Source: Myxacorys almedinensis A (GTDB lineage Bacteria; Cyanobacteriota; Cyanobacteriia; Leptolyngbyales; Leptolyngbyaceae). Taken from it: a stretch of DNA of 64,000 nucleotides. The stretch lies in assembly GCF_010091945.1 (NCBI RefSeq), contig NZ_WVIE01000010.1, positions 62,001 through 126,000 on the forward strand, in the 5' to 3' direction. A program made the position numbers and the translations under genes. Shown here one piece after another: positions 1-64,000 of this stretch. Under the pieces are notes generated by a model. The model was given only the letters and a program-made list of their open reading frames with translations, searched no databases and was not told where the DNA came from. Numbering within the stretch: the stretch's first letter is position 1; each line of letters begins with the position of its first letter.

Positions 1-1976
1 AGCACTACCAAACTAGCCTCCGCGTGGTTGACCCTGCCATTGGGCAGCAAGTCGAACGGGCGCTGGGGCAAGCCGTCTATTCTGCAACCGAGTCTAATCG
101 GCTATCTGGGCAGCAGAGCGAGGTGCGCTGCGTCAGCATTCGCCCAGACAGTGAATATATTCTGACCTGTAGCGACGACGGAAGAGCCACCCTCTGGCGA
201 CGAGACGGCTCCCAAGTCACTACCTTGAAAGGGCACCAATCGAGTGTTTTAGCCGCCGCCTTTAGCCCCAATGGCACGACGATCGCCACGGCAGGGGCAG
301 ACAACACCATCCGGCTCTGGACGCACGATGGGTGGCTCGTCCGGTCTCTGCCAGGACATGCTGCCTCGATCAATGGACTCGCCTTTAGCCCCGATGGGCA
401 AAGCCTTGCATCCGCTAGCCAAGACAACACCATCAAACTCTGGAACCGCGAGGGCACGCTGCTCAAAACCCTCGACGGGCATCAGGCACCGGTGCAGAGC
501 GTCAGCTTCAGCCCGGATGGGCAGGGGTTGATCTCTGGCAGCCTAGATCAGACGATCAAGCTCTGGAACCGCGAGGGCACGCTGCTCAAAACCCTCGATG
601 GGCATCGAGATGGAGTCATGAGCGTGGCGTTTCACCCCGATGGTCAATCGTTTGTCTCTGGGGGGCTAGACGATAAGATTCGCCTATGGCGACGAGATGG
701 CACGCTGATCAACGCGCTGAACAGTGATCATCAAGGGGTGACGGCGATCGCAATTCGCGCTGATGGAGCCGCGATCGCATCGGTTGGCTTCGATAAAACG
801 CTGAAACTTTGGGGACGCGATGGCACGTTGCTGACGACGCTACGAGGGCACGACAATATTATTTGGAGCGTAGCGTTTAGCCCAGATTACCAGTACGTGA
901 TGACCGCCAGTGCCGATCAGAGCGCCCGGATGTGGCGCTTAAACGGCGGACTGTTGACTCGTGTAGAAGGGCATCGATCCCTCGTGCAGTCGGTAAATTT
1001 TAGCGCCGATGGAAAATTGCTGATCAGCGCAAGTCAAGATAAAACCGTCAAGTTCTGGACGCAGAGCGGAATTTTGCTGAAGACACTTCGCGGCGATTGG
1101 CGCTGGGTGACAGAGGCAAAAGCCAGCCCCGATGGCAAAGAGATTGCCTTGGTTGAGTTTGATCAAGACATTCAGCTACGAAACCGCCACGGCGTGCTGA
1201 TCAAAACGTTGGCTGAGCCTGGGGAAACCATTTACAGCCTAGAGTTTAGCCCAGCAGGAGACTGGTTTATTACGGGCGGGCGCAAAAAGCAGATTAGACT
1301 GCGACAGCGCGATGGAACGCTCATTAAAACCTTGACGGGGCATACTAATGCGATTCGGAAGGTGGCGGTGAGTGCCGATGGTCAGAAAATTGCGTCTGCC
1401 AGCTTAGATGGCACGGTAAAACTTTGGCGAGTCAAAGATGGGGCACTGTTGGCAACGTTAGCTGAGCATCAAGCGGATGTCCGAGCGGTGGCGTTCAATC
1501 CTAGAGCAACTCGCGCTTCTGCAACGTTAGTAGATAGTGTGGCAGTGCCGATCGCAGGTGCAAACCCGGTTGCCCTGGCCAGTGGAGGCTCTGACAAAAC
1601 AGTCAGGCTCTGGACGCTAGACGGCACGCTGCTCAAAACGTTAGACGGGCATCAAGGCACGGTGTATGCGGTGAAGTTTAGCCCAGATGGGAAGATGATT
1701 GTGTCAGCTAGTGCAGATAAAACAATCAAATTATGGGCACTAGATGGAACGCTATTACGAACGCTGAGTGGGCAAACCGATGCTATTCGAGGTATTGATT
1801 TTAGCCCGGATGGAAAATTGCTGGCATCTTCTAGCGCCGATAAAACAATTATCGTGTGGAATTTGCAGCAAGTTCTGACGCTCGATCCTAAAACAGCCGC
1901 CTGCAACTGGGTGCGAGATTATTTAAAGACAAATCGCGAGGTTGAGAGCCGCGATCGCGCCCTCTGCGATGATTAG
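1..1976 (+). CDS. WD40 repeat protein, C-terminal part (5' end outside window)
   Basis: The reading frame is open to the left edge (first full codon at base 3), so the GTG at 24 is probably not the true start and an N-terminal region is missing. About 14 WD40 blades can be counted, each ending in a D-x-T-I-x-L-W type motif followed by a GH of the next blade, which is enough for two seven-bladed propellers. Blade 11 carries an Ala/Val-rich insert of about 23 residues. Cyanobacterial proteins of this kind usually carry an N-terminal nSTAND, caspase-like or kinase domain, and the short segment before blade 1 resembles the linker found there; that is inference. Blades 3 and 4 end in an identical 18-residue stretch encoded by near-identical DNA. 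The likely role is a protein-interaction scaffold; the specific function is unknown. Confidence 0.9.
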   Translation, partial: HYQTSLRVVDPAIGQQVERALGQAVYSATESNRLSGQQSEVRCVSIRPDSEYILTCSDDGRATLWRRDGSQVTTLKGHQSSVLAAAFSPNGTTIATAGADNTIRLWTHDGWLVRSLPGHAASINGLAFSPDGQSLASASQDNTIKLWNREGTLLKTLDGHQAPVQSVSFSPDGQGLISGSLDQTIKLWNREGTLLKTLDGHRDGVMSVAFHPDGQSFVSGGLDDKIRLWRRDGTLINALNSDHQGVTAIAIRADGAAIASVGFDKTLKLWGRDGTLLTTLRGHDNIIWSVAFSPDYQYVMTASADQSARMWRLNGGLLTRVEGHRSLVQSVNFSADGKLLISASQDKTVKFWTQSGILLKTLRGDWRWVTEAKASPDGKEIALVEFDQDIQLRNRHGVLIKTLAEPGETIYSLEFSPAGDWFITGGRKKQIRLRQRDGTLIKTLTGHTNAIRKVAVSADGQKIASASLDGTVKLWRVKDGALLATLAEHQADVRAVAFNPRATRASATLVDSVAVPIAGANPVALASGGSDKTVRLWTLDGTLLKTLDGHQGTVYAVKFSPDGKMIVSASADKTIKLWALDGTLLRTLSGQTDAIRGIDFSPDGKLLASSSADKTIIVWNLQQVLTLDPKTAACNWVRDYLKTNREVESRDRALCDD

Positions 1977-1992
1977 CCCTCTGCAATGATTA
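1959..1992. repeat. 17-bp tandem duplication over the WD40 stop codon
   Basis: The 17-mer GCCCTCTGCGATGATTA at 1959-1975 is followed directly by GCCCTCTGCAATGATTA at 1976-1992, with one mismatch. The TAG stop of the WD40 gene spans the junction. This looks like a simple slippage duplication. Confidence 0.75.
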
Positions 1993-2305
1993 ATACTTTT
2001 CACTATCAATAATACCTAATGATGCCCATAGCAATTATTTACTAGTTGATTAACGTGTTGTTTTAGGCATTCCCAATGACGTATTAATAGCAATTTTTAG
2101 TCACTGATCTTTCACCCTAGACATTGGTGATAGATGCTATTTGATGACGTTAGTTTATTATTAACTCGGCAGCCCTTGAGTGCGTCTACCCTCCGTTCCA
2201 ACCCTACTCTCCGGATCGTAGAATTTAGCGCGATCGCTACATTTTTTCCAGACAATTTGTGTCACACTATTGAAAAAGATTATTAACAGAATGCCTTAGT
2301 TAATC
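1977..2305. other. AT-rich intergenic region upstream of the AraC regulator
   Basis: About 330 bases, AT-rich, without a convincing open frame. It must hold the promoter of the AraC-type gene that follows, but no clear -35/-10 pair or palindrome stands out. A single HIP1-related cgcgatcgc lies near 2230. Confidence 0.5.
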
Positions 2306-3301
2306 ATGCCAATGCGCTTATCTGGAGAAGCCTATGATCAGATGCTTAGCCCGATGGAGGCTCCGTTTGATCCTGAAGACGAGTTCGACCAGGGTTTCAC
2401 TGTTTCTCCATTAATGGGCGAAGGGTACTCGCGATCGCTTGAATTACGGGAAGGGTTGGAGATTCGGATTGAGGATCATCGATTGTGGAATGGGATTCAG
2501 GTCGAGGTACCAGAGAGCAAAGCATGGCTAAACTATCACTTTCATCTTTCAGGACAGCATCAAGATCGATCTACCGAGGTGGATAACAATCAATTTGCGC
2601 TGTATGGTAGTGGATTTTCACCAAGCCATCTCATGATAGCTCCCTCTAACTGTGATCCGCTTTTGGAGGTTCACATCAATATGCATCCTGATTTCTTCCG
2701 ATCGTTTGTCGGCAATCGTCAGGGAGAGCTACCAACAGAATTGCGATCGCTGGTTCGTCCATCGGATCAGCTTCAATACACGCGAGTTGGAACAATTTCG
2801 CCAACGATCCAGCGATTACTTTGGCAAATTTTGCGCTGTCCGTATCAAGGAACGATCAAGCGAATGTTTTTGGAGGGAAAAGCGTTAGAAGTTTCAGCCT
2901 TGGTGCTGGAAGAGGAAACAGCGATTCAGAAAGGACAATCAGCACCCCTGAAAATTGAGGGGGAAGAGCGCGATCGCATTCACCGAGCACGAGAAATCTT
3001 GATTCAACAGTTGGATCATCCACCCTCGATCGTAGAGTTGGCGCAGCAAGTTGGGTTAAATAGTCGGGCATTGAAAGAGGGATTTCGGCAACAGTTTGGT
3101 AAGCCTGCTTTTGCTTATTTGCATGAGTATCGATTGGAGCAGGCGCGGCAATTGTTGGAATCGGAAGAGATGAAAGTATCCGAAGTGGCTCAAGCGATTG
3201 GCTTTGCGAATCGGAGCCATTTTGCTGAGGCGTTTCGCAAAAAGTTTGGCGTGAACCCGAAGGACTATCAAATGCAGCGTAGAAAGTTATTTGTGAGTTA
3301 A
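2306..3301 (+). CDS. AraC family transcriptional regulator (PchR-like)
   Basis: 331-residue regulator with an AraC/XylS double helix-turn-helix at the C-terminus (about residues 225-325). The second helix-turn-helix shows the family signature ending in IGFANRSHFAEAFRKKFGVNP-like residues. The N-terminal 200 residues form the ligand or effector domain. Regulators of this type beside a TonB-dependent receptor commonly activate siderophore uptake genes in cyanobacteria and pseudomonads (PchR group), so control of the receptor starting at 4657 and the binding protein after it is likely. The ATG at 2306 was used; a second ATG two codons later is possible. The stop codon overlaps the end of an opposing pseudogene. 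Confidence 0.9.
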   Translation: MPMRLSGEAYDQMLSPMEAPFDPEDEFDQGFTVSPLMGEGYSRSLELREGLEIRIEDHRLWNGIQVEVPESKAWLNYHFHLSGQHQDRSTEVDNNQFALYGSGFSPSHLMIAPSNCDPLLEVHINMHPDFFRSFVGNRQGELPTELRSLVRPSDQLQYTRVGTISPTIQRLLWQILRCPYQGTIKRMFLEGKALEVSALVLEEETAIQKGQSAPLKIEGEERDRIHRAREILIQQLDHPPSIVELAQQVGLNSRALKEGFRQQFGKPAFAYLHEYRLEQARQLLESEEMKVSEVAQAIGFANRSHFAEAFRKKFGVNPKDYQMQRRKLFVS

Positions 3302-3724
3302 GAATTGGTGGCAAACCAAGCTTCTAAATCGCGAACAGACGACAAATCTAACAATGCCTCACCCAATGCTTCGAGTTGTTCGGAGGATAAAACAGAGGCG
3401 CGATCTTGAAGAGATACCCACGAGGGGTCGCGCAGATAGCAACGATCTAGCAACCTCCGGGGCTTCTGCTTCATCGACGAAGCGATTCGCCAAAGAGCCG
3501 TTCATAAAGCTTCTTGTCCTTTTGCATTTGAACTTCGCAGAAGTAAACCGTTCCGGGTTCTGATTCTGGCGGCAGAAACACTCCATCGATTTCAAATTTT
3601 GGTTCTTTCACTGCTACCGAATCGAATCGGTATTCTGCGGCATTGCTGGTCGATCTCCCAGCAGATCAAATAACAGTTGAGGAGACCGCTGAAACATCTG
3701 ATAAAAAATTGGATCACGCCGCAT
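3298..3724 (-). pseudogene. Decayed DUF2887 (Rpn/PD-(D/E)XK-type) gene with DUF4351-like tail
   Basis: Conceptual translation of the minus strand starts MRRDPIFYQMFQRSPQLLFD at 3724, then needs a frameshift near 3640 to continue with a stretch holding FEIDGVFLPPESEPG and VYFCEVQMQKDKKLYERLFG, the core of cyanobacterial DUF2887 proteins. That frame stops after GESLRR. Another frame resumes with EAPEVARSLL, which in intact relatives lies about 75 residues further on, so an internal segment is deleted. A last frame gives LSSEQLEALGEALLDLSS, a DUF4351-type tail, ending in a stop at 3298. At least two frameshifts plus a deletion make it non-functional. The intact family is a putative transposase-linked nuclease. 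Confidence 0.85.
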
Positions 3725-3793
3725 ACGATCGCTCTGAAGTTCATCGGATCAAGCGTACTGTTTTATCTCCAGACTTACAATACGATCGCAGTT

Positions 3794-4489
3794 TCATTCA
3801 GAAATGCGTTGTCTCGTACAGGTGAGATGGTATGTTTGCTCTAAATCGATCGGTAAGAAAAGCCCGCCCTTTAGGAAAAGAGGCACCGTTGGCAGTTCTT
3901 TAGTAAGGGTCAGAGGTTCTTGCCAAAAGTCAAGCCGAGAAGCCCCATCGCTTTCAGCCACTCGATAGGCAACGGCATACAGCCCCGTCTCTAGAGAAAC
4001 AGGTTGTAGATCTAACCGTTCCATTAACTCGTTGTGCAAGTTTGCAGAAAGGGTTGTCACAATATCGACAATCACTAGCCCAATGCCTTGTTGCAGATAG
4101 GTTTGACATTTTGAAGTGAACGCATTGCGATGCGTCGGACGATGTTTATTGGCGGGGCTGACGAGTTCAATGGCTCCAACGAGAGTGGGTCCAGCTTGAG
4201 TGCTGAAAATCTGCACTTCGACGCTATCGGTTGTAGGTTGAAACGGCAGCGTTGCGGTTGGCGATCGCGGAGTCCATTGAGTTGCAACAGGTGTGGAATC
4301 GGGGAGGTTGGTTTCGCTAAAGGTGGCGATATCGATTTCAATCCCAAATTGAGCATTGGGTTCGGCAAAGTAACCCTCTGGCAAGGATTGGTTGAGTGCC
4401 TCTGCAAGATAGGTTGACCAGGCATTGTGGAAACTATGCCAGTGGCGTTTGAGGCTTAATGGCGGACGAAAGTGGTCGAGGAGGGGCAT
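3794..4489 (-). CDS. DUF4058 family protein
   Basis: 231-residue protein starting MPLLDHFRPPLS, with the sequence pattern of DUF4058: an early RHxWHxFHxxW-like motif, a GYFAEPNAQFGIEIDI stretch, a central VEIQIF-like segment, then an ELVSPANKHRP motif that resembles a PD-(D/E)XK nuclease core (E..SP.NK). The family is abundant in cyanobacteria; its function is unknown, although the fold is probably nuclease-like. It sits between and opposite to the iron-uptake genes and just upstream of a DUF2887 pseudogene of similar accessory character. It is slightly short for the family. Confidence 0.85.
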   Translation of the reverse strand: MPLLDHFRPPLSLKRHWHSFHNAWSTYLAEALNQSLPEGYFAEPNAQFGIEIDIATFSETNLPDSTPVATQWTPRSPTATLPFQPTTDSVEVQIFSTQAGPTLVGAIELVSPANKHRPTHRNAFTSKCQTYLQQGIGLVIVDIVTTLSANLHNELMERLDLQPVSLETGLYAVAYRVAESDGASRLDFWQEPLTLTKELPTVPLFLKGGLFLPIDLEQTYHLTCTRQRISE

Positions 4490-4626
4490 GAGGTCTGCGA
4501 TCGCTGAACGGCTACTTTCAGAATATGCGATCGCATTCAGTCAAAAAAGTTCCTCTAGGGGTCAAAAAAAGTTCCGCAAACCGCCAAAATCGCTTTGAGT
4601 TTCCTGCATCTACCTTTTATTCTTGT

Positions 4627-4641
4627 TGATAATTCTTATCA
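4627..4641. promoter_or_regulatory. Palindrome TGATAA-TTC-TTATCA upstream of the TonB-dependent receptor
   Basis: A perfect 6-bp inverted repeat with a 3-nt centre lies 15 bases before the receptor ATG. It resembles the GATAAT/ATTATC half-sites of bacterial Fur boxes and its position over the translation start region fits a repressor site. The assignment to Fur rather than the nearby AraC regulator is inference. Confidence 0.5.
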
Positions 4642-4656
4642 GTATTGGTGTGAGAG

Positions 4657-7185
4657 ATGTTGAATCGGTTGCAGTGGGTTGCGGTGATCATCGGCAGTGG
4701 ATTGGTTCTAGACATTGCGCCTGTGGGAGCAGAACCAAACGCGACAACGACGATGCCTCCTGTATTGCAAGTGCGGGATCTTCCACGACTCTTCGAGGCT
4801 TCGCGGAGCGAATCATCCGTTACCGTAAAACACTGGCTTTCGCAACAACCTGCGGAGGTGGCTTTACCGATTCGCGTGATCGATGTGAAGTTGAACCCGA
4901 CTCAGCAAGGATTAGAGGTGATTTTGCAGACGGAGACGGGGCAGGCGTTACAGGCGACTCGGCGCGAGGAAGGAAATTCGCTAGTGGTTACGGTTGCAAA
5001 TGCGGTGTTGGCGTTGAGCAATGGACAAGCGTTTGAGGCGGAAAAGCCTGCGGAGGGAATCGATCGGGTGACAGTCACCCAAGCCGATGCAACGACAATT
5101 CAAGTGAGCATTGCAGGAGTAAGTGAGTTACCGATCGCGCAGATTGTTCCGGGGCAGGGGTTGGTGTTGGCAGTGACACCGGAAGCAGCAGGAGAGGAAG
5201 AAGAGATTACGGTGACGGGGGAACAGGACGGATACCGTGTACCAAATTCATCGGCATTGACTCGGACAAATACCCCACTACGGGATATTCCCCAGTCAAT
5301 TCAGGTTATTCCCCAAGAAGTGCTACGGGATCAACGTGCCGATGTTCCCACGGCGCTGCGTAATGCCCCAAGCGTCCGTAATGCGGCTCCTAGTGGCTTT
5401 GACTCACCGCGAATATTAGTTCGGGGATTTTTTAGTTCACCTGCACTCGATGGACTTGTTTCTAGAATATTTAATGGTGCTGGTGCTAACTTCGGTCCTG
5501 ACCTAACGGGAATTGAAAGAATTGAAGTTCTCCAAGGTCCAAATTCGGTTTTATTTGGTTCACTATCGCCAGGGGGAACTATCAACTATGTTACCAAGCG
5601 ACCTTTGAGCGAACCTTACTACTTTGCTGAGGTAAACCTGGGAAGTTTTAGTTTTTATCGTGGTGAAGTCGATCTCTCTGGTCCGCTTGATAGCGACAAA
5701 AGGCTACTCTACCGTCTGAACGCATCCTATCGCGATCAGGGATCTTTCCTTGACTCAAACCGAACCAGAAACTTTGTAGTTGCACCAGTCATCACTGCTA
5801 AGTTGGGCGAGAACACAGATTTTAGCGTAGAAGCTGTTTATAAAAACTTATTCATAGACAGAGTTCCTATGGGTTTGCCCGCAGTTGGTACGGTGCTTTC
5901 CAACCCGAATGGTAAGATACGTCGCAGCCTTAACGTCAATGAAGGTTCTTTAAATCTTTCACAGGTGAGGGTTACTTCCAATCTCAATCATAGATTCAGC
6001 GAAAATTGGTCGCTCAACACTACGTTTCGATACGATGGTACTGACATTGAAGGGTTTGCCATACTTCCTGGTGCGTTGAGAGGTGATAATCGGACACTAC
6101 CGAGATTTTTTTCCGATAATGCAAGTCAGTATCGCGAATACAAATTGTCTACGAATGTTGTTGGAAAATTTTCTACGGGTTCAATTAGGCACGAACTACT
6201 TTTTGGTGTCGATTTAGCAAGAAATAGTTTCATAGCCACACCTGCTGGAAATAGAACAGTTCCATCCATTGATGTCTTTAATCCCATTTTTGGTCAATCA
6301 CTAGGACCACTCACACCTACTCCGGGTACAGATATTACCAACAACGAGCTTGGCATCTTAGTGCAAGATCGCATCACCCTTGCAGACAATCTCAAATTAC
6401 TCGTAAGTGGTCGATTTGATACGTTCAGTCAGTCTGGAGATTTTGATAGCCCAACAGCTAGCCAATCGGGAAATGCTTTTAGTCCTCGTGTGGGCATTGT
6501 TTATCAACCCATTCAGCCGATTTCTCTGTACGCTAGTTTCAGCCGATCCTTCGAGCCAAATATCGGATTGTCTTTTGCAAGAGATCCCTTTCAGCCAAGT
6601 AGAGGGACTCAGTATGAAGTTGGGGTGAAAGCCGATTTAAATAGCCGACTCTCAACGACCCTTGCACTGTATGACATCACTCGATCGAACGTTTTAACGG
6701 CTGATCCAGTGAATGCTGATTTTTCGGTGCAAACAGGAGAGCAACGCAGTCGAGGGGTCGAACTTAGTCTTGCTGGTGAAATTCTACCTGGATGGAAGGT
6801 TTTCGCTGGCTATGCCTACAATGATTCTCGCATCACTCAGAGTAATGTAGCAGCCGAAGTTGGTAAGCGATTCCAACGGACTGGTCCTCATGCGGCTAGC
6901 TTATGGACGACCTACGAGATGCAGAAAGGAGACTTGCAAGGTTTAGGATTTGGTCTAGGACTTTTCTATGTCAGCGATCGCGCAGGTGATAACGCCAATA
7001 CATTTGAATTGCCTAGCTATCTAACCACCGATGCAGCAATCTTTTATAAGAAAGATAGATTCCGCGCTGCAATTAATGTGAGAAATCTCTTCGATGTGGA
7101 CTACTTTGAAGGTTCTTTTAATCGGAATCGCGTCTTTTACGGTGCCCCATTCACAGTAGAAGGAACTATTTCTTGGACGTTTTAA
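4657..7185 (+). CDS. TonB-dependent siderophore receptor with N-terminal AMIN domain
   Basis: 842-residue outer-membrane receptor. Residues 1-25 form a signal peptide, about 70-180 an AMIN domain (peptidoglycan or envelope binding, typical of cyanobacterial receptors), then an EEITVTGEQDGY TonB-box-like stretch, a plug domain (about 205-310, with the RDIPQSIQVIP motif and IERIEVLQGPNSVLFG), and a 22-strand-type beta barrel ending in an aromatic residue (SWTF), the normal outer-membrane assembly signal. It imports ferric siderophore with energy from TonB-ExbBD; candidate ExbBD and TonB-like partners lie at 15.5-16.5 kb, 20.4 kb and 55.4 kb. A palindrome just upstream suggests iron control. The binding-protein gene follows after 11 bases, so the two are co-transcribed. 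Confidence 0.95.
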   Translation: MLNRLQWVAVIIGSGLVLDIAPVGAEPNATTTMPPVLQVRDLPRLFEASRSESSVTVKHWLSQQPAEVALPIRVIDVKLNPTQQGLEVILQTETGQALQATRREEGNSLVVTVANAVLALSNGQAFEAEKPAEGIDRVTVTQADATTIQVSIAGVSELPIAQIVPGQGLVLAVTPEAAGEEEEITVTGEQDGYRVPNSSALTRTNTPLRDIPQSIQVIPQEVLRDQRADVPTALRNAPSVRNAAPSGFDSPRILVRGFFSSPALDGLVSRIFNGAGANFGPDLTGIERIEVLQGPNSVLFGSLSPGGTINYVTKRPLSEPYYFAEVNLGSFSFYRGEVDLSGPLDSDKRLLYRLNASYRDQGSFLDSNRTRNFVVAPVITAKLGENTDFSVEAVYKNLFIDRVPMGLPAVGTVLSNPNGKIRRSLNVNEGSLNLSQVRVTSNLNHRFSENWSLNTTFRYDGTDIEGFAILPGALRGDNRTLPRFFSDNASQYREYKLSTNVVGKFSTGSIRHELLFGVDLARNSFIATPAGNRTVPSIDVFNPIFGQSLGPLTPTPGTDITNNELGILVQDRITLADNLKLLVSGRFDTFSQSGDFDSPTASQSGNAFSPRVGIVYQPIQPISLYASFSRSFEPNIGLSFARDPFQPSRGTQYEVGVKADLNSRLSTTLALYDITRSNVLTADPVNADFSVQTGEQRSRGVELSLAGEILPGWKVFAGYAYNDSRITQSNVAAEVGKRFQRTGPHAASLWTTYEMQKGDLQGLGFGLGLFYVSDRAGDNANTFELPSYLTTDAAIFYKKDRFRAAINVRNLFDVDYFEGSFNRNRVFYGAPFTVEGTISWTF

Positions 7186-7196
7186 GCTGGATCTCC

Positions 7197-8165
7197 ATGA
7201 GTAAGCTACTGAGTCGCCTCTCCTACCTAATGCTCTTTGGAATGATGGCGTGTTTGCTAACAGTAGCCTGTAATCCAAACCACTTTGATCATTCCAGGAG
7301 CTTATTTCAACCTGCAAATGATTGCCAAACTGTACAGCACAGCATGGGAGAAACTTGTGTTTCTAAAACTCCTCAGCGCCTTGTCGCACTAAATCCAGCA
7401 GCTTTAGCGAATGCGATCGCGCTTGGCATTAAACCAATTGCAAGTGTTTATGACAGCCAATTTCCTGATTATTTAGCCGATAAGATCGAAGGAATAAAAC
7501 CACTGGGAGAATGGTCACAGCCTAGCATTGAGCGCATTGCTTTACTCAAACCAGATCTGATGATTGGCTGGCAGCATAACCATCAGGCAATTTATCCTCA
7601 ACTATCTGCGATTGCTCCTACAGTCTTTTATGATTGGATGGGCGGAAATGTAAGAGAGGATAACTGGAAACAATATTTTAACTTTATGGCTGAAGTATTA
7701 AACAGGAAGAAAGCTGGAGAACAGATCTGGCAACGCTACCATCAACGGATTGAGCAACTCAAAACTGCGTTAGGCGATCGCTACAAAAATAAAACGATTT
7801 CTTTCATATTCTTCTGCTGTGGAGGAATCCTTGGTGAAAACTCATTTGCTAGCTCTGTTTTAAGTGATGTGGGGCTTCAACGACCGCCTTCACAACAAGA
7901 TACTTCAAAAGTAAGTTTTACCTTTTCCGAAGAAGCCTTAGACGTGGCGGATGGGGATGTTATGTTCGTTGGGGTTTATGGCGGACGTGAAACAGGTGAG
8001 CGTGACTTCAACTTGCTTCAGAAGAAACCACTTTGGCAGAAACTCAACGCTGTTCAACAAAATCGCGTTTACTATATAGACCCCACCGTTTGGAGAGGTC
8101 GAACCCCTCTCGCGGCTGATGCACTCATTGATGACCTCTACAAATACTTAGTTAACACACCCTAA
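7197..8165 (+). CDS. Iron-siderophore ABC transporter substrate-binding lipoprotein (FecB/FhuD-like)
   Basis: 322-residue periplasmic-binding protein. A lipoprotein signal peptide ends in the lipobox LTVAC, so the mature protein is probably membrane-anchored by Cys. The body has the class III binding protein pattern (QRLVALNPAALANAIALGIKPI, then a LLKPDLMIGW motif, and a long backbone helix around residues 150-190). It would take ferric siderophore from the receptor encoded immediately upstream. No permease or ATPase of the FecCD/E type is in the window, so it must use partners elsewhere. A TTG at 7173 overlapping the receptor gene is open too, but the ATG at 7197 gives a normal signal peptide. 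Confidence 0.9.
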   Translation: MSKLLSRLSYLMLFGMMACLLTVACNPNHFDHSRSLFQPANDCQTVQHSMGETCVSKTPQRLVALNPAALANAIALGIKPIASVYDSQFPDYLADKIEGIKPLGEWSQPSIERIALLKPDLMIGWQHNHQAIYPQLSAIAPTVFYDWMGGNVREDNWKQYFNFMAEVLNRKKAGEQIWQRYHQRIEQLKTALGDRYKNKTISFIFFCCGGILGENSFASSVLSDVGLQRPPSQQDTSKVSFTFSEEALDVADGDVMFVGVYGGRETGERDFNLLQKKPLWQKLNAVQQNRVYYIDPTVWRGRTPLAADALIDDLYKYLVNTP

Positions 8166-8250
8166 TGTAGTGAGTAAGTACGCCATCGCTCCTGGGATAG
8201 TATTTGTTTTCTCTCAATGCAGCGCGCCCCTTCAGCAACAAATCAGCGAC

Positions 8251-8275
8251 CTTTGCGGTATCTGCAAAGCAGCGA
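8251..8275 (-). repeat. 25-bp repeat flanking galE, copy 1
   Basis: Read on the minus strand, this 25-mer shares the core TGCAGATACCGCAA with 9582-9606 on the plus strand; the copies differ at about three positions. The two face each other around galE, forming an inverted pair about 1.3 kb apart. Nothing else convincing was found in 8166-8464; open frames on the minus strand there match no family I recognise. Confidence 0.6.
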
Positions 8276-8464
8276 GTGCTTAAAAGGTAGTCTGCGATGA
8301 CATCAGCGATCGCAAAACGGGAAAGCATTGCCGTACGATCGACCAACGCTCGATATCAGCGTCCCGATCGCTTCGCCAAATAATGTTCATCAAGAGTGCG
8401 TCTCAACATCATCTTAATCACAGCTTCGCGGCTGATAAAAGCGCGTTTCCCAAATATCCAAAGG

Positions 8465-9463
8465 TTAGCCATGCCGGTTTTGATGCCACTGCCAAGCATG
8501 AGCCAAAATTTGACTCAAATCAGAATACTGCGGCGACCATCCTAGAATCGCTTGGGCTTTTTCGGCACTGCCGACTAGAGCCGGAGGATCACCAGGACGG
8601 CGATCGCGCTCTACAGATGGGATCGGTTTGCCAGTTACTCGCCGCGCCGTTTCAATGACCTCGCGAACAGAAAAGCCGTTACCATTGCCCAAATTAAACG
8701 TTTGAGAGTCACCCCCCTTGAGAAGATATTCCAAACCAAGGACATGGGCTTGGGCTAAATCCGTTACATGGATATAGTCTCGAATGCAGGTGCCATCAGG
8801 GGTTGGGTAGTCTGTTCCCAAAATTGAGATGGCATCTTGCTGACCCAGCGCGGTAAACAAAACTAAAGGAATCAGGTGGGTTTCTGGGTGATGGTCTTCT
8901 CCTAATCGACCGTTTGGGTCTGCCCCTGCGGCGTTGAAGTATCGGAAGCAGACCGACTTGAGACCATACGCCGGATCAAAATCTGCCAAAATCCGCTCGA
9001 CCATGAGTTTTGTTGCACCGTAGGGGTTAATTGGGTTTTGGGGATGGTCTTCAGGAATGGGGACTTGATTGGGAACGCCGTAAGTGGCGCAGGTGGAGGA
9101 GAATACAAAATGCTGAATTGACGCTGCCACCATGGCTTCCAGGAGGGTTAGCGTTCCAAGCACATTGTTGCGGTAGTACTTACCGGGAGCGGTGACGGAT
9201 TCCCCCACATAGGCGTAGGCAGCAAAGTGCATAACTGCCGCAAAGGAACGGGACGCAAATAAGCGGTCGAGCAGGGCGCGATCGCTCGTATCCCCTTCGA
9301 CCAACTCAACCTTTAAAACGTCTTCGACGATATCCCGGTGTCCATACACTAAGTTGTCAAGCACCACGACTTCAAACCCAGCTTGCTGCAACGCTAATAC
9401 AGCATGAGAGCCAATGTAACCGGCTCCCCCAGTAACTAAAACGGTCGCTTTTTCTGATTGCAC
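8465..9463 (-). CDS. galE: UDP-glucose 4-epimerase
   Basis: 332-residue extended short-chain dehydrogenase. It interconverts UDP-glucose and UDP-galactose for polysaccharide synthesis. The NAD-binding GGAGYIGSH motif is at residues 12-20, the catalytic Ser/Thr pair in SSTCATYG near 125, and the YxxxK pair in NPYGATKLMVE near 150. The sugar-binding C-terminal part carries the family motif GDSQTFNLGNGNGFSVREVIE. The length is normal for the family. It is transcribed alone, opposite to its neighbours. Confidence 0.97.
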   Translation of the reverse strand: MQSEKATVLVTGGAGYIGSHAVLALQQAGFEVVVLDNLVYGHRDIVEDVLKVELVEGDTSDRALLDRLFASRSFAAVMHFAAYAYVGESVTAPGKYYRNNVLGTLTLLEAMVAASIQHFVFSSTCATYGVPNQVPIPEDHPQNPINPYGATKLMVERILADFDPAYGLKSVCFRYFNAAGADPNGRLGEDHHPETHLIPLVLFTALGQQDAISILGTDYPTPDGTCIRDYIHVTDLAQAHVLGLEYLLKGGDSQTFNLGNGNGFSVREVIETARRVTGKPIPSVERDRRPGDPPALVGSAEKAQAILGWSPQYSDLSQILAHAWQWHQNRHG

Positions 9464-9581
9464 GGTGCTCTATGTCTCCCAATCACACTGTTCTATTTTC
9501 TTTTCATTCATCCCAGCGGCGGTCAGGAATCAACGCTCAAGACTCTAGGCTGAGAACTCTAGGCTGAGGACTCTAAGGCGC

Positions 9582-9606
9582 GCGCTGCTATGCAGATACC
9601 GCAAGG
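9582..9606 (+). repeat. 25-bp repeat flanking galE, copy 2
   Basis: Partner of the minus-strand copy at 8251-8275. Just before it, the 13-14-bp unit containing ACTCTAGGCTGAG is repeated imperfectly about three times (9541-9576). Both lie in the galE upstream region. Confidence 0.6.
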
Positions 9607-9643
9607 GGCGCGGCTCAGCGTTTTGCCAAGCCTTGATGTAGCC

Positions 9644-9730
9644 CTATTTTTTCTTGCCACCGCTGAGCAAATCTCGACCCAGTAGAAAAAAAATCACCCC
9701 AAATGCAATCCCTGCCAAAATAATTTCCAT
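9644..9730 (-). CDS. 28-residue single-span membrane microprotein
   Basis: A small frame of 28 codons begins with ATG and is preceded, eight bases upstream, by a perfect Shine-Dalgarno AGGAGG, which is rare in this window and argues that it is translated. The protein starts MEIILAGIAFGVIFFLLG, which is one hydrophobic helix, and ends in a short tail of RDLLSGGKKK. Size and shape resemble the small subunits of photosystem or cytochrome complexes (PetN, PetG, PsbT class), but it does not match the ones I know. Function unknown. Confidence 0.6.
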   Translation of the reverse strand: MEIILAGIAFGVIFFLLGRDLLSGGKKK

Positions 9731-10235
9731 AGATTGACCTCCTGCTGCTGTAAACACAGTTTAAATATTACGCCTGAGCCAATATCATCGTTCTGCATTT
9801 TGCCTGATTTTGGCTCATTTAGGGACAGCGAACGTCAGAATAATGCAAAAATGTTGCCTTCGGAAATTAGATTTTTAGAAAATAAACGTTTATTCCCAAA
9901 TAAACAGCGTACAAATCAGCAATCTTCGGTACAATCCTAATCTTGAAAGACCTTCTGTGATGACCAATTCTGTGCTGACTAATCTTTGGGTTGACTCGGT
10001 TTAGATCTCGGCTTAGTCAGAGATTATTAAAACTCGATTCGGCAGTCTTCTTCTTAAATCGAGTCTTAAATTGAGAGGGATGCAGTTGCACTTTATGAAA
10101 TGACTTGATTAAACGAAACGACTTAATTAAACGAATGTTGCCAAGTTGTTTTACTAAAATTAAGCTCCGCAGAGTATTGATGCTTCAATTTACACAGGGT
10201 GTAAGGATGTTTACCGCAAGGCAAGGAACTATAGC
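9731..10235. other. Intergenic region with palindrome and direct repeat
   Basis: About 500 bases, AT-rich, without a convincing gene. It contains the perfect 14-bp palindrome AATAAACGTTTATT (9881-9894) and a 16-bp direct repeat, GACTTGATTAAACGAA at 10102-10117 and GACTTAATTAAACGAA at 10120-10135, about 100 bases ahead of the YdcF-like gene. Both are plausible binding sites; no factor can be named. Confidence 0.5.
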
Positions 10236-11429
10236 ATGGTCTTATTAGTAACTGATGTATTCGTACTGCTAACCCAGGTTTTGCTGTGGGTAGTGGTTGG
10301 GATATTTGCCTGGTATGTCTTGCTGCGGTTGCTTCCGAGAGTGTTTTTGGGAGGATTGGTGCTGCTGCTGCTGCTAGGAGTTGCCGTCTTCACCTTTTTC
10401 CGGGGTTCGCCAGACACAGGGCTAATTGGCGACATTTGGAGGATTATTTCAGTTCCGTTTACGCCCTTGGGGTTGCTGCTGATCTTGTTGCTCATTGCCC
10501 TTGCAGATCTGATTCGGGGAAGAGTTTTGTCTGGCACTGGGATCATTTTGCTGCGGGTTGCCATTCCGATTTTACTGATTTTAAGTTTGCCTGCGGTCTC
10601 ATATTTTTTGGCACAACGGGCAGAGGCAGAAGCGATTCAAGACATTCGGTTGGTGCCAGAAGCAGAACTGGGGGCAGCACAACGGGTGATTATTGTGTTA
10701 GCTCAGGATACGACTCGGCTGCAACTTAGACCAAGACAGTTGGACGCGCCTGCACCTACAGGGGCAACCCCGGAATCTCCTCCTTTTATTCCGCCCCCAG
10801 ATCCCATTTCAGAAACCTCTTATCTTTTGATTAGTAATCAACCGATTCAGTTGACCGAGCGGGGCAATCGATTGATTTATGCGGCGCAGCTTGCTCAGCA
10901 GCAGGGCGGTCTGGTGGTGGTGAGTGCGGGGTCTCGACCGGGGCGCGATCGCCGGGAGGGGGAAAGCCCAGAGAGTGTGTCGGAAGCGCAAGATGCGGCA
11001 ACGTTCTTGCGATCGCGCGGGGTGACAAACCTTCTCGAAGATCCTCGTAGCGAAACAGTACACGACAGCGCCGTCAATGTGCGTGAATTGCTAGCTCGAA
11101 ATAATATCGATTACAACGGGCAGGTCACCCTCGTGACTTCGGCGATCGAGATGCCGCGTGCCGTCTCAACCTTTCGGCAAGAATTTGCAGCGCAACAAGA
11201 AGGAACGTTTTCGGTGTTGCCCCGACCAACAGATTTTTATACCGTTCCTAGCCGCGAAGCCTTGCGAAATCGAGTTCAAGGGCGGGACTTGATCGAGCGA
11301 AACTTTCGATTAGCCGATATCTTGCCCAATGTTGATGCCCTTTCGCTGAGTTCTAAAGTGATCAACGAGTACATCACTTCTATCTATTATTTCTTGAGGG
11401 GGTGGATCAGACCAGTCAGGGCAATCTAG
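10236..11429 (+). CDS. YdcF/ElyC-like (DUF218) membrane protein
   Basis: 397-residue protein. The first 130 residues hold three to four hydrophobic helices rich in Leu and Val. The following region has the DUF218 pattern: a YLLISNQPIQLTERGNRLIYAA start, a LVVVSAGSRP strand-turn, SEAQDAATFLRSRGV, a SETVHDSAVNVRELL motif and a VTLVTSAIEMPRAVSTFRQ segment. E. coli relatives (ElyC, SanA, YdcF) act in envelope or lipid-carrier homeostasis. The usual early GGG loop is not obvious here; an Asn replaces it. It stands alone ahead of an ABC exporter gene, with 130 bases between. Confidence 0.8.
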   Translation: MVLLVTDVFVLLTQVLLWVVVGIFAWYVLLRLLPRVFLGGLVLLLLLGVAVFTFFRGSPDTGLIGDIWRIISVPFTPLGLLLILLLIALADLIRGRVLSGTGIILLRVAIPILLILSLPAVSYFLAQRAEAEAIQDIRLVPEAELGAAQRVIIVLAQDTTRLQLRPRQLDAPAPTGATPESPPFIPPPDPISETSYLLISNQPIQLTERGNRLIYAAQLAQQQGGLVVVSAGSRPGRDRREGESPESVSEAQDAATFLRSRGVTNLLEDPRSETVHDSAVNVRELLARNNIDYNGQVTLVTSAIEMPRAVSTFRQEFAAQQEGTFSVLPRPTDFYTVPSREALRNRVQGRDLIERNFRLADILPNVDALSLSSKVINEYITSIYYFLRGWIRPVRAI

Positions 11430-11560
11430 CGTCTTCAGCAATTTGATCGCTAGCCATTCAACCCTCATCGCCCTCTAGCTACTAAGGAATGAGGGGGCAT
11501 CTCTTGGATTGTGGGGATTGGCGTTACGATGAAAAGGTTTCCCACCCGTGACTAGACGCT

Positions 11561-13315
11561 ATGGCACGACCTTCACAATTACAGAAACTAGGGAGCTACC
11601 TTCGTCCCCATTGGCGGACGACGCTTGCCGGTATTTTGGCGCTTTTGGTTGTGAATGCGATCGGCATCTACATTCCGTTACAAATTAAAAACGCGATCGA
11701 TACGCTGGGCATTACGTTTAGTTTCGATCAAATTCTGTTCTATGTAATGGTGATTTTGGTGGCGGCAACCGTGATGTTGGTGGTGCGGATGGCGTCTCGC
11801 GTGCTGTTGTTTGGGGTTGGGCGGCAGGTGGAGTTTGATCTAAAACAGCGAATTTTCACGCATTTGCTTCGGCAAGAACCAGCTTACTTTGGGGCGAATG
11901 CGGTTGGAGATTTGATTAGCCGCGCAACGAGTGATGTAGAAAATATTCGGCGGCTGGTGGGCTTTGCGGTGTTGAGTTTGGCGAACACGCTGTTTGCCTA
12001 TGCCCTGACGCTACCTGCAATGTTATTGATCGATGTGAGGTTGAGTCTTTTAGCGCTGTCGGTGTATCCGTTTATGCTGGTGTTGGTGAATTTGTTTAGT
12101 CATCGGTTGCGATCGCAGCAGTTGCAGGTGCAAGAAAAGCTTTCAGGATTGAGTGAACTGATTCAGGAAGACATGAGCGGAATTGCGTTGATCAAGATTT
12201 ACGCTCAGGAGGAGAACGAGCGCCGGGCGTTTGCAGACTCTAATCGAGGGTTGCTTAAGGCAAATCTTAAGCTAGCGTTGACGCGCAATACACTGTTTCC
12301 AATTTTGACGGCGTTGGGCTATGGTAGTGCGCTGATTTTGCTGTGGTTTGGCAGTGGCGCGATCGAGCGGGGTGAAATTACGATTGGCAGTTTTATTGCG
12401 CTGTTGATTTTTGTAGAGCGCCTGGCGTTTCCGACTGCGCTGCTGGGATTTACGATTACGGCATATCAGCGAGGTGAGGTAAGCATCGATCGCATTGAGG
12501 CAATTTTGTCGGTTGAGCCTGAGATTCAGACTGCGCCGGATGCAATTCCCTTGGCAATAGAGCAGGTGAAAGGGGGATTGGTCGCTCAAAATTTGACCTT
12601 CTCTTATCCCAAGATGAAAACGCCTGCGCTAAATCAGGTGAGTTTTACGATTTCGCCAGGGGAAACCATTGCGATCGTCGGTCAGATTGGCTCAGGAAAA
12701 TCGACTCTAGCCAATGCGCTACCGCGACTTTTGAACATTGCGCCGGGTGAACTGTTTATCGATGGATATGACATTACGCAACTGCGGTTAGACGATTTGA
12801 GGAGGGCGATCGCATATGTTCCTCAAGAAAGCTTTTTGTTTAGCACCACCATAAAAAATAACATTCGCTACGGCAAGCCGTTGGCTGAGCCAGATGAGGT
12901 AGAGTATGCGGCAAAAACAGCGCAAATTCATCGTGAGATTTTGAATTTTCCGCAGCAGTATGAAACAATTGTGGGAGAGCGAGGGATTACTCTTTCCGGT
13001 GGGCAAAGACAGCGAACGGCGTTAGCGCGGGCGCTGCTAGTAGATAGCCCCATCTTGATTTTGGATGATGCGCTCTCCAGTGTAGACAACCAAACCGCGA
13101 CGCAGATTCTCAAGAATTTGTCAGAAGGAACGGATCGTAAAACGGTTGTGTTTATTTCTCATCAGCTTTCGGCAGCGGCAATGACGGATCGAATTTTTGT
13201 GATGGAGCAAGGTCGGGTTGTGCAGATGGGAAGCCATAGCGAGTTGTTGGCGCAAGCGGGATTGTATCGATCGCTGTGGGAACAGAATACCTTAGAGGAA
13301 GCGGTAAAGGAGTAG
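11561..13315 (+). CDS. ABC transporter, fused permease and ATPase (MsbA/type I exporter)
   Basis: 584 residues in the usual exporter order: six membrane helices (about 1-310), then a nucleotide-binding domain (about 345-575). Walker A is GQIGSGKST, the Q-loop YVPQESFLFS, the signature LSGGQRQRTALARAL, Walker B ILILDDALSSVD (here with Asp-Asp in place of Asp-Glu, so the catalytic Glu is replaced) and the H-loop FISHQLSA. The loss of the catalytic carboxylate suggests a slow or partner-dependent site, as in heterodimeric exporters. The substrate is not predictable; lipids or peptides are typical. No partner gene lies beside it. Confidence 0.93.
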   Translation: MARPSQLQKLGSYLRPHWRTTLAGILALLVVNAIGIYIPLQIKNAIDTLGITFSFDQILFYVMVILVAATVMLVVRMASRVLLFGVGRQVEFDLKQRIFTHLLRQEPAYFGANAVGDLISRATSDVENIRRLVGFAVLSLANTLFAYALTLPAMLLIDVRLSLLALSVYPFMLVLVNLFSHRLRSQQLQVQEKLSGLSELIQEDMSGIALIKIYAQEENERRAFADSNRGLLKANLKLALTRNTLFPILTALGYGSALILLWFGSGAIERGEITIGSFIALLIFVERLAFPTALLGFTITAYQRGEVSIDRIEAILSVEPEIQTAPDAIPLAIEQVKGGLVAQNLTFSYPKMKTPALNQVSFTISPGETIAIVGQIGSGKSTLANALPRLLNIAPGELFIDGYDITQLRLDDLRRAIAYVPQESFLFSTTIKNNIRYGKPLAEPDEVEYAAKTAQIHREILNFPQQYETIVGERGITLSGGQRQRTALARALLVDSPILILDDALSSVDNQTATQILKNLSEGTDRKTVVFISHQLSAAAMTDRIFVMEQGRVVQMGSHSELLAQAGLYRSLWEQNTLEEAVKE

Positions 13316-13412
13316 AGGCTTCGCGTACAACGGAACGACTGTTCTGCAAGCCCTACACAAACTTGTTATCAACGATTGGGATACTGTATCAAGGAAGCCG
13401 ATGCGTGAACTC

Positions 13413-13489
13413 GATACCGCGATGGTGTATTGAGAAACGCGATCGCAATCGTTGATACCGCGATGGTGTATTGAGAAACGCGATCGCAA
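13413..13489. repeat. 36-bp direct repeat, two copies, 5-bp spacer
   Basis: The unit GATACCGCGATGGTGTATTG plus 16 further bases ending in cgcgatcgcaa occurs at 13413-13448 and 13454-13489 without mismatch. Diverged fragments (aactcgataccg, tcgatacc) surround it from about 13375 to 13620. A HIP1 octamer is inside each unit. The 5-base spacer rules out CRISPR. The rest of 13316-13804 shows no convincing gene. Confidence 0.8.
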
Positions 13490-13804
13490 AACTCGATACC
13501 GCAATCCTCTATCAAAGAAAATTTTGTGCAAACTCGATCGGAGATTGAGCGAATCGAGTTAGAAAGATGCAAACCTCGATCCGAAATGGTGTAATCTCGA
13601 TACCCACCTGTAAATCTCGACAAGCAAGATGCAAACCAAGAGAGGAGGTTGCGATTGGGCTTAGCTCGTTATCAGAAATCCCTGATGGGTGCCATCAAGA
13701 GACTTCACCAATTTTTAATAGAGTCTTCACGTTTTTTTTGCTGAAATTTCAGTGAGTGTACTGAAGTAATGAAAGAACTCCTATGACAGTTCATGAGGTA
13801 TCCC

Positions 13805-13960
13805 ATGCGTGAGTTACTTGCCTTGCTTAGTCTTATCCTCTGGCTGGCTCTGATGATTTGGGTATACCGCAACTCTCCGGAATGGTTTTTTGTGCCGTTT
13901 TTCTTCCTTGCCACGTTCGGCTATTTGCGACTGATGGAAACGACGAGTAAAAGTTCTTGA
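13805..13960 (+). CDS. 51-residue membrane protein with two predicted helices
   Basis: A 51-codon frame starts with ATG after a GAGGT ribosome-binding site six bases upstream. The protein begins MRELLALLSLILWLALMIWV, followed by a polar hinge (YRNSPEW) and a second helix of FFVPFFFLATFGYLRLM, ending in a short polar tail. The hydrophobic pattern and ribosome-binding site support a real gene. No family is recognised. It lies alone in a repeat-rich spacer ahead of futA. Confidence 0.55.
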   Translation: MRELLALLSLILWLALMIWVYRNSPEWFFVPFFFLATFGYLRLMETTSKSS

Positions 13961-14046
13961 AATAGAAGTTCTTGAAATAGCCTAGAAGCAGATACAAAAC
14001 CAACGCCTGTAGCAAGACGTTGTGAAAAAGTATGCTGGGCAGGCTT

Positions 14047-14191
14047 TAGTAGATTGTCAACGTTGAGTGGATGGGTAGAGGGGTGAGAGGGGTAGAGGGA
14101 GATGTTACCCATCCACTCAACCACTCAACCACTCAACCACTCAACCACTCAACGATTCCCAGTCCATCATTTCAATCTTGACAGACCACTA
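14047..14191 (-). mobile_element. MITE-like repeat element, copy A
   Basis: One end reads TAGTAGATTGTCAACGTTGA (from 14047); the other, on the minus strand, reads TAGTGGTCTGTCAAGATTGA. The two ends are imperfect inverted repeats of each other and both are found at copy B (19408-19506). Inside, GTTGAGTGGATGGGTA and TACCCATCCACTCAAC (about 14063 and 14105) form a perfect 16-bp hairpin stem. The octamer ACTCAACC is repeated five times (last copy with G) at 14115-14154. No reading frame is present, so mobilisation would need a transposase from elsewhere. Confidence 0.65.
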
Positions 14192-14449
14192 GATCAATTC
14201 ATCAAATTCAATCATTGCTCGGTCAAGCCGATTCCTAGCAAGCCAAAACCTGGAGTTCTGAAAAAAATGAACAGATCAGGTTTTGGCTTGTTTAGCTGTT
14301 ATTCTAGAATATTCTTGACACGGTTTCCTGACTGCTTTACTTTGGTTATTAAGAAGTTATATCAATAATAGTAGAGGGAGTAAGTGACTAGCGATCGCCT
14401 GAGTCATCCTCACCTCTGCGCCATGAAACACATCGGAGAACTCTAGGTT
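14192..14449. other. Upstream region of futA
   Basis: About 260 bases to the futA start. The GC-poor part at 14270-14370 probably holds the futA promoter. I see a HIP1 octamer near 14393 but no clear Fur-type palindrome. Confidence 0.4.
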
Positions 14450-15499
14450 ATGGCAATCAGAAGGCGAGTATTTTTGGCGGCAGGTGCAGCAATCGTAGCC
14501 GTCGCCGTAGGGCAGTTGGCGCGGTTTAACCTAGTATCAGCAAATGAGCAGGTTGTCAATCTTTATTCGGCGCGTCACTACGACACAGATAACGCGCTCT
14601 ACGACGGCTTTACGAAAAAGACTGGCATCAAAGTTAACTTAGTTGAAGCAGAAGCAGATAAACTGATCGAGCGCATCAAAAGCGAAGGCGCAAACAGCCC
14701 CGCCGATGTGCTGATTACGGTAGACGCAGGGCGGCTGTGGCGGGCACAAGAAGCAGGTCTCTTGCGGCCGGTCAAGTCTTCGGTTTTAGAGTCGACAATT
14801 CCAGAAAACGTGCGAGAACCCCAAGGGCACTGGTTTGGCTTCACGCGACGGGCACGGGTGATTGTTTACAACAAAGATCAAGTCAAACCGGCTGAGCTTT
14901 CGACTTACGAAGGGTTGACCGACCCAAAATGGAAAGGGCGGATCGTCATGCGATCGTCGGACAACATTTATAACCAGTCGCTCACTGGCTCGGTGTTGGC
15001 ACAGCACGGTGCCCAGAAGACCGAGGAATGGGCACGCGGTCTCACCGCAAATTTTGCGCGCCCCCCCGAAGGAAACGATACGGCTCAGATCAAGGCAGTG
15101 GCAGCCGGAGAAGGCGATCTAACCTTGGCAAATACCTACTACCTGATTCGGTTGGCAAAATCTGAAAAGCCAGAAGATCAAGAAGTCGCCAAGCGCGTTG
15201 GTATTGTGTTCCCCAATCAAAGCGATCGCGGCACTCATATCAACATTAGCGGTGGTGGCGTGGTCAAAACGGCTCCCAATCGGGCGGCAGCGATCCAGTT
15301 TCTAGAATATTTAGCGAGCCAAGAAGCCCAAGAACTTTTTGCAGCTGGAAACAATGAGTATCCGGTTGTGGCTGGCGTGAAGGTTGATCCGGTACTATCC
15401 GCATACGGAACCTTTAAAGAAGATAAACTTAATGCGGCGATATACGGTAAAAACAATGCAGAAGCGCTTAAGATTATGGATCGAGCAGGCTGGAAATAA
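14450..15499 (+). CDS. futA: Ferric iron ABC transporter substrate-binding protein
   Basis: 349 residues. The N-terminus [12 protein letters not shown] carries a twin-arginine motif (RR-x-F-L) ahead of a hydrophobic stretch, fitting Tat export as known for cyanobacterial FutA2. The mature part is the Fe(III)-binding transferrin-like fold: [18 protein letters not shown] at its start, [15 protein letters not shown], the NTYYLIRLA segment with the paired iron-ligand tyrosines, and a [19 protein letters not shown] motif. It delivers ferric iron to FutB/FutC, encoded at 16563-18254 and 18379-19410. exbB follows after nine bases, so the operon links periplasmic iron capture to outer-membrane energisation. 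Confidence 0.95.
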
Positions 15500-15508
15500 C
15501 TAAGCGCA

Positions 15509-16150
15509 ATGTCTACGCTGTTTGAACTCCTCGCCAAGGGTGGGCCGGTGATGGTGCCTGTCGCGGGTTTGTCGATTTTAACGATCGCCTGTGCGTTAGA
15601 GCGATCGTGGTTTTGGTGGCATGTCTTGAGCGGTGAAAGCCGTATCGCTCGACAGGTGCTAGAAACTGCGAAACATGATCTACAGCAGGCGCGATCGCTC
15701 GCCGAATCTGCCTCTGATTTGCCCATCGCTCGGTTTTTGCTGGCTCCGCTAACGCTCAAACAACCCAATCCAGAAACCTTTCGGTTGGCGATGGAAGCAG
15801 CAGGCGATCGCGAATTTGCCCAAATGCGAAAGGGCGACAAACTCCTAGAAACCGTGATCGCCATGGCTCCCCTGTTGGGGCTGTTGGGCACGGTTTCTGG
15901 CTTGATTGTGACCTTTTTCAACCTCAGGATTGGCGGCGGTGGGTCGGCGGTTGATACCTCTAGGGCGGTGTTGGGCATTGCGGAAGCCTTGATCACCACG
16001 GCAAGTGGCATGGTGGTGGCGATCGTCGCATTAGCTGCCTTTCGGGTGTGTGTGGCGCTGCAATCTCGCCAAATTGATTATTTTTCGGATATCGGCAGCG
16101 AGTTAGAACTGATTTATCGGCAGTTTTGGGGCGAACGGGATGAAATTTAG
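15509..16150 (+). CDS. exbB: MotA/TolQ/ExbB proton channel protein
   Basis: 213-residue inner-membrane protein with three hydrophobic helices (near residues 12-32, 110-135 and 155-180). The ExbB/TolQ signature is visible in LLETVIAMAPLLGLLGTVSGL and in GIAEALITTASGMVVAIVAL. With ExbD it forms the proton-driven motor that powers TonB. It lies between futA and exbD; its stop overlaps the exbD start by 11 bases, pointing to translational coupling. Confidence 0.93.
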   Translation: MSTLFELLAKGGPVMVPVAGLSILTIACALERSWFWWHVLSGESRIARQVLETAKHDLQQARSLAESASDLPIARFLLAPLTLKQPNPETFRLAMEAAGDREFAQMRKGDKLLETVIAMAPLLGLLGTVSGLIVTFFNLRIGGGGSAVDTSRAVLGIAEALITTASGMVVAIVALAAFRVCVALQSRQIDYFSDIGSELELIYRQFWGERDEI

Positions 16151-16547
16151 AGCGCAACAACAGCCCTCGCGGATGCCAGAAATCAACTTGCTGCCGATGA
16201 TGGATGTGATTATGACCATCCTCACTTTTTTTATTATCGTGTCGATGACGTTGACCAGCTTTCAGGCTGTCGATGTGTCGCTGCCGCAGAGCAAGGATGG
16301 CAAAACCACGGAAAAGCCTGCTAATCCTCTAATTGTGGGCTTGAATCAGCAGGGTCAGCTATTGCTAGAAGGCAAAACCGCCCCGCGCGATCGCTTAGCT
16401 CAACACATTGCTGCCTATCTGAACGCCACTCCTGACGGCACAGTTGTGCTCAAGGCAGACAAGCAATTGCCTTACGAACGGGTGGTGCAAGTGTTGGGGA
16501 CATTGCGGGATATGGGCGGCGATCGCGTGTCGTTAGCGATCGAATAA
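16140..16547 (+). CDS. exbD: ExbD/TolR biopolymer transport protein
   Basis: 135 residues with a single N-terminal helix. The family motif PEINLLPMMDVIMTILTFFI includes the essential membrane Asp (in MMDV) that carries protons. The periplasmic part (about 45-135) has the VVLKADKQLPYERVVQVLGTLRDMG pattern of ExbD. It completes the ExbBD motor for the siderophore receptors; no full TonB is adjacent, but TonB-like proteins are encoded at 20360-21067 and 55396-56625. Confidence 0.93.
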   Translation: MKFRAQQQPSRMPEINLLPMMDVIMTILTFFIIVSMTLTSFQAVDVSLPQSKDGKTTEKPANPLIVGLNQQGQLLLEGKTAPRDRLAQHIAAYLNATPDGTVVLKADKQLPYERVVQVLGTLRDMGGDRVSLAIE

Positions 16548-16562
16548 GAATTAAATTAAGCG

Positions 16563-18254
16563 TTAATCTCTGCGTTCCATATGCCAACTCAAGACCACAA
16601 CTGGAACTAACCCGACAACAACGATCGCTAGCGCCGATCCGGAGGCTTCTACCAGCCGTTCGTCTGCGGCTAAGTTGTATACATGAACCGCCAGCGTATC
16701 AAAATTAAACGGACGAATGATCAGTGTTGCTGATAACTCTTTCATCACATCGACAAACACTAAAATAGCTGCTGTGAGCAATCCTTTCCACAACAGGGGC
16801 ACATGCACTCGGCGCAATGTACCGAGTGTGCTATGACCCAAACTTCGGGCAGCGTCATCCAAACTCGGTTTGATGTTTGTTAAACTCGACCCGATCGCAC
16901 CAAACGACAACGCTAGAAAACGAACAAGATAGGCAAACGTCAATGCGAAAATCGTTCCACTCAGCAGCAGCCCGGTGGAATAATTTAACGCTGATCGCGA
17001 CCAGGCATCAACGGTATTATCAAACCAGCCCAACGGGGCTAAGATTCCGACCGCAATCACCGAACCCGGCACAGCGTAACCCATTGCAGCCGTTTGAGTG
17101 GCAAGCTGCATTCCCAACGTTGGCTGGAGTCGCAAGCCATACGCCAAGATCAAGCCGAGCAACACTGCGACACCGGCTGCCAGCCCTGAAACGGTGAGGC
17201 TATTTTGTGCAAAGTTCCAGAATCGTTGGTCAAAGACTCGATCTAGGTTGTCTAGCGTCATCTCAAGCAGCACCCCCCCCGGAATGATAAACCCCAGCGT
17301 CAACGGAATGAGACATGCCAAGACAGCCGCGATCGCACGCCAATTGTGCAAGCGATACTTGTGGAAAATCTGAGTCCGCCGGTTGGTTTGGTAATATTGC
17401 GCCCGTCCCCGTGACCATTTTTCTAGGAAAATCAGTGCAAAAATGAAAATCAAAAGAAAGGCTGCCAACTGAGAGGCCGCCAATCGTTCGCCCATGCCAA
17501 ACCACGTTCGATAGATGCCGGTTGTAAAGGTGTCAACGCCAAAAAACTGCACGGTTGCGTAGTCGTTCAATGTTTCCATCAACGCTAACGACACACCCGT
17601 TACGATCGCAGGGCGCGCCAACGGCAACGCGACTTTGATAAAGCTGTTCCAAGGGTTACACCCCAAGCTGCGGCTAGCTTCCAGGGTGCAGGTTGATTGG
17701 GATAAAAACGCCGAACGCGCTAGCAAATAGACATAGGGATACAGCACCAGCGTCAACATAGTAATGGCACCCCACAGCGATCGCACATTAGGAAACCAAT
17801 AGTCTTTAACGCCCCTCCAGCCAAACCAAGAGCGCAAGCTAGACTGCACAATGCCATAAAAATCTAGGAAATCAGTATACGTGTACGCCAAAATATAGGC
17901 TGGAGCCGCGAGCGGTAAAAGCAACGCCCAGGTAAAAACGCGGCTTCCTGGAAATTGGCACATGGTGACGAGCCAAGCCGTCCCCACGCCAATCAGGGTT
18001 ACCCCGATGCCAACCCCCAGCATTAAACTGATCGAGTTTGTGATGTAACTTGCCAAGACGGTTTCTGCCAAGTGCTGCCACACTGCGCTTGCATCGATAA
18101 AAACGCCGCTCACCACCGACAGAACCGGGATTGAAATGAAGAGGGCAATCATCGCCACCAAAATATTCCATCCGCTAACGCGACGGGCATCGACCGAGCG
18201 TAGGGGTGATGTCGCGGTGGAAGTCGCGGTGGAAGGCGTCGGCGAGTTTTGCAT
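16563..18254 (-). CDS. futB: Ferric iron ABC transporter permease
   Basis: 563 residues from the ATG at 18254, a fused double permease of the FbpB/FutB type with about 12 helices and two binding-protein-dependent permease modules (EAxxxG-like loops: LEASRSLGCNPWNSFIKVALPLARPAI and LDDAARSLGHSTLGTLRRVHVPLL). Imports ferric iron handed over by FutA, using FutC. A longer frame starts at 18419, but it would overlap the divergent futC gene and add a non-membrane N-terminus; the start used here begins MQNSPTPSTATS, directly ahead of the first helix. Converges with exbD (15-base gap) and diverges from futC. Confidence 0.93.
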   Translation of the reverse strand: MQNSPTPSTATSTATSPLRSVDARRVSGWNILVAMIALFISIPVLSVVSGVFIDASAVWQHLAETVLASYITNSISLMLGVGIGVTLIGVGTAWLVTMCQFPGSRVFTWALLLPLAAPAYILAYTYTDFLDFYGIVQSSLRSWFGWRGVKDYWFPNVRSLWGAITMLTLVLYPYVYLLARSAFLSQSTCTLEASRSLGCNPWNSFIKVALPLARPAIVTGVSLALMETLNDYATVQFFGVDTFTTGIYRTWFGMGERLAASQLAAFLLIFIFALIFLEKWSRGRAQYYQTNRRTQIFHKYRLHNWRAIAAVLACLIPLTLGFIIPGGVLLEMTLDNLDRVFDQRFWNFAQNSLTVSGLAAGVAVLLGLILAYGLRLQPTLGMQLATQTAAMGYAVPGSVIAVGILAPLGWFDNTVDAWSRSALNYSTGLLLSGTIFALTFAYLVRFLALSFGAIGSSLTNIKPSLDDAARSLGHSTLGTLRRVHVPLLWKGLLTAAILVFVDVMKELSATLIIRPFNFDTLAVHVYNLAADERLVEASGSALAIVVVGLVPVVVLSWHMERRD

Positions 18255-18378
18255 TATCGTTTTGCGGAGCCAATCAAGGGGGTTTAACCATTTCTCTAAA
18301 ACTACTTTACTGTAGACTGGAAATCGTTGATGACCACTCTCAACAAGTCCTTCATTTAGCCAGATTACCTTGACGACG

Positions 18379-19410
18379 ATGCCCCAATCTGTCATCTTGC
18401 ACCTTGACGACGTTTCCAAACAATTTTCTGGAAACTGGGTCGTTCAGCACGTTTCGCTGAAGCTCCATCAAGGCGAACTGCTAGGCTTGTTGGGTCCATC
18501 GGGCTGCGGCAAGACCACGTTGCTCCGGTTGATTGCTGGCTTTGAGCAGCCGCAAAATGGCACGATCGACATTGCTGGGCAGCGAGTGGCAGGCTCTAAC
18601 CGATGGCAGCCCCCAGAACGGCGGGATGTGGGTATGGTGTTTCAGGATTACGCGCTGTTTCCCCACTTAAATGTTGCCGAAAATATTGGGTTTGGCTTGG
18701 GTCGCGATCGCCAGAAGACAAAGGAGCGAATTTCAGAAGCGATCGCACTGGTGGGGCTGACGGGGTTTGAAAAGCGCTATCCTCACGAACTGTCTGGGGG
18801 GCAGCAACAGCGCGTTGCCTTGGCTCGTGCGATCGCGCCACAGCCGTCTCTGATTTTGCTCGATGAGCCGTTGAGTAACCTAGACCTGCAAGTTCGGTTG
18901 CGCTTGCGGCAAGAGATTCGCACTATTCTCAAGGCAACGGGGATGTCTGCGGTGTTTGTCACTCACGATCAAGAAGAAGCCCTGTCGCTGTGCGATCGCG
19001 TGGCGGTGATGCGGCAGGGGCAGGTCGAACAGTTTGACACGCCGGAAGCGATTTACCAAACGCCCGCCTCTCAGTTTGTTGCCGAATTTGTCACCCAAGC
19101 CAACTTTCTGCCAGCGACCCGCCAGGGCGATCTCTGGCACACCGAAATTGGTGCGTTCAAACTGTCTTCTGCGATCGCCCATTCGTCGGGGTTGCTCATG
19201 GTTCGTCAACAGGCGCTTGCGCTTCACCCCGATGAAACAGGCACAGTTGTGATTCGCGATCGACAGTTTTTAGGACGGGAGCATCGCTATGTGGTCGTTA
19301 CCCCTTCGGGTCAGCACCTCCAAGTTCTCAGTGCCCTGCACCCGCAACTTGCGATCGATACGCCAGTCAAAGTCCAGGTGAATGAATCAAATTTGCAGAT
19401 CTTTGCCTAG
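18379..19410 (+). CDS. futC: Ferric iron ABC transporter ATP-binding protein
   Basis: 343 residues. Walker A GPSGCGKTT, Q-loop VFQDYALFPHL, signature LSGGQQQRVALARAI, Walker B LILLDEPLSNLD and H-loop FVTHDQEEA are all present; a C-terminal TOBE-like domain follows (about 240-343). Energises FutB. A TTG at 18370 gives three more residues; the ATG is preferred. Divergent from futB with about 125 bases between the starts, which must hold both promoters. The TAG stop is also the first triplet of a MITE-like element (copy B), so insertion there ended the transcript region without changing the protein. Confidence 0.94.
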   Translation: MPQSVILHLDDVSKQFSGNWVVQHVSLKLHQGELLGLLGPSGCGKTTLLRLIAGFEQPQNGTIDIAGQRVAGSNRWQPPERRDVGMVFQDYALFPHLNVAENIGFGLGRDRQKTKERISEAIALVGLTGFEKRYPHELSGGQQQRVALARAIAPQPSLILLDEPLSNLDLQVRLRLRQEIRTILKATGMSAVFVTHDQEEALSLCDRVAVMRQGQVEQFDTPEAIYQTPASQFVAEFVTQANFLPATRQGDLWHTEIGAFKLSSAIAHSSGLLMVRQQALALHPDETGTVVIRDRQFLGREHRYVVVTPSGQHLQVLSALHPQLAIDTPVKVQVNESNLQIFA

Positions 19411-19506
19411 GGGTCTGTCAAGGTTGAAAGGTGGGACTAGGGGGAGAGAGGGAGAGTCTAGTAATTGAAACCATCCACCCATCCACTCAAGGTTGATAAT
19501 CTACTA
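19408..19506 (+). mobile_element. MITE-like repeat element, copy B
   Basis: Starts TAGGGGTCTGTCAAGGTTGA on the futC stop codon and ends with CAAGGTTGATAATCTACTA. Both ends match copy A (14047-14191, opposite orientation). The interior is shorter (99 against 145 bases) and purine-rich. No reading frame. Confidence 0.65.
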
Positions 19507-19533
19507 GAAAGATTTGCGTAGAGCGCCTCAAAG

Positions 19534-20286
19534 TCATGCCTCTGGCTCTATTCCTGCCGCCCGAAGCTGCGCCGCTAAACGCTCTGCTCGCTGGCGTTCT
19601 TGCTCTGCTCGCTGGCGTTCTTGCTCTGCTCGCTGGCGTTCTTGCTCTACACGTTCTGTGCCCCACAACAATAGCTCCCCTTGCGGATTCCACCAACGCA
19701 GCCAGTAGCCCGTTCGGTTTTCGCGAGTGCCTTGCCAGCACCCCAAGAATAGATTCATCTCAGCGATCCAGTACCGATGGTGTGGGTCATCAGATGGCTG
19801 TAGCTGGTATCGCCCAGATGGATCTAGGCGGTAGACCTCTAACGCACCTGTGTCTGGCTCAAAGATGGCGTAGTTCGGAACCTGTAGAACACGTTCGTAG
19901 AAAAAATATTTCCCAGGCGGGTAGCTGGGTTTACTGGAATATTCGCTGCCTTCGGCATCTGAGAGAAATTCCATCACGATCGTCGGAATCTCGCCTTGAA
20001 GCCGGGGCGTGTAGCTCCGTTTGATCTCTGTTCTCGGCACTGCGATCGCAGCAACATAGCCCCAATCCGGGGCTTTGATCACGAGCTTGCCGTTGACGGT
20101 GGCACAGATGCCATAGTTGGTTGTCGTGAGGGCTGTGTCGGGCAGTTTGCCTGCTAACTGTAAGCTTTCTGTTAGGGCGGTCGCGAGGGGTGGCTGGTTT
20201 ATGTTGTCCACAGGAGTGTCGGGCAAGATAAAATCGTCGGGTAGTTTTTCCCAGGTAATATTAGATTCAGCAACGCTTAGGGTCAT
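19534..20286 (-). CDS. Uma2 family endonuclease (PD-(D/E)XK fold)
   Basis: 250 residues from the ATG at 20286 (an upstream alternative begins seven codons earlier). The Uma2 pattern is visible: KAPDWGYV, then PTIVMEFLSDAEGSE, and a YFFYERVLQVPNYAIFEP motif of the nuclease core. The C-terminus is a charged coiled coil with EQERQRA repeated three times, encoded by a 21-bp tandem repeat (19582-19644). The family is highly expanded in cyanobacteria and its cellular target is unknown. Adjacent to a MITE-like element, which fits an accessory locus. Confidence 0.88.
   Translation of the reverse strand: MTLSVAESNITWEKLPDDFILPDTPVDNINQPPLATALTESLQLAGKLPDTALTTTNYGICATVNGKLVIKAPDWGYVAAIAVPRTEIKRSYTPRLQGEIPTIVMEFLSDAEGSEYSSKPSYPPGKYFFYERVLQVPNYAIFEPDTGALEVYRLDPSGRYQLQPSDDPHHRYWIAEMNLFLGCWQGTRENRTGYWLRWWNPQGELLLWGTERVEQERQRAEQERQRAEQERQRAERLAAQLRAAGIEPEA
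19582..19644. repeat. 21-bp tandem repeat, three copies
   Basis: Three units of CTCTGCTCGCTGGCGTTCTT plus one base, encoding EQERQRA on the minus strand at the end of the Uma2 gene. Copy number of such repeats typically varies between strains. Confidence 0.85.
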
Positions 20287-20359
20287 GGCAGCGTGACTCC
20301 CGATCAAGAGGTCAAGGGATGTATTGTTACGTTAGCACAGGGCATGATAGAGCAACGTT

Positions 20360-21067
20360 TTACAAGCCTGCTTTCGTTTCTAAATCACTACGACTTAATA
20401 ATTGAGGATTGCGAACGTAGACCGTGCCGCGATCGCCCCAAATTACATGCAAAAAATACTGGAACGCGCCATCTTTAGAAATCTCATACACCGTCATTCC
20501 GGTATCGTCTTCTAAGTCTTTTTTAGTAACGTTGTAGCCTTGATCTTGAAGCTGTTGCTCTAGTGTGCCTGCAACCAATCGCCCTTTTGTTTCTGGAAGT
20601 TGCCAACAGCCGATTAATCCTCTACAACCCGGTTGTGCACCTTCTAGCTGTAGTGAATCTGATGGTGATGGTGTTACTGATGGTGATGGTGTTACTGATG
20701 GTGTGACCGATGGCGTTACTGTTGGTGATGGCGCGATCGATGGGCTGGGCGCGGGTGACGTTTGCAGAGTTGGCGCTGGAGTTTTAGGAAAAATTGCCTG
20801 TGGCTGAGGTTTGACAGATGGAGGGATCGGGGTTGGGACGATTGGGGACGAGGGCGCTGTTGGCGTCGGTAACGTTGTGCTAGGAGGGGGAGACGGCGGT
20901 AAGGTGACAACCTCGACAGGCTTGGTCTCTTTTTGAGGCTCTTCTGACACGAAGTCAGCCGATGGAACAGGAACAACCAGCGCTACACCGTGGAGCGCGA
21001 TCGCAATCGGCAGCATGTGCCAAATCGTTAGCCGTTGGGTTAGCAACCTCTGCCCCAAATGTTTCAC
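20360..21067 (-). CDS. TonB-like protein with proline-rich linker and non-canonical C-terminus
   Basis: 235 residues. One N-terminal membrane helix (IWHMLPIAIALHGVALVVP, near residues 15-35) is followed by a long Pro/Thr/Ser linker (about 40-150) with repeated TPSVTPSPS units, then a compact C-terminal domain of about 85 residues holding two cysteines in QPGCRGLIGCWQLPETKGR. The layout of helix, proline-rich spacer and periplasmic tip is that of TonB. The usual TonB C-terminal YP motif is absent, so the call rests on architecture and on the neighbouring exbB-exbD and futABC genes. It could instead be an unrelated periplasmic anchor. Confidence 0.6.
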   Translation of the reverse strand: MKHLGQRLLTQRLTIWHMLPIAIALHGVALVVPVPSADFVSEEPQKETKPVEVVTLPPSPPPSTTLPTPTAPSSPIVPTPIPPSVKPQPQAIFPKTPAPTLQTSPAPSPSIAPSPTVTPSVTPSVTPSPSVTPSPSDSLQLEGAQPGCRGLIGCWQLPETKGRLVAGTLEQQLQDQGYNVTKKDLEDDTGMTVYEISKDGAFQYFLHVIWGDRGTVYVRNPQLLSRSDLETKAGL

Positions 21068-21309
21068 CGGTTAAATTGATCAGTTAGGAAATTATTGCAA
21101 TAGTATCACGAAGAGTTTTGGGTTAGTAAAGGAGAATAGAAGTCCTGTCAAGATTTTGTGGGTTGGCAAATTCGAGCGATCGTTTGAAGCATAGCTCTGC
21201 CAATCGCGTCTCTAGGTTCCCGACAGCGCCAAACCCACGGGCTGGGGCAGAAGCCCTCCAGAGGTTTAGATGGGTGATAATAAAGTAGAATCATCTTTTT
21301 GCCCTCGCC

Positions 21310-23676
21310 ATGACTACCGATTTCCTGAGCCATCTCAACCCTTCTCAACGCCAAGCGGTGGAGCATTTTTGTGGACCGCTCCTGGTGATCGCGGGGGCAG
21401 GATCAGGCAAGACGCGGGCACTGACCTATCGGATCGCCAACCTCGTGTTAGAGCATCACGTTGATCCGGAGAATATTTTAGCAGTGACCTTTACCAACAA
21501 AGCCGCCAAGGAAATGAAGGAACGGATCGAGCGGCTGTTTGCTGAGCGGGAGGCAGCGCGATCGCATGACAAGCCGCTAGAAGCGTTGCCGGGACATGTG
21601 CAGACAAAGCTGCGATCGCAGGTCTACAAAACCATCACCAAAGATCTCTGGATCGGTACGTTTCATGCGCTGTGCTGTCGAATTTTGCGCTTTGACATCG
21701 AAAAATTTCAGGATGAGCGGGGGCGCAAATGGACGAGAGCCTTCTCTATTTTTGATGAGTCAGACGCTCAGAGTTTGGTCAAAGACATCATTATTAATCA
21801 GCTAAATTTAGACGAAAAGAAATTTGATCCGCGATCGGTTCGCTATGCGATTAGCAACGCTAAAAATAAAGGTCTCTCCCCGCAAGAATATGAGAAAGAA
21901 CAGCCAAATTTTAGAGGACGGGTGATCAGTAACGTTTACAGCGTATATCAAGATAAGTTAGCCGAAAACAACGCGATAGATTTTGACGACTTAATCTTAA
22001 TTCCGGTGCAGCTATTTCGCCAAAATGAACAGATTCGAGCATACTGGCACAAACGCTTTCGCCACATCTTGGTAGACGAATACCAAGACACCAATCGCAC
22101 CCAATATGATCTGATTCAACTGCTGGTGACAAACGGGGAATCAGCCTCTAAATTTGAAGATTGGAACTACCGCTCGGTGTTTGTAGTCGGCGATGCAGAC
22201 CAGTCGATCTACTCGTTTCGTATGGCAGACTTCACGATTTTGATGGGGTTTCAGCATGACTTTGGCGATGGGTTGCCCGACGATGATACGCGCACCATGG
22301 TGAAGCTCCAGGAAAACTACCGCTCGACAGAAAACATTCTGCAACTTGCCAATGAACTGATCGAAAATAACACCGAGCGCATTGATAAGATTCTCAAGCC
22401 CACCCGTGGACGGGGAGAATCGACCTTTTGCTACCGCGCCCAAGATGAAATTGACGAAGCCGAATTTGTGATTCAGCAGATGCGGAGGTTAGAGCAAATG
22501 AATGCTGATTTGCATTGGGGCAAGTTTGCGATTTTGTATCGGACGAACGCTCAGTCTCGCGCATTTGAAGATATTTTGGTGCGCTGGGGGGTGCCCTACA
22601 AAATTGTGGGAGGCTTGCGATTTTACGATCGCAAAGAAATCAAAGATGTGTTGGCGTATCTCAGAGCGATCGTTAACCCTGCCGATACGCTCAGCCTGCT
22701 GCGGGTGATCAATACGCCGCGTCGGGGGGTGGGCAAATCTACCATTGAGTCTTTGCAAAAAGCCTCGATCGAGCTTGGGATTCCTCTTTGGGAGATCATC
22801 AGCGACGAAACCTCTGTAAAAACCCTGGCAGGGCGCTCTGCAAAAGGGGTGAGCGCGTTTGCCGCCATTATTGAGAAACACCGCGAGATGCTAGATTCTG
22901 TGTCGGCGTCTGAGATTGTGCAGGGCGTGCTAGAAGAGTCTGGATATGTTCGAGACTTGAAGGCTCAGGGTACAGATGAAGCCGAAGATCGGTTTCAAAA
23001 CGTGCAGGAACTTTATAACGCAGTGTTGCAATACGAAGAGGAAAATGAGGACGATAAGAGTCTGGTCGGGTTCTTGGCGAATGCCTCCCTCGCTTCAGAT
23101 TTAGACGACACACCCGAAGAGGCAACGAATGTGTCGCTGATGACGCTGCATTCTTCTAAGGGGCTAGAGTTTCCCATCGTATTTTTGGTGGGGTTAGAGC
23201 AAGGCTTGTTTCCCAGCTACCGATCGCTGGATGACCCGGCGGCGATCGAAGAAGAACGGCGGCTCTGTTATGTGGGCATCACCCGCGCGCAAGAGCGGTT
23301 GTTTATCTCTCATGCGCGGGAGCGCCGTCTCTATGGCAACCGCGAACCTGCTAGCCCTTCGCTGTTTCTCGCCGAAATGCCCCGCGAATTGATGGACACC
23401 AACACCGCGACCTCGCTTCCTAGCAAGTGGACAAAAAGTCTGGCGAAGGGCGGTTCCCAAACTCGAACGGCGGCTCCTGTTGGGGCGGAGCCATCTGATG
23501 ATCTCGATTGGAGTGTGGGCGATCGCGTGATGCACGCTCAGTTTGGGGTGGGCGAGATTACCAATGTATTTGGGTCTGGTGCGAAAGCAACGCTGGCGAT
23601 TCGGTTTGATGGGTTGCCTGGTATGAAGCGAAAGATCTTACCGATTAGCGATCGCGCCCTCCAGTCGATCGATTAG
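21310..23676 (+). CDS. pcrA: ATP-dependent DNA helicase PcrA/UvrD
   Basis: 788-residue superfamily 1 helicase. Q-motif LNPSQRQAVE, Walker A AGAGSGKT (residues about 29-36), motif Ia FTNKAAKEM, motif II VDEYQDTN, motif III GDADQSIYSFRMAD, motif IV FAILYRTNAQSR, motif V VSLMTLHSSKGLEF, and motif VI VGITRAQE. The C-terminal Tudor-like segment (about 730-788) has the SVGDRVMHAQFGVGEI pattern seen in PcrA and binds RNA polymerase in other bacteria. Acts in repair and removal of transcription-replication conflicts. The length fits the family. Monocistronic. Confidence 0.97.
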   Translation: MTTDFLSHLNPSQRQAVEHFCGPLLVIAGAGSGKTRALTYRIANLVLEHHVDPENILAVTFTNKAAKEMKERIERLFAEREAARSHDKPLEALPGHVQTKLRSQVYKTITKDLWIGTFHALCCRILRFDIEKFQDERGRKWTRAFSIFDESDAQSLVKDIIINQLNLDEKKFDPRSVRYAISNAKNKGLSPQEYEKEQPNFRGRVISNVYSVYQDKLAENNAIDFDDLILIPVQLFRQNEQIRAYWHKRFRHILVDEYQDTNRTQYDLIQLLVTNGESASKFEDWNYRSVFVVGDADQSIYSFRMADFTILMGFQHDFGDGLPDDDTRTMVKLQENYRSTENILQLANELIENNTERIDKILKPTRGRGESTFCYRAQDEIDEAEFVIQQMRRLEQMNADLHWGKFAILYRTNAQSRAFEDILVRWGVPYKIVGGLRFYDRKEIKDVLAYLRAIVNPADTLSLLRVINTPRRGVGKSTIESLQKASIELGIPLWEIISDETSVKTLAGRSAKGVSAFAAIIEKHREMLDSVSASEIVQGVLEESGYVRDLKAQGTDEAEDRFQNVQELYNAVLQYEEENEDDKSLVGFLANASLASDLDDTPEEATNVSLMTLHSSKGLEFPIVFLVGLEQGLFPSYRSLDDPAAIEEERRLCYVGITRAQERLFISHARERRLYGNREPASPSLFLAEMPRELMDTNTATSLPSKWTKSLAKGGSQTRTAAPVGAEPSDDLDWSVGDRVMHAQFGVGEITNVFGSGAKATLAIRFDGLPGMKRKILPISDRALQSID

Positions 23677-23750
23677 TCACCTTTCTGCTTCGACTAACGG
23701 ATGCTTTTCTCTGATTAACTAAACATCAGTACCTATTGACCTTGTGTGCT

Positions 23751-24815
23751 ATGGAGATTCAGATTCAAACGTTCACCGTGCATAAACGCTTTGCCCTCAC
23801 GATTAGCCGAGGCACAACGGCGCAAACGACGAATGTTTGGATCAGAATTGAGCAGGATGGCGTGGAAGGGTGGGGAGAAGCATCGCCATTTTCGATGGGC
23901 GAAAAACCGCAAACGACGGCTGCGATCGCCCGATCTCTCCAAGCGATCGCACCCCTGCTAAAGTCGCTTCATCCCCTAGAACGGCAGCGCATTGAGCACC
24001 TGCTTGGGCAAGCCAAGCTTCCGTCTGCGGCGCGGGCCGCGTTGGATGTTGCCCTGCACGACTGGTTGGGAAAGTACGCGGGTCTTCCCCTGTGGCAACT
24101 GTGGGGGCTAGAGCGCGATCGCATTGTTTCAACGTCTGTGACGATCGGCATCAGCACGCCTGAAGCAGCCAAACAACGGGTTTTAGATTGGCTCGGCAAA
24201 GGGACGGCAGAATCTCCGCGGCGAGATATTCAGGCGTTGAAGGTGAAGCTGGGTAGCCCGGAAGGAATTGCAGCGGATCAAGCGATGTTTACGGCGGTGC
24301 AGGAAACTGCGCCAAATATTGCTCAAATTAGCGTTGATGCCAATGGTGGATGGACGGTTGAATCGACGTTGAAAATGGCGCATTGGCTAGCAGAGCGCGG
24401 TGTTACCTATATCGAGCAACCTTTGCCCAAGGGGCGGGAAACCGAACTAACCAAACTCTTTTATTTGTCGCCCCTGCCAATTTTTGTGGATGAAAGTTGT
24501 TTTACGAGCCGCGATATTCCGATGCTCAGCGATCGCGTCCATGGCATTAATATTAAGCTGATGAAATCGGGCGGGTTGTCAGAAGCGTTGCGGATGATTC
24601 ATGTAGCGAAAGCGTACGATTTAAAGATAATGTTTGGTTGTTATTCCGATAGCACATTGTTAAACACAGCGTTGGCTCATCTATCATCATTAGCAGATCA
24701 TTTAGATTTAGATAGCCATTTGAATTTGTTGAATGATCCGTTCATCGGGGCGTCGTTTGAAAATGGCAGAGTTGTTCCCAATGATCAGTCAGGACTAGGA
24801 GTTCGGTTGAGATGA
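23751..24815 (+). CDS. Dipeptide epimerase, enolase superfamily (L-Ala-D/L-Glu epimerase type)
   Basis: 354 residues from the ATG at 23751. N-terminal capping domain (about 1-125) and a TIM-barrel domain follow. The metal-binding and catalytic residues appear as LKVKLG (catalytic Lys on strand 2), SVDANGGW (Asp), YIEQPLP (Glu), IFVDESCF (Asp-Glu) and INIKLMKSGG (second catalytic Lys), which is the muconate-lactonising subgroup layout. Relatives (YcjG, YkfB) epimerise L-Ala-D-Glu from recycled peptidoglycan. The exact dipeptide specificity is not known here. It is 70 bases after pcrA, same strand. Confidence 0.88.
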   Translation: MEIQIQTFTVHKRFALTISRGTTAQTTNVWIRIEQDGVEGWGEASPFSMGEKPQTTAAIARSLQAIAPLLKSLHPLERQRIEHLLGQAKLPSAARAALDVALHDWLGKYAGLPLWQLWGLERDRIVSTSVTIGISTPEAAKQRVLDWLGKGTAESPRRDIQALKVKLGSPEGIAADQAMFTAVQETAPNIAQISVDANGGWTVESTLKMAHWLAERGVTYIEQPLPKGRETELTKLFYLSPLPIFVDESCFTSRDIPMLSDRVHGINIKLMKSGGLSEALRMIHVAKAYDLKIMFGCYSDSTLLNTALAHLSSLADHLDLDSHLNLLNDPFIGASFENGRVVPNDQSGLGVRLR

Positions 24816-24869
24816 TTGTGTTGTCTTTGGCATTAGGAAGCGTGATCAAACTGTGAATGCTTGCGATCG

Positions 24870-25904
24870 TTAACTGAGTTCCTGAGCGAGCGGACGACGA
24901 AGCTGATGTTTCTCTTTTGCCGTTGCCTTTGCAAATAACTTTCCGGCTTCCTTAAGGTCTACGTTGCCGCCGCTAAGGATGACGCCGATCTTGGCGTTGG
25001 GCACCGAGACAATGCCTTCAAGCAGCGCCGTGGCGGCTAAAGCTCCTGTCGGCTCGACTACGATTTTTAGGCGCTCCCATAAAAAGAACATCGATCGCAA
25101 GATGGCTGCATCCGAAACCGTCACCATGTCATCGACGTATTCCAAAATTAACGGAAACGTCAGTTGTCCGAGTGAATGAGACCTTGCACCATCGGCGATC
25201 GTAGTCGGATGCTCCACTCGTTGCAGCGTTCTGGTGTTAAACGATCGCGTGGCATCGTCTGCCCGCTTGGGTTCTACGCCGATGACTTGGCAATTGGGAG
25301 AGAGGGATTTAGCTGCGATCGCGCTTCCCGAAATTAATCCGCCCCCACCCACACAGACGAGTAAGATATCCAACTTACCCACTTCTTCAATCAATTCTTT
25401 AGCAGCCGTTCCTTGCCCGGCAATCACAGGCGCATAGTCAAACGGTGGAATCAGAGTAAATTGATGCTTTATTGCAATCTCATTCGCCACTTCCTCGCGT
25501 TTTTGCAGAGCGCGATTGGCTCCGCCAAGCTCCAAAGGATCGTAAAACACAATCGTTGCACCATACTCTTTTGTCGCGGCTTGCTTTACCGCAGGCGCAT
25601 CACTCGGCATCACAATCGTGACCGGCACCTCCCAAATCTGACCTGCCAACGCCAACGCTTGAGCATGATTTCCCGATGAATAGGCTAAAACGCCTTGCTT
25701 TCGCTGATCGTCTGACAATTGAGCGATCGCATTGTACGCCCCGCGAAACTTGAACGATCCGGCTCTTTGGAAGTTTTCGCACTTGAAAAACACCTGCGAT
25801 CGCGTGCGCTGATTCACAGTAGTTGACGTTAAAACCGGAGTGCGATGCGCCACCCCAAAAAGGCGATCGGCAGCAGCAGCAATATCTGTGAACGAGATAG
25901 ACAT
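24870..25904 (-). CDS. PLP-dependent ammonia-lyase (threonine dehydratase / hydroxyaspartate ammonia-lyase family)
   Basis: 344 residues, fold type II PLP enzyme. The Schiff-base Lys lies in AGSFKFRGAYNAI (residue about 52), the phosphate-binding loop is VCVGGGGLISGS, and the C-terminal GVILSGGNVD motif closes the cofactor site. No C-terminal ACT regulatory domain is present, so it is the catabolic, serine racemase or threo-3-hydroxyaspartate ammonia-lyase type rather than biosynthetic IlvA. Convergent with the epimerase gene before it. Confidence 0.9.
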   Translation of the reverse strand: MSISFTDIAAAADRLFGVAHRTPVLTSTTVNQRTRSQVFFKCENFQRAGSFKFRGAYNAIAQLSDDQRKQGVLAYSSGNHAQALALAGQIWEVPVTIVMPSDAPAVKQAATKEYGATIVFYDPLELGGANRALQKREEVANEIAIKHQFTLIPPFDYAPVIAGQGTAAKELIEEVGKLDILLVCVGGGGLISGSAIAAKSLSPNCQVIGVEPKRADDATRSFNTRTLQRVEHPTTIADGARSHSLGQLTFPLILEYVDDMVTVSDAAILRSMFFLWERLKIVVEPTGALAATALLEGIVSVPNAKIGVILSGGNVDLKEAGKLFAKATAKEKHQLRRPLAQELS

Positions 25905-25929
25905 AAATTTACTAGCGCGAACTGCTTAT

Positions 25930-26106
25930 CTAGTCTAATCCTGGGTCAAACAGAATGATGTAAGTCGTGCTGGGCAACATTCGTCTGAGAATCTTCAAAT
26001 GCTCTTCAGCATTGCCACGTCGCCGAAACCGAGCAACGATCGCGCGCTCCATATTCGGCAATAATTGCACAACACACCAAGGATGCAATCGTTCTCGGTA
26101 ACACAT
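25930..26106 (-). CDS. 58-residue conserved small protein
   Basis: The ATG at 26106 is preceded by a good AGGAG ribosome-binding site. The product begins MCYRERLHPWCVVQLLPNME and continues with a basic stretch (ARFRRRGNAEEHLKILRRM) and ends IILFDPGLD. I recognise this as a small cyanobacterial family (NPWCV-RLLPN plus ARFR-R-DAE-HL) of unknown function. It is divergent from the XRE regulator, with the palindromic site between them, which makes it a probable second target of that regulator. A longer frame from 26202 adds an unlikely N-terminus. Confidence 0.7.
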   Translation of the reverse strand: MCYRERLHPWCVVQLLPNMERAIVARFRRRGNAEEHLKILRRMLPSTTYIILFDPGLD

Positions 26107-26195
26107 CACAAACTCCTGAATCGATGAGATCTGAAAAAAGGGCACACGAAGCTCGAAGCAGGCTATTATCAGCTTGCTCAACCTCATATTTAATT

Positions 26196-26237
26196 TAATC
26201 AACTTGATTAATCAGATTAATCACATCAAGTTGATTA
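26196..26237. promoter_or_regulatory. Perfect 13-bp inverted repeat, probable XRE operator
   Basis: TAATCAACTTGAT at 26196-26208 is matched exactly by its reverse complement ATCAAGTTGATTA at 26225-26237, 16 bases apart, ending 11 bases before the XRE start codon. The spacer itself has TTAATC and GATTAA parts. The position between two divergent genes and over one of the translation starts fits autorepression by the XRE protein. Confidence 0.65.
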
Positions 26238-26248
26238 GTCAAGTCTCT

Positions 26249-26494
26249 ATGGCAAAAAAAAACAATCTAAGCTCAAAGGAGATTGAATCACCCCTCAAAA
26301 GGCTGCGGGAAGACGCCGGACTGTCACAGCAAGAGTTTGCTAGTCGCATTGGTGTCGGAATTGCCACGATTAGCCGTTGGGAACGGGGTGCTTCGATCGC
26401 GATGCTGACGGTTCCGCAGATGAAAGCGCTCTGTCGAATTTTAGGAAAAGCGATCGAAGAACTTCCCGATGAATTTGGACCATCAAAAGAGTGA
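26249..26494 (+). CDS. XRE family helix-turn-helix regulator
   Basis: 81 residues from the ATG at 26249, directly after a 13-bp palindrome; an upstream extension (from 26174) would translate through the palindrome and is rejected. The helix-turn-helix covers LKRLREDAGLSQQEFASRIG and the recognition helix VGIATISRWERGAS, with a dimerisation tail. It could be a controller (C) protein for the adjacent restriction-modification genes: the endonuclease gene ends 8 bases away on the opposite strand, but the operator lies on the far side. Its most direct target is its own gene and the divergent 58-aa gene. Confidence 0.82.
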   Translation: MAKKNNLSSKEIESPLKRLREDAGLSQQEFASRIGVGIATISRWERGASIAMLTVPQMKALCRILGKAIEELPDEFGPSKE

Positions 26495-26502
26495 GATTGC
26501 CA

Positions 26503-27381
26503 TCAGATTTGAAAACTGATCAACTTAGCAGGAATTCGTTTTACGGGATTATCAGGCGACTTGATTTTGACATCTGCGATCGTTAAATTAGATGTCTCAG
26601 CAGTTTCAAGCCAACGTCTATCTTCAAATGGAAATGACAAATATTTTTCTTCCCGCATTAATGCAAATACTTTTAAAGCGGCATTGCGTTGGTCAGGAAT
26701 ATTGAGATATTGATACACTTTTCGAGGATGATCAATCTGCCACATTCCTCTAATTCTCAAATTAGTAATTCCTAACGGATCAACTTTATTGACTCGTCCT
26801 AGCTCCTTAGTAGCACTGAATTCAACACCTTGAATCTCTGATACTCCCTTCGCGATTTTCTGCTTAATCTTCTCGTAAACTTCTCGACTCGCTGCATAGC
26901 AATCACCATAGACAAGCCAAAGCGAACTTAATTTCTCTTGATTCACACTGCCGATCGCATAGATCAAATCTCGTTCACTCCAAACCTCGCAAATTCGACA
27001 TGTTTTTGTAATCATCAGGCTATCTGAAAATAGCTTTGCTGACGGATAGGAGCTATTCAACGCGATCGAGGCAGAGTCTGAAATCAGTTTCTTGACCTCG
27101 ATCGCATCTCCACCAATAATCATCAAATCTGGAGGATTACTCGCATTACCGAAGTATGAATAGACTCTCTCATACGTTGCTAACTTTTCGTCTTCATTTT
27201 GATTGTCTAATATTCCAGCAAAAATATCTTTTACAAAGAGTTCTAAAGCATCACCTGCTGCATTAATCTTATTGTTGCTTCTGTAGTAGTTGACTACATC
27301 AAAGACAGGATTTTCAACAAGGTGTTTAATTGCTTTCAGAACATTCGTGCTTCCCACAAAAGATCTAGCTTCTTGGCTCAT
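26503..27381 (-). CDS. Type II restriction endonuclease, NgoPII family (predicted GGCC)
   Basis: 292 residues from the ATG at 27381. It shows the NgoPII family pattern throughout: INAAGDALELFVKDIFAG, SYFGNASNPPDLMIIGGDAIEVKKL, LNSSYPSAKLFSDSLMITK, SLWLVYGDCYAASREVYEKI, GRVNKVDPLGITNLRIRGMW and DNPVKRIPAKL. The nuclease core is probably PPDLMIIGGDAIEVKK (PD-x-EVK layout). Known members cut GGCC. It is downstream of the methyltransferase by 13 bases in the same orientation, so the modification enzyme is made first. The region is AT-rich compared with its surroundings, consistent with horizontal transfer. Confidence 0.9.
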   Translation of the reverse strand: MSQEARSFVGSTNVLKAIKHLVENPVFDVVNYYRSNNKINAAGDALELFVKDIFAGILDNQNEDEKLATYERVYSYFGNASNPPDLMIIGGDAIEVKKLISDSASIALNSSYPSAKLFSDSLMITKTCRICEVWSERDLIYAIGSVNQEKLSSLWLVYGDCYAASREVYEKIKQKIAKGVSEIQGVEFSATKELGRVNKVDPLGITNLRIRGMWQIDHPRKVYQYLNIPDQRNAALKVFALMREEKYLSFPFEDRRWLETAETSNLTIADVKIKSPDNPVKRIPAKLISFQI

Positions 27382-27394
27382 ATGCTTCAAATGC

Positions 27395-28459
27395 TTAGAT
27401 GTTTAAACTCAGTTGAAATACCTTATTTGATAAAACTCTAATATCACTGTCTTGCTCTTTCCGTTCAAACAAATCATCATTTATTGCCTGAGCTAATGCA
27501 TAGCCAAATTTAACAGGGACAGCATTTCCGATCATTTTGTAAGCGTCAGCTAAATCGTTGTAATAGAAAATAATATCATCAGGAAAGGTTTGAATTCTAG
27601 CGCATTCTCTAATCGATAATCGTCGATAGGGATGCAATGAATCGGGATCAAACATAAATTTGTCCCGCTCAACATAAATCATTTTGTTTGCCTGCGGATG
27701 CATCGGTGCATGGCGTCCACCTGCTTGAATTGTAAAAGAAGGCTCATCCCAAGAACGAACTCGATTACGCGATAGGTAGTGACTAGAGAAACCTCCAATC
27801 ATATATTCATGATTTGGAACCTGACACAATTCGCCATTAGTCTTGTTTTTTTCTTTTGCAGAAATAGCCAAATCGCGCAAATCCCAAATTGCGTCATACA
27901 AACTACAAGCTCTGTAAGAATACGTTTCCAACACATCAAAATTGAAATGCCTACCGAGAGAGCGATGATAGCCCACAAAAATAACGCGCGCTCTATCCTG
28001 TGGTACGCCATATTTCACAGTATTTAACAGTTTGTGAGAAACGATATAATTTGCATCTTCAAAGCTCCTAATAATTGAACCTAGTGCCGCAATGTGTTTT
28101 TTATGGAGCATTCCAGAAACATTTTCAGCCAAGAAGAAAAGAGGTTGTTTATCTTTCAAGATGCGAACATATTCTAAAAAAAGCTGGCCTCTTGCATCAT
28201 TCATGCCTTTCTGCGTTCCAGCTTCGCTCCAACTTTGGCAAGGAGGTCCGCCAATAATGCCAACGCACTCAGGAATCTCGCTGGAGCGTATGTTCCTAAC
28301 ATCGCGCTTATCTAAAAAAATGTTTGGATAATTCTTCTCATGAGTGATCCAGATGCGCTTATCGTACTCATTTGCCCAGACAACCTTGAAACCAGCTTGA
28401 CTGAATCCTAGATCCAACCCTCCACATCCTGAGAAAAGAGAAACAATTTCTTTCACCAT
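27395..28459 (-). CDS. DNA (cytosine-5) methyltransferase of the NgoPII-type system
   Basis: 354 residues from the ATG at 28459 (a TTG two codons upstream is open). Motif I LFSGCGGLDLG, motif IV GGPPCQSWSEAG with the catalytic PCQ Cys, motif VI LAENVSG, motif VIII QDRARVIFVGY, and motif X MIGNAVPV are all present; the target-recognition domain lies between about residues 180 and 280. It protects the host from the paired endonuclease, predicted at GGCC. First gene of the two-gene operon. Confidence 0.93.
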   Translation of the reverse strand: MVKEIVSLFSGCGGLDLGFSQAGFKVVWANEYDKRIWITHEKNYPNIFLDKRDVRNIRSSEIPECVGIIGGPPCQSWSEAGTQKGMNDARGQLFLEYVRILKDKQPLFFLAENVSGMLHKKHIAALGSIIRSFEDANYIVSHKLLNTVKYGVPQDRARVIFVGYHRSLGRHFNFDVLETYSYRACSLYDAIWDLRDLAISAKEKNKTNGELCQVPNHEYMIGGFSSHYLSRNRVRSWDEPSFTIQAGGRHAPMHPQANKMIYVERDKFMFDPDSLHPYRRLSIRECARIQTFPDDIIFYYNDLADAYKMIGNAVPVKFGYALAQAINDDLFERKEQDSDIRVLSNKVFQLSLNI

Positions 28460-28737
28460 TGACAAACCAGCACCATCAAGACAACGTTGGGTTACAGGAA
28501 TCTGAGACTGCTCATTATTCTACTGCTCACAATCAGGTAATGCAGACCGTGAGTTCACAAGACATACCAAATCCGAAAAGTTTTTGGGCATCAGCAAGGC
28601 ATGATACACCAATCTACTAGAATGACTGTTTGGGGAAAGTCTTGAACAGACGCTGGCGGCAACGCTAACGCAAGGAGTGAGTCTCAACTTCCCCGTCGCT
28701 CTGCCCCTTAATTTCCGCCCATCTAACAGTAGTAGTT

Positions 28738-30318
28738 ATGCCCAAGGTTCTTGTTTCCGATCCCATCGATCAAGTGGGAATTGATATTCTTTCCCAAGTT
28801 GCCCAGGTCGATATCAAAACTGGGTTGCCGCCGGAGCAACTGGTGCAAATTATTCCAGAATACGATGCATTGATGATTCGCTCTGGAACTCGTGTCACGG
28901 CTGATGTGATCGATGCAGGCAAGAATCTCAAAATTATCGGACGGGCAGGCGTTGGCGTGGATAACGTCGATGTCACCGCAGCGACGCGGCGCGGGATCGT
29001 TGTTGTCAATTCTCCGGAAGGCAATACGATCGCAGCGGCAGAACATACCCTAGCGATGATGATGTCGCTGTCTCGGTACATTCCGGATGCAAACCAATCT
29101 ACCAAAAGTGGCAAGTGGGATCGCAAAAGTTATACCGGAAATGAGGTCTATAACAAGACCCTAGGCGTCGTAGGATTGGGCAAAATTGGCGCTCATGTTG
29201 CCACTGTTGCCCGGGCGATGGGGATGAAACTGCTGGCGTACGATCCGTTTGTGTCGGTCGAGCGGGCAGAACAGCTAAATTGCCGACTGGTCGAACTCGA
29301 TATGCTGTTCCAAGAATCGGATTACATCACGCTGCATATTCCCAAAACGCCAGAGACTGCAAACTTGATTAATGCCGCTGCGATCGCACGGATGAAACCC
29401 ACCACTCGCATCATCAACTGTGCGCGAGGTGGCATCATCGACGAAGCCGCCCTCGCCGCCGCTCTGCAAGAAGGCAAAATTGCCGGAGCCGCCCTAGATG
29501 TATTTGGCTCCGAGCCATTGGGAGAATCTCCGCTCACGGCATTGGGCAAAGAGATTGTTCTCACACCGCACTTAGGAGCCTCTACCGAAGAAGCTCAGGT
29601 TAATGTCGCGGTGGATGTGGCTGAGCAAATTCGCGATGTGCTGCTTGGGTTACCTGCGCGATCAGCGGTCAACATTCCCGGCTTGCGCCCTGATCTGCTA
29701 GAGCAACTCAAGCCTTATCTGCAACTGGCAGAGACCCTAGGAAACCTGGTTGGGCAGCTTGCAGGCGGTCGCATCGAGTCGCTTAACATCGGCTTGCAAG
29801 GAGAACTTGCAACCAATCAAAGTCAGCCGATCGTGATTGCTGCCCTAAAGGGGCTGTTGTCCCATGCGTTGCAGGAACGAGTGAATTACGTCAACGCCAG
29901 CATCGAAGCGAAAGAACGCGGAATTCGGGTGATCGAAACGCGGGATGCATCGGTCAGAGACTATGCAGGCTCCTTGCAACTCACGGCTAAAGGATCGCTC
30001 GGCGAGCATTCTGTAACCGGGGCGCTGTTAGGAGATAACGAAATCCGCATCACCAGCCTCAACGACTTCCCGATCAACGTTCCGCCCAATCGCCACATGC
30101 TGTTTACGCTGCACCGCGATATGCCCGGCATCATTGGTAGCATTGGCTCGTTGCTGGGTGGGTTCAATGTCAATATTGCCAGTATGCAAGTTGGGCGCAA
30201 AATCGTTCGAGGGGATGCGGTGATGGTTCTCAGTATTGATGATCCCCTGCCTGACAATATTTTAGAGGAGGTGAAGAAGGTCTCAGGCATTCGAGATGCC
30301 TACACGGTGACGCTGTAA
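28738..30318 (+). CDS. serA: D-3-phosphoglycerate dehydrogenase
   Basis: 526 residues, the long form of SerA. First step of serine synthesis: 3-phosphoglycerate to 3-phosphohydroxypyruvate with NAD. N-terminal substrate domain with the NAD-binding GVVGLGKIGAHVA (about 145-157), the catalytic Arg in NCARGGIIDE, Glu in SEPLGESP, and His in LTPHLGAST. A C-terminal intervening domain and an ACT domain (about 450-526, DMPGIIGSIGSLLGGFNVNIA) fit serine feedback control. Cys, used elsewhere by the truncated cysE gene at 63.4 kb, starts from the same serine. Confidence 0.97.
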   Translation: MPKVLVSDPIDQVGIDILSQVAQVDIKTGLPPEQLVQIIPEYDALMIRSGTRVTADVIDAGKNLKIIGRAGVGVDNVDVTAATRRGIVVVNSPEGNTIAAAEHTLAMMMSLSRYIPDANQSTKSGKWDRKSYTGNEVYNKTLGVVGLGKIGAHVATVARAMGMKLLAYDPFVSVERAEQLNCRLVELDMLFQESDYITLHIPKTPETANLINAAAIARMKPTTRIINCARGGIIDEAALAAALQEGKIAGAALDVFGSEPLGESPLTALGKEIVLTPHLGASTEEAQVNVAVDVAEQIRDVLLGLPARSAVNIPGLRPDLLEQLKPYLQLAETLGNLVGQLAGGRIESLNIGLQGELATNQSQPIVIAALKGLLSHALQERVNYVNASIEAKERGIRVIETRDASVRDYAGSLQLTAKGSLGEHSVTGALLGDNEIRITSLNDFPINVPPNRHMLFTLHRDMPGIIGSIGSLLGGFNVNIASMQVGRKIVRGDAVMVLSIDDPLPDNILEEVKKVSGIRDAYTVTL

Positions 30319-30506
30319 ATCAGGGATGCTTTACCCAAGCCTAAGCGCGATCGCATCACTGCCCTCTCTCCCTCCCACAGGAGCGAAGACAAACGGCTGG
30401 CACGGCATGAGTGAAATCTTTGGTTCTCTACGGGAGAGGGCAATCCGGATCTACCCCCTTCGACTCTTCAGTTCAATGTTCTTCGTTCCTCATCCCTTCT
30501 TAATTC

Positions 30507-31397
30507 ATGGCAAACAGTTGGTGGGAAATCCAAGTCCTTGGCGACGCGGCACTAGACGAGATGATCTATTGGCGGCTTGATAAATTTGGCTGCCGAGGAA
30601 CGTCGAGCCAACTGAAGGGATCATCGTGTTTGGTGTCGGCTTATTTGCCTCAGCAAAAAGCGCAGCTATTAGACTTATCTGCCCTGTCGCTGTGGCTCCG
30701 TCAAGATGCGCTTTGCGTTGGCTTGCCTGCACCCGTCGTGCAATGGGGATTGATTGATGAGGAAGATTGGGCGAGCAGTTGGAAGGTGCATTGGCAACCG
30801 CAGCCCATCGGCGATCGCTTCTTGATTAATCCGGCGTGGCTCCCCAAACCAGAAGCGTGCGATCGCATTATTCTGCAATTAGAACCAGGGGTGGCGTTTG
30901 GCACAGGGGATCATGCCACAACTCAGCTTTGTCTAGAAGCGCTGGAAATGCGCCTTGGCGAAAATCCTCAAGATGTAGTGTTGGCGGATGTTGGCTGTGG
31001 TTCAGGAATTTTATCAGTCGGGGCTTTGCTGCTGGGTGCCAAGAAAGCCTACGCCGTTGATATTGACCCATTAGCCGTAAAGGCAACCCATGAAAACGTC
31101 GTCTTAAACCAACTTGACCCGCACCGATTGGTGGTGAAAGAAGGCAGCGTTCAGCAGTTAGAAACCATGCTGGTTGAACCCGTAGATGGGTTAGTGTGCA
31201 ACATTTTAGCGGAAGTAATTATTGACTTGATTCCTCAGTGGAATTCTATCGTGAAGCCCTCAACCTGGGGAATTTTAAGCGGCATTTTACTAGAGCAAGC
31301 CAAACCTGTAGCGGATACGTTAGAAGCGAATGGGTGGATTGTGGCAGCCCTCTGGAAACGAGGAGATTGGTGTTGTTTGAATGTGCGCCGATCGTGA
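30507..31397 (+). CDS. prmA: Ribosomal protein L11 methyltransferase
   Basis: 296 residues. Trimethylates ribosomal protein L11 with S-adenosylmethionine. The N-terminal L11-binding domain (about 1-95) and the Rossmann domain are typical; the cofactor motif is [18 protein letters not shown] (about 163-180), with IDPLAVKAT holding the acidic residue, and the catalytic NILAEVI segment near 232. Length and start fit the family. It is about 190 bases behind serA. Confidence 0.95.
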
Positions 31398-31484
31398 GGT
31401 GCGATCGCTAAAAATCTCGTCAAACGACGATCAAGGCGTTAGAAGGGGAATCACCCGCGATCGCACCCTTCTAAAATGCTGGGA

Positions 31485-32357
31485 TCAGGCAATCTCTTCA
31501 GAGTTGCGGGGTGTGCTAAGGGCAAGTTCTGTGCCGTATAGCTTGCGCCCAACCGCTTCTGCGATCGGCTTTAAACTGCGAACCAACGCGACCATATCAG
31601 CGAGGCAAAGCGCTTGACGGGCATCGGAAACCGACTGTTCAGGATCGGGATGGCATTCAACGATCAGCCCATCGGCTCCGCACGCGATCGCGGCTCTTGA
31701 TAAGTCGGCAATCAGTTCTCGCTTGCCCGCCGCATGACTTGGATCAACCAAAATCGGCAAGTGAGTAATCTGCCGCAATGCCGCGACTGCGCCCAAATCC
31801 AACACATTTCTCGTGTAGGCATCGAAGCTGCGGATGCCCCGCTCACAAAGAACAACTTGTGAATTGCCATGGCTGACAATGTATTCTGCCGCCATCACAA
31901 ATTCTTCGATCGTCGCGGCAAGCCCCCGTTTAAGCAGAATTGGCTTCTTTGCCTGCCCCAACGCCTTCAGCAAATCGAAATTCTGCATGTTACGGCTGCC
32001 GACTTGCAACATATCCGCAGCGGCGGCAATCTCCTCAATTTGGGAAATTGCCATCACTTCGGTCACAACCGGCAAGTCATAGCGTTGCCGCACCGATGCC
32101 AAAATTTCTAGTCCCTCGCTGCCCATTCCCTGGAAGGCGTAAGGTGAGGTGCGCGGCTTGTAGACGCCTCCTCGGAGGGCTTGAATCGGAGCCGACTTGA
32201 GAGTACGAGCGACGGTTTCCATCTGGCTCAAGCTTTCAACGGTGCAGGGTCCGCCGATGATCACGATCTCTGCACCGCCGATAGAGACGAGATCAGAGAG
32301 CGGCACGATTGTCTTGTGGTCAGAGGTGAGCTTTGTAACTAGGGTTGCGCCTTGCAT
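31485..32357 (-). CDS. aroF: 3-deoxy-D-arabino-heptulosonate 7-phosphate (DAHP) synthase, type I-beta
   Basis: 290 residues. Condenses phosphoenolpyruvate and erythrose-4-phosphate, the first step of the shikimate pathway. Motifs: GGPCTVESLSQ, RGGVYKPRTSPYAFQGMG, VLCERGIR, and LPILVDPSHAAGKRELI (metal site). It lacks the N-terminal ferredoxin-like/ACT regulatory extension that many type I-beta enzymes carry, so feedback inhibition may be weak. Control seems instead to lie in the long upstream leader, which holds two tandem aromatic-rich attenuators (see the entries from 32423 to 32759). A strong AAGGAG ribosome-binding site precedes the ATG at 32357. Confidence 0.95.
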   Translation of the reverse strand: MQGATLVTKLTSDHKTIVPLSDLVSIGGAEIVIIGGPCTVESLSQMETVARTLKSAPIQALRGGVYKPRTSPYAFQGMGSEGLEILASVRQRYDLPVVTEVMAISQIEEIAAAADMLQVGSRNMQNFDLLKALGQAKKPILLKRGLAATIEEFVMAAEYIVSHGNSQVVLCERGIRSFDAYTRNVLDLGAVAALRQITHLPILVDPSHAAGKRELIADLSRAAIACGADGLIVECHPDPEQSVSDARQALCLADMVALVRSLKPIAEAVGRKLYGTELALSTPRNSEEIA

Positions 32358-32422
32358 TGCGATGACTCCTTAAGAACGAATTCCTGAACAACTAATTTCT
32401 GAACAGCAGATGATTGACCAAC

Positions 32423-32454
32423 AAAAAAGCCCAGAACCGTTTGAGTTCCGGGCT
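32423..32454 (-). terminator. Intrinsic terminator of attenuator 2
   Basis: On the minus strand, 5' arm AGCCCGGAAC (32445-32454), 7-base loop, 3' arm GTTCTGGGCT (32428-32437), then six Ts. Ten base pairs with one G-U pair. It lies 66 bases before the DAHP synthase start. The segment GTTCTGGG that overlaps the end of leader frame 2 (32479-32486) equals the first eight bases of the 3' arm, so it can compete for the 5' arm and block the terminator. Confidence 0.85.
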
Positions 32455-32475
32455 GAAGAATTCCATGAAGAACTT

Positions 32476-32538
32476 TCACCCAGAACGGAGTGGGAGCCAA
32501 AAATAGAAGCCGAAAAACCAAAGGGTGAGGGAAGGCAT
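32476..32538 (-). CDS. Leader peptide 2, aromatic-rich, of the DAHP synthase gene
   Basis: Twenty codons from ATG at 32538: MPSLTLWFFGFYFWLPLRSG. Seven of the 20 residues are aromatic (Trp 7, Phe 8, 9, 11, 13, Tyr 12, Trp 14), packed in eight codons. The last three codons contain GTTCTGGG, which pairs with the 5' arm of the terminator just downstream. A ribosome stalled on the aromatic run would leave that segment free to act as antiterminator; a ribosome reaching the stop codon would cover it and let the terminator form. No clear Shine-Dalgarno precedes the ATG, as is common in cyanobacteria. Confidence 0.7.
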   Translation of the reverse strand: MPSLTLWFFGFYFWLPLRSG

Positions 32539-32577
32539 AGGAGGGATAAGGTAGAACTCGATGAAAACAGAAACCCA

Positions 32578-32607
32578 TTAAAAAACCGCAGATGTTACTC
32601 TGCGGTT
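32578..32607 (-). terminator. Intrinsic terminator of attenuator 1
   Basis: On the minus strand, 5' arm AACCGCAGA (32599-32607), 6-base loop GTAACA, 3' arm TCTGCGGTT (32584-32592), followed by Ts and an AA. Nine perfect base pairs. The 5' arm with its two flanking bases (TGAACCGC) is also perfectly complementary to GCGGTTCA (32641-32648) inside leader frame 1, giving a competing hairpin. Confidence 0.85.
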
Positions 32608-32630
32608 CACCAGGCGAAGACAAGCTTCAT

Positions 32631-32690
32631 TCACGCCGGATGAACCGCCTCTCGCCAAAAAAAGTAAAAGTAGGATGGGATGTAGTGCAT
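32631..32690 (-). CDS. Leader peptide 1, aromatic-rich, of the DAHP synthase gene
   Basis: Nineteen codons from ATG at 32690: MHYIPSYFYFFWREAVHPA. Seven residues are aromatic (Tyr 3, 7, 9; Phe 8, 10, 11; Trp 12). Codons 15-17 hold GCGGTTCA, the antiterminator segment that pairs with the 5' arm of terminator 1. Trp 12 ends only six bases before that segment, so stalling on the earlier Tyr and Phe codons is the more likely trigger. Frame and stop lie just before terminator 1. An internal frame MKLVFAW (32607-32630) is regarded as chance. Confidence 0.7.
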   Translation of the reverse strand: MHYIPSYFYFFWREAVHPA

Positions 32691-32730
32691 CACTAAAAAC
32701 AATGATTCGGAAGAATGTTGATTACTCTAG

Positions 32731-32759
32731 ACCGTAACAAAGGGATCTTCAGAAGTCAA
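32731..32759 (-). promoter_or_regulatory. Promoter of the DAHP synthase leader
   Basis: Minus strand -35 TTGACT (32754-32759), 17 bases, -10 TACGGT (32731-32736): close to the sigma-70 consensus with ideal spacing. Transcription would start near 32724, about 34 bases before leader frame 1, giving a leader of about 370 nt before the DAHP synthase start. Confidence 0.7.
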
Positions 32760-32982
32760 GTCCCCGGTTGGGGGAGGAGAGCGATTAGCGCAGAGCGCAA
32801 CTCCGTAGGAACCGCTTCAATTTACCCTGCTTCAAGTTACCCGCAGGGGACGCATCAAAAATTGAGTACATTCATCAACGCACGGGTAATGCAAGCGCGA
32901 TCGCGGAACGTTTCTGCTTACCTCACTGAAGCAGCGTATTATAGGAACGTTTCTGACGATCCCAGCTACTTATCAACGAACA

Positions 32983-33696
32983 ATGAAATCTACAGTAGAA
33001 CAAATCCGCCAACGCTTTGACAGCGATGTTGAACGCTTTTCCAATTTGGAGACAGGACAATCTGCAACGATTGATGCACCCGTTTCGTTGGAATTAGTCG
33101 TTCAGGCTGCCTCTGCCACTAAACCTGATGCAACGCACGTTTTAGACATTGGTTGTGGCGCGGGAAATTATTCACTCAAGTTGCTCGAAGTTCTACCGCA
33201 TCTAAACGTTACGCTGATTGATTTGAGTCAGCCTATGCTCGATCGTGCAGTGCAACGGGTTGGTTCGGCGACTTCCGGCAATGTTACCGCTATTCAAGCA
33301 GATGTACGAGATTTAGAATTGGGGCAGTCCCAGTTTGATGTCATCTTAGCCGCCGCCGTTTTTCATCATTTGCGCGATGATCAGGACTGGAAACAGGTGT
33401 TCACAAAATGCTATCAGGCACTCAAACCCAGTGGCTCGTTGTGGATTGTTGATCTTGTCACCCATTCTACGTCTCAAGTTCACGAGATGATGTGGCAGCG
33501 TTACGCAGGCTACTTAACGCAACTCAAAGATGAAGAGTATCGTGATGAGGTGTTTGCTTACATCGAGCAAGAGGATACGCCGCGACCCCTGATGTACCAA
33601 CTAAATTTATTACGTGAAGTTGGTTTTAATCAAGTTGAAGTGCTTCACAAAAATAGTTGTTTTGCAGCCTTTGGAGGTATCAAGTCAGGGACATGA
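32983..33696 (+). CDS. Class I SAM-dependent methyltransferase
   Basis: 237 residues. Motif I is VLDIGCGAGNYSLKLLE (about residues 48-64), motif II LIDLSQPML (acidic end of strand 2), motif III IQADVRDLELG, and motif IV FDVILAAAVFHHLRDD. The C-terminal part has LKPSGSLWIVDLV. Substrate not predictable; the fold and length match small-molecule methyltransferases. Divergent from the DAHP synthase leader, with about 220 bases between; a 12-bp repeat GGAACGTTTCTG (near 32906 and 32943) lies just upstream. Confidence 0.9.
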   Translation: MKSTVEQIRQRFDSDVERFSNLETGQSATIDAPVSLELVVQAASATKPDATHVLDIGCGAGNYSLKLLEVLPHLNVTLIDLSQPMLDRAVQRVGSATSGNVTAIQADVRDLELGQSQFDVILAAAVFHHLRDDQDWKQVFTKCYQALKPSGSLWIVDLVTHSTSQVHEMMWQRYAGYLTQLKDEEYRDEVFAYIEQEDTPRPLMYQLNLLREVGFNQVEVLHKNSCFAAFGGIKSGT

Positions 33697-33821
33697 TGGA
33701 TCAATAGTTTTATAGAACTGTCAGGCAAAATGTTCGTTAAAACAGGTGTCAATTTTGCAATGACTGCACTTCTGCCCTGTAGGATAGCGAAGCATCAATT
33801 TTTTAGCATCGCCCCTAGACT

Positions 33822-34727
33822 ATGTTGAACGTGCTTAACTCGAAATCTCTTTTCCCTCTGATCGCAATGTTGATAGACTTACGCCGTGCGCCGATCGCGA
33901 CGCCTTGGGCAGTCGTTGCCCTTTTGGGAGGAATTGCAGGACTGGTTGCCCCCCTTGCCTCGGCTCAACCGACGCTGGCTCAAACGGCGGCAACCACAAC
34001 GTGTAGTTTCAATTCCAATGCTGGAACCCCCAACCCTTTGGGAATGCGAACATTTCTCACCATTGAGGAAACGGACGGCAACACGACATTTAAGTATGAA
34101 CAGTTTCCATCACCCGTCGGCGGAACCCCGGCAGCTACGATCGCATCAACGCGGCAACTGATTGTGTATAAAACTAATCTTGCAGCAGCCCGGCAATTGT
34201 TTCTGAACGATCCCAAGTACTACAACGAGCTACGGGGCTTTAGCGAGGGCGACAGCTTCAAAGTAGTTAATGATACGCTGACCTGTCGATCAACTCCGGG
34301 ATCAACACCGCCCCCCACCAGTTCTAGTAGGGTTTCTGATCTGCCAGATGGCAACTACCGCTTTTGGAATGGTAAAGCGTCAGGAATTCTCAGTGATAAT
34401 GAACTCCTCAAACGGGGTGGCGTATTATTTCTGTTTCGGAAGCAGGGAAACCAGATCGTGGGATCATTTGGGCAGATCGATAATGTGGGCAGTTGTGTGA
34501 AAGGAACCGTGAGCGGCAACACCCTGACTGGAATTGCGATTCCCTACGAACCGTCGCCTAATCCTGCTAGCCGAGCCAATACCTCGTTTGATCCGGGTGG
34601 ATTTCTGAAACTAGGTCGCTGGCAGAGAGTTGGAAATCGCCATCAGTACGAAAATTCCACGCTAAACCTCGCGAATTTGAATCGCATCAACGTAGGACCG
34701 CGTATGCCGATGAGCAGTTGCCCATAG
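33822..34727 (+). CDS. Secreted cyanobacterial protein of unknown function
   Basis: 301 residues. An N-terminal hydrophobic stretch (about residues 27-52) ends in LASAQPTLAQTAA, a signal peptide cleavage region; the start upstream of it is long, so initiation at a later Met (for example MLIDLRRAP) is possible. The mature protein has an N-terminal domain (about 55-165, beginning with a cysteine, CSFNSNAG), a Pro/Ser linker (GSTPPPTSSS), and a C-terminal domain with DGNYRFWNGKASG and FRKQGNQIVGSFGQIDN. No family is recognised; it resembles cyanobacterial periplasmic hypothetical proteins. Confidence 0.75.
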   Translation: MLNVLNSKSLFPLIAMLIDLRRAPIATPWAVVALLGGIAGLVAPLASAQPTLAQTAATTTCSFNSNAGTPNPLGMRTFLTIEETDGNTTFKYEQFPSPVGGTPAATIASTRQLIVYKTNLAAARQLFLNDPKYYNELRGFSEGDSFKVVNDTLTCRSTPGSTPPPTSSSRVSDLPDGNYRFWNGKASGILSDNELLKRGGVLFLFRKQGNQIVGSFGQIDNVGSCVKGTVSGNTLTGIAIPYEPSPNPASRANTSFDPGGFLKLGRWQRVGNRHQYENSTLNLANLNRINVGPRMPMSSCP

Positions 34728-34754
34728 CGATAACCGTTGGATACGGACGTTGAT

Positions 34755-34792
34755 AAAAAAGCCGCCGATCGCAATACTCGATCGACGGCTTT
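34755..34792. terminator. Bidirectional terminator between the secreted protein gene and groL
   Basis: A long stem AGCCGCCGATCG / CGATCGACGGCT with one mismatch and a small loop is flanked by six As on the left and TTT on the right, so it can end transcription on either strand. It lies between the convergent genes at 34727 and 34823. Confidence 0.8.
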
Positions 34793-34822
34793 CTAGGGAT
34801 TTGATATAAGCGAAGTGGTGGA

Positions 34823-36502
34823 CTACATCATGCCCATGCCACCCATACCGCCCATGCCACCCATACCGCCCATGCCACCCATACCGCCCATCGGGTCCAT
34901 ACCCGGAGCGCCAGCCGCTGCTTTGGGTTCAGGCTTTTCAACTACGAGCGCTTCGGTGGTCAAGACCATGCCTGCGATCGAAGCGGCATCTTGCAACGCC
35001 GAGCGGACGACTTTGGCAGGATCAACAATTCCAGAGGCGATCAAGTCTTCGTAGTTGCCAGTTAGCGCGTTGTAACCGAAGTTAAAGTCCATTTCGCGAA
35101 CTTTCTCAACGATCACAAAGCCTTCTGCCCCTGAATTATCGGCAATCTGACGCAGAGGAGCATCGAGCGATCGCACCACAATCTCAGCCCCGATCTTCTC
35201 TTCGCTGCTAAGATTTTCTGCCATCGCTGTTACCTTCGCTGCCAAGTGAATCAGCGAAACACCCCCACCGGGAACGATGCCTTCTTCTACTGCCGCTTTC
35301 GTGGCGTTGAGGGCGTCTTCGATGCGGAGTTTACGATTCTTCAGTTCGGTTTCGGTGGCGGCTCCGACCTTGATCACAGCAACCCCGCCTGCCAGTTTGG
35401 CGATCCGCTCTGAAATCTTTTCTTTGTCGTAGTCAGAATCGCTGCGATCGAGTTCTTGGCGCAGTTGTTCGACGCGCTTCTTCACGTTTTCGCTGTTGTC
35501 GTTGTCTGACACGATCGTGGTAGTGTCTTTGGTAATGGTGACTTTACGAGCCGTTCCCAACATCTCAAGGGTGGCTGTGTCGAGACTCATGCCGATCTCT
35601 TCAGAAATCACCTGACCGTCGGTGAGTACGGCGATGTCTTCGAGCATTTGCTTTCTGCGATCGCCAAATCCCGGTGCTTTGATGGCGGCTGCATTCAACA
35701 CGCCGCGCAGACGGTTTACCACCAGCGTTGCCAACGCTTCACCTTCAATATCTTCGGCAATGATCAGCAACGGCTGACCCGCACGGGCAATCTTTTCAAG
35801 GACTGGAACCAGGTCTTGAATCGAGCTAATTTTCTTATCGCAAAGCAAGATAGCGGCGTTTTCGTATTCCACGATCAGCCGCTCAACATCGGTGACGAAG
35901 TAGGGTGAAAGGTAGCCGCGATCGATCTGCATCCCTTCCACAATTTCCATCTCTGTGGCAAGAGATTTCGATTCTTCAACCGTGATCACACCATCTTTGC
36001 CGACTCGATCCATTGCCTTAGCAATCATCGCGCCGACTTCTTCATCGCCCCCCGATGATACGGTAGCAACCTGTGCGATCGCATTGCCTTCGACAGGCTT
36101 AGCAACGGCTTGAATTTCGGTGACAAGGGTTGCGATCGCTTTTTCGATCCCGCGCCGCAAACTGATGGGGTTCGATCCGGCTGCCACGTTTTTCATGCCT
36201 TCGCGAATCATGGCTTGGGCAAGAACCGTTGCCGTCGTTGTGCCATCACCCGCCAAATCTTTCGTTTTGGATGCGACTTCGCGAATCAGCGCCGCACCTG
36301 TATTTTCTAACGGATCTTCAAGTTCAATGTCTTTGGCGATCGTTACCCCATCATTCACAATCTGAGGTGCGCCATACTTCTTCTCTAACAAGACGTTCCG
36401 TCCCCGTGGACCTAAGGTCACCCGCACTGCATCAGCTAGGGCATTTACACCCCGCTCAAGCGCCTGCCGGGACTCGTCATTAAAAACAACAATCTTTGCC
36501 AT
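34823..36502 (-). CDS. groL: 60 kDa chaperonin GroEL, GGM-tailed paralogue
   Basis: 559 residues from the ATG at 36502 (a longer frame from 36547 overlaps the CIRCE element). ATP-driven folding cage subunit. Motifs: [19 protein letters not shown], the ATPase [14 protein letters not shown], and the C-terminal (GGM)n tail. No groES is adjacent, so it is a monocistronic copy like the second groEL of other cyanobacteria, which have one operon copy and one such paralogue. A CIRCE element upstream indicates HrcA heat-shock control. Terminated by the hairpin beside 34792. Confidence 0.97.
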
Positions 36503-36540
36503 AGGTTTAGTTTCATCTCGCAGTTCTCCAATTAGATAAT

Positions 36541-36567
36541 TTAGCACTCACAGCCTCTGAGTGCTAA
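36541..36567. promoter_or_regulatory. CIRCE element (HrcA operator)
   Basis: TTAGCACTC, nine bases, GAGTGCTAA: a perfect match to the CIRCE consensus, 39 bases ahead of the groL start. HrcA binds it and represses groE genes until heat shock. The element lies in the spacer between groL and the divergent truncated Uma2 gene. Confidence 0.97.
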
Positions 36568-36683
36568 TGCCTTTTGGATCGGAAAACCGTAAGTTGCCTG
36601 ATTTATCCCGTTTACTATCAAGAAATAGGATGGATAAATCAACGTCGATTGATCGATCAATCGTGCAAAACGGGGGTGGTTCA

Positions 36684-36995
36684 ATGTATGCGATCGTATC
36701 TCCTGAGAAAATCAATTTGCCTCCTGGAACCGTCATCCGCCTGCTCGGAAACTGGCAAGACTATCTTGCGCTGACTAGGCAGCGAAGCGACGACAAATCG
36801 ATTTCCCGCATCAAATACCGACCGGGAGAAATTTTGCTGATGGCTCCTCTACCCGCCCATGGGTTCGACGCCCATATATTGGCAACCATTGTGACCGTAC
36901 TACTCGACCATTCAGAAGAAGAGTATCAATCCTACACACCCATCACAATGAAACTGCCAGAGAGGAGCGGATTCGAGCCAGCATTTTATCTTTAA
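36684..36995 (+). pseudogene. Truncated Uma2 family gene
   Basis: From the ATG at 36684 the product begins MYAIVSPEKINLPPGTVIRL and shows the N-terminal half of a Uma2 endonuclease: NWQDYLALTRQRSD, ISRIKYRPGEILLMAPLPAHGFD and TPITMKLPERSGFEPAFYL. It stops after 103 residues, where intact relatives continue for about another 90 with the PD-(D/E)XK active site (EPD-x-x-Y region). The nuclease core is therefore missing and the gene is probably dead. Confidence 0.75.
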
Positions 36996-37064
36996 TGCCT
37001 TCCTTTTCTGGGACGATCGCACATCCTAATTTTGGCTCAGCAATTGCTTGATCCCCTCACTCTC

Positions 37065-37463
37065 TTACGCATCCGTCCGCGAAGTTTGACTCGCCAAATA
37101 CTGCTTTAAGCTCAACAGGCTGATGGTCTGACCCAAATTGATTGGCAATAGCGAGATCCCTTCAATTCTCGATTGCACCCAGCCGTCTCCCCATGCCCAC
37201 TCGTGGAAGCCATCAATGCCTTGGCTGAGTAAGAATCGAATCCGATTGGGTTCAGCCAGTTCGACCTGGTGCTGGATTGCGATCGCGCCAATCTGTCCCG
37301 TAAATTTCACTCCAGGCTGCAAGGTATCGGGCAACCCGGCAGACAAGCGCTCAAACCACAGCCATTTTTGCAACTCACGGGGATGGGTCAATCCATTCCG
37401 CAAGGTCTCTTGAGAAGCCTCAACTTCAATGCGGAGGCTACTTTGCTGAAATGTACCAAACAT
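37065..37463 (-). CDS. SRPBCC-like protein of unknown function
   Basis: 132 residues from the ATG at 37463 (the frame opens with a TTG two codons earlier). The layout (LRIEVEASQETLRNGLTHPRELQKWLW, then a LQPGVKFTGQIG turn, VELAEPNRIRFLLSQGIDGFHEWAWGDGWVQSRIEG) fits a START/Bet v1-like cavity protein of the SRPBCC superfamily. Ligand unknown. It faces the PRC-barrel gene side by side in the same orientation. Confidence 0.7.
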   Translation of the reverse strand: MFGTFQQSSLRIEVEASQETLRNGLTHPRELQKWLWFERLSAGLPDTLQPGVKFTGQIGAIAIQHQVELAEPNRIRFLLSQGIDGFHEWAWGDGWVQSRIEGISLLPINLGQTISLLSLKQYLASQTSRTDA

Positions 37464-37557
37464 AAGCAAATCAGGGCAAAACGTTCTCTTCTCCAGTATG
37501 GCAGAAGGTCAACCGCCTGTAGTTCCAATTCCTCAGCCCAACGGCATAGATGACAGT

Positions 37558-38700
37558 TTAGTAGCCTTCTTCCTCGTATTCAGGCTCTTTCTGCTTTTCG
37601 GGCAGCTTAAGTTCTTGGGGCTGATAGTCATCTTCTGTTTTCTCTGCCCACGGGTCTTCAGGTGGCTCAGGAAGCTGAAGCTGAGTTGGCGTGGCGGGTT
37701 CTTCGATCTCTACAAAGTCAACTTCAATGTCTTCGACATCTTCATCGACAAAATCTTCGTCATATTCAGGCTCATCCTCATAGCGATCGCGGCTCGGTTC
37801 CCCATTCGGGTAATCCGCTTGAGGAAGGTAGGCATCGCGGTTACTTGCCGTAGTCCAGTTATCTGCTTCGTCCTCGTCGTAGACAGGTTCACTGTAGGTC
37901 GGTTCACTGTACGCAGGTTCGCTATAGGTCGGTTCCCTGTAGACAGGCTCATCGTAGACAGGAGGATACAGTTCTGCCTGCCGCATCTCAGGCTCTGGTT
38001 GGCGTCTCTGGATCGGTTCAGGTTCCCAAGTGTCTTCGTCCCAGGTTTCTTCAACCACTGGGGCACGGCGCGGCGGTGCTTCCATCGGCACTTGCTGACC
38101 CGACGGTAGCTGATTTTCAGTGCGGATCGGCGCGAGATACTGACCTTCTTCTTCCCGTTCCCATGGCGCTTTGCCGAGACCCAACCGCTCTAACACGCCA
38201 ACGGTAATTTGGGTCATCCGGTCTTCTGAGCCTTCATACACAATCAAGCGATCGGGACCACTACTGACCACTTCATCAATCGGCAGTTCGTAAGTGCTAA
38301 CGATCTGATCGGGGATGAGGGGTAGCCCGATCGAGGCAATCACCAGCGTATCGACTTTGCCGCTATCAATGTCGAATCGGAAACCGCGCACTTTACCCAG
38401 CAACTCCCCTGTTTCGGTGATGACTTCGCAGCCAACTAAGTTGCTATAAGCCTCAAGATCAACATCTTCGATCACGTTGTCATCATCCACCAAAATCACA
38501 TCTCCAATCTGGCGAATGCTGGAGAGCATCATCGGTTGGGGGGTGCCGTAGAACAGATTCGGGCGGAGACTGAGAGCTACCACTTCCTGACGATCAATAT
38601 CAACCCAAAGCTGACTCACCACGCCTAGTCGCTTTCCGGCGGTGCGGGTGATGACCTGAGTTCCAAGAATGTCGGAGCGTTGGCGAAATTCTTCTGTCAT
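37558..38700 (-). CDS. PRC-barrel protein with acidic Tyr/Glu/Pro-rich tail
   Basis: 380 residues. Two PRC-barrel domains occupy about 1-80 (EFRQRSDILGTQVITRTAGKRLGVVSQLWVDIDRQEV) and 85-175 (SNLVGCEVITETGELLGKVRGFRFDID). The remainder is disordered and acidic, with YSEP-type repeats (encoded at about 37880-37960) and a C-terminal EEEGY. PRC barrels often anchor or sense at the photosynthetic or cell-division complexes; the partner here is unknown. It lies 133 bases from smc on the same strand, downstream of it, so it could be co-transcribed. Confidence 0.85.
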   Translation of the reverse strand: MTEEFRQRSDILGTQVITRTAGKRLGVVSQLWVDIDRQEVVALSLRPNLFYGTPQPMMLSSIRQIGDVILVDDDNVIEDVDLEAYSNLVGCEVITETGELLGKVRGFRFDIDSGKVDTLVIASIGLPLIPDQIVSTYELPIDEVVSSGPDRLIVYEGSEDRMTQITVGVLERLGLGKAPWEREEEGQYLAPIRTENQLPSGQQVPMEAPPRRAPVVEETWDEDTWEPEPIQRRQPEPEMRQAELYPPVYDEPVYREPTYSEPAYSEPTYSEPVYDEDEADNWTTASNRDAYLPQADYPNGEPSRDRYEDEPEYDEDFVDEDVEDIEVDFVEIEEPATPTQLQLPEPPEDPWAEKTEDDYQPQELKLPEKQKEPEYEEEGY

Positions 38701-38833
38701 TGTGTCCCGAATCCTGCGTTACAAACCTTGTCTACTAATAAAATCATAGTTCCGAATCTCATCATCATATACCTACGGGTATGCGATCCGGGTGTAGCGG
38801 TAATCCCTACCGGAAAGATTCGGTAAGCGTGAG

Positions 38834-41800
38834 CTATACAGAAGCGCTTTGTGGCAGTTTGATTCCCAAAACTTGAGTGTAGGCTCCCCGCGCTTGAGTC
38901 ACGCCAATCGTCCGTTGAGCCGATTCGATCATCGGACGGCGCAGACTCACGACAATAAACTGTGCTTGCTGTGCCTCTTGTTTGATCATTCTAGACAATC
39001 GCTCTACATTTGCGCCGTCTAGAAACATGTCTACTTCATCAAAGGCGTAAAAGGGCGAAGGGCGGTAGCGCTGCAAGGCAAAGATAAAACTTAGGGCAGT
39101 GAGAGACTTTTCGCCCCCAGACATAGAAGCAAGGCGCTGAACGGGTTTTCCTTTGGGGTGGGCGATGAGATTAAGCCCGCCGTTGAAGGGATCGTCGGGG
39201 TCTTCTAACTGCAACCGTCCATCCCCTTCTGAAAGCGTTGCAAAAATCGCCTGAAAGTTTTTGTCTACGGCTTCGTAAGCTTCCATAAAGGCGCGGCAGC
39301 GCAGGGTAGTAAAGGTTTCGATTCTGAGCAATAGTTCGGTGCGTTCATCTTCGAGGGTTTTGAGCTTGTCGGTCAGTTCTTCGAGGCGGGTTTGGGTGCG
39401 ATCGTACTCTTCTAGCGCCAGCATATTCACCGGTTCCATTGCCTGAAGCCGTTTCTGCATCGAGCGAATGTCGTGCTGGAGTTGACCTAGATTGCGATCG
39501 GCATCGACTGGAATATCCGGCAGGGGATCGGGCAAGTCAGCGCGTTGAGATTCGAGTTGCGCTTGCATCTCGATCAGTTGGGCGCGGCGAGCTTGCTGAG
39601 TTTCGTGGACTTTATCACGCTGCCAGTTAAGCTGCTGCTGCTGGGTTTGCTGATCGCGGAGTTGGCGATCGACGATATCTCGTTTGCGCCGCTCTTCGCC
39701 TAGTTTTTGGTCGAGGGCAGCCATTGCCGTGGTCAGTTCGGCAATGTGTTGACGAACAGTGACTTGCTGACTTGAGTTTTCGGCGTGCTGCTGAAGCTGA
39801 ACTGTTTGCTGCGATCGCTGCTCGGCGATCCGAATTTGCCCTTGTTCGATCTTCTCTTGCAATCGCTGACGCTGGGTTTCGAGGGTTTGAATGCGTTGTT
39901 CAATCGTGCGGAGGCAGAGGTCTTTGTCGTTGAGGTCGGCTTCGAGCGATCTCAAGGCGGCTTGAATCTGCTGCCATTCGCTGTGGGTTTGCGATTGCTC
40001 TAGGGTTGCCACCGCCTGACGAAGGTGATCAAGCTGCTGTTCTTGGATCGGTACGCCAGTATCCAACGCTTGCAGACGATGCTGAGCCACGGCGAGGGCT
40101 TGGCGATGGGTTTCAAGCTGGGGCGCAAGCTGGTCGCGCTGCTTTTCTAAGCGATCCACCTCTTTTTGCGCTTGCTCGGTGTTGAGTTGCAGTTCACGCA
40201 GGTGTTGCCGTGCCTCGATCAGCCATTGAGTCCGTTCTTTTTGGCGATCGCTGGCGCTCAAGATGGCGCGATCGCAGTGCGCCAAGATCCGATCGATTTC
40301 GGTGAGCCGGTTTCGCAGGGCAATCACGTCTGGTGATTCGGCGGCAGTGCCTTTGCCAAATTTCAGCGACGATCGATGCCCTGCGCTTCCTCCGGTCATG
40401 GCACCACTGGTTTCGAGCAGTTCTCCGCCCAAGGTCACGATGCGATGCTGCCCCAAGTGGCGACGGGCATCCTCTAGGGTTTCAAAAATCAAGGTTGTGC
40501 CAAAAACATACGCAAAAATGTCGTAATATTTGTCTTCAAACTCAATCAGATTGACGGCATAATCGAGGCAACCGCGCATTGCCCGTTGGGTCGAGAGATG
40601 GGGAATGTGGGGCGCTCTGATCTTATTGAGCGGCAGAAAGGTGGCTCGTCCGGCGCGTCTTTGCTTGAGAAGTTCAATCGCGGCGGCAGCGATCGCATCA
40701 TCCTCAACCACAATGCTTGCCAGTCTTCCGCCTGCCGCCGTTTCCAAAGCAAGCTGGTAGCGCGGTTCCACCTGCCCCAGTTGCGCCACCAAGCCACACA
40801 CCCCCGACAATCCCATTTGCAAAATCACCTGTGAGGCTTGGGTTCCTTGGGCTTCCTGAGTGGCTTGCACCTGCGCTTCTAATTTATCTAACTTGCGTTG
40901 TTTTTCCCGTTGTTCGTTTAGCAGGCGTGTTTGGGTTTCCTGCTGAATTTTTAGCTCGGTTTCAGCTTCAGACACCGCTTGTGTAGAAGATTGCACTTCC
41001 TGAGTTCGTGTTGCTAATTGAGAGTTGAGATTTGCGTGTTCGGTTTGGGTTGCGTGAAGCTGCTGTTCGATCGTTTGCAGCAGGTCGGCTTGCTCTTGAA
41101 CTTGCCGTTCGAGTTGCTCGGTTTTCTCCCGCAGACGGGCCTGCTCGGTGCGCTGAGGCTCCAAGGTTTTGGTTAATGTTTCGATCTGATGGTGCAATTG
41201 GGTTTGCTCTTGCACCCATGCTTCTGCACTCGCCGCAGAATTGCTCGCGTCTTCCCGGCGTTCTTCGAGGTTGCGCCGCGCCGCATCTCGCTGTTGAGTT
41301 GCGATCGCAAGTTCTCTCGATCCGACGGTTTGCTGCTCTTGGGTCAGCGATTCTAAGGTTTGCAAATGGTCGCTCAGGTCTTGCTGCGATCGCGTCAAGC
41401 TCTTGGTCATCTCGCCACGGGCAACAGTGAGATCGTCGGCTTGGCGCTGAAGTTGGCGCAGTTCTGCTTCGCGGGTTGCCAAGGTCGATTGCACGGCAAG
41501 CTGCTCTTCTTCGCCTAGCGATCGCACATGGGCATTCAGCTTTTCTAACTCGATAGACGTTTTCTCAAGCTCGGTTTGCAGCGCGGTTAACTGCTCAGTG
41601 AGGTCAACCGTTTGTTTCGCGTCAGATTGAATTTGCTCCTGGACGTTTCGGATATTTTTTTCTGCCTCTTGAAACCGGATGATAACTTCCCATAGCGCTT
41701 TTGCCTGAACTTCAGCCCGGAGTTTCTTATATTTCTCAGCCTTCAGCCGATCTTGTGCCAAGCGATCGCGCTGAGCAATTAGCTCGGTCTCGACGATCCG

Positions 41801-42556
41801 AAACTTATCTTCTTGCTCTTTGACTGCATTCAGTTTGTCTTTGGCTTGGTTAATCTTGCGATCGAAGGATGCTACGCCTGCTAATTCATCAATAATTTCG
41901 CGCCGTTCTCGCCCATTCATCGAAATGATTCGCGTTACGTCTCCTTGAAGGACAATATTATATCCTTCGGGGTATATACGCAGACGATTCAATTGTTCAT
42001 GTAACTCAGTTAACGTGCACGGTTCACTATTGATAAAATAGTTTGAGGTATACGTTCCTTGTTGTGTCACTCGAAGCTTTCTCGTGACGCTCCACTCAGC
42101 ATTGGCGTTGGCATTTCCATTACTGCCATTCCCCTTATTTTCCCTGTGCCCATTAGACTTATCGCGATTTAATTCAGAGGTGCTTCTATGGGAGCTATCA
42201 CCGTTGGTAGCCTCATGATCATTAGAATTGAGCGAAACTTCTGCATTCTCTTCATTCGGATTGTTTAGCGCGTTCAGAACCTCTATTTCATCTGACAGAT
42301 CAAACGTCGCTGTGACGATCGCTTCAACGCTCGATCGCCCTTTGCTGCTCTGCGTTTGGTTCACCAAATCGGGCAACCGCTCTGCTCGCATGCCCTTAGA
42401 CCCTGCCAACCCCAAGCAAAACAGTAGCGCATCTAGCAAGTTCGACTTTCCGGAACCGTTGGGACCCGAAATCACAGTAAACCCCGGCAGCAACGGAATT
42501 GGCGTCGTGCCCCCAAACGATTTAAAGTTAGTTAGTTCAACACGCTTGACGTACAC
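38834..42556 (-). CDS. smc: Chromosome segregation protein SMC
   Basis: 1240 residues. N-terminal ATPase half with Walker A GPNGSGKSNLLDALLFCLG (about 32-50), two long coiled coils, a hinge (about 545-690, with GVCGLVAQLGQV and GGRLASIVVEDD), and a C-terminal half with the ABC signature SMSGGEKSLTALSFIFALQR and Walker B FYAFDEVDMFLDG. Condenses and segregates the chromosome with ScpA/B, not seen in this window. A low-complexity Asn/Ser/Asp-rich insertion of about 55 residues (about 100-160) interrupts the N-terminal ATPase domain after the usual IVTATFDLSD region. Confidence 0.97.
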   Translation of the reverse strand: MYVKRVELTNFKSFGGTTPIPLLPGFTVISGPNGSGKSNLLDALLFCLGLAGSKGMRAERLPDLVNQTQSSKGRSSVEAIVTATFDLSDEIEVLNALNNPNEENAEVSLNSNDHEATNGDSSHRSTSELNRDKSNGHRENKGNGSNGNANANAEWSVTRKLRVTQQGTYTSNYFINSEPCTLTELHEQLNRLRIYPEGYNIVLQGDVTRIISMNGRERREIIDELAGVASFDRKINQAKDKLNAVKEQEDKFRIVETELIAQRDRLAQDRLKAEKYKKLRAEVQAKALWEVIIRFQEAEKNIRNVQEQIQSDAKQTVDLTEQLTALQTELEKTSIELEKLNAHVRSLGEEEQLAVQSTLATREAELRQLQRQADDLTVARGEMTKSLTRSQQDLSDHLQTLESLTQEQQTVGSRELAIATQQRDAARRNLEERREDASNSAASAEAWVQEQTQLHHQIETLTKTLEPQRTEQARLREKTEQLERQVQEQADLLQTIEQQLHATQTEHANLNSQLATRTQEVQSSTQAVSEAETELKIQQETQTRLLNEQREKQRKLDKLEAQVQATQEAQGTQASQVILQMGLSGVCGLVAQLGQVEPRYQLALETAAGGRLASIVVEDDAIAAAAIELLKQRRAGRATFLPLNKIRAPHIPHLSTQRAMRGCLDYAVNLIEFEDKYYDIFAYVFGTTLIFETLEDARRHLGQHRIVTLGGELLETSGAMTGGSAGHRSSLKFGKGTAAESPDVIALRNRLTEIDRILAHCDRAILSASDRQKERTQWLIEARQHLRELQLNTEQAQKEVDRLEKQRDQLAPQLETHRQALAVAQHRLQALDTGVPIQEQQLDHLRQAVATLEQSQTHSEWQQIQAALRSLEADLNDKDLCLRTIEQRIQTLETQRQRLQEKIEQGQIRIAEQRSQQTVQLQQHAENSSQQVTVRQHIAELTTAMAALDQKLGEERRKRDIVDRQLRDQQTQQQQLNWQRDKVHETQQARRAQLIEMQAQLESQRADLPDPLPDIPVDADRNLGQLQHDIRSMQKRLQAMEPVNMLALEEYDRTQTRLEELTDKLKTLEDERTELLLRIETFTTLRCRAFMEAYEAVDKNFQAIFATLSEGDGRLQLEDPDDPFNGGLNLIAHPKGKPVQRLASMSGGEKSLTALSFIFALQRYRPSPFYAFDEVDMFLDGANVERLSRMIKQEAQQAQFIVVSLRRPMIESAQRTIGVTQARGAYTQVLGIKLPQSASV

Positions 42557-42843
42557 AGGCGGTAGTTAAAACAGGTAAAAATGAAAAATTAGTGTTCAGT
42601 TTAGCCTCAAACTAATGTCACGAACCAAAAACTGGCGATTTTTATCATTGATAACACACTTAGAACGGATGATCTATACGAATTGAGAGTCTGCAATGCA
42701 ATTTTGGTAGAAATTGGTGGTACAAGTTGGTGCAATTCTACAGGGAAACGTACTTTTCGCAACCCTTTCCTTTGTAGACTAAAGCATCACCCAGTTCCTA
42801 GTTTCCATAAAACTGTTTTTACTGTTGAGTGAGAATTCTGTAA

Positions 42844-43251
42844 ATGTCATACACAGCAATGGTGATGCTCCCAACGGCTGCTTTGGTTTCCCTTGAACAA
42901 GTTGAGGCAAAACTGCGCTCAGCCCTAAATTCTACTGTGGCAGGACAGAGCGGCGCGATCGAGGTCTTTCGAGAAGAGACTCAACTAACGCTGTTTATCA
43001 ACGACTGGTCGCTTTACATTTGGGCAGATGCGTCTCCGACGGTGCTCGAAGAAACCCAAAGTATTGTGGAGCTATTTGGCTGCGATCGCACAGATCAAGC
43101 CGAATTGGCAACCTACGGATTCCGATTTGATATTAGTTGCGATGCCGATCCAGATTTGGAATATTTTGATGACTATGTGCGGGTTCTCAAAGCCATGAAA
43201 GAGTTTCCGCAAGCGGTTGTCTTTGATCCAGAAGCAGAAAGCTTTATTTAA
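42844..43251 (+). CDS. Conserved hypothetical protein
   Basis: 135 residues, acidic, without signal or membrane segment. Visible features: SLEQVEAKLRSALN near the start, a FREETQLTLFINDWSLYIWAD stretch with aromatic residues, and a C-terminal DLEYFDDYVRVLKAMKEFPQAVVFDPE segment. I recognise no named family. Preceded by about 290 bases of AT-rich spacer that also serves the divergent smc gene. Confidence 0.7.
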   Translation: MSYTAMVMLPTAALVSLEQVEAKLRSALNSTVAGQSGAIEVFREETQLTLFINDWSLYIWADASPTVLEETQSIVELFGCDRTDQAELATYGFRFDISCDADPDLEYFDDYVRVLKAMKEFPQAVVFDPEAESFI

Positions 43252-43314
43252 CGCCTTAGCCCTTTGATCTGTTCGCTCTGCTTTTCTTAGGCTAGCCCAA
43301 CTCCCAGCGCTAGA

Positions 43315-45162
43315 TCAAGTCACGGCTGATAGGGAAACGCCAAGCCAACCCTCAAAATTTTGCTGTTGAACAGTGGACGGATGCGCGATCGCTTTGAGGT
43401 GATGCTGAGTTATGCGAGGGGGGGCAAGGGTTAACGATCGCAGCTTCAACTCATCGCCGTGAAACACCGTCACTTCAATAGTGTCGCCAGATTGGTAGTC
43501 TTTCAATCGCTCGTTCAACTGCCCTGCCCCCACGCGCAATCCATCGATTGCCACCAGTTCATCTCCTGGATCGATCGCGGCGCGTTGGGCGGGTAAATTT
43601 GCTTCGACAAACTTCACCATTTCGCGCCCGCCTTCCGTTTTTACGGTCATCCCAATAGTGGGTATGCCAGTTTCATCTTGGGAGACCAGACGCAAGCCGA
43701 AGCCAGAGAGATACTCGTCAAACGGCAGTTCTTCCGTGCTGTCAATATAGCGATCGCAAAAGTCTGTCAAATCAAATCCTGCCACCGATTCGAGCACAGA
43801 CTTCAAGTGTTCTGGTGTAAATCCCACCTCGTCTTTACCAAACTGCTCCCACAAATGGCGCATCACATCGTCTAGCGATCGCTGATTTTGATGCCTGCTC
43901 CGAATCGCCAAATCTAGCAACAGCGTCACCATTTCTCCTTTCAAATAATAGGAAATTTGAGAATTCGCGCTATTTGAATCAGGGCGATAAAGCTTAATCC
44001 ACGCATCAAAGCTCGATTCGCTCAATGGCTGTACCAAGCGTCCTGGCGTGGTCAGATAGCGCGAGATTTCTCGACTCAGCGCATCAAGATAGGTTTTTGC
44101 ATCATAAATCCCTGCCCGAAACGGAATGAGCAAATCGTAGAAGCTGGTTGTTCCTTCGCTAAACCACAGCGATGGCGTATAGTTCTCACGCTCGTAATCA
44201 AACACTTCCAATGCTTTAGGGCGAATTCGTTTGATATTCCACAGATGAAAAAATTCGTGAGCGACAAGCTGCATAAACCGCTCATACCCATCTTTTGCCC
44301 GGAACCCCAACCGCGAATAAATCAGCGAACAGCTATTTTTATGCTCCAATCCACCAAAGGCTTGAGCCGTTAAGTGTAGGAAAAAAATGTAGCGATCGTA
44401 GGGCAGCCCACCAAATATTGCCGCTTCGACTTCTATGATTTTTTGAGTGTCGTTGATGATGCGATCGACATCCAAATTCCCCCGTCCCCAAATTGCAAAC
44501 TCATGAGACTTACCCAAAACCTCAAAAGGATAAATTTGGTGCTGACCCACTTCAAACGGGCTATCAACCAGCGCATCAAAGTTTTCTGCTTCAAAAGTAT
44601 TGTTCTCTCGGTTAGAAGGCAGAGCCGTAGTCACAGCCCATCCAGGTGGTGGCACAATCTTGACGCGAATTGGGACATGCTGAAACCCTGCCACAAAGCA
44701 GAACAGCGCCGCACTATTGAAATATCCGTGGGTCGCATCTAAATGGTTTGTCCGAACGGTTAACTCGTTGGCAAATACTCGGTAGCAAACTACTAGTTCT
44801 GACCTGCCCTGAGTCTCAATCTGCCAATGATTTTTGCTCATCTTCTGCCACCGAAGTGGAGTTCCTTCAGGTTCAGAAAATGCCGCGAAGTCTTGCAAAT
44901 GCCGTGAATATTCGCGCACTAGATAAGAGCCTGGTGTCCAAACGGGCATTTTTAAATCAAGAGTCTGTGCCTGCCAATCGTGCACCCGTAACGTCACCTC
45001 GAACAGATGAGATTCTGGTTGAGGCATCGCCACTTGATACAATATCGCGCAATCGCTTGAGGGTAGAAGGTCTAATCCTGCTGTTGAGGAAGTGCTGACA
45101 AGGGGCGGCTCGCGAAGCGAACCTCCGGTAGATTGAGTCAGTTCAAAATCCTCACGGTCCAT
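43315..45162 (-). CDS. M61 glycyl aminopeptidase family protein with PDZ domain
   Basis: 615 residues. The ATG at 45162 is preceded by a GAGGT ribosome-binding site seven bases away, which decides the start over the in-frame TTG at 45177. N-terminal beta-rich domain (about 50-230), then a gluzincin metallopeptidase with the zinc motif VAHEFFHLWNIKRIRP (HExxH) near residue 305, and a PDZ domain (about 500-590, ending in the ALVAIDGLRVGAGQLNERL loop region). Family members remove N-terminal Gly or Ala. Length is normal for bacterial M61 proteins. Confidence 0.93.
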   Translation of the reverse strand: MDREDFELTQSTGGSLREPPLVSTSSTAGLDLLPSSDCAILYQVAMPQPESHLFEVTLRVHDWQAQTLDLKMPVWTPGSYLVREYSRHLQDFAAFSEPEGTPLRWQKMSKNHWQIETQGRSELVVCYRVFANELTVRTNHLDATHGYFNSAALFCFVAGFQHVPIRVKIVPPPGWAVTTALPSNRENNTFEAENFDALVDSPFEVGQHQIYPFEVLGKSHEFAIWGRGNLDVDRIINDTQKIIEVEAAIFGGLPYDRYIFFLHLTAQAFGGLEHKNSCSLIYSRLGFRAKDGYERFMQLVAHEFFHLWNIKRIRPKALEVFDYERENYTPSLWFSEGTTSFYDLLIPFRAGIYDAKTYLDALSREISRYLTTPGRLVQPLSESSFDAWIKLYRPDSNSANSQISYYLKGEMVTLLLDLAIRSRHQNQRSLDDVMRHLWEQFGKDEVGFTPEHLKSVLESVAGFDLTDFCDRYIDSTEELPFDEYLSGFGLRLVSQDETGIPTIGMTVKTEGGREMVKFVEANLPAQRAAIDPGDELVAIDGLRVGAGQLNERLKDYQSGDTIEVTVFHGDELKLRSLTLAPPRITQHHLKAIAHPSTVQQQNFEGWLGVSLSAVT

Positions 45163-45240
45163 AGACTTACCTCGCAATAATCAATGAAGAGCGATCGAGA
45201 GTGTTATCCCTTATCATGCCTCATTTGTCTGCCTCGCCGC

Positions 45241-45930
45241 TTACCGCTTTCCCCCCAACTGATTCAACTGTTGAAGATTCATCAGAGAAATGACTTGCCG
45301 CTCAGCGTTGACCTTGAGCCAGCCTTTGTCACTCAGCTTTTCTAGAATCTTTGCGGTTTCCTCAACGGTGATATCGGTTACATCTGCTAAATCTCTAGCT
45401 GGAATGTTAAAGATTTCGGCTCCTGCGCCTACTTTATCGCCATAATTTTCGCCCAGCAAAGACAAGGTGTTGACCAGCTTGATAGCAGGCGGTTGATGGC
45501 GAAGCTGAAAGCGAATATTTGTTTGTCGCAGTCGTCTTACCATGAGTTGCAGCATCCGATGATGAAGCTGCGGATCTTTAAAGAGAGTTTGGATGAATCG
45601 TTGAGCAGAAATGCTCAGGAGGCGTACATTGGAGAGGGCAATTACATCAGTCGATCGCGGCGACTCATCGAGAATTGCCATCTCTCCAAAAAAGTCGCCC
45701 CGTCCTAAAATCGCCAACGTGGAAACGTCTTCCCCTGTACCAGAGTGCCGTCGAACTTTTACCCAGCCTGAGACGACAAAATAAACCGCATTTCCCCAGG
45801 CATCCTCCATCAAAACGGCTCTGCCAGTGGGGTACTCATGCTCAGTTGCAACGGACAGAAGCCAATCCAGCGTTTCTGGATTTGCCGCGGCCAACAATGG
45901 AAATAACTCACTGAAAACTTCAGTCTGCAT
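45241..45930 (-). CDS. Crp/Fnr family transcriptional regulator
   Basis: 229 residues. N-terminal cyclic-nucleotide-binding-like beta-roll (about 20-130, with RGDFFGEMAILDESPRSTDVIAL) and a C-terminal winged helix-turn-helix (about 150-220, FNIPARDLADVTDITVEETAKILEKLSDKGWL). The pocket sequence GEMAILDESPRS has the cAMP-type E and R residues in the usual places, but cAMP binding is not proven. Target genes unknown. Monocistronic, beside M61. Confidence 0.9.
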   Translation of the reverse strand: MQTEVFSELFPLLAAANPETLDWLLSVATEHEYPTGRAVLMEDAWGNAVYFVVSGWVKVRRHSGTGEDVSTLAILGRGDFFGEMAILDESPRSTDVIALSNVRLLSISAQRFIQTLFKDPQLHHRMLQLMVRRLRQTNIRFQLRHQPPAIKLVNTLSLLGENYGDKVGAGAEIFNIPARDLADVTDITVEETAKILEKLSDKGWLKVNAERQVISLMNLQQLNQLGGKR

Positions 45931-46130
45931 GACAGATCTTCAGGGATAAGCGTGTGTGGTAGAAGGTCACTCAACAACTATGTCTAACAGAGACGCGCTG
46001 TTTTCTACAGGTCAGAGAGTTAATGACTTGCTCGGCAGCAAACGCTCAGCAGCAAGTGTCAAACGATCTGATGGTCTGCAAATGAGACGAGTTTGCCGAA
46101 CTGCTTAGATAGACTGGAGAACACAAGCTA

Positions 46131-47000
46131 TTAGGCGGCAGCCGACAGCATCGCACTCCTCATGCGAGGAAGTAGTGACTCTACATAAGATGCCCATCCA
46201 ATCACGATGGATTGCTGATGCGCTAAAGTTTCTAAATTAATGTGGTCGCCCGCATAGCTAATTGGCTCACCTTCTAGATCGCAACAGACCAAGCCGGCGG
46301 TTTGAGCGATCGCAATTGAGGCAACCGTATCCCATATCTTCACCCGTTTGTTGAAGTAGACATACATTGCCGCTTCTCCTAAGGCTGCATTCACGACCTT
46401 CAAGCCAAAACTGCCAGGAGAGCGAACAAATTCCAAATCTGGAATTGCTTCACTCAAGAGGGTGCCAAAGTTGGCGAAATCAGCTTCGCCAATCATCACT
46501 TTAGGACGAGCAGCGCGGGAAGGCTCGACGGGGTGCAACACTTCAGGAGCAGCATCTCCTTGAGTTCTCCAGATGCCAGAAGTTGAAGTGCTGTGATACA
46601 TCAGGTCAAACTCTGGAGCGTAGATCCATCCGGCGCTCGGTTCTATCACGGTTTTGTGACCCGCGCCCTTTTTCTCTAACACGCCTACTAAAACCGAATA
46701 GTTGCGATCGCCTTGAATGAAATCGTTTGTCCCATCTAGCGGATCAATACACCACAGCCGATGATTTGCTTGAAAATAGTGTCTAGAACCAGCGTTTTCT
46801 TCTGAGATGATGCGATCGCCAGGAAAGAGGGCTGTAAATTGCTCGGTCAAGGCGCGATCCAAGGCTTGATCCACACTCGTCACAAAATCATTAGGACCCT
46901 TCTGAGATACCTCAAACGCTTGAGATGCCAGATATTTTGCTTGTTGCCCACACGATCGAATAATCTGGCGAATTTCAGCGTCTAATACTAGGTCGGTCAT
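46131..47000 (-). CDS. Inositol monophosphatase family protein (CysQ-like phosphatase)
   Basis: 289 residues. Metal-dependent phosphatase fold: GDRIISEENAGS (Glu of the first metal site), WCIDPLDGTNDFIQGDRNYSVLVGV (DPLDGTxxF motif), and KIWDTVASIAIAQTAG (W-D of the third site). Substrates could be inositol monophosphate or 3'-phosphoadenosine 5'-phosphate. Located upstream of a terminator that separates it from ycf35 on the same strand. Confidence 0.9.
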   Translation of the reverse strand: MTDLVLDAEIRQIIRSCGQQAKYLASQAFEVSQKGPNDFVTSVDQALDRALTEQFTALFPGDRIISEENAGSRHYFQANHRLWCIDPLDGTNDFIQGDRNYSVLVGVLEKKGAGHKTVIEPSAGWIYAPEFDLMYHSTSTSGIWRTQGDAAPEVLHPVEPSRAARPKVMIGEADFANFGTLLSEAIPDLEFVRSPGSFGLKVVNAALGEAAMYVYFNKRVKIWDTVASIAIAQTAGLVCCDLEGEPISYAGDHINLETLAHQQSIVIGWASYVESLLPRMRSAMLSAAA

Positions 47001-47032
47001 AGCGAATCCTCACAGCAGTGCCATTTTGACAC

Positions 47033-47061
47033 AAAAAACGGGCTAACCCTAAGTTAACCCG
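47033..47061 (-). terminator. Intrinsic terminator of the ycf46-ycf35 transcript
   Basis: Minus-strand stem CGGGTTAAC / GTTAGCCCG (one G-U pair), 5-base loop, followed by six Ts (47033-47038). It lies 24 bases beyond the ycf35 stop. Confidence 0.85.
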
Positions 47062-47085
47062 CCAGCTTGGGAACGCGCAGAGAAA

Positions 47086-47439
47086 CTACTTTTGAACAAC
47101 CAACTTAACGTTGGCATTTTGCAATCCAGGGCGCTTGACTTCAGCCAAAGTTCTGTTCACAGCGTACTTCTGGTTGATCGAGTTGATCAGTTCAGTCTGG
47201 TTGTGCTTCTTAGCAACACCCCAGAGGTCAGCGATCAAGTCGAAAGAACCATCTGCGTTGCGAGACCAGCCCAAATCGTATTCACCCTCAAGAACAGCAA
47301 CGATGTCAGCACGAACACGCTGTCCGTTATAACCGCGAACATCAGCCTCGGTCTTGGTGGCAATGCCCAAGTCACGAAGAGAAGAGGTAAGGATTTCAGC
47401 TTCAGTGATTTTGGTACGTAGGGTGCTAAAGTGAGACAT
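47086..47439 (-). CDS. ycf35: Ycf35-type DUF1257 protein
   Basis: 117 residues from the ATG at 47439, which has a strong GGAGG ribosome-binding site 7 bases upstream; a longer frame is rejected. It begins MSHFSTLRTKITEAEILTSS and contains the DUF1257 pattern (YNGQRVRADIVAVLEGEYDLGWSRNADG...FDLIADLWGVAKKH). Conserved in cyanobacteria and red-algal plastids next to Ycf46, function unknown. In this window it follows ycf46 on the same strand with 150 bases and two hairpins between. Confidence 0.9.
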   Translation of the reverse strand: MSHFSTLRTKITEAEILTSSLRDLGIATKTEADVRGYNGQRVRADIVAVLEGEYDLGWSRNADGSFDLIADLWGVAKKHNQTELINSINQKYAVNRTLAEVKRPGLQNANVKLVVQK

Positions 47440-47541
47440 TGGGGTTTCCTCCGTGGAAAGTTGAATACAACGACAACGTTTTTTTGTTGAGAATCGCAAT
47501 CAGCGCTCAGTGGAAACCTGAAGCCTAATTGCTGTTTGGCT

Positions 47542-47585
47542 GCTGGCATCAAGCCAGCCTTTCCTCCTGTTGGGAGCAGGAGAAA
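47542..47585 (-). other. Two hairpins in the ycf46-ycf35 spacer
   Basis: GCTGGC-ATCAA-GCCAGC (47542-47558) and CTTTCCTCCTG paired with CAGGAGAAAG around a 6-base loop (47559-47585, one bulge). Neither has a T-run on the minus strand, so they are not terminators; they may set differential stability of the two coding regions. Confidence 0.6.
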
Positions 47586-47588
47586 GCT

Positions 47589-49097
47589 TTAGAACTCAAG
47601 TCGCTGATACTCAGCAACTGAGGACGCCGCAGGTCGCGCTCGCTGCCTAGCCCAGTCCCGTAGGGCTGTTACCTGCTCGGTCATTGTCTTAGATAGCGGC
47701 ATCGTAGCTCGGCACGCCGCAATAATATCTAGTTGAGTAAACTCTCGGTCTTGAGCAAAAGCGTCATACATTGCAGCGACTAGCGCTTGCTCAATTTCTG
47801 CTCCTGAAAAGCCATCGCACACATTGGCTAGCTGATCGAGATCAAAGCGAGTAATGTCGCGGCGACGCTTGATAAGGTGAATGTCAAAGATCTCTTTGCG
47901 CTCTTCGGCATTGGGCAAATCGACAAAGAAGATCTCATCAAAACGCCCTTTCCGTAGAAATTCTCCAGGGAGCCGCTCGACTCGGTTGGCGGTTGCCATC
48001 ACAAAGACCGGAGAGGTTTTCTCTTGCATCCAGGTTAAGAACGAACCAAAGATACGGCTAGAAGTGCCACCATCTGAATCGGATGACCCAGTACTGCCTG
48101 CGAATGCCTTGTCCATCTCATCAATGAACAGGATAGCAGGAGAAATTGATTCGGCAGTCTTCAAAGCATTTCGCAAATTCGCTTCCGATCGCCCGACCAT
48201 TGAGCCGTCGTAGACACGACCCATATCGAGCCGAATCAAAGGCAACCCCCACAAACGGGAAGTGGTTTTTGCAATCAACGACTTGCCACATCCTGGAACA
48301 CCCAAAATCAGCATGCCTTTCGGCTGAGGCAACCCATACTCTCGTGCTCGCTCCGTAAAGGCATTAGAACGCTGTTTCAGCCAACGCTTTAGCTCCTCTA
48401 GACCGCCAACAGACTCGATCGTTTCATCCTCTTCCATAAACTCTAGGATGCCATTACGACGAATCAGTTGCTTCTTCTCTGAAAGAACAATATCAACTTC
48501 TTCTTCGGTCAGGCGACCTGTAGTAACATATGCCTTTCGATAGACTTTCTCAGCTTCGTCGCGAGTCAATCCCAGCGCTGCTTTCAAAAGCTTTTCACGA
48601 GTTTCCGTCGTGATACGACGGGTACGAATTTGGTCAAGCTGGCTTGTCAGGACCTGATCGAGTTCTGTCATGCTTGGCATTGCGAAATCAATCACGACCA
48701 CTTCCTTCTCAAGCTCGATCGGCACCTCTTGAACCGGAGACATGAGCAGAATTGATTTTTGCGTGCCTTTAAAGCTTGCGATCGCATCCCGCAACCATCG
48801 CTTTACGGCTGGAGAATCAATGAACGGATGCAAGTCCTTGAACACAAAAAGCCCAGGTTCTTTCTGTCGCATTACCCACTCAATCGCAGCTTCAGGGGAA
48901 ACTGTATTGTGCTGAGTCACGTTGCGGGGCTGACCATATTCAACAATACCGTGCGTCACAGTCCACAAAAACACGCGACGCTGAGGTTTGGCTTGGGCGA
49001 TCGCGGCGATCGTTTGCTCTGCCCGCTCCTCTTCGGAAGTCACTAGATAAATTAGGGGATATTGAGCCTGTACGAGAATATTTAGCTCTTCTTGCAT
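47589..49097 (-). CDS. ycf46: Ycf46-type AAA+ ATPase
   Basis: 502 residues from the ATG at 49097 (a GTG is two codons upstream). N-terminal Ycf46 domain (about 1-210) and a C-terminal AAA+ module: Walker A LGVPGCGKSLIAKT, Walker B AILFIDEMDKAF, sensor 1 FVMATANRVERLPGEF, arginine finger FLRKGRFDE. In Synechocystis Ycf46 (Slr0374) has been linked to CO2 utilisation and stress. The cluster with a ribbon-helix-helix protein upstream and Ycf35 downstream matches a cyanobacterial operon (slr0373-slr0374-slr0376 type). Confidence 0.93.
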   Translation of the reverse strand: MQEELNILVQAQYPLIYLVTSEEERAEQTIAAIAQAKPQRRVFLWTVTHGIVEYGQPRNVTQHNTVSPEAAIEWVMRQKEPGLFVFKDLHPFIDSPAVKRWLRDAIASFKGTQKSILLMSPVQEVPIELEKEVVVIDFAMPSMTELDQVLTSQLDQIRTRRITTETREKLLKAALGLTRDEAEKVYRKAYVTTGRLTEEEVDIVLSEKKQLIRRNGILEFMEEDETIESVGGLEELKRWLKQRSNAFTERAREYGLPQPKGMLILGVPGCGKSLIAKTTSRLWGLPLIRLDMGRVYDGSMVGRSEANLRNALKTAESISPAILFIDEMDKAFAGSTGSSDSDGGTSSRIFGSFLTWMQEKTSPVFVMATANRVERLPGEFLRKGRFDEIFFVDLPNAEERKEIFDIHLIKRRRDITRFDLDQLANVCDGFSGAEIEQALVAAMYDAFAQDREFTQLDIIAACRATMPLSKTMTEQVTALRDWARQRARPAASSVAEYQRLEF

Positions 49098-49199
49098 AAC
49101 CACTGACCTACCCGAAACGGTGCAGAAACAATAACCAGCTTCTCAATCAAACTCTCAATCCAACATTGCGAAATCTTTGTTCAGCCAACGTTAGCAACT

Positions 49200-49553
49200 T
49201 TAGCAAGGAACTAACGTCTCCTGATTGGAGGATTCGCTTGCTGCACCAACCTGAATCTTTTCACCAGCAGGAAGACCTTCCTCAAGTAGAATTTCATCAG
49301 ATTGTTGACCGAGCGGGGCTAACTCACCATCCCGTAAGACAACAGGGGTTGTACATCCGGGGCAGTTATAAACTCGATGTGCTTGTCCATGAGCCGCTTC
49401 CACTTGCTCTACTACTTCAGGATGAGTGAGGTAGAAAACGAGCGCTTTCTCAGCGAGGGTTGACATCGCCTCGGAAGCCACTGCCGCTCTAATTTTTAGT
49501 TGGCGATGCAGTTCGGGTGGAAGATACAACGTAACTTTCTGCTTGTCTTGCAT
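49200..49553 (-). CDS. Ribbon-helix-helix-like protein of the ycf46 cluster
   Basis: 117 residues from the ATG at 49553, with an AAAGAG ribosome-binding site. Begins MQDKQKVTLYLPPELHRQLK, a strand-helix-helix pattern of RHH/CopG proteins (KVTLYLPPELHRQLKIRAAVASEAMSTLAEKAL), followed by a NCPGC pair of cysteines and an acidic C-terminal part. Possibly a DNA-binding regulator of the cluster. Position upstream of ycf46 with 100 bases between supports co-expression. Confidence 0.75.
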   Translation of the reverse strand: MQDKQKVTLYLPPELHRQLKIRAAVASEAMSTLAEKALVFYLTHPEVVEQVEAAHGQAHRVYNCPGCTTPVVLRDGELAPLGQQSDEILLEEGLPAGEKIQVGAASESSNQETLVPC

Positions 49554-49651
49554 ATCTCTTTCAGTCGTTTTACCCGGGTATGTATAGAACAATATCCAGG
49601 GAATTGTAGACTGTCAAGACGGTAAACCAGCATGACGGCAATATTGTTACA

Positions 49652-50284
49652 ATGCTTAATAATATGAAGGACATTCATCGATATCCATGCTCGCAACGTA
49701 CCTTAGGGCAGATGCTAAAACTCGTGCCGTGGGGAATCTGTTTCGCGATCGCGCTCGTTGGCTGCCGCTCAACTGAGTTTGGGTTGCCCGATCGATGGGA
49801 AACCTATCGGAATCCTCGCTATTCATTTGAGTTTCCGTACCCAGCAGGGTGGCAGCCTGCCGATTTGCCGGACAATCGAGATGGGATTGCTTTTCGAGAT
49901 CCACAAAATCCGCAGGTTGAGCTTCGGGGCTGGGCAAGCTTTTTGCGGATTTCTAGCCCGTCTGGAACCGGAACGTCGCCCAAATTACCTGCTTCCTCAG
50001 CCCCGACGAACGTGCGTCAAGCCAAGCCCCTTCCTGCCCCTCCTCGCCCAACACGGGTTCCCTCACCCCGTCCTAGCCTGTCGCCCCCAAACTTTACGAC
50101 TGAGCAAGGTATCCAAGGGACGCTGCAAGCCCAACTTGGTCCTCAAACTAGCTCTCTAACGTTAGTCCTCAATCATACGAATGTTCAATACTATTTGAGA
50201 GGAAGCGCTCCGAGTCAGCAATTTGATGCATACTACCGATTTTTCAACTACGTGGCACGTCGGTATCGAGTTCCTATAAATTAA
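49652..50284 (+). CDS. Predicted lipoprotein of unknown function (PsbP-like pattern)
   Basis: 210 residues from the first ATG. A lipobox, ALVGC, ends a hydrophobic stretch, so the protein is probably membrane-anchored and faces the periplasm or lumen. Starting at the third Met (49712) would give a textbook lipoprotein signal with GGG upstream; the true start may be there. The mature part has RYSFEFPYPAGWQ, the PsbP-domain-like turn, then a Pro/Ser-rich linker (about 100-150) and a C-terminal YRFFNYVARRY helix. Function not recognised. Confidence 0.7.
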   Translation: MLNNMKDIHRYPCSQRTLGQMLKLVPWGICFAIALVGCRSTEFGLPDRWETYRNPRYSFEFPYPAGWQPADLPDNRDGIAFRDPQNPQVELRGWASFLRISSPSGTGTSPKLPASSAPTNVRQAKPLPAPPRPTRVPSPRPSLSPPNFTTEQGIQGTLQAQLGPQTSSLTLVLNHTNVQYYLRGSAPSQQFDAYYRFFNYVARRYRVPIN

Positions 50285-50299
50285 TCTCCACCATTGACC

Positions 50300-50400
50300 T
50301 AGTAGATTGTCAACGGTGAGTTGAGGAGAAGAGGCGTGAGAGGGGTTGAGTTGAAGCGAAGAGGCGTGAGAGGGAGATGGGGCTGGGTGAGAGATGGCAC
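50300..50400 (+). mobile_element. MITE-like repeat element, copy C (partial)
   Basis: Starts TAGTAGATTGTCAACGGTGA, nearly identical to the terminal sequence of copies A and B. The interior holds a direct repeat of about 28 bases (TGAGTTGAGGAGAAGAGG and TGAGTTGAAGCGAAGAGG with shared flanks). The opposite end was not found, so the copy is truncated or diverged. Confidence 0.45.
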
Positions 50401-50435
50401 CCTTATGCCTCCATCCTGCTTTAGCTGATGAAAAG

Positions 50436-51338
50436 CTACCTAATTTGCTGGAGTTTGCCAGATAGCAATTGAGCATAACTTTGGCTGCCAAACTGTCGAG
50501 CGAGTTCGACTGCTTTTTGCAAATCAGACCGAGCGGCTTGGCGATCGCCGATTTCCTCGTAGGCACGGGCACGGTATTCGTACGACTTAACTGACTGAGA
50601 ATTTCGCTGAATCGAGGTCGAAAAGTCTTGAATTGCAGCGCGGTAATCTCGTAACCAAAAATAAGCAACGCCGCGATCGAGATAAGGGCGACCTTCGCTC
50701 TGAGGCGCAACTCTGGTCGCTTGAGTAAAGATATCTACCGCACCGGTATAATCTTTAGCCGCAATTTTCTGATATCCTCTCTCAATCAACTGCCAAACGG
50801 TTTCCTGCGCTCCTTGTGCTCCTCTGACTTGATTTAACTCTAAAAGATTGAGTTCTCCTTGATAGATGTGCCGAGCCGTCTGAAGAACTTGCAGAGACGT
50901 ACTCTTTTGAGAATCGCTTAGCGACTGCTGAAAATCACCCAATCGCTGGCGCACTAATGCCAACCCAGAGTAGGCGCTAGCAGCGTTTGGATCAACTTGC
51001 AAAATTTGCTTGTAGCTTGCGATCGCGTTGTGCAAATCTCCTAACTGAATATATGCAAACCCCTTGCCGCTATGGGCTTCTTTAAACTTTGGATCGATGC
51101 TCAGGGCGCGATTAAATTCCTCGATTGCACTTTTGTAAAATCTGGCTCTGAGTTTTTGCAATCCTCGCTCAAAAAAAACATGGCTGCTCTGAGCTTGTTC
51201 TTGAACTAAAATAGGCTGACTGGCGCGCGCCACAGAATGGGTAAAAATGACCTCGAAACTAAGCAGCACAAGCATGATGCTACGCCAAGCAAAACGGGAT
51301 GCAGAGAGAGAAACTTTTCTGCACGAAGATCTATTCAT
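50436..51338 (-). CDS. Secreted or anchored TPR protein
   Basis: 300 residues from the ATG at 51338 (a frame from 51407 adds an implausible N-terminus). The first 38 residues (MNRSSCRKVS, then a hydrophobic SIMLVLLSFEVIFTHSVARAS) form a signal peptide. Seven or so TPR units follow: helix pairs such as FERGLQKLRARFYKSAIEEFNRALSIDPKFKEAH and AIASYKQILQVDPNAASAYSGLALVRQRLGD. A scaffold for protein interactions in the periplasm; partner unknown. Confidence 0.85.
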   Translation of the reverse strand: MNRSSCRKVSLSASRFAWRSIMLVLLSFEVIFTHSVARASQPILVQEQAQSSHVFFERGLQKLRARFYKSAIEEFNRALSIDPKFKEAHSGKGFAYIQLGDLHNAIASYKQILQVDPNAASAYSGLALVRQRLGDFQQSLSDSQKSTSLQVLQTARHIYQGELNLLELNQVRGAQGAQETVWQLIERGYQKIAAKDYTGAVDIFTQATRVAPQSEGRPYLDRGVAYFWLRDYRAAIQDFSTSIQRNSQSVKSYEYRARAYEEIGDRQAARSDLQKAVELARQFGSQSYAQLLSGKLQQIR

Positions 51339-51636
51339 AGGTCTAATCTGAGTACAAAAGGCGACTACTAATCGAAAGCGCACCCGCTCGCTCTTCTCAG
51401 CCAGCAACTTTCAGAGCGCTTCAATCGTTGAAAGGCAGACCTTGTGAAGAGCGGAGTGATTTAGTAGTGCCCAGTTGTGCGCCCTACGATCGCAGTAAAA
51501 TCCTCAGTATTTTCACAACTAAAAAAATGTGCTGCTAAAGCATGATTTCTTCGTCGCATCATCTTAAAAATAAACTCTTAGAAATTAAAGTCTTCTATCT
51601 CGGTTTAGGAATTCACAGATAAATAGGGCGTGAAAA

Positions 51637-52869
51637 ATGGCGGTGAACATTAGCTTCTGCATCATTGTCAAAGACGAAGAAGAACGGCTGCTGCGGTGTT
51701 TAGAGAGTGTACGGGGCGTTGTAAATGAAACGATCGTAGTGGATACGGGATCATGCGATCGCACGATCGACATCGCAAGAAGCTATGGTGCGTCGGTCTA
51801 TTCTTTTGAGTGGTGTAACGATTTTTCGGCAGCGCGAAATGCATCCCTTCACTACGCTCAAGGCGATTGGGTTTTGGTGCTAGATGCCGATGAAGTGTTG
51901 GTTCCTGACATTGTTCCAGCACTTAAGCAAGTCGTTGAGAGCGAACAGTACTTAGTAATTAACCTGTTACGTCATGAGGTCGGCGCGTCTCAATCTCCTT
52001 ACTCTATGCTGTCTCGGTTGTTTCGGCGGCATCCTGACATCGCGTTTACTCGTCCCTATCATGCCATGATCGACGATCGCGTTGCAGAACTGTTACAACG
52101 CGAACCTAATTGGCGCGTGGGACACTTACCTGAGGTCGCAATTTTACACGAAGGATATCGTTCTGATGTCATTGCAGCGAGAGATAAATTCAACAAGGCG
52201 CGTATCACAATGGAAGGGTTTCTTGAAACGCATCCCCACGATCCTTATGTGTGCAGTAAGCTAGGCGCGTTGTATGTGCAGATAGGACAAGTAGAAACAG
52301 GATTAGAGTTGTTAAGAAGAGGGCTTCGAGCGATTCATAGCAATGCGAACGAATATCCTTTAAGCAACGCTTTACACGATGCTTCAACGCTTTACGAACT
52401 TCATTATCATTTAGGCAGTGTTTATGCCGAATTACATCACTTTAACCAGGCTGAGCAACACTATCAGGCGGCAATGCAGCAGCCGATTCCGGCTCGGTTA
52501 AAGCTAGGCGCAATCAACAATTTAGGGAACATTCTTAAAGATAAAGGGGACTTGCAGAACGCTGTAGCTCTCTATCAGCAAGCATTGCAAATCGATCCAA
52601 CTTTCTCGGTTGGTTACTACAACTTGGGCATGACGCTCAAGGCAATGGGGAGATTGACGGATGCGATCGCGCAATACAAACGCGCGATCGCACTTAACCC
52701 AAATTATGCCGAGGCTCACCAAAACCTCGGCGTTGCACTGCTTAAAGCCGGACAGGTCGCTGAAAGTTTGGAGGCGTTTCAATCTGCGATCGCACGCTAT
52801 CAGCAGCAGGGTTTGCCAGCAGGTGAACAGTTAAAACAGAGTTTGCAAGACATGGGCTTTCGCGTGTAA
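51637..52869 (+). CDS. Glycosyltransferase family 2 fused to TPR repeats
   Basis: 410 residues. The N-terminal 230 residues are a GT-A glycosyltransferase (SFCIIVKDEEERLLRCLESV, then the VVDTGSCDRT turn, and the metal-binding LVLDADEVL). The C-terminal part has four or five TPR units (LGAINNLGNILKDKGDLQNAVALYQQALQIDPT, AIAQYKRAIALNPNYAEAHQNLGVAL). Such fusions modify proteins or polysaccharides in cyanobacteria; the target is not predictable. Preceded by about 230 bases, divergent to the TPR gene. Confidence 0.93.
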   Translation: MAVNISFCIIVKDEEERLLRCLESVRGVVNETIVVDTGSCDRTIDIARSYGASVYSFEWCNDFSAARNASLHYAQGDWVLVLDADEVLVPDIVPALKQVVESEQYLVINLLRHEVGASQSPYSMLSRLFRRHPDIAFTRPYHAMIDDRVAELLQREPNWRVGHLPEVAILHEGYRSDVIAARDKFNKARITMEGFLETHPHDPYVCSKLGALYVQIGQVETGLELLRRGLRAIHSNANEYPLSNALHDASTLYELHYHLGSVYAELHHFNQAEQHYQAAMQQPIPARLKLGAINNLGNILKDKGDLQNAVALYQQALQIDPTFSVGYYNLGMTLKAMGRLTDAIAQYKRAIALNPNYAEAHQNLGVALLKAGQVAESLEAFQSAIARYQQQGLPAGEQLKQSLQDMGFRV

Positions 52870-52882
52870 AACAGCAGACGCC

Positions 52883-53533
52883 CTACGCCGTAAGTTGAAT
52901 ATTCTGATTGTCCGCAGAATCGGCTTCACTCTGTGCCGCGATCGCTAACTTTTCTGCCTGAATTTCTTTCTCTTGCACGAGCAAGCCACCGAGATGCACA
53001 ACCGCTAGCCCTAACGCACCGATCGAGATCAGGTAGCTATGCAGCGTGTAAAGATGCTCAACGGTGATCGTGCTGACGGTACCGCCCGTAAGGGCATCGC
53101 GCAGTTGAGAACCAATGAGAGGCAGAGCTTCGATCGTGCCAAGCTCAATCTTAAACCGCCAAAACCCAAGCTGATCCCAGCTTAAAATCATCGCTGTCCA
53201 GCTTAGACCGATCGCTGAAAGGGTGAAGAAAATGCCGCTAACCCAGGAGACAAGCCAACTGCGGCGAAATCGTTCGCCAAAAAACATGACGACAAGTTGA
53301 ACCAGGGCAAGCCCAATCACAAGATTGCCAGAGATAGTGTGCATGGCGTGGACGAGCCAACCGTAAGAAATGGTTTGGTCGATGTTTCTGAGAGAAGTGT
53401 AAGCCCCGCCTGCACTGGGCTGATAGTAAAATGCTAGTAAAATTCCGGAGGTAACGCCGATCAAGGTCAGAGTTACGATCGCAACTGCGAGAATGGTGGA
53501 TAGCCGTCTGAAAATAAAGGCAATGTTGCTCAT
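52883..53533 (-). CDS. Stand-alone cytochrome b6-like membrane protein
   Basis: 216 residues from the ATG at 53533 (an upstream frame adds 37 unlikely residues). Four hydrophobic helices and the b-type heme ligands can be seen: a WLVHAMHTISGNLVIG pair and a HLYTLHSYLISIG pair, as in cytochrome b6. It lacks the known PetB N-terminus and is a divergent paralogue. No petD or Rieske gene is near. The role is unknown; it may act in an alternative electron path. Confidence 0.85.
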   Translation of the reverse strand: MSNIAFIFRRLSTILAVAIVTLTLIGVTSGILLAFYYQPSAGGAYTSLRNIDQTISYGWLVHAMHTISGNLVIGLALVQLVVMFFGERFRRSWLVSWVSGIFFTLSAIGLSWTAMILSWDQLGFWRFKIELGTIEALPLIGSQLRDALTGGTVSTITVEHLYTLHSYLISIGALGLAVVHLGGLLVQEKEIQAEKLAIAAQSEADSADNQNIQLTA

Positions 53534-53829
53534 AATTTGTACACTCTTTTTGTAGGTGAGGTGTGTACCGTTTTGACAGTAGTTCGACGGAGCCAACAAA
53601 GGTCTTCGACCCGCGTTGCCAGGAGGGCAAATCATCCTTGCCAAGACGCTTTCCTAAACCCGCACTATGAAGAAGGAGGATAAGGACAGCCGAACTTACG
53701 TCTTACTGCCTCTAATCTTAACTTAATGTAAAGATTTATAGAACTTTCTTCATGATTCTCTGATGGGTTATCGATCCCTGCGAGCCAATCGCGGCGAGTC
53801 CATTCTTTGAATTGATTACGTTGAATGGG

Positions 53830-54564
53830 TTACGAATTAATCAACGGTTTTGCCCATTGATGGACGACTTCAGGCGTTCCGTACCAGCGCCCCGGAGAGC
53901 GGGGAGAATGCCAAACATGATCTAATGTGATATTTTCTGCGCCCTCTAGATGAGCCGCCGCGATCGGGGTAATGCCATCGCCCCAACAGTCGCCCCTGCC
54001 TCCTGTCAACTGATAGCTACTATATGCCAGCCAGCTTCCCCGTTGTCGTGCCCCAAACACCGCTTTCCCCGCCACACATAAATAATGGACATCGGCATAA
54101 AATGCACCCGGATAGCTGAGGTTCACAAAGTTTAAGTTTTTCAGTGTCCACCGTTCATAACTAGTCTGGGGCGTCCCCAGGGTGACAAGATGAGCAACGT
54201 AGTGATGGGCGTTCCAGGCATAGACCTGCTTAGCGCCGGGCACACCTTTAGAGGAGCCATCTATCATGCCATGCACGTCATACAAGTTTTCACCCAGATA
54301 AATTCGCGCAATCCAGCCACCTGCCGAGTGCCCGACTAGATTAATCTGCTCTGTGCCATGCTGCTGCCGAACTTGCTGCACGGTTTGATCCAACCGTTCC
54401 AAAATTGGTAGCACCGATCGCCCTCCCAAGGTGGGAAACCAATCTCGCTTTCGCAGGGGCACAGTCACCGTTGGAACTCCCATTTCAGCCAGGGTGTGCT
54501 GCATTTGTTGGTAATCGATCGCGCCTGCAAGATAGCCCGGAAGAATCACAGTCGGCAACGGCAT
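53830..54564 (-). CDS. Alpha/beta hydrolase, lipase type
   Basis: 244 residues. The nucleophile elbow is GHSAGGW (about residue 78) and the catalytic His is in the C-terminal LDHVWHSPRSP. HGMIDGSSKG, and a YPGAFYADVHYLCVAGKAVFG segment, fit the triacylglycerol lipase group. No signal peptide. Its substrate is not predictable. It diverges from cobI with 58 bases between. Confidence 0.85.
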   Translation of the reverse strand: MPLPTVILPGYLAGAIDYQQMQHTLAEMGVPTVTVPLRKRDWFPTLGGRSVLPILERLDQTVQQVRQQHGTEQINLVGHSAGGWIARIYLGENLYDVHGMIDGSSKGVPGAKQVYAWNAHHYVAHLVTLGTPQTSYERWTLKNLNFVNLSYPGAFYADVHYLCVAGKAVFGARQRGSWLAYSSYQLTGGRGDCWGDGITPIAAAHLEGAENITLDHVWHSPRSPGRWYGTPEVVHQWAKPLINS

Positions 54565-54622
54565 AACGATAAAAATTTAAAAGATGCTTATAGAATCTTA
54601 AAGCACTGTTTCTAAATTTCTG

Positions 54623-55342
54623 ATGGCTGAGCGAATCGGGACGTTGTACGGAGTTGGGGTGGGCACGAGCGATCCGGAGTTAATTACCTTAAAGGGGTTA
54701 CGGGTGTTGCAGCGATCGCAGGTTGTGGCATTTCCGGCAGGCACAGGAGAGCGGCGCGGCATGGCAGAAACAATCGTTGCTTCGCATCTCCGGCAAGAGC
54801 AGATCCGACTTGCGATCGCGTTTCCCTACACTCAAGATGAAGCCGTACTTACTCAGGCATGGCATGCCGGAGCCGAGCAGGTTTGGCACTATCTCAACCA
54901 GGGACAAGACGTCGTGTTTGTCTCAGAAGGCGATGTCAGTCTCTACAGCACGTTTACTTATCTGGCTCAGGCGCTCCAGAGCCACCATCCAACCGTGCAG
55001 GTAGAAACGATTCCGGGAATTTGTTCTCCGTTGGCGTCGGCGGCAGTGCTGGGCATTCCGCTCACGGTTCGTCGGCAAAAACTGGCGATTCTGCCTGCGC
55101 TCTACACCGTATCAGAATTAGAAACAACGCTTGAGTGGGCAGATGTTGTTGTTTTAATGAAAGTAAGCTCTGTCTACCCGCAAGTGTGGAGTGTTTTAGA
55201 GCGCTATCATTTGTTAGAGCGAAGTTACGTAGTCGAACGCGCCACCTCAGAACATCAGAAAATTTATTCCAACTTAACGAACCGCCCTACGCTAGAATTG
55301 CCTTACTTTTCCCTGCTTATTGTCAAAGTCAACGAAGCCTAA
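54623..55342 (+). CDS. cobI: Precorrin-2 C20-methyltransferase
   Basis: 239 residues. Adds the C20 methyl group in cobalamin synthesis with S-adenosylmethionine. The tetrapyrrole methylase motifs are LYGVGVGTSDPELITLKGLRVL at the start, VSEGDVSLYSTFTYLAQAL (GDxxxYST), and TIPGICSPLASAAVLGIPL. The length is normal. Other cob genes are not in the window. A short gap before the TonB-family gene suggests possible co-transcription. Confidence 0.95.
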   Translation: MAERIGTLYGVGVGTSDPELITLKGLRVLQRSQVVAFPAGTGERRGMAETIVASHLRQEQIRLAIAFPYTQDEAVLTQAWHAGAEQVWHYLNQGQDVVFVSEGDVSLYSTFTYLAQALQSHHPTVQVETIPGICSPLASAAVLGIPLTVRRQKLAILPALYTVSELETTLEWADVVVLMKVSSVYPQVWSVLERYHLLERSYVVERATSEHQKIYSNLTNRPTLELPYFSLLIVKVNEA

Positions 55343-55395
55343 CTTCACCCCCTACCTTCACCTTTGACCGACGAATCACGCATTAGTAAATTGCT

Positions 55396-56625
55396 ATGTC
55401 TTCTGCCCTCTCTGCTTTCTTCCGCAACTTACCAGAGAATATTCAGCAGCCTGCCTCGATCGCGTTTCTAGGATCGATCGCGGCTCATGCCTTCTTTTTT
55501 GCGTCGTTGCCTGCGTTTACCTCTTCTCAGGAAAATCAAAGCGATCCGTTGCGGCGAGTCGGCGTAGTGGATCTATCACCAGAAGAGCAAAGCCGCTTGC
55601 CAAGGCTCGGATCGTCTGTGGTGTTGCCGCCGCTTCAACAGTCGCCCAACGCGGCTTTACCCCTGCCGCCGCCGTCGGACACTGTTCCGGTGCCAAACAA
55701 TCCTCTGCTCTACAATATTCCCGGACTCAGCACCCCTGTTTTTCCCGATGTGCAGTCTCAACCTTCTAACAACGAACTGCTAAAGAAATATTTGGCTGAG
55801 CAAGACATTGCGATCGCGCGTCGTCGCCAACAGTTGAGAAATCTCACGCCTGAGCGATCGCAACAATCCGCAACCCCAGAACCATCTCAGACTACCGATC
55901 CGCAGTCAGAAGCGATCGCTAGTGCCATTAACCGAGCGGGAAATGGGCAGATTCCCACTCTCGATCCTCTCGATCCAAATCTGACCTTTGGCTTGCCAGG
56001 GCAGCCCTCCCAACCCCAGCAAAGCCCCAGCCCAGCGCCCGAAGGGGAACCGACAACTCCACCACCGCCGGGGGGGGAAACGGCTGCATCTCCCGCTCCA
56101 GAGGCAACCCTTCCGGTGACGCCATCTCCGACGCCAACCCAAACCCTTAGCCCCGAAGTTTTGGCGGAAATTCGGCAACGGCGCGAGGTGTATGCTTACA
56201 ACCAAGCCGATACAGATGCTGATCCACGCTTTGCAAATTCTGGAGTGAAAGCGCCCGATCAAAACTGGGTGACGTGGAAGACGGAAAATATTCAGCCAGC
56301 CCTCGATCGTGGTGAACTAGAGCTAGTTGAACATCCCACCAAGGAAGAAGAGCTAGAAACAGGTATCCCAGCATTGCCATATCCGTTTCCCTTTGCGATT
56401 CCCAGGTTTCAGCAAAATACGATCGTGATTGCAGCAACGGTAGGGACGGATGGCAAGCTTGTGGGCGAACCGGTCTTGCTCGGTAAATCAGGCTATGCGG
56501 CGTTGGACAAAGAAGCGATCGCGCATGTGACGCAAGAAGTCAGCAAATATCCTGCCCCTGAAAAACCAACGGTTCACCGATTTGTGTTTAAGTATGCAGC
56601 GCCGAGCGGTCAAGCGGTGAGCTAA
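55396..56625 (+). CDS. TonB family protein
   Basis: 409 residues. N-terminal membrane helix (about 18-38, SIAFLGSIAAHAFFFASLPAF), a long Pro/Gln/Ser-rich spacer (about 75-265), and a C-terminal TonB-type domain (about 320-405: QNTIVIAATVGTDGKLVGEPVLLGKSGYAALDKEA). The layout matches TonB-family proteins. With ExbB/ExbD from 15.5 kb it could energise the siderophore receptor at 4.7 kb. Follows cobI by 53 bases in the same orientation; a link to cobalamin or other tetrapyrrole uptake is possible, but unproven. Confidence 0.85.
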   Translation: MSSALSAFFRNLPENIQQPASIAFLGSIAAHAFFFASLPAFTSSQENQSDPLRRVGVVDLSPEEQSRLPRLGSSVVLPPLQQSPNAALPLPPPSDTVPVPNNPLLYNIPGLSTPVFPDVQSQPSNNELLKKYLAEQDIAIARRRQQLRNLTPERSQQSATPEPSQTTDPQSEAIASAINRAGNGQIPTLDPLDPNLTFGLPGQPSQPQQSPSPAPEGEPTTPPPPGGETAASPAPEATLPVTPSPTPTQTLSPEVLAEIRQRREVYAYNQADTDADPRFANSGVKAPDQNWVTWKTENIQPALDRGELELVEHPTKEEELETGIPALPYPFPFAIPRFQQNTIVIAATVGTDGKLVGEPVLLGKSGYAALDKEAIAHVTQEVSKYPAPEKPTVHRFVFKYAAPSGQAVS

Positions 56626-56758
56626 GGGCTAAGGAGGTTGCTGAGGGGTGCTGTTGCCTTGGGCAGTGCGATCGCAGGTGTGGCGATCTCTCAGAGCTTG
56701 GCAAAGCCGATTGCCCATTCGCGTTACACTAAATCCTGTGGTCAATCGTAGGATAATT

Positions 56759-57190
56759 ATGCAGGTTCGAGCCTTGGTGGTGGTGGCGGTTTCGGCACTG
56801 ATGTGGGTGCTAACAGCACTGTTTCCGCCCGATGCGTTGGCATTAACGCAAATCAGTTTAACTGATCTGTCGTATCACGAGTGCCCCGCCGATGTTGGAG
56901 CAGGAACGGTAACGAGTGGCACATCCCAGGCAGCCAATTGCTTTATCGTGACCGGAACGGCAAACAATCCGACCAATAAAATGGTTGTGAATGCCGATAT
57001 TTTTGGGCGTATTTTTGATGCTAACAATGATTCGGTGATGCAAAATCGCACCCGTTTAGGCTCGATCGAAGAAGTTCCCCCCGGTGCAAGCCCCTTTGAG
57101 TTGAGAATTAGCGTTTCAGCCAATCAACCGACACCGCTACAGTTGAAACAGTTTAAAGCCGCAGGGTTTACGGGAACGGTCAGACGTTGA
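56759..57190 (+). CDS. Secreted small protein of unknown function
   Basis: 143 residues from the ATG at 56759, which follows an AGGA ribosome-binding site; an upstream frame would add 37 residues of uncertain value. The hydrophobic VVVAVSALMWVLTALF segment, ended by ALALT, is a signal peptide. The mature part has CPADVGAGT and CFIVTGTANNPTNKMVVNADIFGRIFDANNDSV, a beta-sandwich-like pattern. I recognise no family. Confidence 0.7.
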   Translation: MQVRALVVVAVSALMWVLTALFPPDALALTQISLTDLSYHECPADVGAGTVTSGTSQAANCFIVTGTANNPTNKMVVNADIFGRIFDANNDSVMQNRTRLGSIEEVPPGASPFELRISVSANQPTPLQLKQFKAAGFTGTVRR

Positions 57191-57258
57191 TTAGGGTTAC
57201 CCTGTAACTCACGTTAATTGAACGATTGTAACCGCCTAAACTCCTACCGACCCAAGCC

Positions 57259-58827
57259 CTACGATCGCTGCCAACCTCGATTTAGCCCAAGCGCGATCGC
57301 GCTGCTAACAAGCAACGCAGGCGTCAACCAATCTCCCCGCAAAACATACAGTGTTTGGCTTTGACGCGGATAAATGGTGCCTACATGGATTTGGTATTGG
57401 TAAGGCTGCGATCGCCACTGAATTTGCCCGTGGGGGTCAACAATGCCAGAGTAGCCTGTGTTGGTAGCGCGAACCATCCAACGATCGGTTTCGATTGCCC
57501 GCATCACGTCGTGGGCTTGATGTTGCGCCATCAAAACCGGGCTGTAGGGATCGAGATTTGAGGCGGTGATTAAGAACTTTGCTCCGGCAGCAACTTGCGA
57601 TCGAAACAATTCGGGAAAGGCAGATTCATAGCAAATGCCAACTGCCCCACGACCCAACGAGGTCTCAAACTGTTGGTCAAACCTGCCCGGCAGCATTGAA
57701 GATTTGACTGGAGACAGCCGCCCAATAAATTGCCCAATCGTCGATTCAAACGGGATGTATTCTCCAAGAGGAACGAGTTTTACTTTATTAAATTGCCCGA
57801 TCGCTTCGCCGTTGGGTGTAAGGGCGATTAAGCTTTGCGTATAATAAGTTCCGGCTGGCATAAAGGTGCCGATCCATGCCGGAATGCGCTTTTCTAAAAT
57901 GGCTTCATAGACCGGATTTTGCCGTTTTACACCGCGCCAAAGAAATGGTAATGCTCCTTCTGGTGTGAGGACAACATCAACGCCTTGATCAACCAAATTT
58001 CGATATCCGGTTGAATAACCATCTAACGCTTTTTTCAATCCATCTTTGAATAGTTTAATTCTCGTTGGCACATTACCTTGAACAATGCCAATCTTGATGG
58101 CTGATGAGTTGCTTAACGCCTGACTATAAATCGTAAACCCTGCTACATGCAACACTAAAAACAACGCGATCGCACTTATAAACAACGCTTTTGCTGTTCC
58201 GTCTCGGCGAAGCCAAGCTTCTGCCAGTAGCCCATTTACTGCTACGATCGCGGCTGTCACCGTCATCGCTCCAGAAATCTGACCGAGGTGAAGAATCGCT
58301 AAATTATGGGGACTCTGGGTAAAAGAAAGGGCTGTCCAGTCGAGGGGCGTCCACTGCCGCACCGTTTCTGACCCACACCAAAGCGCTGTGCCAACCAGCA
58401 CTCTTAGACTGGATGGCACGTTCTGTCTCCCCATCCACCGCATCACCCATGCCCACCCGCAAACGCACGCCGCGCCCCACAGCGTAATAAAGCTCCAGGC
58501 GAAGGCAACAACTGCAACACTCGCCACCCACGGAACGCCCATCCAGGTGAGCGGATGCAAGCCAGTGAGCCAAAACAGAGTCGAACCGTGATAGGCAATG
58601 CCCCACGTAAGTGGCAAAAGCACTGGGGCAGCAAAGGCAGGGCGCAGCTTGGGCGCAGTCTGCCGCACCGACATCACCCACAGGGGCGCGATCGCAACCC
58701 ATGCCAACCCCCACAGGCTAAACGGGGCGGCGGCAAAACTCATCAGCACTCCGCTTAAGAGCGCGAAGAGCACAGGGCGCACCTCTACAGGCGCGATCGC
58801 GTTCCAAAGCTTGTCTTTCAAGGTCAA
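57259..58827 (-). CDS. lnt: Apolipoprotein N-acyltransferase
   Basis: 522 residues. Final step of lipoprotein maturation, at the inner membrane: transfer of a third acyl chain. About six hydrophobic helices fill residues 20-245, then a nitrilase domain. The Glu-Lys-Cys triad is visible as TPEGALPFLW, KVKLVPLGEYIPFE and GICYESAFPELF. The lipoproteins in the window (for example at 7197) are likely substrates. Length and start fit the family. Confidence 0.95.
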   Translation of the reverse strand: MTLKDKLWNAIAPVEVRPVLFALLSGVLMSFAAAPFSLWGLAWVAIAPLWVMSVRQTAPKLRPAFAAPVLLPLTWGIAYHGSTLFWLTGLHPLTWMGVPWVASVAVVAFAWSFITLWGAACVCGWAWVMRWMGRQNVPSSLRVLVGTALWCGSETVRQWTPLDWTALSFTQSPHNLAILHLGQISGAMTVTAAIVAVNGLLAEAWLRRDGTAKALFISAIALFLVLHVAGFTIYSQALSNSSAIKIGIVQGNVPTRIKLFKDGLKKALDGYSTGYRNLVDQGVDVVLTPEGALPFLWRGVKRQNPVYEAILEKRIPAWIGTFMPAGTYYTQSLIALTPNGEAIGQFNKVKLVPLGEYIPFESTIGQFIGRLSPVKSSMLPGRFDQQFETSLGRGAVGICYESAFPELFRSQVAAGAKFLITASNLDPYSPVLMAQHQAHDVMRAIETDRWMVRATNTGYSGIVDPHGQIQWRSQPYQYQIHVGTIYPRQSQTLYVLRGDWLTPALLVSSAIALGLNRGWQRS

Positions 58828-59000
58828 TCAACTCTTCCAAATCAGCATACTGACTACTCTAGCGAAGTTAAGTCTACCAACGTAAGATGATGGCATCGCT
58901 GAAGAGATGACGTGTTCTCTTACCACAATCGCTTCAGTTCGTATTTTACTCATCAATTAGCGACCATGTAATATTTAAGAGAAACGGCTGAATTCAGACC

Positions 59001-62000
59001 ATGAATCGTTCTTATGCTGATTCTGAAGCACTTCGTACACGCCTGATTGAAACCTATCAGAAAGCATCGTTCATAGAAAAGCAGATGCTTCACCTGTTCT
59101 CGGTGATCTACGAGCCAGTCAATAGAACTGCATTTCTAGAGTGTTTTGCCCACACTGGGGCGCGCGATGAGCACGGCAAGCCTCTAGGAGTCAGCGTTCT
59201 AAGAAGCCGAATTGAGCGGCTGCTAAATGCCCAGTTGCTGATTCAAGAGCGGGGGCAAGGTCCGCAGTGTCATCCATTGTTGGTGGAAATCGTGACTCGT
59301 GATGCGATCTCAACTGGCACGTTTGAACCCCTGGTTGCGAGGGTGCAAAAGCAGTTTCCGGTACGCACAAGTTGGAAAGGCGGACCGCGATCGTTTAGCA
59401 GCCGGGGTCAGCTTGTGCGAGAAGTGCGGATTGGCATTTACCGAGGCGATGTTGACTATATCGAACGGCAGTTTGAAGACTATCACAACTACACCTACCG
59501 ATCAGACGAAATCTCCATGGACGAGATTTTTCAGCAGGTGTGCAACAATCCCTTCGATGCCGACTGGTTTAAAGCCTTGCCGCCGCAACTCTACGGCAGC
59601 GGTATTTCTAGCATTCTGGCGATGTCTGCCCTTTACTGCGTTCCCGCAGAAGAGCCGTTTTCTCTGCTGCAAAAAACCTGTGCGATCGGCGAGGGAGAAA
59701 CTTCAGATTTCTTGCGGCTGCTGCTGACCGAGCAGTTTTTGCTGCGGGGTCGTGTTGACGATGCCCAGCACACGCTAGAGCAGCTTTCTGAGGGCTATCG
59801 AGAAAACGGCGGCATGTTTTGGGGCTGGCTTAGCTTTGTTCAAGGGGAGAACGACAGCGCGATCGCGCACTACACCTTGGCGCTGAAAGCCCTCCGCAAA
59901 ACGACTCGAAAACGCCAGGTTTTTTTCAATGGGCTGAGCGGTCTATTTTTTGTCTTGGCGCTGCTCAAAGATGGGTCGCCCAAGCGGCTTAAGGAGGCAG
60001 AAGACTATGCCCATCTGCTCAGTCGGCAGGTTCACCATTGGCTTCAACCCGTCTACGATCGCTTGCACAGCGTTCTTAAATTTTTGCAGGGGGATCTCTC
60101 TCAAAAAGAATTTCTCAACCCGTTGGTGCCGTCCCATGAGGAAGAAACCAGCATCGGCACGCTAGTGGGTGCGTTGTGCGTGTATTGGATGGATGCTGGC
60201 ACGGCTAAAAAGACGTTACCCAACGTTCTTAGCTTTCTCTATCAAGCAGCAAAAACCTCTGGATATACCTGGATTGCCGCCGAAACGGCAGAGTTGCTAT
60301 TGCGGCTCAGACCGCCTAGCGATACTCAGAACAATGCTAGCGATGATACTCAAAACAATGGCAAAGCCATCACTCTAGATCAAACCGTCGATTTGCATCA
60401 AGACCCTGACGTTGCATCGCTTGCCGATGTGGTGCGATCGCAAGAACCCTGGGAACTGTGCCTCAATGCGTTGACCAGTTTGCATAAAGATCCCCAACCC
60501 CCAGATCAAGCTGGAAATCAGCGCCTCGTCTGGTTTATGACGTTTTATCCGAGTGGGTGCCTACTCCAGCCCCGCGAACAAAAGCTCAACGCCAATGGCA
60601 CTTGGGGAAGAGGTCGCCCGATTGCGCTCAAACGGCTGAGCCTCAATGCTAGCGAGTTGGACTATCTCACCCCTCAAGATCTCCGGGTGTGTGCCCAGAT
60701 CGAGACCTATCACTCGGCTGGATATTACGGCAAAACCGAGTTTAAATTTAGCGATCGCGCCATCATCGCGCTGGTGGGGCATCCCCTCGTGTTTTGGGAA
60801 GACACCCCCACAATTCGGGTGGAAATCGTCAAGGCGGAACCCGAACTGCTGGTCAGGAAGGGCAAGGGCGATCGGCTGATTCTAGAATTTTCGCCGCCGC
60901 TCAAAGGCAACCAGGATATTCTGCTGATCAAAGAAACGCCAACTCGCATCAAGGTGATCGACATTCAGCCAGAGCATCGCCGCATTGCCGATATTATTGG
61001 TAAAAAAAATCGGTTGGAAGTGCCGTCTGCCGCCAAAGAGCGCGTCTTAGCTGCCATCAATGCGGTGTCAGGCATTGTTACCGTGCAGTCTGACATCGGT
61101 GGCGGTGTGGAAAATGCTGAAGAGGTTCCGGCAGATTCTCAGCCTCACATTCATTTATTGCCAGCCGGTCAGGGGCTAAAAGTGGCGGTGCTGTGTCGCC
61201 CCTTTGCAGACGGCGGGTCGTACTATCGACCGGGGGCAGGAGGCGCGATGGTGGTGGCAGAGATTGACGGCAAGCGGCTGCAAACCACCCGGGATCTAAA
61301 GGCAGAAAAAGACCGAGCGAACGCTGCGATCGCGGCTTGCCCAATCTTAAGCGAGCAGCCCGAAGAAGACGGAGAATGGCTGATTGAAGATCCGCAAGCC
61401 TGTTTGGAACTGCTAGTCGATCTGCAAGCGATTAGCGCAGGGCACAACGCAGACGGAACTGCCAATAGCGTCGCGATCGAATGGCCAGAAGGCGAAAAGC
61501 TGCGCGTCAGCCACCAAGCCGGACTCAACGATTTCCATTTGGCGATTCAACGGCAAAACGATTGGTTTTCAGCCAGTGGCGAACTGAAACTCAGCGATGA
61601 TCTAGTGCTGGATATGCAACAGTTAATGGAACTTTTAAACCAAAGTTCTAGCCGGTTTATTCCCCTGGGTGATGGTCAGTTTTTAGCGCTCACCCAATCG
61701 TTTCGTAAACGCTTAGATGAACTCAGAGCATTCACGGAAAAACACGGGAAAGGCGTCCGGTTTCATCCGCTCGCGGCAATGGCGCTGGAAGACTTTATCG
61801 ATGAAGTGGGAGATGTAGAGGTCGATCGGCACTGGAAAGCCCACGTCAAGCGGCTAAAAGAAATGGAAACCCTCCAGCCGCAGGTGCCCTCTACCCTCCA
61901 AACCGATCTGCGGGATTACCAAATTGAGGGGTTTAACTGGCTGTCTCGGTTGGCTCACTGGGGCGTTGGGGCGTGCCTCGCTGACGATATGGGATTGGGA

Positions 62001-63284
62001 AAAACTTTGCAGGCGTTGGCGCTGATTTTGACTCGCGCGCCCAACGGAGCCACCTTGATTGTTGCGCCGACATCGGTCTGCCTAAATTGGATGAGCGAAG
62101 CCCAACGCTTTGCCCCGACGCTCAACGTCTTGTCCTTGGGGAGCGGAAATCGCCAAGCCCTGCTCGACCAACTCCAGCCGTTTGACATCGTGATTTGTAG
62201 CTATGGCTTACTTCAGCAAGACGATGTAGCAGACAAGCTAGCCAGCGTGGAGTGGCAAACCATTGTGTTAGATGAAGCGCAAGCGATTAAAAACAGCACC
62301 ACCAAACGGTCTCAGGCTGCCATGAAGTTGCAAGGCAAATTCAAATTACTGACCACCGGAACCCCGATCGAGAATCATCTCGGCGAACTGTGGAATCTTT
62401 TTCGCTTTATCAATCCTGGCTTGCTCGGTTCTTCAGAACGCTTTAACGAACGATTTGCTTTTCCGATCGAGCGGTTTCAAGACAAGCAAGCTAGTGCTCA
62501 ATTGAGAAAGCTGATTCAGCCGTTTCTCTTGCGTCGCACCAAAACCCAGGTCTTGGCAGAGTTGCCCTCCCGCACTGAAATTCCGCTCTATGTGGATCTC
62601 AGTCAAGAAGAACGGGCGATGTATGAAGCGTTGCGGCGAGATGCGATCGCAACGCTCTCTAACAGCGATGCCCCCCCCGGAACAAAGCATCTGCAAGTCC
62701 TCGCCGAGATCATGAAACTCCGCCGCCTGTGCTGCAATCCCGGTCTTGTGATGCCGGATGTACCGCTCGATAGTTCTAAACTGGCGCTGTTTGGTGAAGT
62801 GCTAGAAGAATTGTTAGACAATCATCATAAAACCCTGGTGTTTAGTCAGTTTGTCGATCATCTCACCATTATTCGTGCGTATCTAGATGAGCATGCGATC
62901 GCGTATCAATATCTAGACGGCAGCACCCCCGCCAAAGAGCGCAAACGCCGAGTGGATGCCTTCCAAGCAGGAGCAGGAGATGTGTTTCTCATCAGCCTTA
63001 AAGCGGGGGGGACTGGGCTAAACCTGACGGCTGCTGATTATGTGATTCATATGGACCCGTGGTGGAACCCGGCGGTGGAAGATCAAGCTAGCGATCGCGC
63101 CCATCGCATCGGTCAGCAGCGCCCCGTAACCATCTATCGACTGATCACCAAAGACACGATCGAAGAAAAAATTGTGCAGTTGCATCAACAAAAGCGAGAC
63201 CTCGCCGATAGTCTCCTCGAAGGAACAGAGGCAAGCGGCAAAATTTCTACCGATGACCTCCTAAAATTAATCCAGGTAGGGTAG
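59001..63284 (+). CDS. Large SNF2/Rad54-type helicase
   Basis: 1427 residues. The N-terminal 900 residues are of unknown fold and contain TPR-like and helical segments; the helicase begins near residue 970: motif I ADDMGLGKTLQALAL, motif Ia LIVAPTSVCLNW, motif II VLDEAQAIKN, motif III LLTTGTPIENHLGELW, motif IV KTLVFSQFVDHL, motif V ISLKAGGTGLNLTAADYVI and motif VI DRAHRIGQQRPV. Members of this bacterial SNF2 group usually have such long N-termini; it may remodel protein-DNA complexes. Length is typical for the cyanobacterial family. Short spacer (72 bases) to the cysE gene. Confidence 0.95.
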   Translation: MNRSYADSEALRTRLIETYQKASFIEKQMLHLFSVIYEPVNRTAFLECFAHTGARDEHGKPLGVSVLRSRIERLLNAQLLIQERGQGPQCHPLLVEIVTRDAISTGTFEPLVARVQKQFPVRTSWKGGPRSFSSRGQLVREVRIGIYRGDVDYIERQFEDYHNYTYRSDEISMDEIFQQVCNNPFDADWFKALPPQLYGSGISSILAMSALYCVPAEEPFSLLQKTCAIGEGETSDFLRLLLTEQFLLRGRVDDAQHTLEQLSEGYRENGGMFWGWLSFVQGENDSAIAHYTLALKALRKTTRKRQVFFNGLSGLFFVLALLKDGSPKRLKEAEDYAHLLSRQVHHWLQPVYDRLHSVLKFLQGDLSQKEFLNPLVPSHEEETSIGTLVGALCVYWMDAGTAKKTLPNVLSFLYQAAKTSGYTWIAAETAELLLRLRPPSDTQNNASDDTQNNGKAITLDQTVDLHQDPDVASLADVVRSQEPWELCLNALTSLHKDPQPPDQAGNQRLVWFMTFYPSGCLLQPREQKLNANGTWGRGRPIALKRLSLNASELDYLTPQDLRVCAQIETYHSAGYYGKTEFKFSDRAIIALVGHPLVFWEDTPTIRVEIVKAEPELLVRKGKGDRLILEFSPPLKGNQDILLIKETPTRIKVIDIQPEHRRIADIIGKKNRLEVPSAAKERVLAAINAVSGIVTVQSDIGGGVENAEEVPADSQPHIHLLPAGQGLKVAVLCRPFADGGSYYRPGAGGAMVVAEIDGKRLQTTRDLKAEKDRANAAIAACPILSEQPEEDGEWLIEDPQACLELLVDLQAISAGHNADGTANSVAIEWPEGEKLRVSHQAGLNDFHLAIQRQNDWFSASGELKLSDDLVLDMQQLMELLNQSSSRFIPLGDGQFLALTQSFRKRLDELRAFTEKHGKGVRFHPLAAMALEDFIDEVGDVEVDRHWKAHVKRLKEMETLQPQVPSTLQTDLRDYQIEGFNWLSRLAHWGVGACLADDMGLGKTLQALALILTRAPNGATLIVAPTSVCLNWMSEAQRFAPTLNVLSLGSGNRQALLDQLQPFDIVICSYGLLQQDDVADKLASVEWQTIVLDEAQAIKNSTTKRSQAAMKLQGKFKLLTTGTPIENHLGELWNLFRFINPGLLGSSERFNERFAFPIERFQDKQASAQLRKLIQPFLLRRTKTQVLAELPSRTEIPLYVDLSQEERAMYEALRRDAIATLSNSDAPPGTKHLQVLAEIMKLRRLCCNPGLVMPDVPLDSSKLALFGEVLEELLDNHHKTLVFSQFVDHLTIIRAYLDEHAIAYQYLDGSTPAKERKRRVDAFQAGAGDVFLISLKAGGTGLNLTAADYVIHMDPWWNPAVEDQASDRAHRIGQQRPVTIYRLITKDTIEEKIVQLHQQKRDLADSLLEGTEASGKISTDDLLKLIQVG

Positions 63285-63355
63285 CGCCCTCGCTTCCCAT
63301 CGCAAGCTAAGATAAAAACTGGTCTACTTAAGCTAAACTACCTGAGCCAAAAGGG

Positions 63356-64000
63356 ATGCCAATCGTGCTGACTGCCCTGATTGCTGATTTCAAGATTATT
63401 TTTGAGCGTGACCCGGCTGCCCGCAATTGGGTAGAGGTGCTGTTCTGCTATCCGGGACTGCAAGCCCTGATGTTTCATCGGTTTGCTCACTGGCTCAGAG
63501 CGTTGGGGTTGCCCTTCGTTCCCCGCTTTATTTCCCATCTTGCTCGCTTTTTTACCGGCATAGAGATTCACCCCGGTGCCACGATCGGGCAGGGCGTGTT
63601 TATTGATCATGGCATGGGCGTGGTGATTGGCGAGACTGCGATCGTGGGAGACTATGCGCTGATCTATCAAGGCGTCACCCTAGGCGGCACTGGAAAAGAA
63701 TGCGGCAAACGCCACCCTACCCTGGGCGAAAACGTGGTAGTGGGAGCAGGAGCCAAGGTGTTAGGCAATCTCCAGATCGGTAATAATGTTCGGATTGGCG
63801 CGGGGTCTGTGGTGTTGCGCGATGTGCCGGCTGACTGCACCGTAGTTGGCATTCCTGGACGGATTGTGTATCGCGCTGGCGAACGGGTTGAGCCGCTAGA
63901 GCATGGGCGGTTGCCAGATTCTGAAGCGCAGGTGATTCGCGCCTTGGTTGATCGCATCGAATCGTTAGAGCAGCAGCTTGAGATGGTGCAATCTCGTCAA
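63356..64000 (+). CDS. cysE: Serine O-acetyltransferase (truncated by the window end)
   Basis: 215 codons from the ATG at 63356 to the window edge, frame still open. First step of cysteine synthesis: acetylation of serine. The left-handed beta-helix hexapeptide repeats are visible ([66 protein letters not shown]), as are [12 protein letters not shown] and the His-Asp pair in the active site. The N-terminal [27 protein letters not shown] is typical of cyanobacterial CysE. The end is missing. Confidence 0.93.

What the first reader, a model, noticed from the sequence alone, without database searches (positions are those of the whole stretch)
32358..32760. Two ribosome-mediated attenuators in series control a short DAHP synthase
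Seen: one consensus-like promoter (TTGACT-17-TACGGT), then attenuator 1, attenuator 2 and the gene, all in about 370 nt. The enzyme (290 residues) lacks the N-terminal regulatory extension of many type I-beta DAHP synthases. Established: DAHP synthase is the entry step and is commonly feedback-controlled. Inference: polymerase must pass both terminators, so the tandem pair acts like an AND gate and may sense different aromatic residues (first mainly Tyr/Phe, second mainly Trp/Phe), replacing allosteric control. I know of no described cyanobacterial attenuator of this type.
Basis: partly seen in the sequence, partly recalled or inferred. Interest (0 to 1): 0.97.

Follow-up and report, generated by a model that had tools for sequence, protein, structure and literature searches.

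The report
Twin aromatic attenuators before DAHP synthase
In front of a gene for the first enzyme of aromatic amino acid synthesis, many filamentous cyanobacteria carry two back-to-back RNA switches that appear to let the ribosome itself measure phenylalanine, tyrosine and tryptophan supply, a type of control that cyanobacteria were not reliably known to have.

Summary
On the minus strand a promoter (32759-32731) is followed by leader ORF 1 (MHYIPSYFYFFWREAVHPA), terminator 1, leader ORF 2 (MPSLTLWFFGFYFWLPLRSG), terminator 2 and a 290-residue DAHP synthase without the ferredoxin-like regulatory domain. My detector finds no third such unit in the 64 kb and none in 3000 shuffles. Covariance models place both units upstream of 131 of 143 orthologues among 388 class genomes, one copy each; the only other hits are two loci where the contig cuts the gene and three relics. 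A helix search without prior structure recovers terminator and antiterminator as the two longest helices of each unit, with compensatory changes. The promoter is conserved in 49 of 53 genomes. Tandem ribosome-mediated attenuation is strongly supported by comparison, not by experiment. The proposed division of labour is not supported by codon content: Phe, Tyr and Trp all occur in 81 and 80 of 83 leaders, though Trp codons are better placed in unit 2. The pair more likely multiplies repression from one input. The regulatory domain is in 0 of 54 leader-bearing enzymes and 20 of 20 paralogues. New variant of a known kind.

The parts
32731..32759 (-). promoter: TTGACT, 17-nt spacer, TACGGT with TG one base before the -10
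   Evidence: Sequence; pattern TTGACN-16..18-TAnnnT within 120 nt before leader 1 in 49 of 53 nr genomes, all 49 with that TG; background 0.029 per 120 nt; 0 copies between leader 1 and the gene in 17,780 bases
32631..32690 (-). leader ORF 1, MHYIPSYFYFFWREAVHPA*
   Evidence: Translation; conserved in relatives
32634..32648 (-). antiterminator arm A1 inside the last codons of leader 1 (GCGGTTCATCCGGCG)
   Evidence: Pairs with 32602-32616; 11-pair core found de novo, 94.5% of cells paired, 7 of 11 pairs with changes on both sides
32602..32616 (-). arm B1, overlapping the 5' side of terminator 1
32580..32608 (-). intrinsic terminator 1 (GAACCGCAGA / UCUGCGGUUU plus U tract)
   Evidence: z -4.95; 100% of cells paired in 38 sequences
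32476..32538 (-). leader ORF 2, MPSLTLWFFGFYFWLPLRSG*
   Evidence: Translation; conserved in relatives
32478..32486 (-). antiterminator arm A2 in the last codons and stop of leader 2 (GTTCTGGGT)
   Evidence: 8-pair core found de novo; 94.1% of cells paired
32445..32454 (-). arm B2, shared by antiterminator 2 and the 5' side of terminator 2
32422..32454 (-). intrinsic terminator 2 (AGCCCGGAACT / GGTTCTGGGCT plus U tract)
   Evidence: (z -5.11)
31485..32357 (-). short type I-beta DAHP synthase (290 aa), no FXD domain
   Evidence: NCBIfam TIGR01361 355.4 bits versus cut-off 267.75; Pfam

Best explanation
The 5' leader of this DAHP synthase mRNA holds two complete ribosome-mediated transcription attenuators in series. 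Shown by sequence and comparison: each unit has a short ORF with a run of Phe, Tyr and Trp codons; its last codons contain an RNA arm (A) that pairs with B, and B overlaps the 5' side of an intrinsic terminator (B:C). Inferred: when an aromatic aminoacyl-tRNA is short the ribosome stops in the run, A is free, A:B forms before C is made, and polymerase reads on; when all three are plentiful the ribosome reaches the stop codon, covers A, B:C forms and transcription ends. Because both units carry codons for the same three amino acids, polymerase must escape the same test twice, so the read-through fractions should multiply: a lower off state and a steeper response for an enzyme that lacks the usual regulatory domain.
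For: Both units called automatically in 90 of 106 orthologue loci with at least 500 nt upstream, the window included; both covariance models hit upstream of 131 of 143 orthologues in 388 genomes, one match per genome. The two longest helices of each alignment, searched without prior structure, are the antiterminator and the terminator; 0 of 500 shuffles reach the observed covariation score for any of the four helices. Six codons follow the last aromatic codon in 73 of 83 leaders 2, and six or seven in 65 of 83 leaders 1. In the run of leader 2 (31 leaders of equal length) 739 of 982 single-base codon differences are at third positions, while codons of arm A are fixed also at third positions (GTT 34 of 34, CAC 31 of 34, GGG 27 of 31). 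Ribosome-mask folding of 54 genomes: mean leader:B pairs before the 3' arm exists are 9.4-14.4 with the ribosome 8-13 codons before the stop (unit 1) and 10.6-11.9 at 7-13 codons (unit 2), and 0.0 at the stop. Three relics lie where the gene is broken or gone. Units that stand alone carry all three aromatic codons in 8 of 8.
Against: No expression data. At equilibrium the whole-RNA fold often favours the terminator even with a stalled ribosome: the base of terminator 2 is below 0.5 in only 15-35% of 54 genomes at 7-14 codons before the stop (in this window 0.67-0.96), and terminator 1 in 47-70% at 9-14 codons but only 4% at 8 codons, where its Trp codon usually stands. So a kinetic argument is needed, and Trp sensing by unit 1 is doubtful in this model (one footprint size tried). 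In this window unit 1 also terminates in the model with the ribosome on early codons. Three covariation measures were no better than shuffles: further pair types for terminator 1, and pairs changed on both sides and further pair types for antiterminator 2. The swapped-arm test is fair for unit 1 (own better than the median in 87% of 54) and weak for unit 2 (65%). Leader 2 holds more Trp (1.83 versus 1.11 per leader).
Confidence: 0.83

Rival explanations
1. The two attenuators weigh the amino acids differently (first mainly Tyr/Phe, second with Trp), so that the pair works as a true AND gate.
For: Leader 2 has more Trp codons (1.83 versus 1.11 per leader). The Trp of unit 1 stands 8 codons before the stop in 74 of 83, where only 4% of 54 equilibrium folds release the terminator; unit 2 has its first Trp codon 14 before the stop in 67 of 83, and its last at 7 in 73 of 83.
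Against: All three aromatic codons are in 81 of 83 leaders 1 and 80 of 83 leaders 2, and Trp is in 83 of 83 of both. Where only one unit is left it still has all three (8 of 8). At 8 codons before the stop of unit 1 the kinetic measure still gives 9.4 leader:B pairs.
Confidence: 0.18
2. A riboswitch or protein-binding leader that senses a metabolite, with the ORFs incidental.
For: Parts of the segments between leader and terminator are conserved within groups.
Against: Leader 2 shows frame-wise third-position change (leader 1 less clearly), the codons fit the pathway, and the longest helices are the two switch helices; Rfam has no match in the window.
Confidence: 0.04
3. Constitutive terminators with expression from a promoter downstream, or leader ORFs that only raise translation by re-initiation.
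For: Many equilibrium folds terminate; a re-initiation role for leader genes has been proposed (PMC4833913, passages and Discussion read).
Against: 0 matches to the promoter pattern in 17,780 bases between leader 1 and the gene against about 4 expected, and the pattern stands before unit 1 in 49 of 53; other promoter types were not scanned there. The leader 2 stop is 118 nt from the gene here; antiterminators co-vary.
Confidence: 0.05

Closest known systems
Corynebacterium glutamicum aroR leader of aroF (DAHP synthase); passage in review PMC11802643, primary paper not seen
   Same: Ribosome-mediated attenuator of a DAHP synthase with a Phe-Tyr-Phe leader peptide.
   Different: One leader peptide is described; responds to Phe and not Tyr according to the review; Actinobacteria. 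Sequence kinship not tested.
uORFC-13-1 motif upstream of aroF in Acholeplasma (PMC8632094, section read)
   Same: Candidate uORF attenuator before a DAHP synthase gene, with possible promoter and terminator.
   Different: One unit, a U run coding for at least one Phe, 24 representatives, limited to Acholeplasma and environmental sequences.
Salmonella mgtCBR tandem attenuators (PMC3641672, abstract and one Discussion section read)
   Same: Two leader ORFs and two attenuators in series in one mRNA leader.
   Different: Different signals (ATP and proline), stem-loops that do not resemble intrinsic terminators, transport and virulence operon; [quoted passage not shown]
E. coli trpL/pheL attenuators (mechanism recalled; mentioned in PMC11802643)
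   Same: Stall at end-product codons switches antiterminator against terminator.
   Different: Single unit; in trp a separate protecting hairpin is central (recalled), here arm A lies within the leader ORF and no protecting hairpin was established.

Membership tests
Ribosome-mediated transcription attenuators of amino acid genes | Short ORF with regulatory codons for the end product | tested here: met
   Both leaders; F, Y and W in 81 of 83 and 80 of 83 nr genomes; third-position change clear in leader 2, less so in leader 1. Translation itself not shown
Ribosome-mediated transcription attenuators of amino acid genes | Intrinsic terminator between leader ORF and gene | tested here: met
Ribosome-mediated transcription attenuators of amino acid genes | Mutually exclusive antiterminator that shares the 5' arm of the terminator | tested here: met
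Ribosome-mediated transcription attenuators of amino acid genes | Geometry: stall in the codon run exposes, arrival at the stop hides, the antiterminator arm | tested here: met
   Position and kinetic measure; equilibrium model weak for unit 2 and for the Trp codon of unit 1
Ribosome-mediated transcription attenuators of amino acid genes | Read-through rises when the cognate tRNA is uncharged | not testable with these tools
   needs experiment
Rfam amino-acid leader families | Match at the gathering score | tested here: not met
   0 matches in the window
Type I-beta DAHP synthases (TIGR01361) | Catalytic domain above curated cut-off | tested here: met
   355.4 bits versus 267.75
FXD-regulated type I-beta DAHP synthases | N-terminal ferredoxin-like domain PF18152 | tested here: not met
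   0 of 54 leader-bearing proteins, 20 of 20 paralogues
Tandem attenuators with different signals (mgtCBR type) | The two units sense different signals | tested here: inconclusive
   Same three codons in both leaders, but Trp codons differ in number and place; needs experiment

The most novel reading that the evidence does not exclude
A cyanobacterial family of tandem attenuators in which two all-aromatic (Phe, Tyr, Trp) ribosome sensors in series give one promoter a multiplicative, switch-like response and stand in for the missing allosteric domain of DAHP synthase; it would be the first well-supported ribosome-mediated attenuation in Cyanobacteria and evidence that their transcription and translation are closely coupled at this locus.
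Probability: 0.58. Interest if true: 0.82.

Novelty: new variant of a known kind. Interest (0 to 1): 0.74.

Why it matters
Attenuation by leader peptides is a textbook mechanism, but a 2016 paper still described cyanobacteria as lacking reliable data for it (PMC4833913). A pair conserved before 131 of 143 orthologues makes several questions testable: whether transcription and translation are coupled in cyanobacteria, what a repeated attenuator gains over a single one (natural one-unit lineages exist), and whether RNA control can replace feedback inhibition at the entry of the shikimate pathway, which matters for engineering aromatic products in cyanobacteria.

Tried and rejected
Different amino acids per unit: not supported by codon content, but not excluded, since the Trp codons differ in place.

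Other copies in the same genome: the second-best hit of model R1 (E 0.04) lies antisense in what I read as a secA gene, and the weak R2 hits have E 4.7 and 9.3; all taken as noise. Leaders before the genome's other DAHP synthases: my filter found none before the FXD type I-beta gene; I saw none before the type I-alpha-like gene by eye. Rfam: nothing. The first mask model scored inner terminator pairs, which can coexist with the antiterminator; I replaced that score by the base of the stem.

Misses and dropped rows: four of the 110 orthologue loci (L031, L053, L054, L105) had under 500 nt upstream and are outside the 106. Of the 16 loci of the 106 without two called units I printed eight (last 420 nt): L017, L051, L070, L099 and L106 show both units by eye; L096, L112 and L048 show unit 2 only in that stretch; the other eight were not read one by one. 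Earlier detectors used other thresholds and are superseded. Some loci are near-duplicates (for example L006 and L035), hence sets of 83 (distinct leader pairs), 54 and 38. In one search one of 54 was dropped for a short upstream. In one search I kept orthologues of 65% identity or more from a printed list cut at E 6.7e-85; fragments below that, such as the one in G037, are not counted. Of the 12 orthologues without both hits, 7 had unit 1 only (G323 shows both by eye), 4 unit 2 only (G030 is at a contig end, G088 shows both by eye) and 1 is cut (G269). Five genomes without a counted orthologue had element hits: G135 and G152 (gene cut by the contig end, both leaders present), G141 (pseudogene), G016 and G027 (relics).

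Not done: a tree of the enzymes or of unit losses, structure prediction, a test of whether the two units arose by duplication, other ribosome footprints than one.

Full report
What is there. The window lies in a cyanobacterium close to Myxacorys (90% identical orthologue in Myxacorys californica). On the minus strand the order is promoter, leader ORF 1, terminator 1, leader ORF 2, terminator 2, gene. Leader 1 reads MHYIPSYFYFFWREAVHPA and leader 2 MPSLTLWFFGFYFWLPLRSG. The terminator hairpins score z -4.95 and -5.11 against shuffles. A composite detector finds these two units and no other in the 64 kb on both strands, and none in 3000 dinucleotide shuffles of the 403-nt region. A simpler consensus scan finds only terminator 2 of these features. 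Rfam has no match in the window.

The gene. The 290-residue protein is a type I-beta DAHP synthase (TIGR01361, 355.4 bits versus cut-off 267.75). It matches chain 1rzm from residue 72 on and has no FXD domain. The genome has three further PF00793 genes: one I read as type I-alpha (L001, from length and match only), an FXD-bearing type I-beta enzyme (L002; PF18152 E 1.9e-16) and one that looks like KDO8P synthase (L004, my reading).

Conservation. Of 110 orthologue loci, the window included, 106 had at least 500 nt upstream; both units were called automatically in 90, one in 15 and none in 1. Eight of those 16 were printed; five show both units by eye. Models R1 and R2 were built from 38 diverse sequences each and run over 388 genomes of the class: R1 hit 143 and R2 139, one match per genome. 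In the same genomes I counted 143 orthologues of at least 65% identity (list cut at E 6.7e-85); in 131 both elements lie just upstream on the same strand, in 7 only unit 1, in 4 only unit 2, and in 1 the contig is cut. Two of the single cases show both units by eye (G323, G088). Element hits without a counted orthologue came from five genomes: two where the contig end cuts the gene, one where unit 1 runs into a DAHP synthase pseudogene, and two decayed relics without the gene. A 59-genome draw from the phylum gave no R1 hit in its 38 genomes outside the class.

Switch structure. Searching all column pairs of each alignment for stacked helices gave as the two longest, without prior structure, the antiterminator and the terminator, which overlap. 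Antiterminator 1: 94.5% of cells paired, 7 of 11 pairs with changes on both sides; terminator 1: 100%, 4 of 9; antiterminator 2: 94.1%, 2 of 8; terminator 2: 95.3%, 5 of 10. In each case 0 of 500 shuffles reached the covariation score and slid versions score lower; but further pair types for terminator 1, and pairs changed on both sides and further pair types for antiterminator 2, were no better than shuffles. Related sequences can exceed shuffles, so I lean also on the de novo recovery and on triplets that change together, read by eye (for example unit 2 of L106, L014 and L034). Swapping arms between genomes weakens the A:B duplex: own arm better than the median swap in 87% of 54 for unit 1, but only 65% for unit 2.

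Coding signature. In leader 2 (31 leaders of equal length) the aromatic run varies mostly at third codon positions (739 of 982 single-base differences), whereas arm A is fixed at third positions too. Leader 1 (34 leaders) is less clear (390 of 910 at third positions). Six codons follow the last aromatic codon in 73 of 83 leaders 2, and six or seven in 65 of 83 leaders 1, as needed for a stalled ribosome to leave arm A free.

Ribosome model. Masking the ribosome and folding the rest (54 genomes) shows mean leader:B pairing before the terminator's 3' arm exists of 9.4-14.4 pairs with the ribosome 8-13 codons before the stop in unit 1, 10.6-11.9 at 7-13 codons in unit 2, and 0.0 at the stop. At equilibrium of the whole RNA the switch is weaker: the base of terminator 1 falls below 0.5 in 47-70% of genomes at 9-14 codons before the stop but in only 4% at 8 codons; terminator 2 in 15-35% at 7-14 codons; in this window unit 2 stays at 0.67-0.96. 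The Trp codon of unit 1 stands at 8 codons in 74 of 83. Hence a kinetic, co-transcriptional switch is inferred, and Trp sensing by unit 1 is the least certain part.

Promoter. TTGACN-16..18-TAnnnT stands within 120 nt before leader 1 in 49 of 53 nr genomes against 0.029 expected per 120 nt, and 0 times in 17,780 bases between leader 1 and the gene, where about 4 would be expected. All 49 have TG one base before the -10, and the spacer is 17 in 29 and 18 in 20.

What each unit senses. Phe, Tyr and Trp codons are all present in 81 of 83 leaders 1 and 80 of 83 leaders 2, and in 8 of 8 leaders that stand alone. The pair therefore most likely has one input, any aromatic shortage, and two gates, with the expected gain a product of read-through fractions. 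Leader 2 has more Trp, including an early codon 14 before the stop in 67 of 83, so unequal weight for Trp remains open.

Regulatory domain. None of 54 leader-bearing proteins has PF18152 (for the 53 relatives the frame was extended back to the previous stop), while 20 of 20 type I-beta paralogues do. No R1 or R2 hit lies at these 20 loci, and one search shows no unit-1- or unit-2-like leader there. One of them (L146) has a different candidate aromatic leader with a terminator, so regulatory domain and leader control may not always exclude each other. The short enzymes are one group of close orthologues (no tree was built), so the correlation may count as a single event.

Literature. Ten searches of the open-access library were made; nothing in the listings pointed to a cyanobacterial ribosome-mediated attenuator of amino acid genes. 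PMC4833913 (passages and Discussion) states there is no reliable data on attenuation in cyanobacteria. Closest: C. glutamicum aroR-aroF (passage in review PMC11802643), Acholeplasma uORFC-13-1 (PMC8632094, section), Salmonella mgtCBR tandem attenuators (PMC3641672, abstract and a section). PMC2965389, PMC1262725, PMC8079986 and PMC7997468 were searched for terms only. Subscription papers and supplements are not covered, so priority is not proven.

Verdict. It is a new variant of a known mechanism in a phylum where I found no established case.

Noticed in passing
L146 (G053:C15:366000-368300): An FXD-bearing DAHP synthase (PF18152 E 3.2e-23) is preceded by an unrelated candidate leader MKNSQFWYSFTFRSATGVRHRSG and a strong terminator-like hairpin: possibly an independent aromatic attenuator.
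   Followed up: no
L130 (G141:C48), L131 (G016:C221), L132 (G027:C109): Relics: unit 1 running into a DAHP synthase pseudogene, and decayed units 1 and 2 without the gene.
   Followed up: partly
L135 and L137-L141; L143, L144: Natural one-unit variants: unit 1 only (G317 and family f11) or unit 2 only (G031, G347), useful as controls.
   Followed up: partly
window 32983-33696 (+): Divergent SAM-dependent methyltransferase-like gene (none of the 25 NCBIfam models shown, of 61, passes its cut-off).
   Followed up: no
G046 and other family f13 genomes: Several genomes show only the attenuated short enzyme and no second type I-beta match at the thresholds.
   Followed up: no
L106: A contig titled Candidatus Obscuribacterales bacterium SW_5 carries the same tandem leader; binning error or transfer, not checked.
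   Followed up: no
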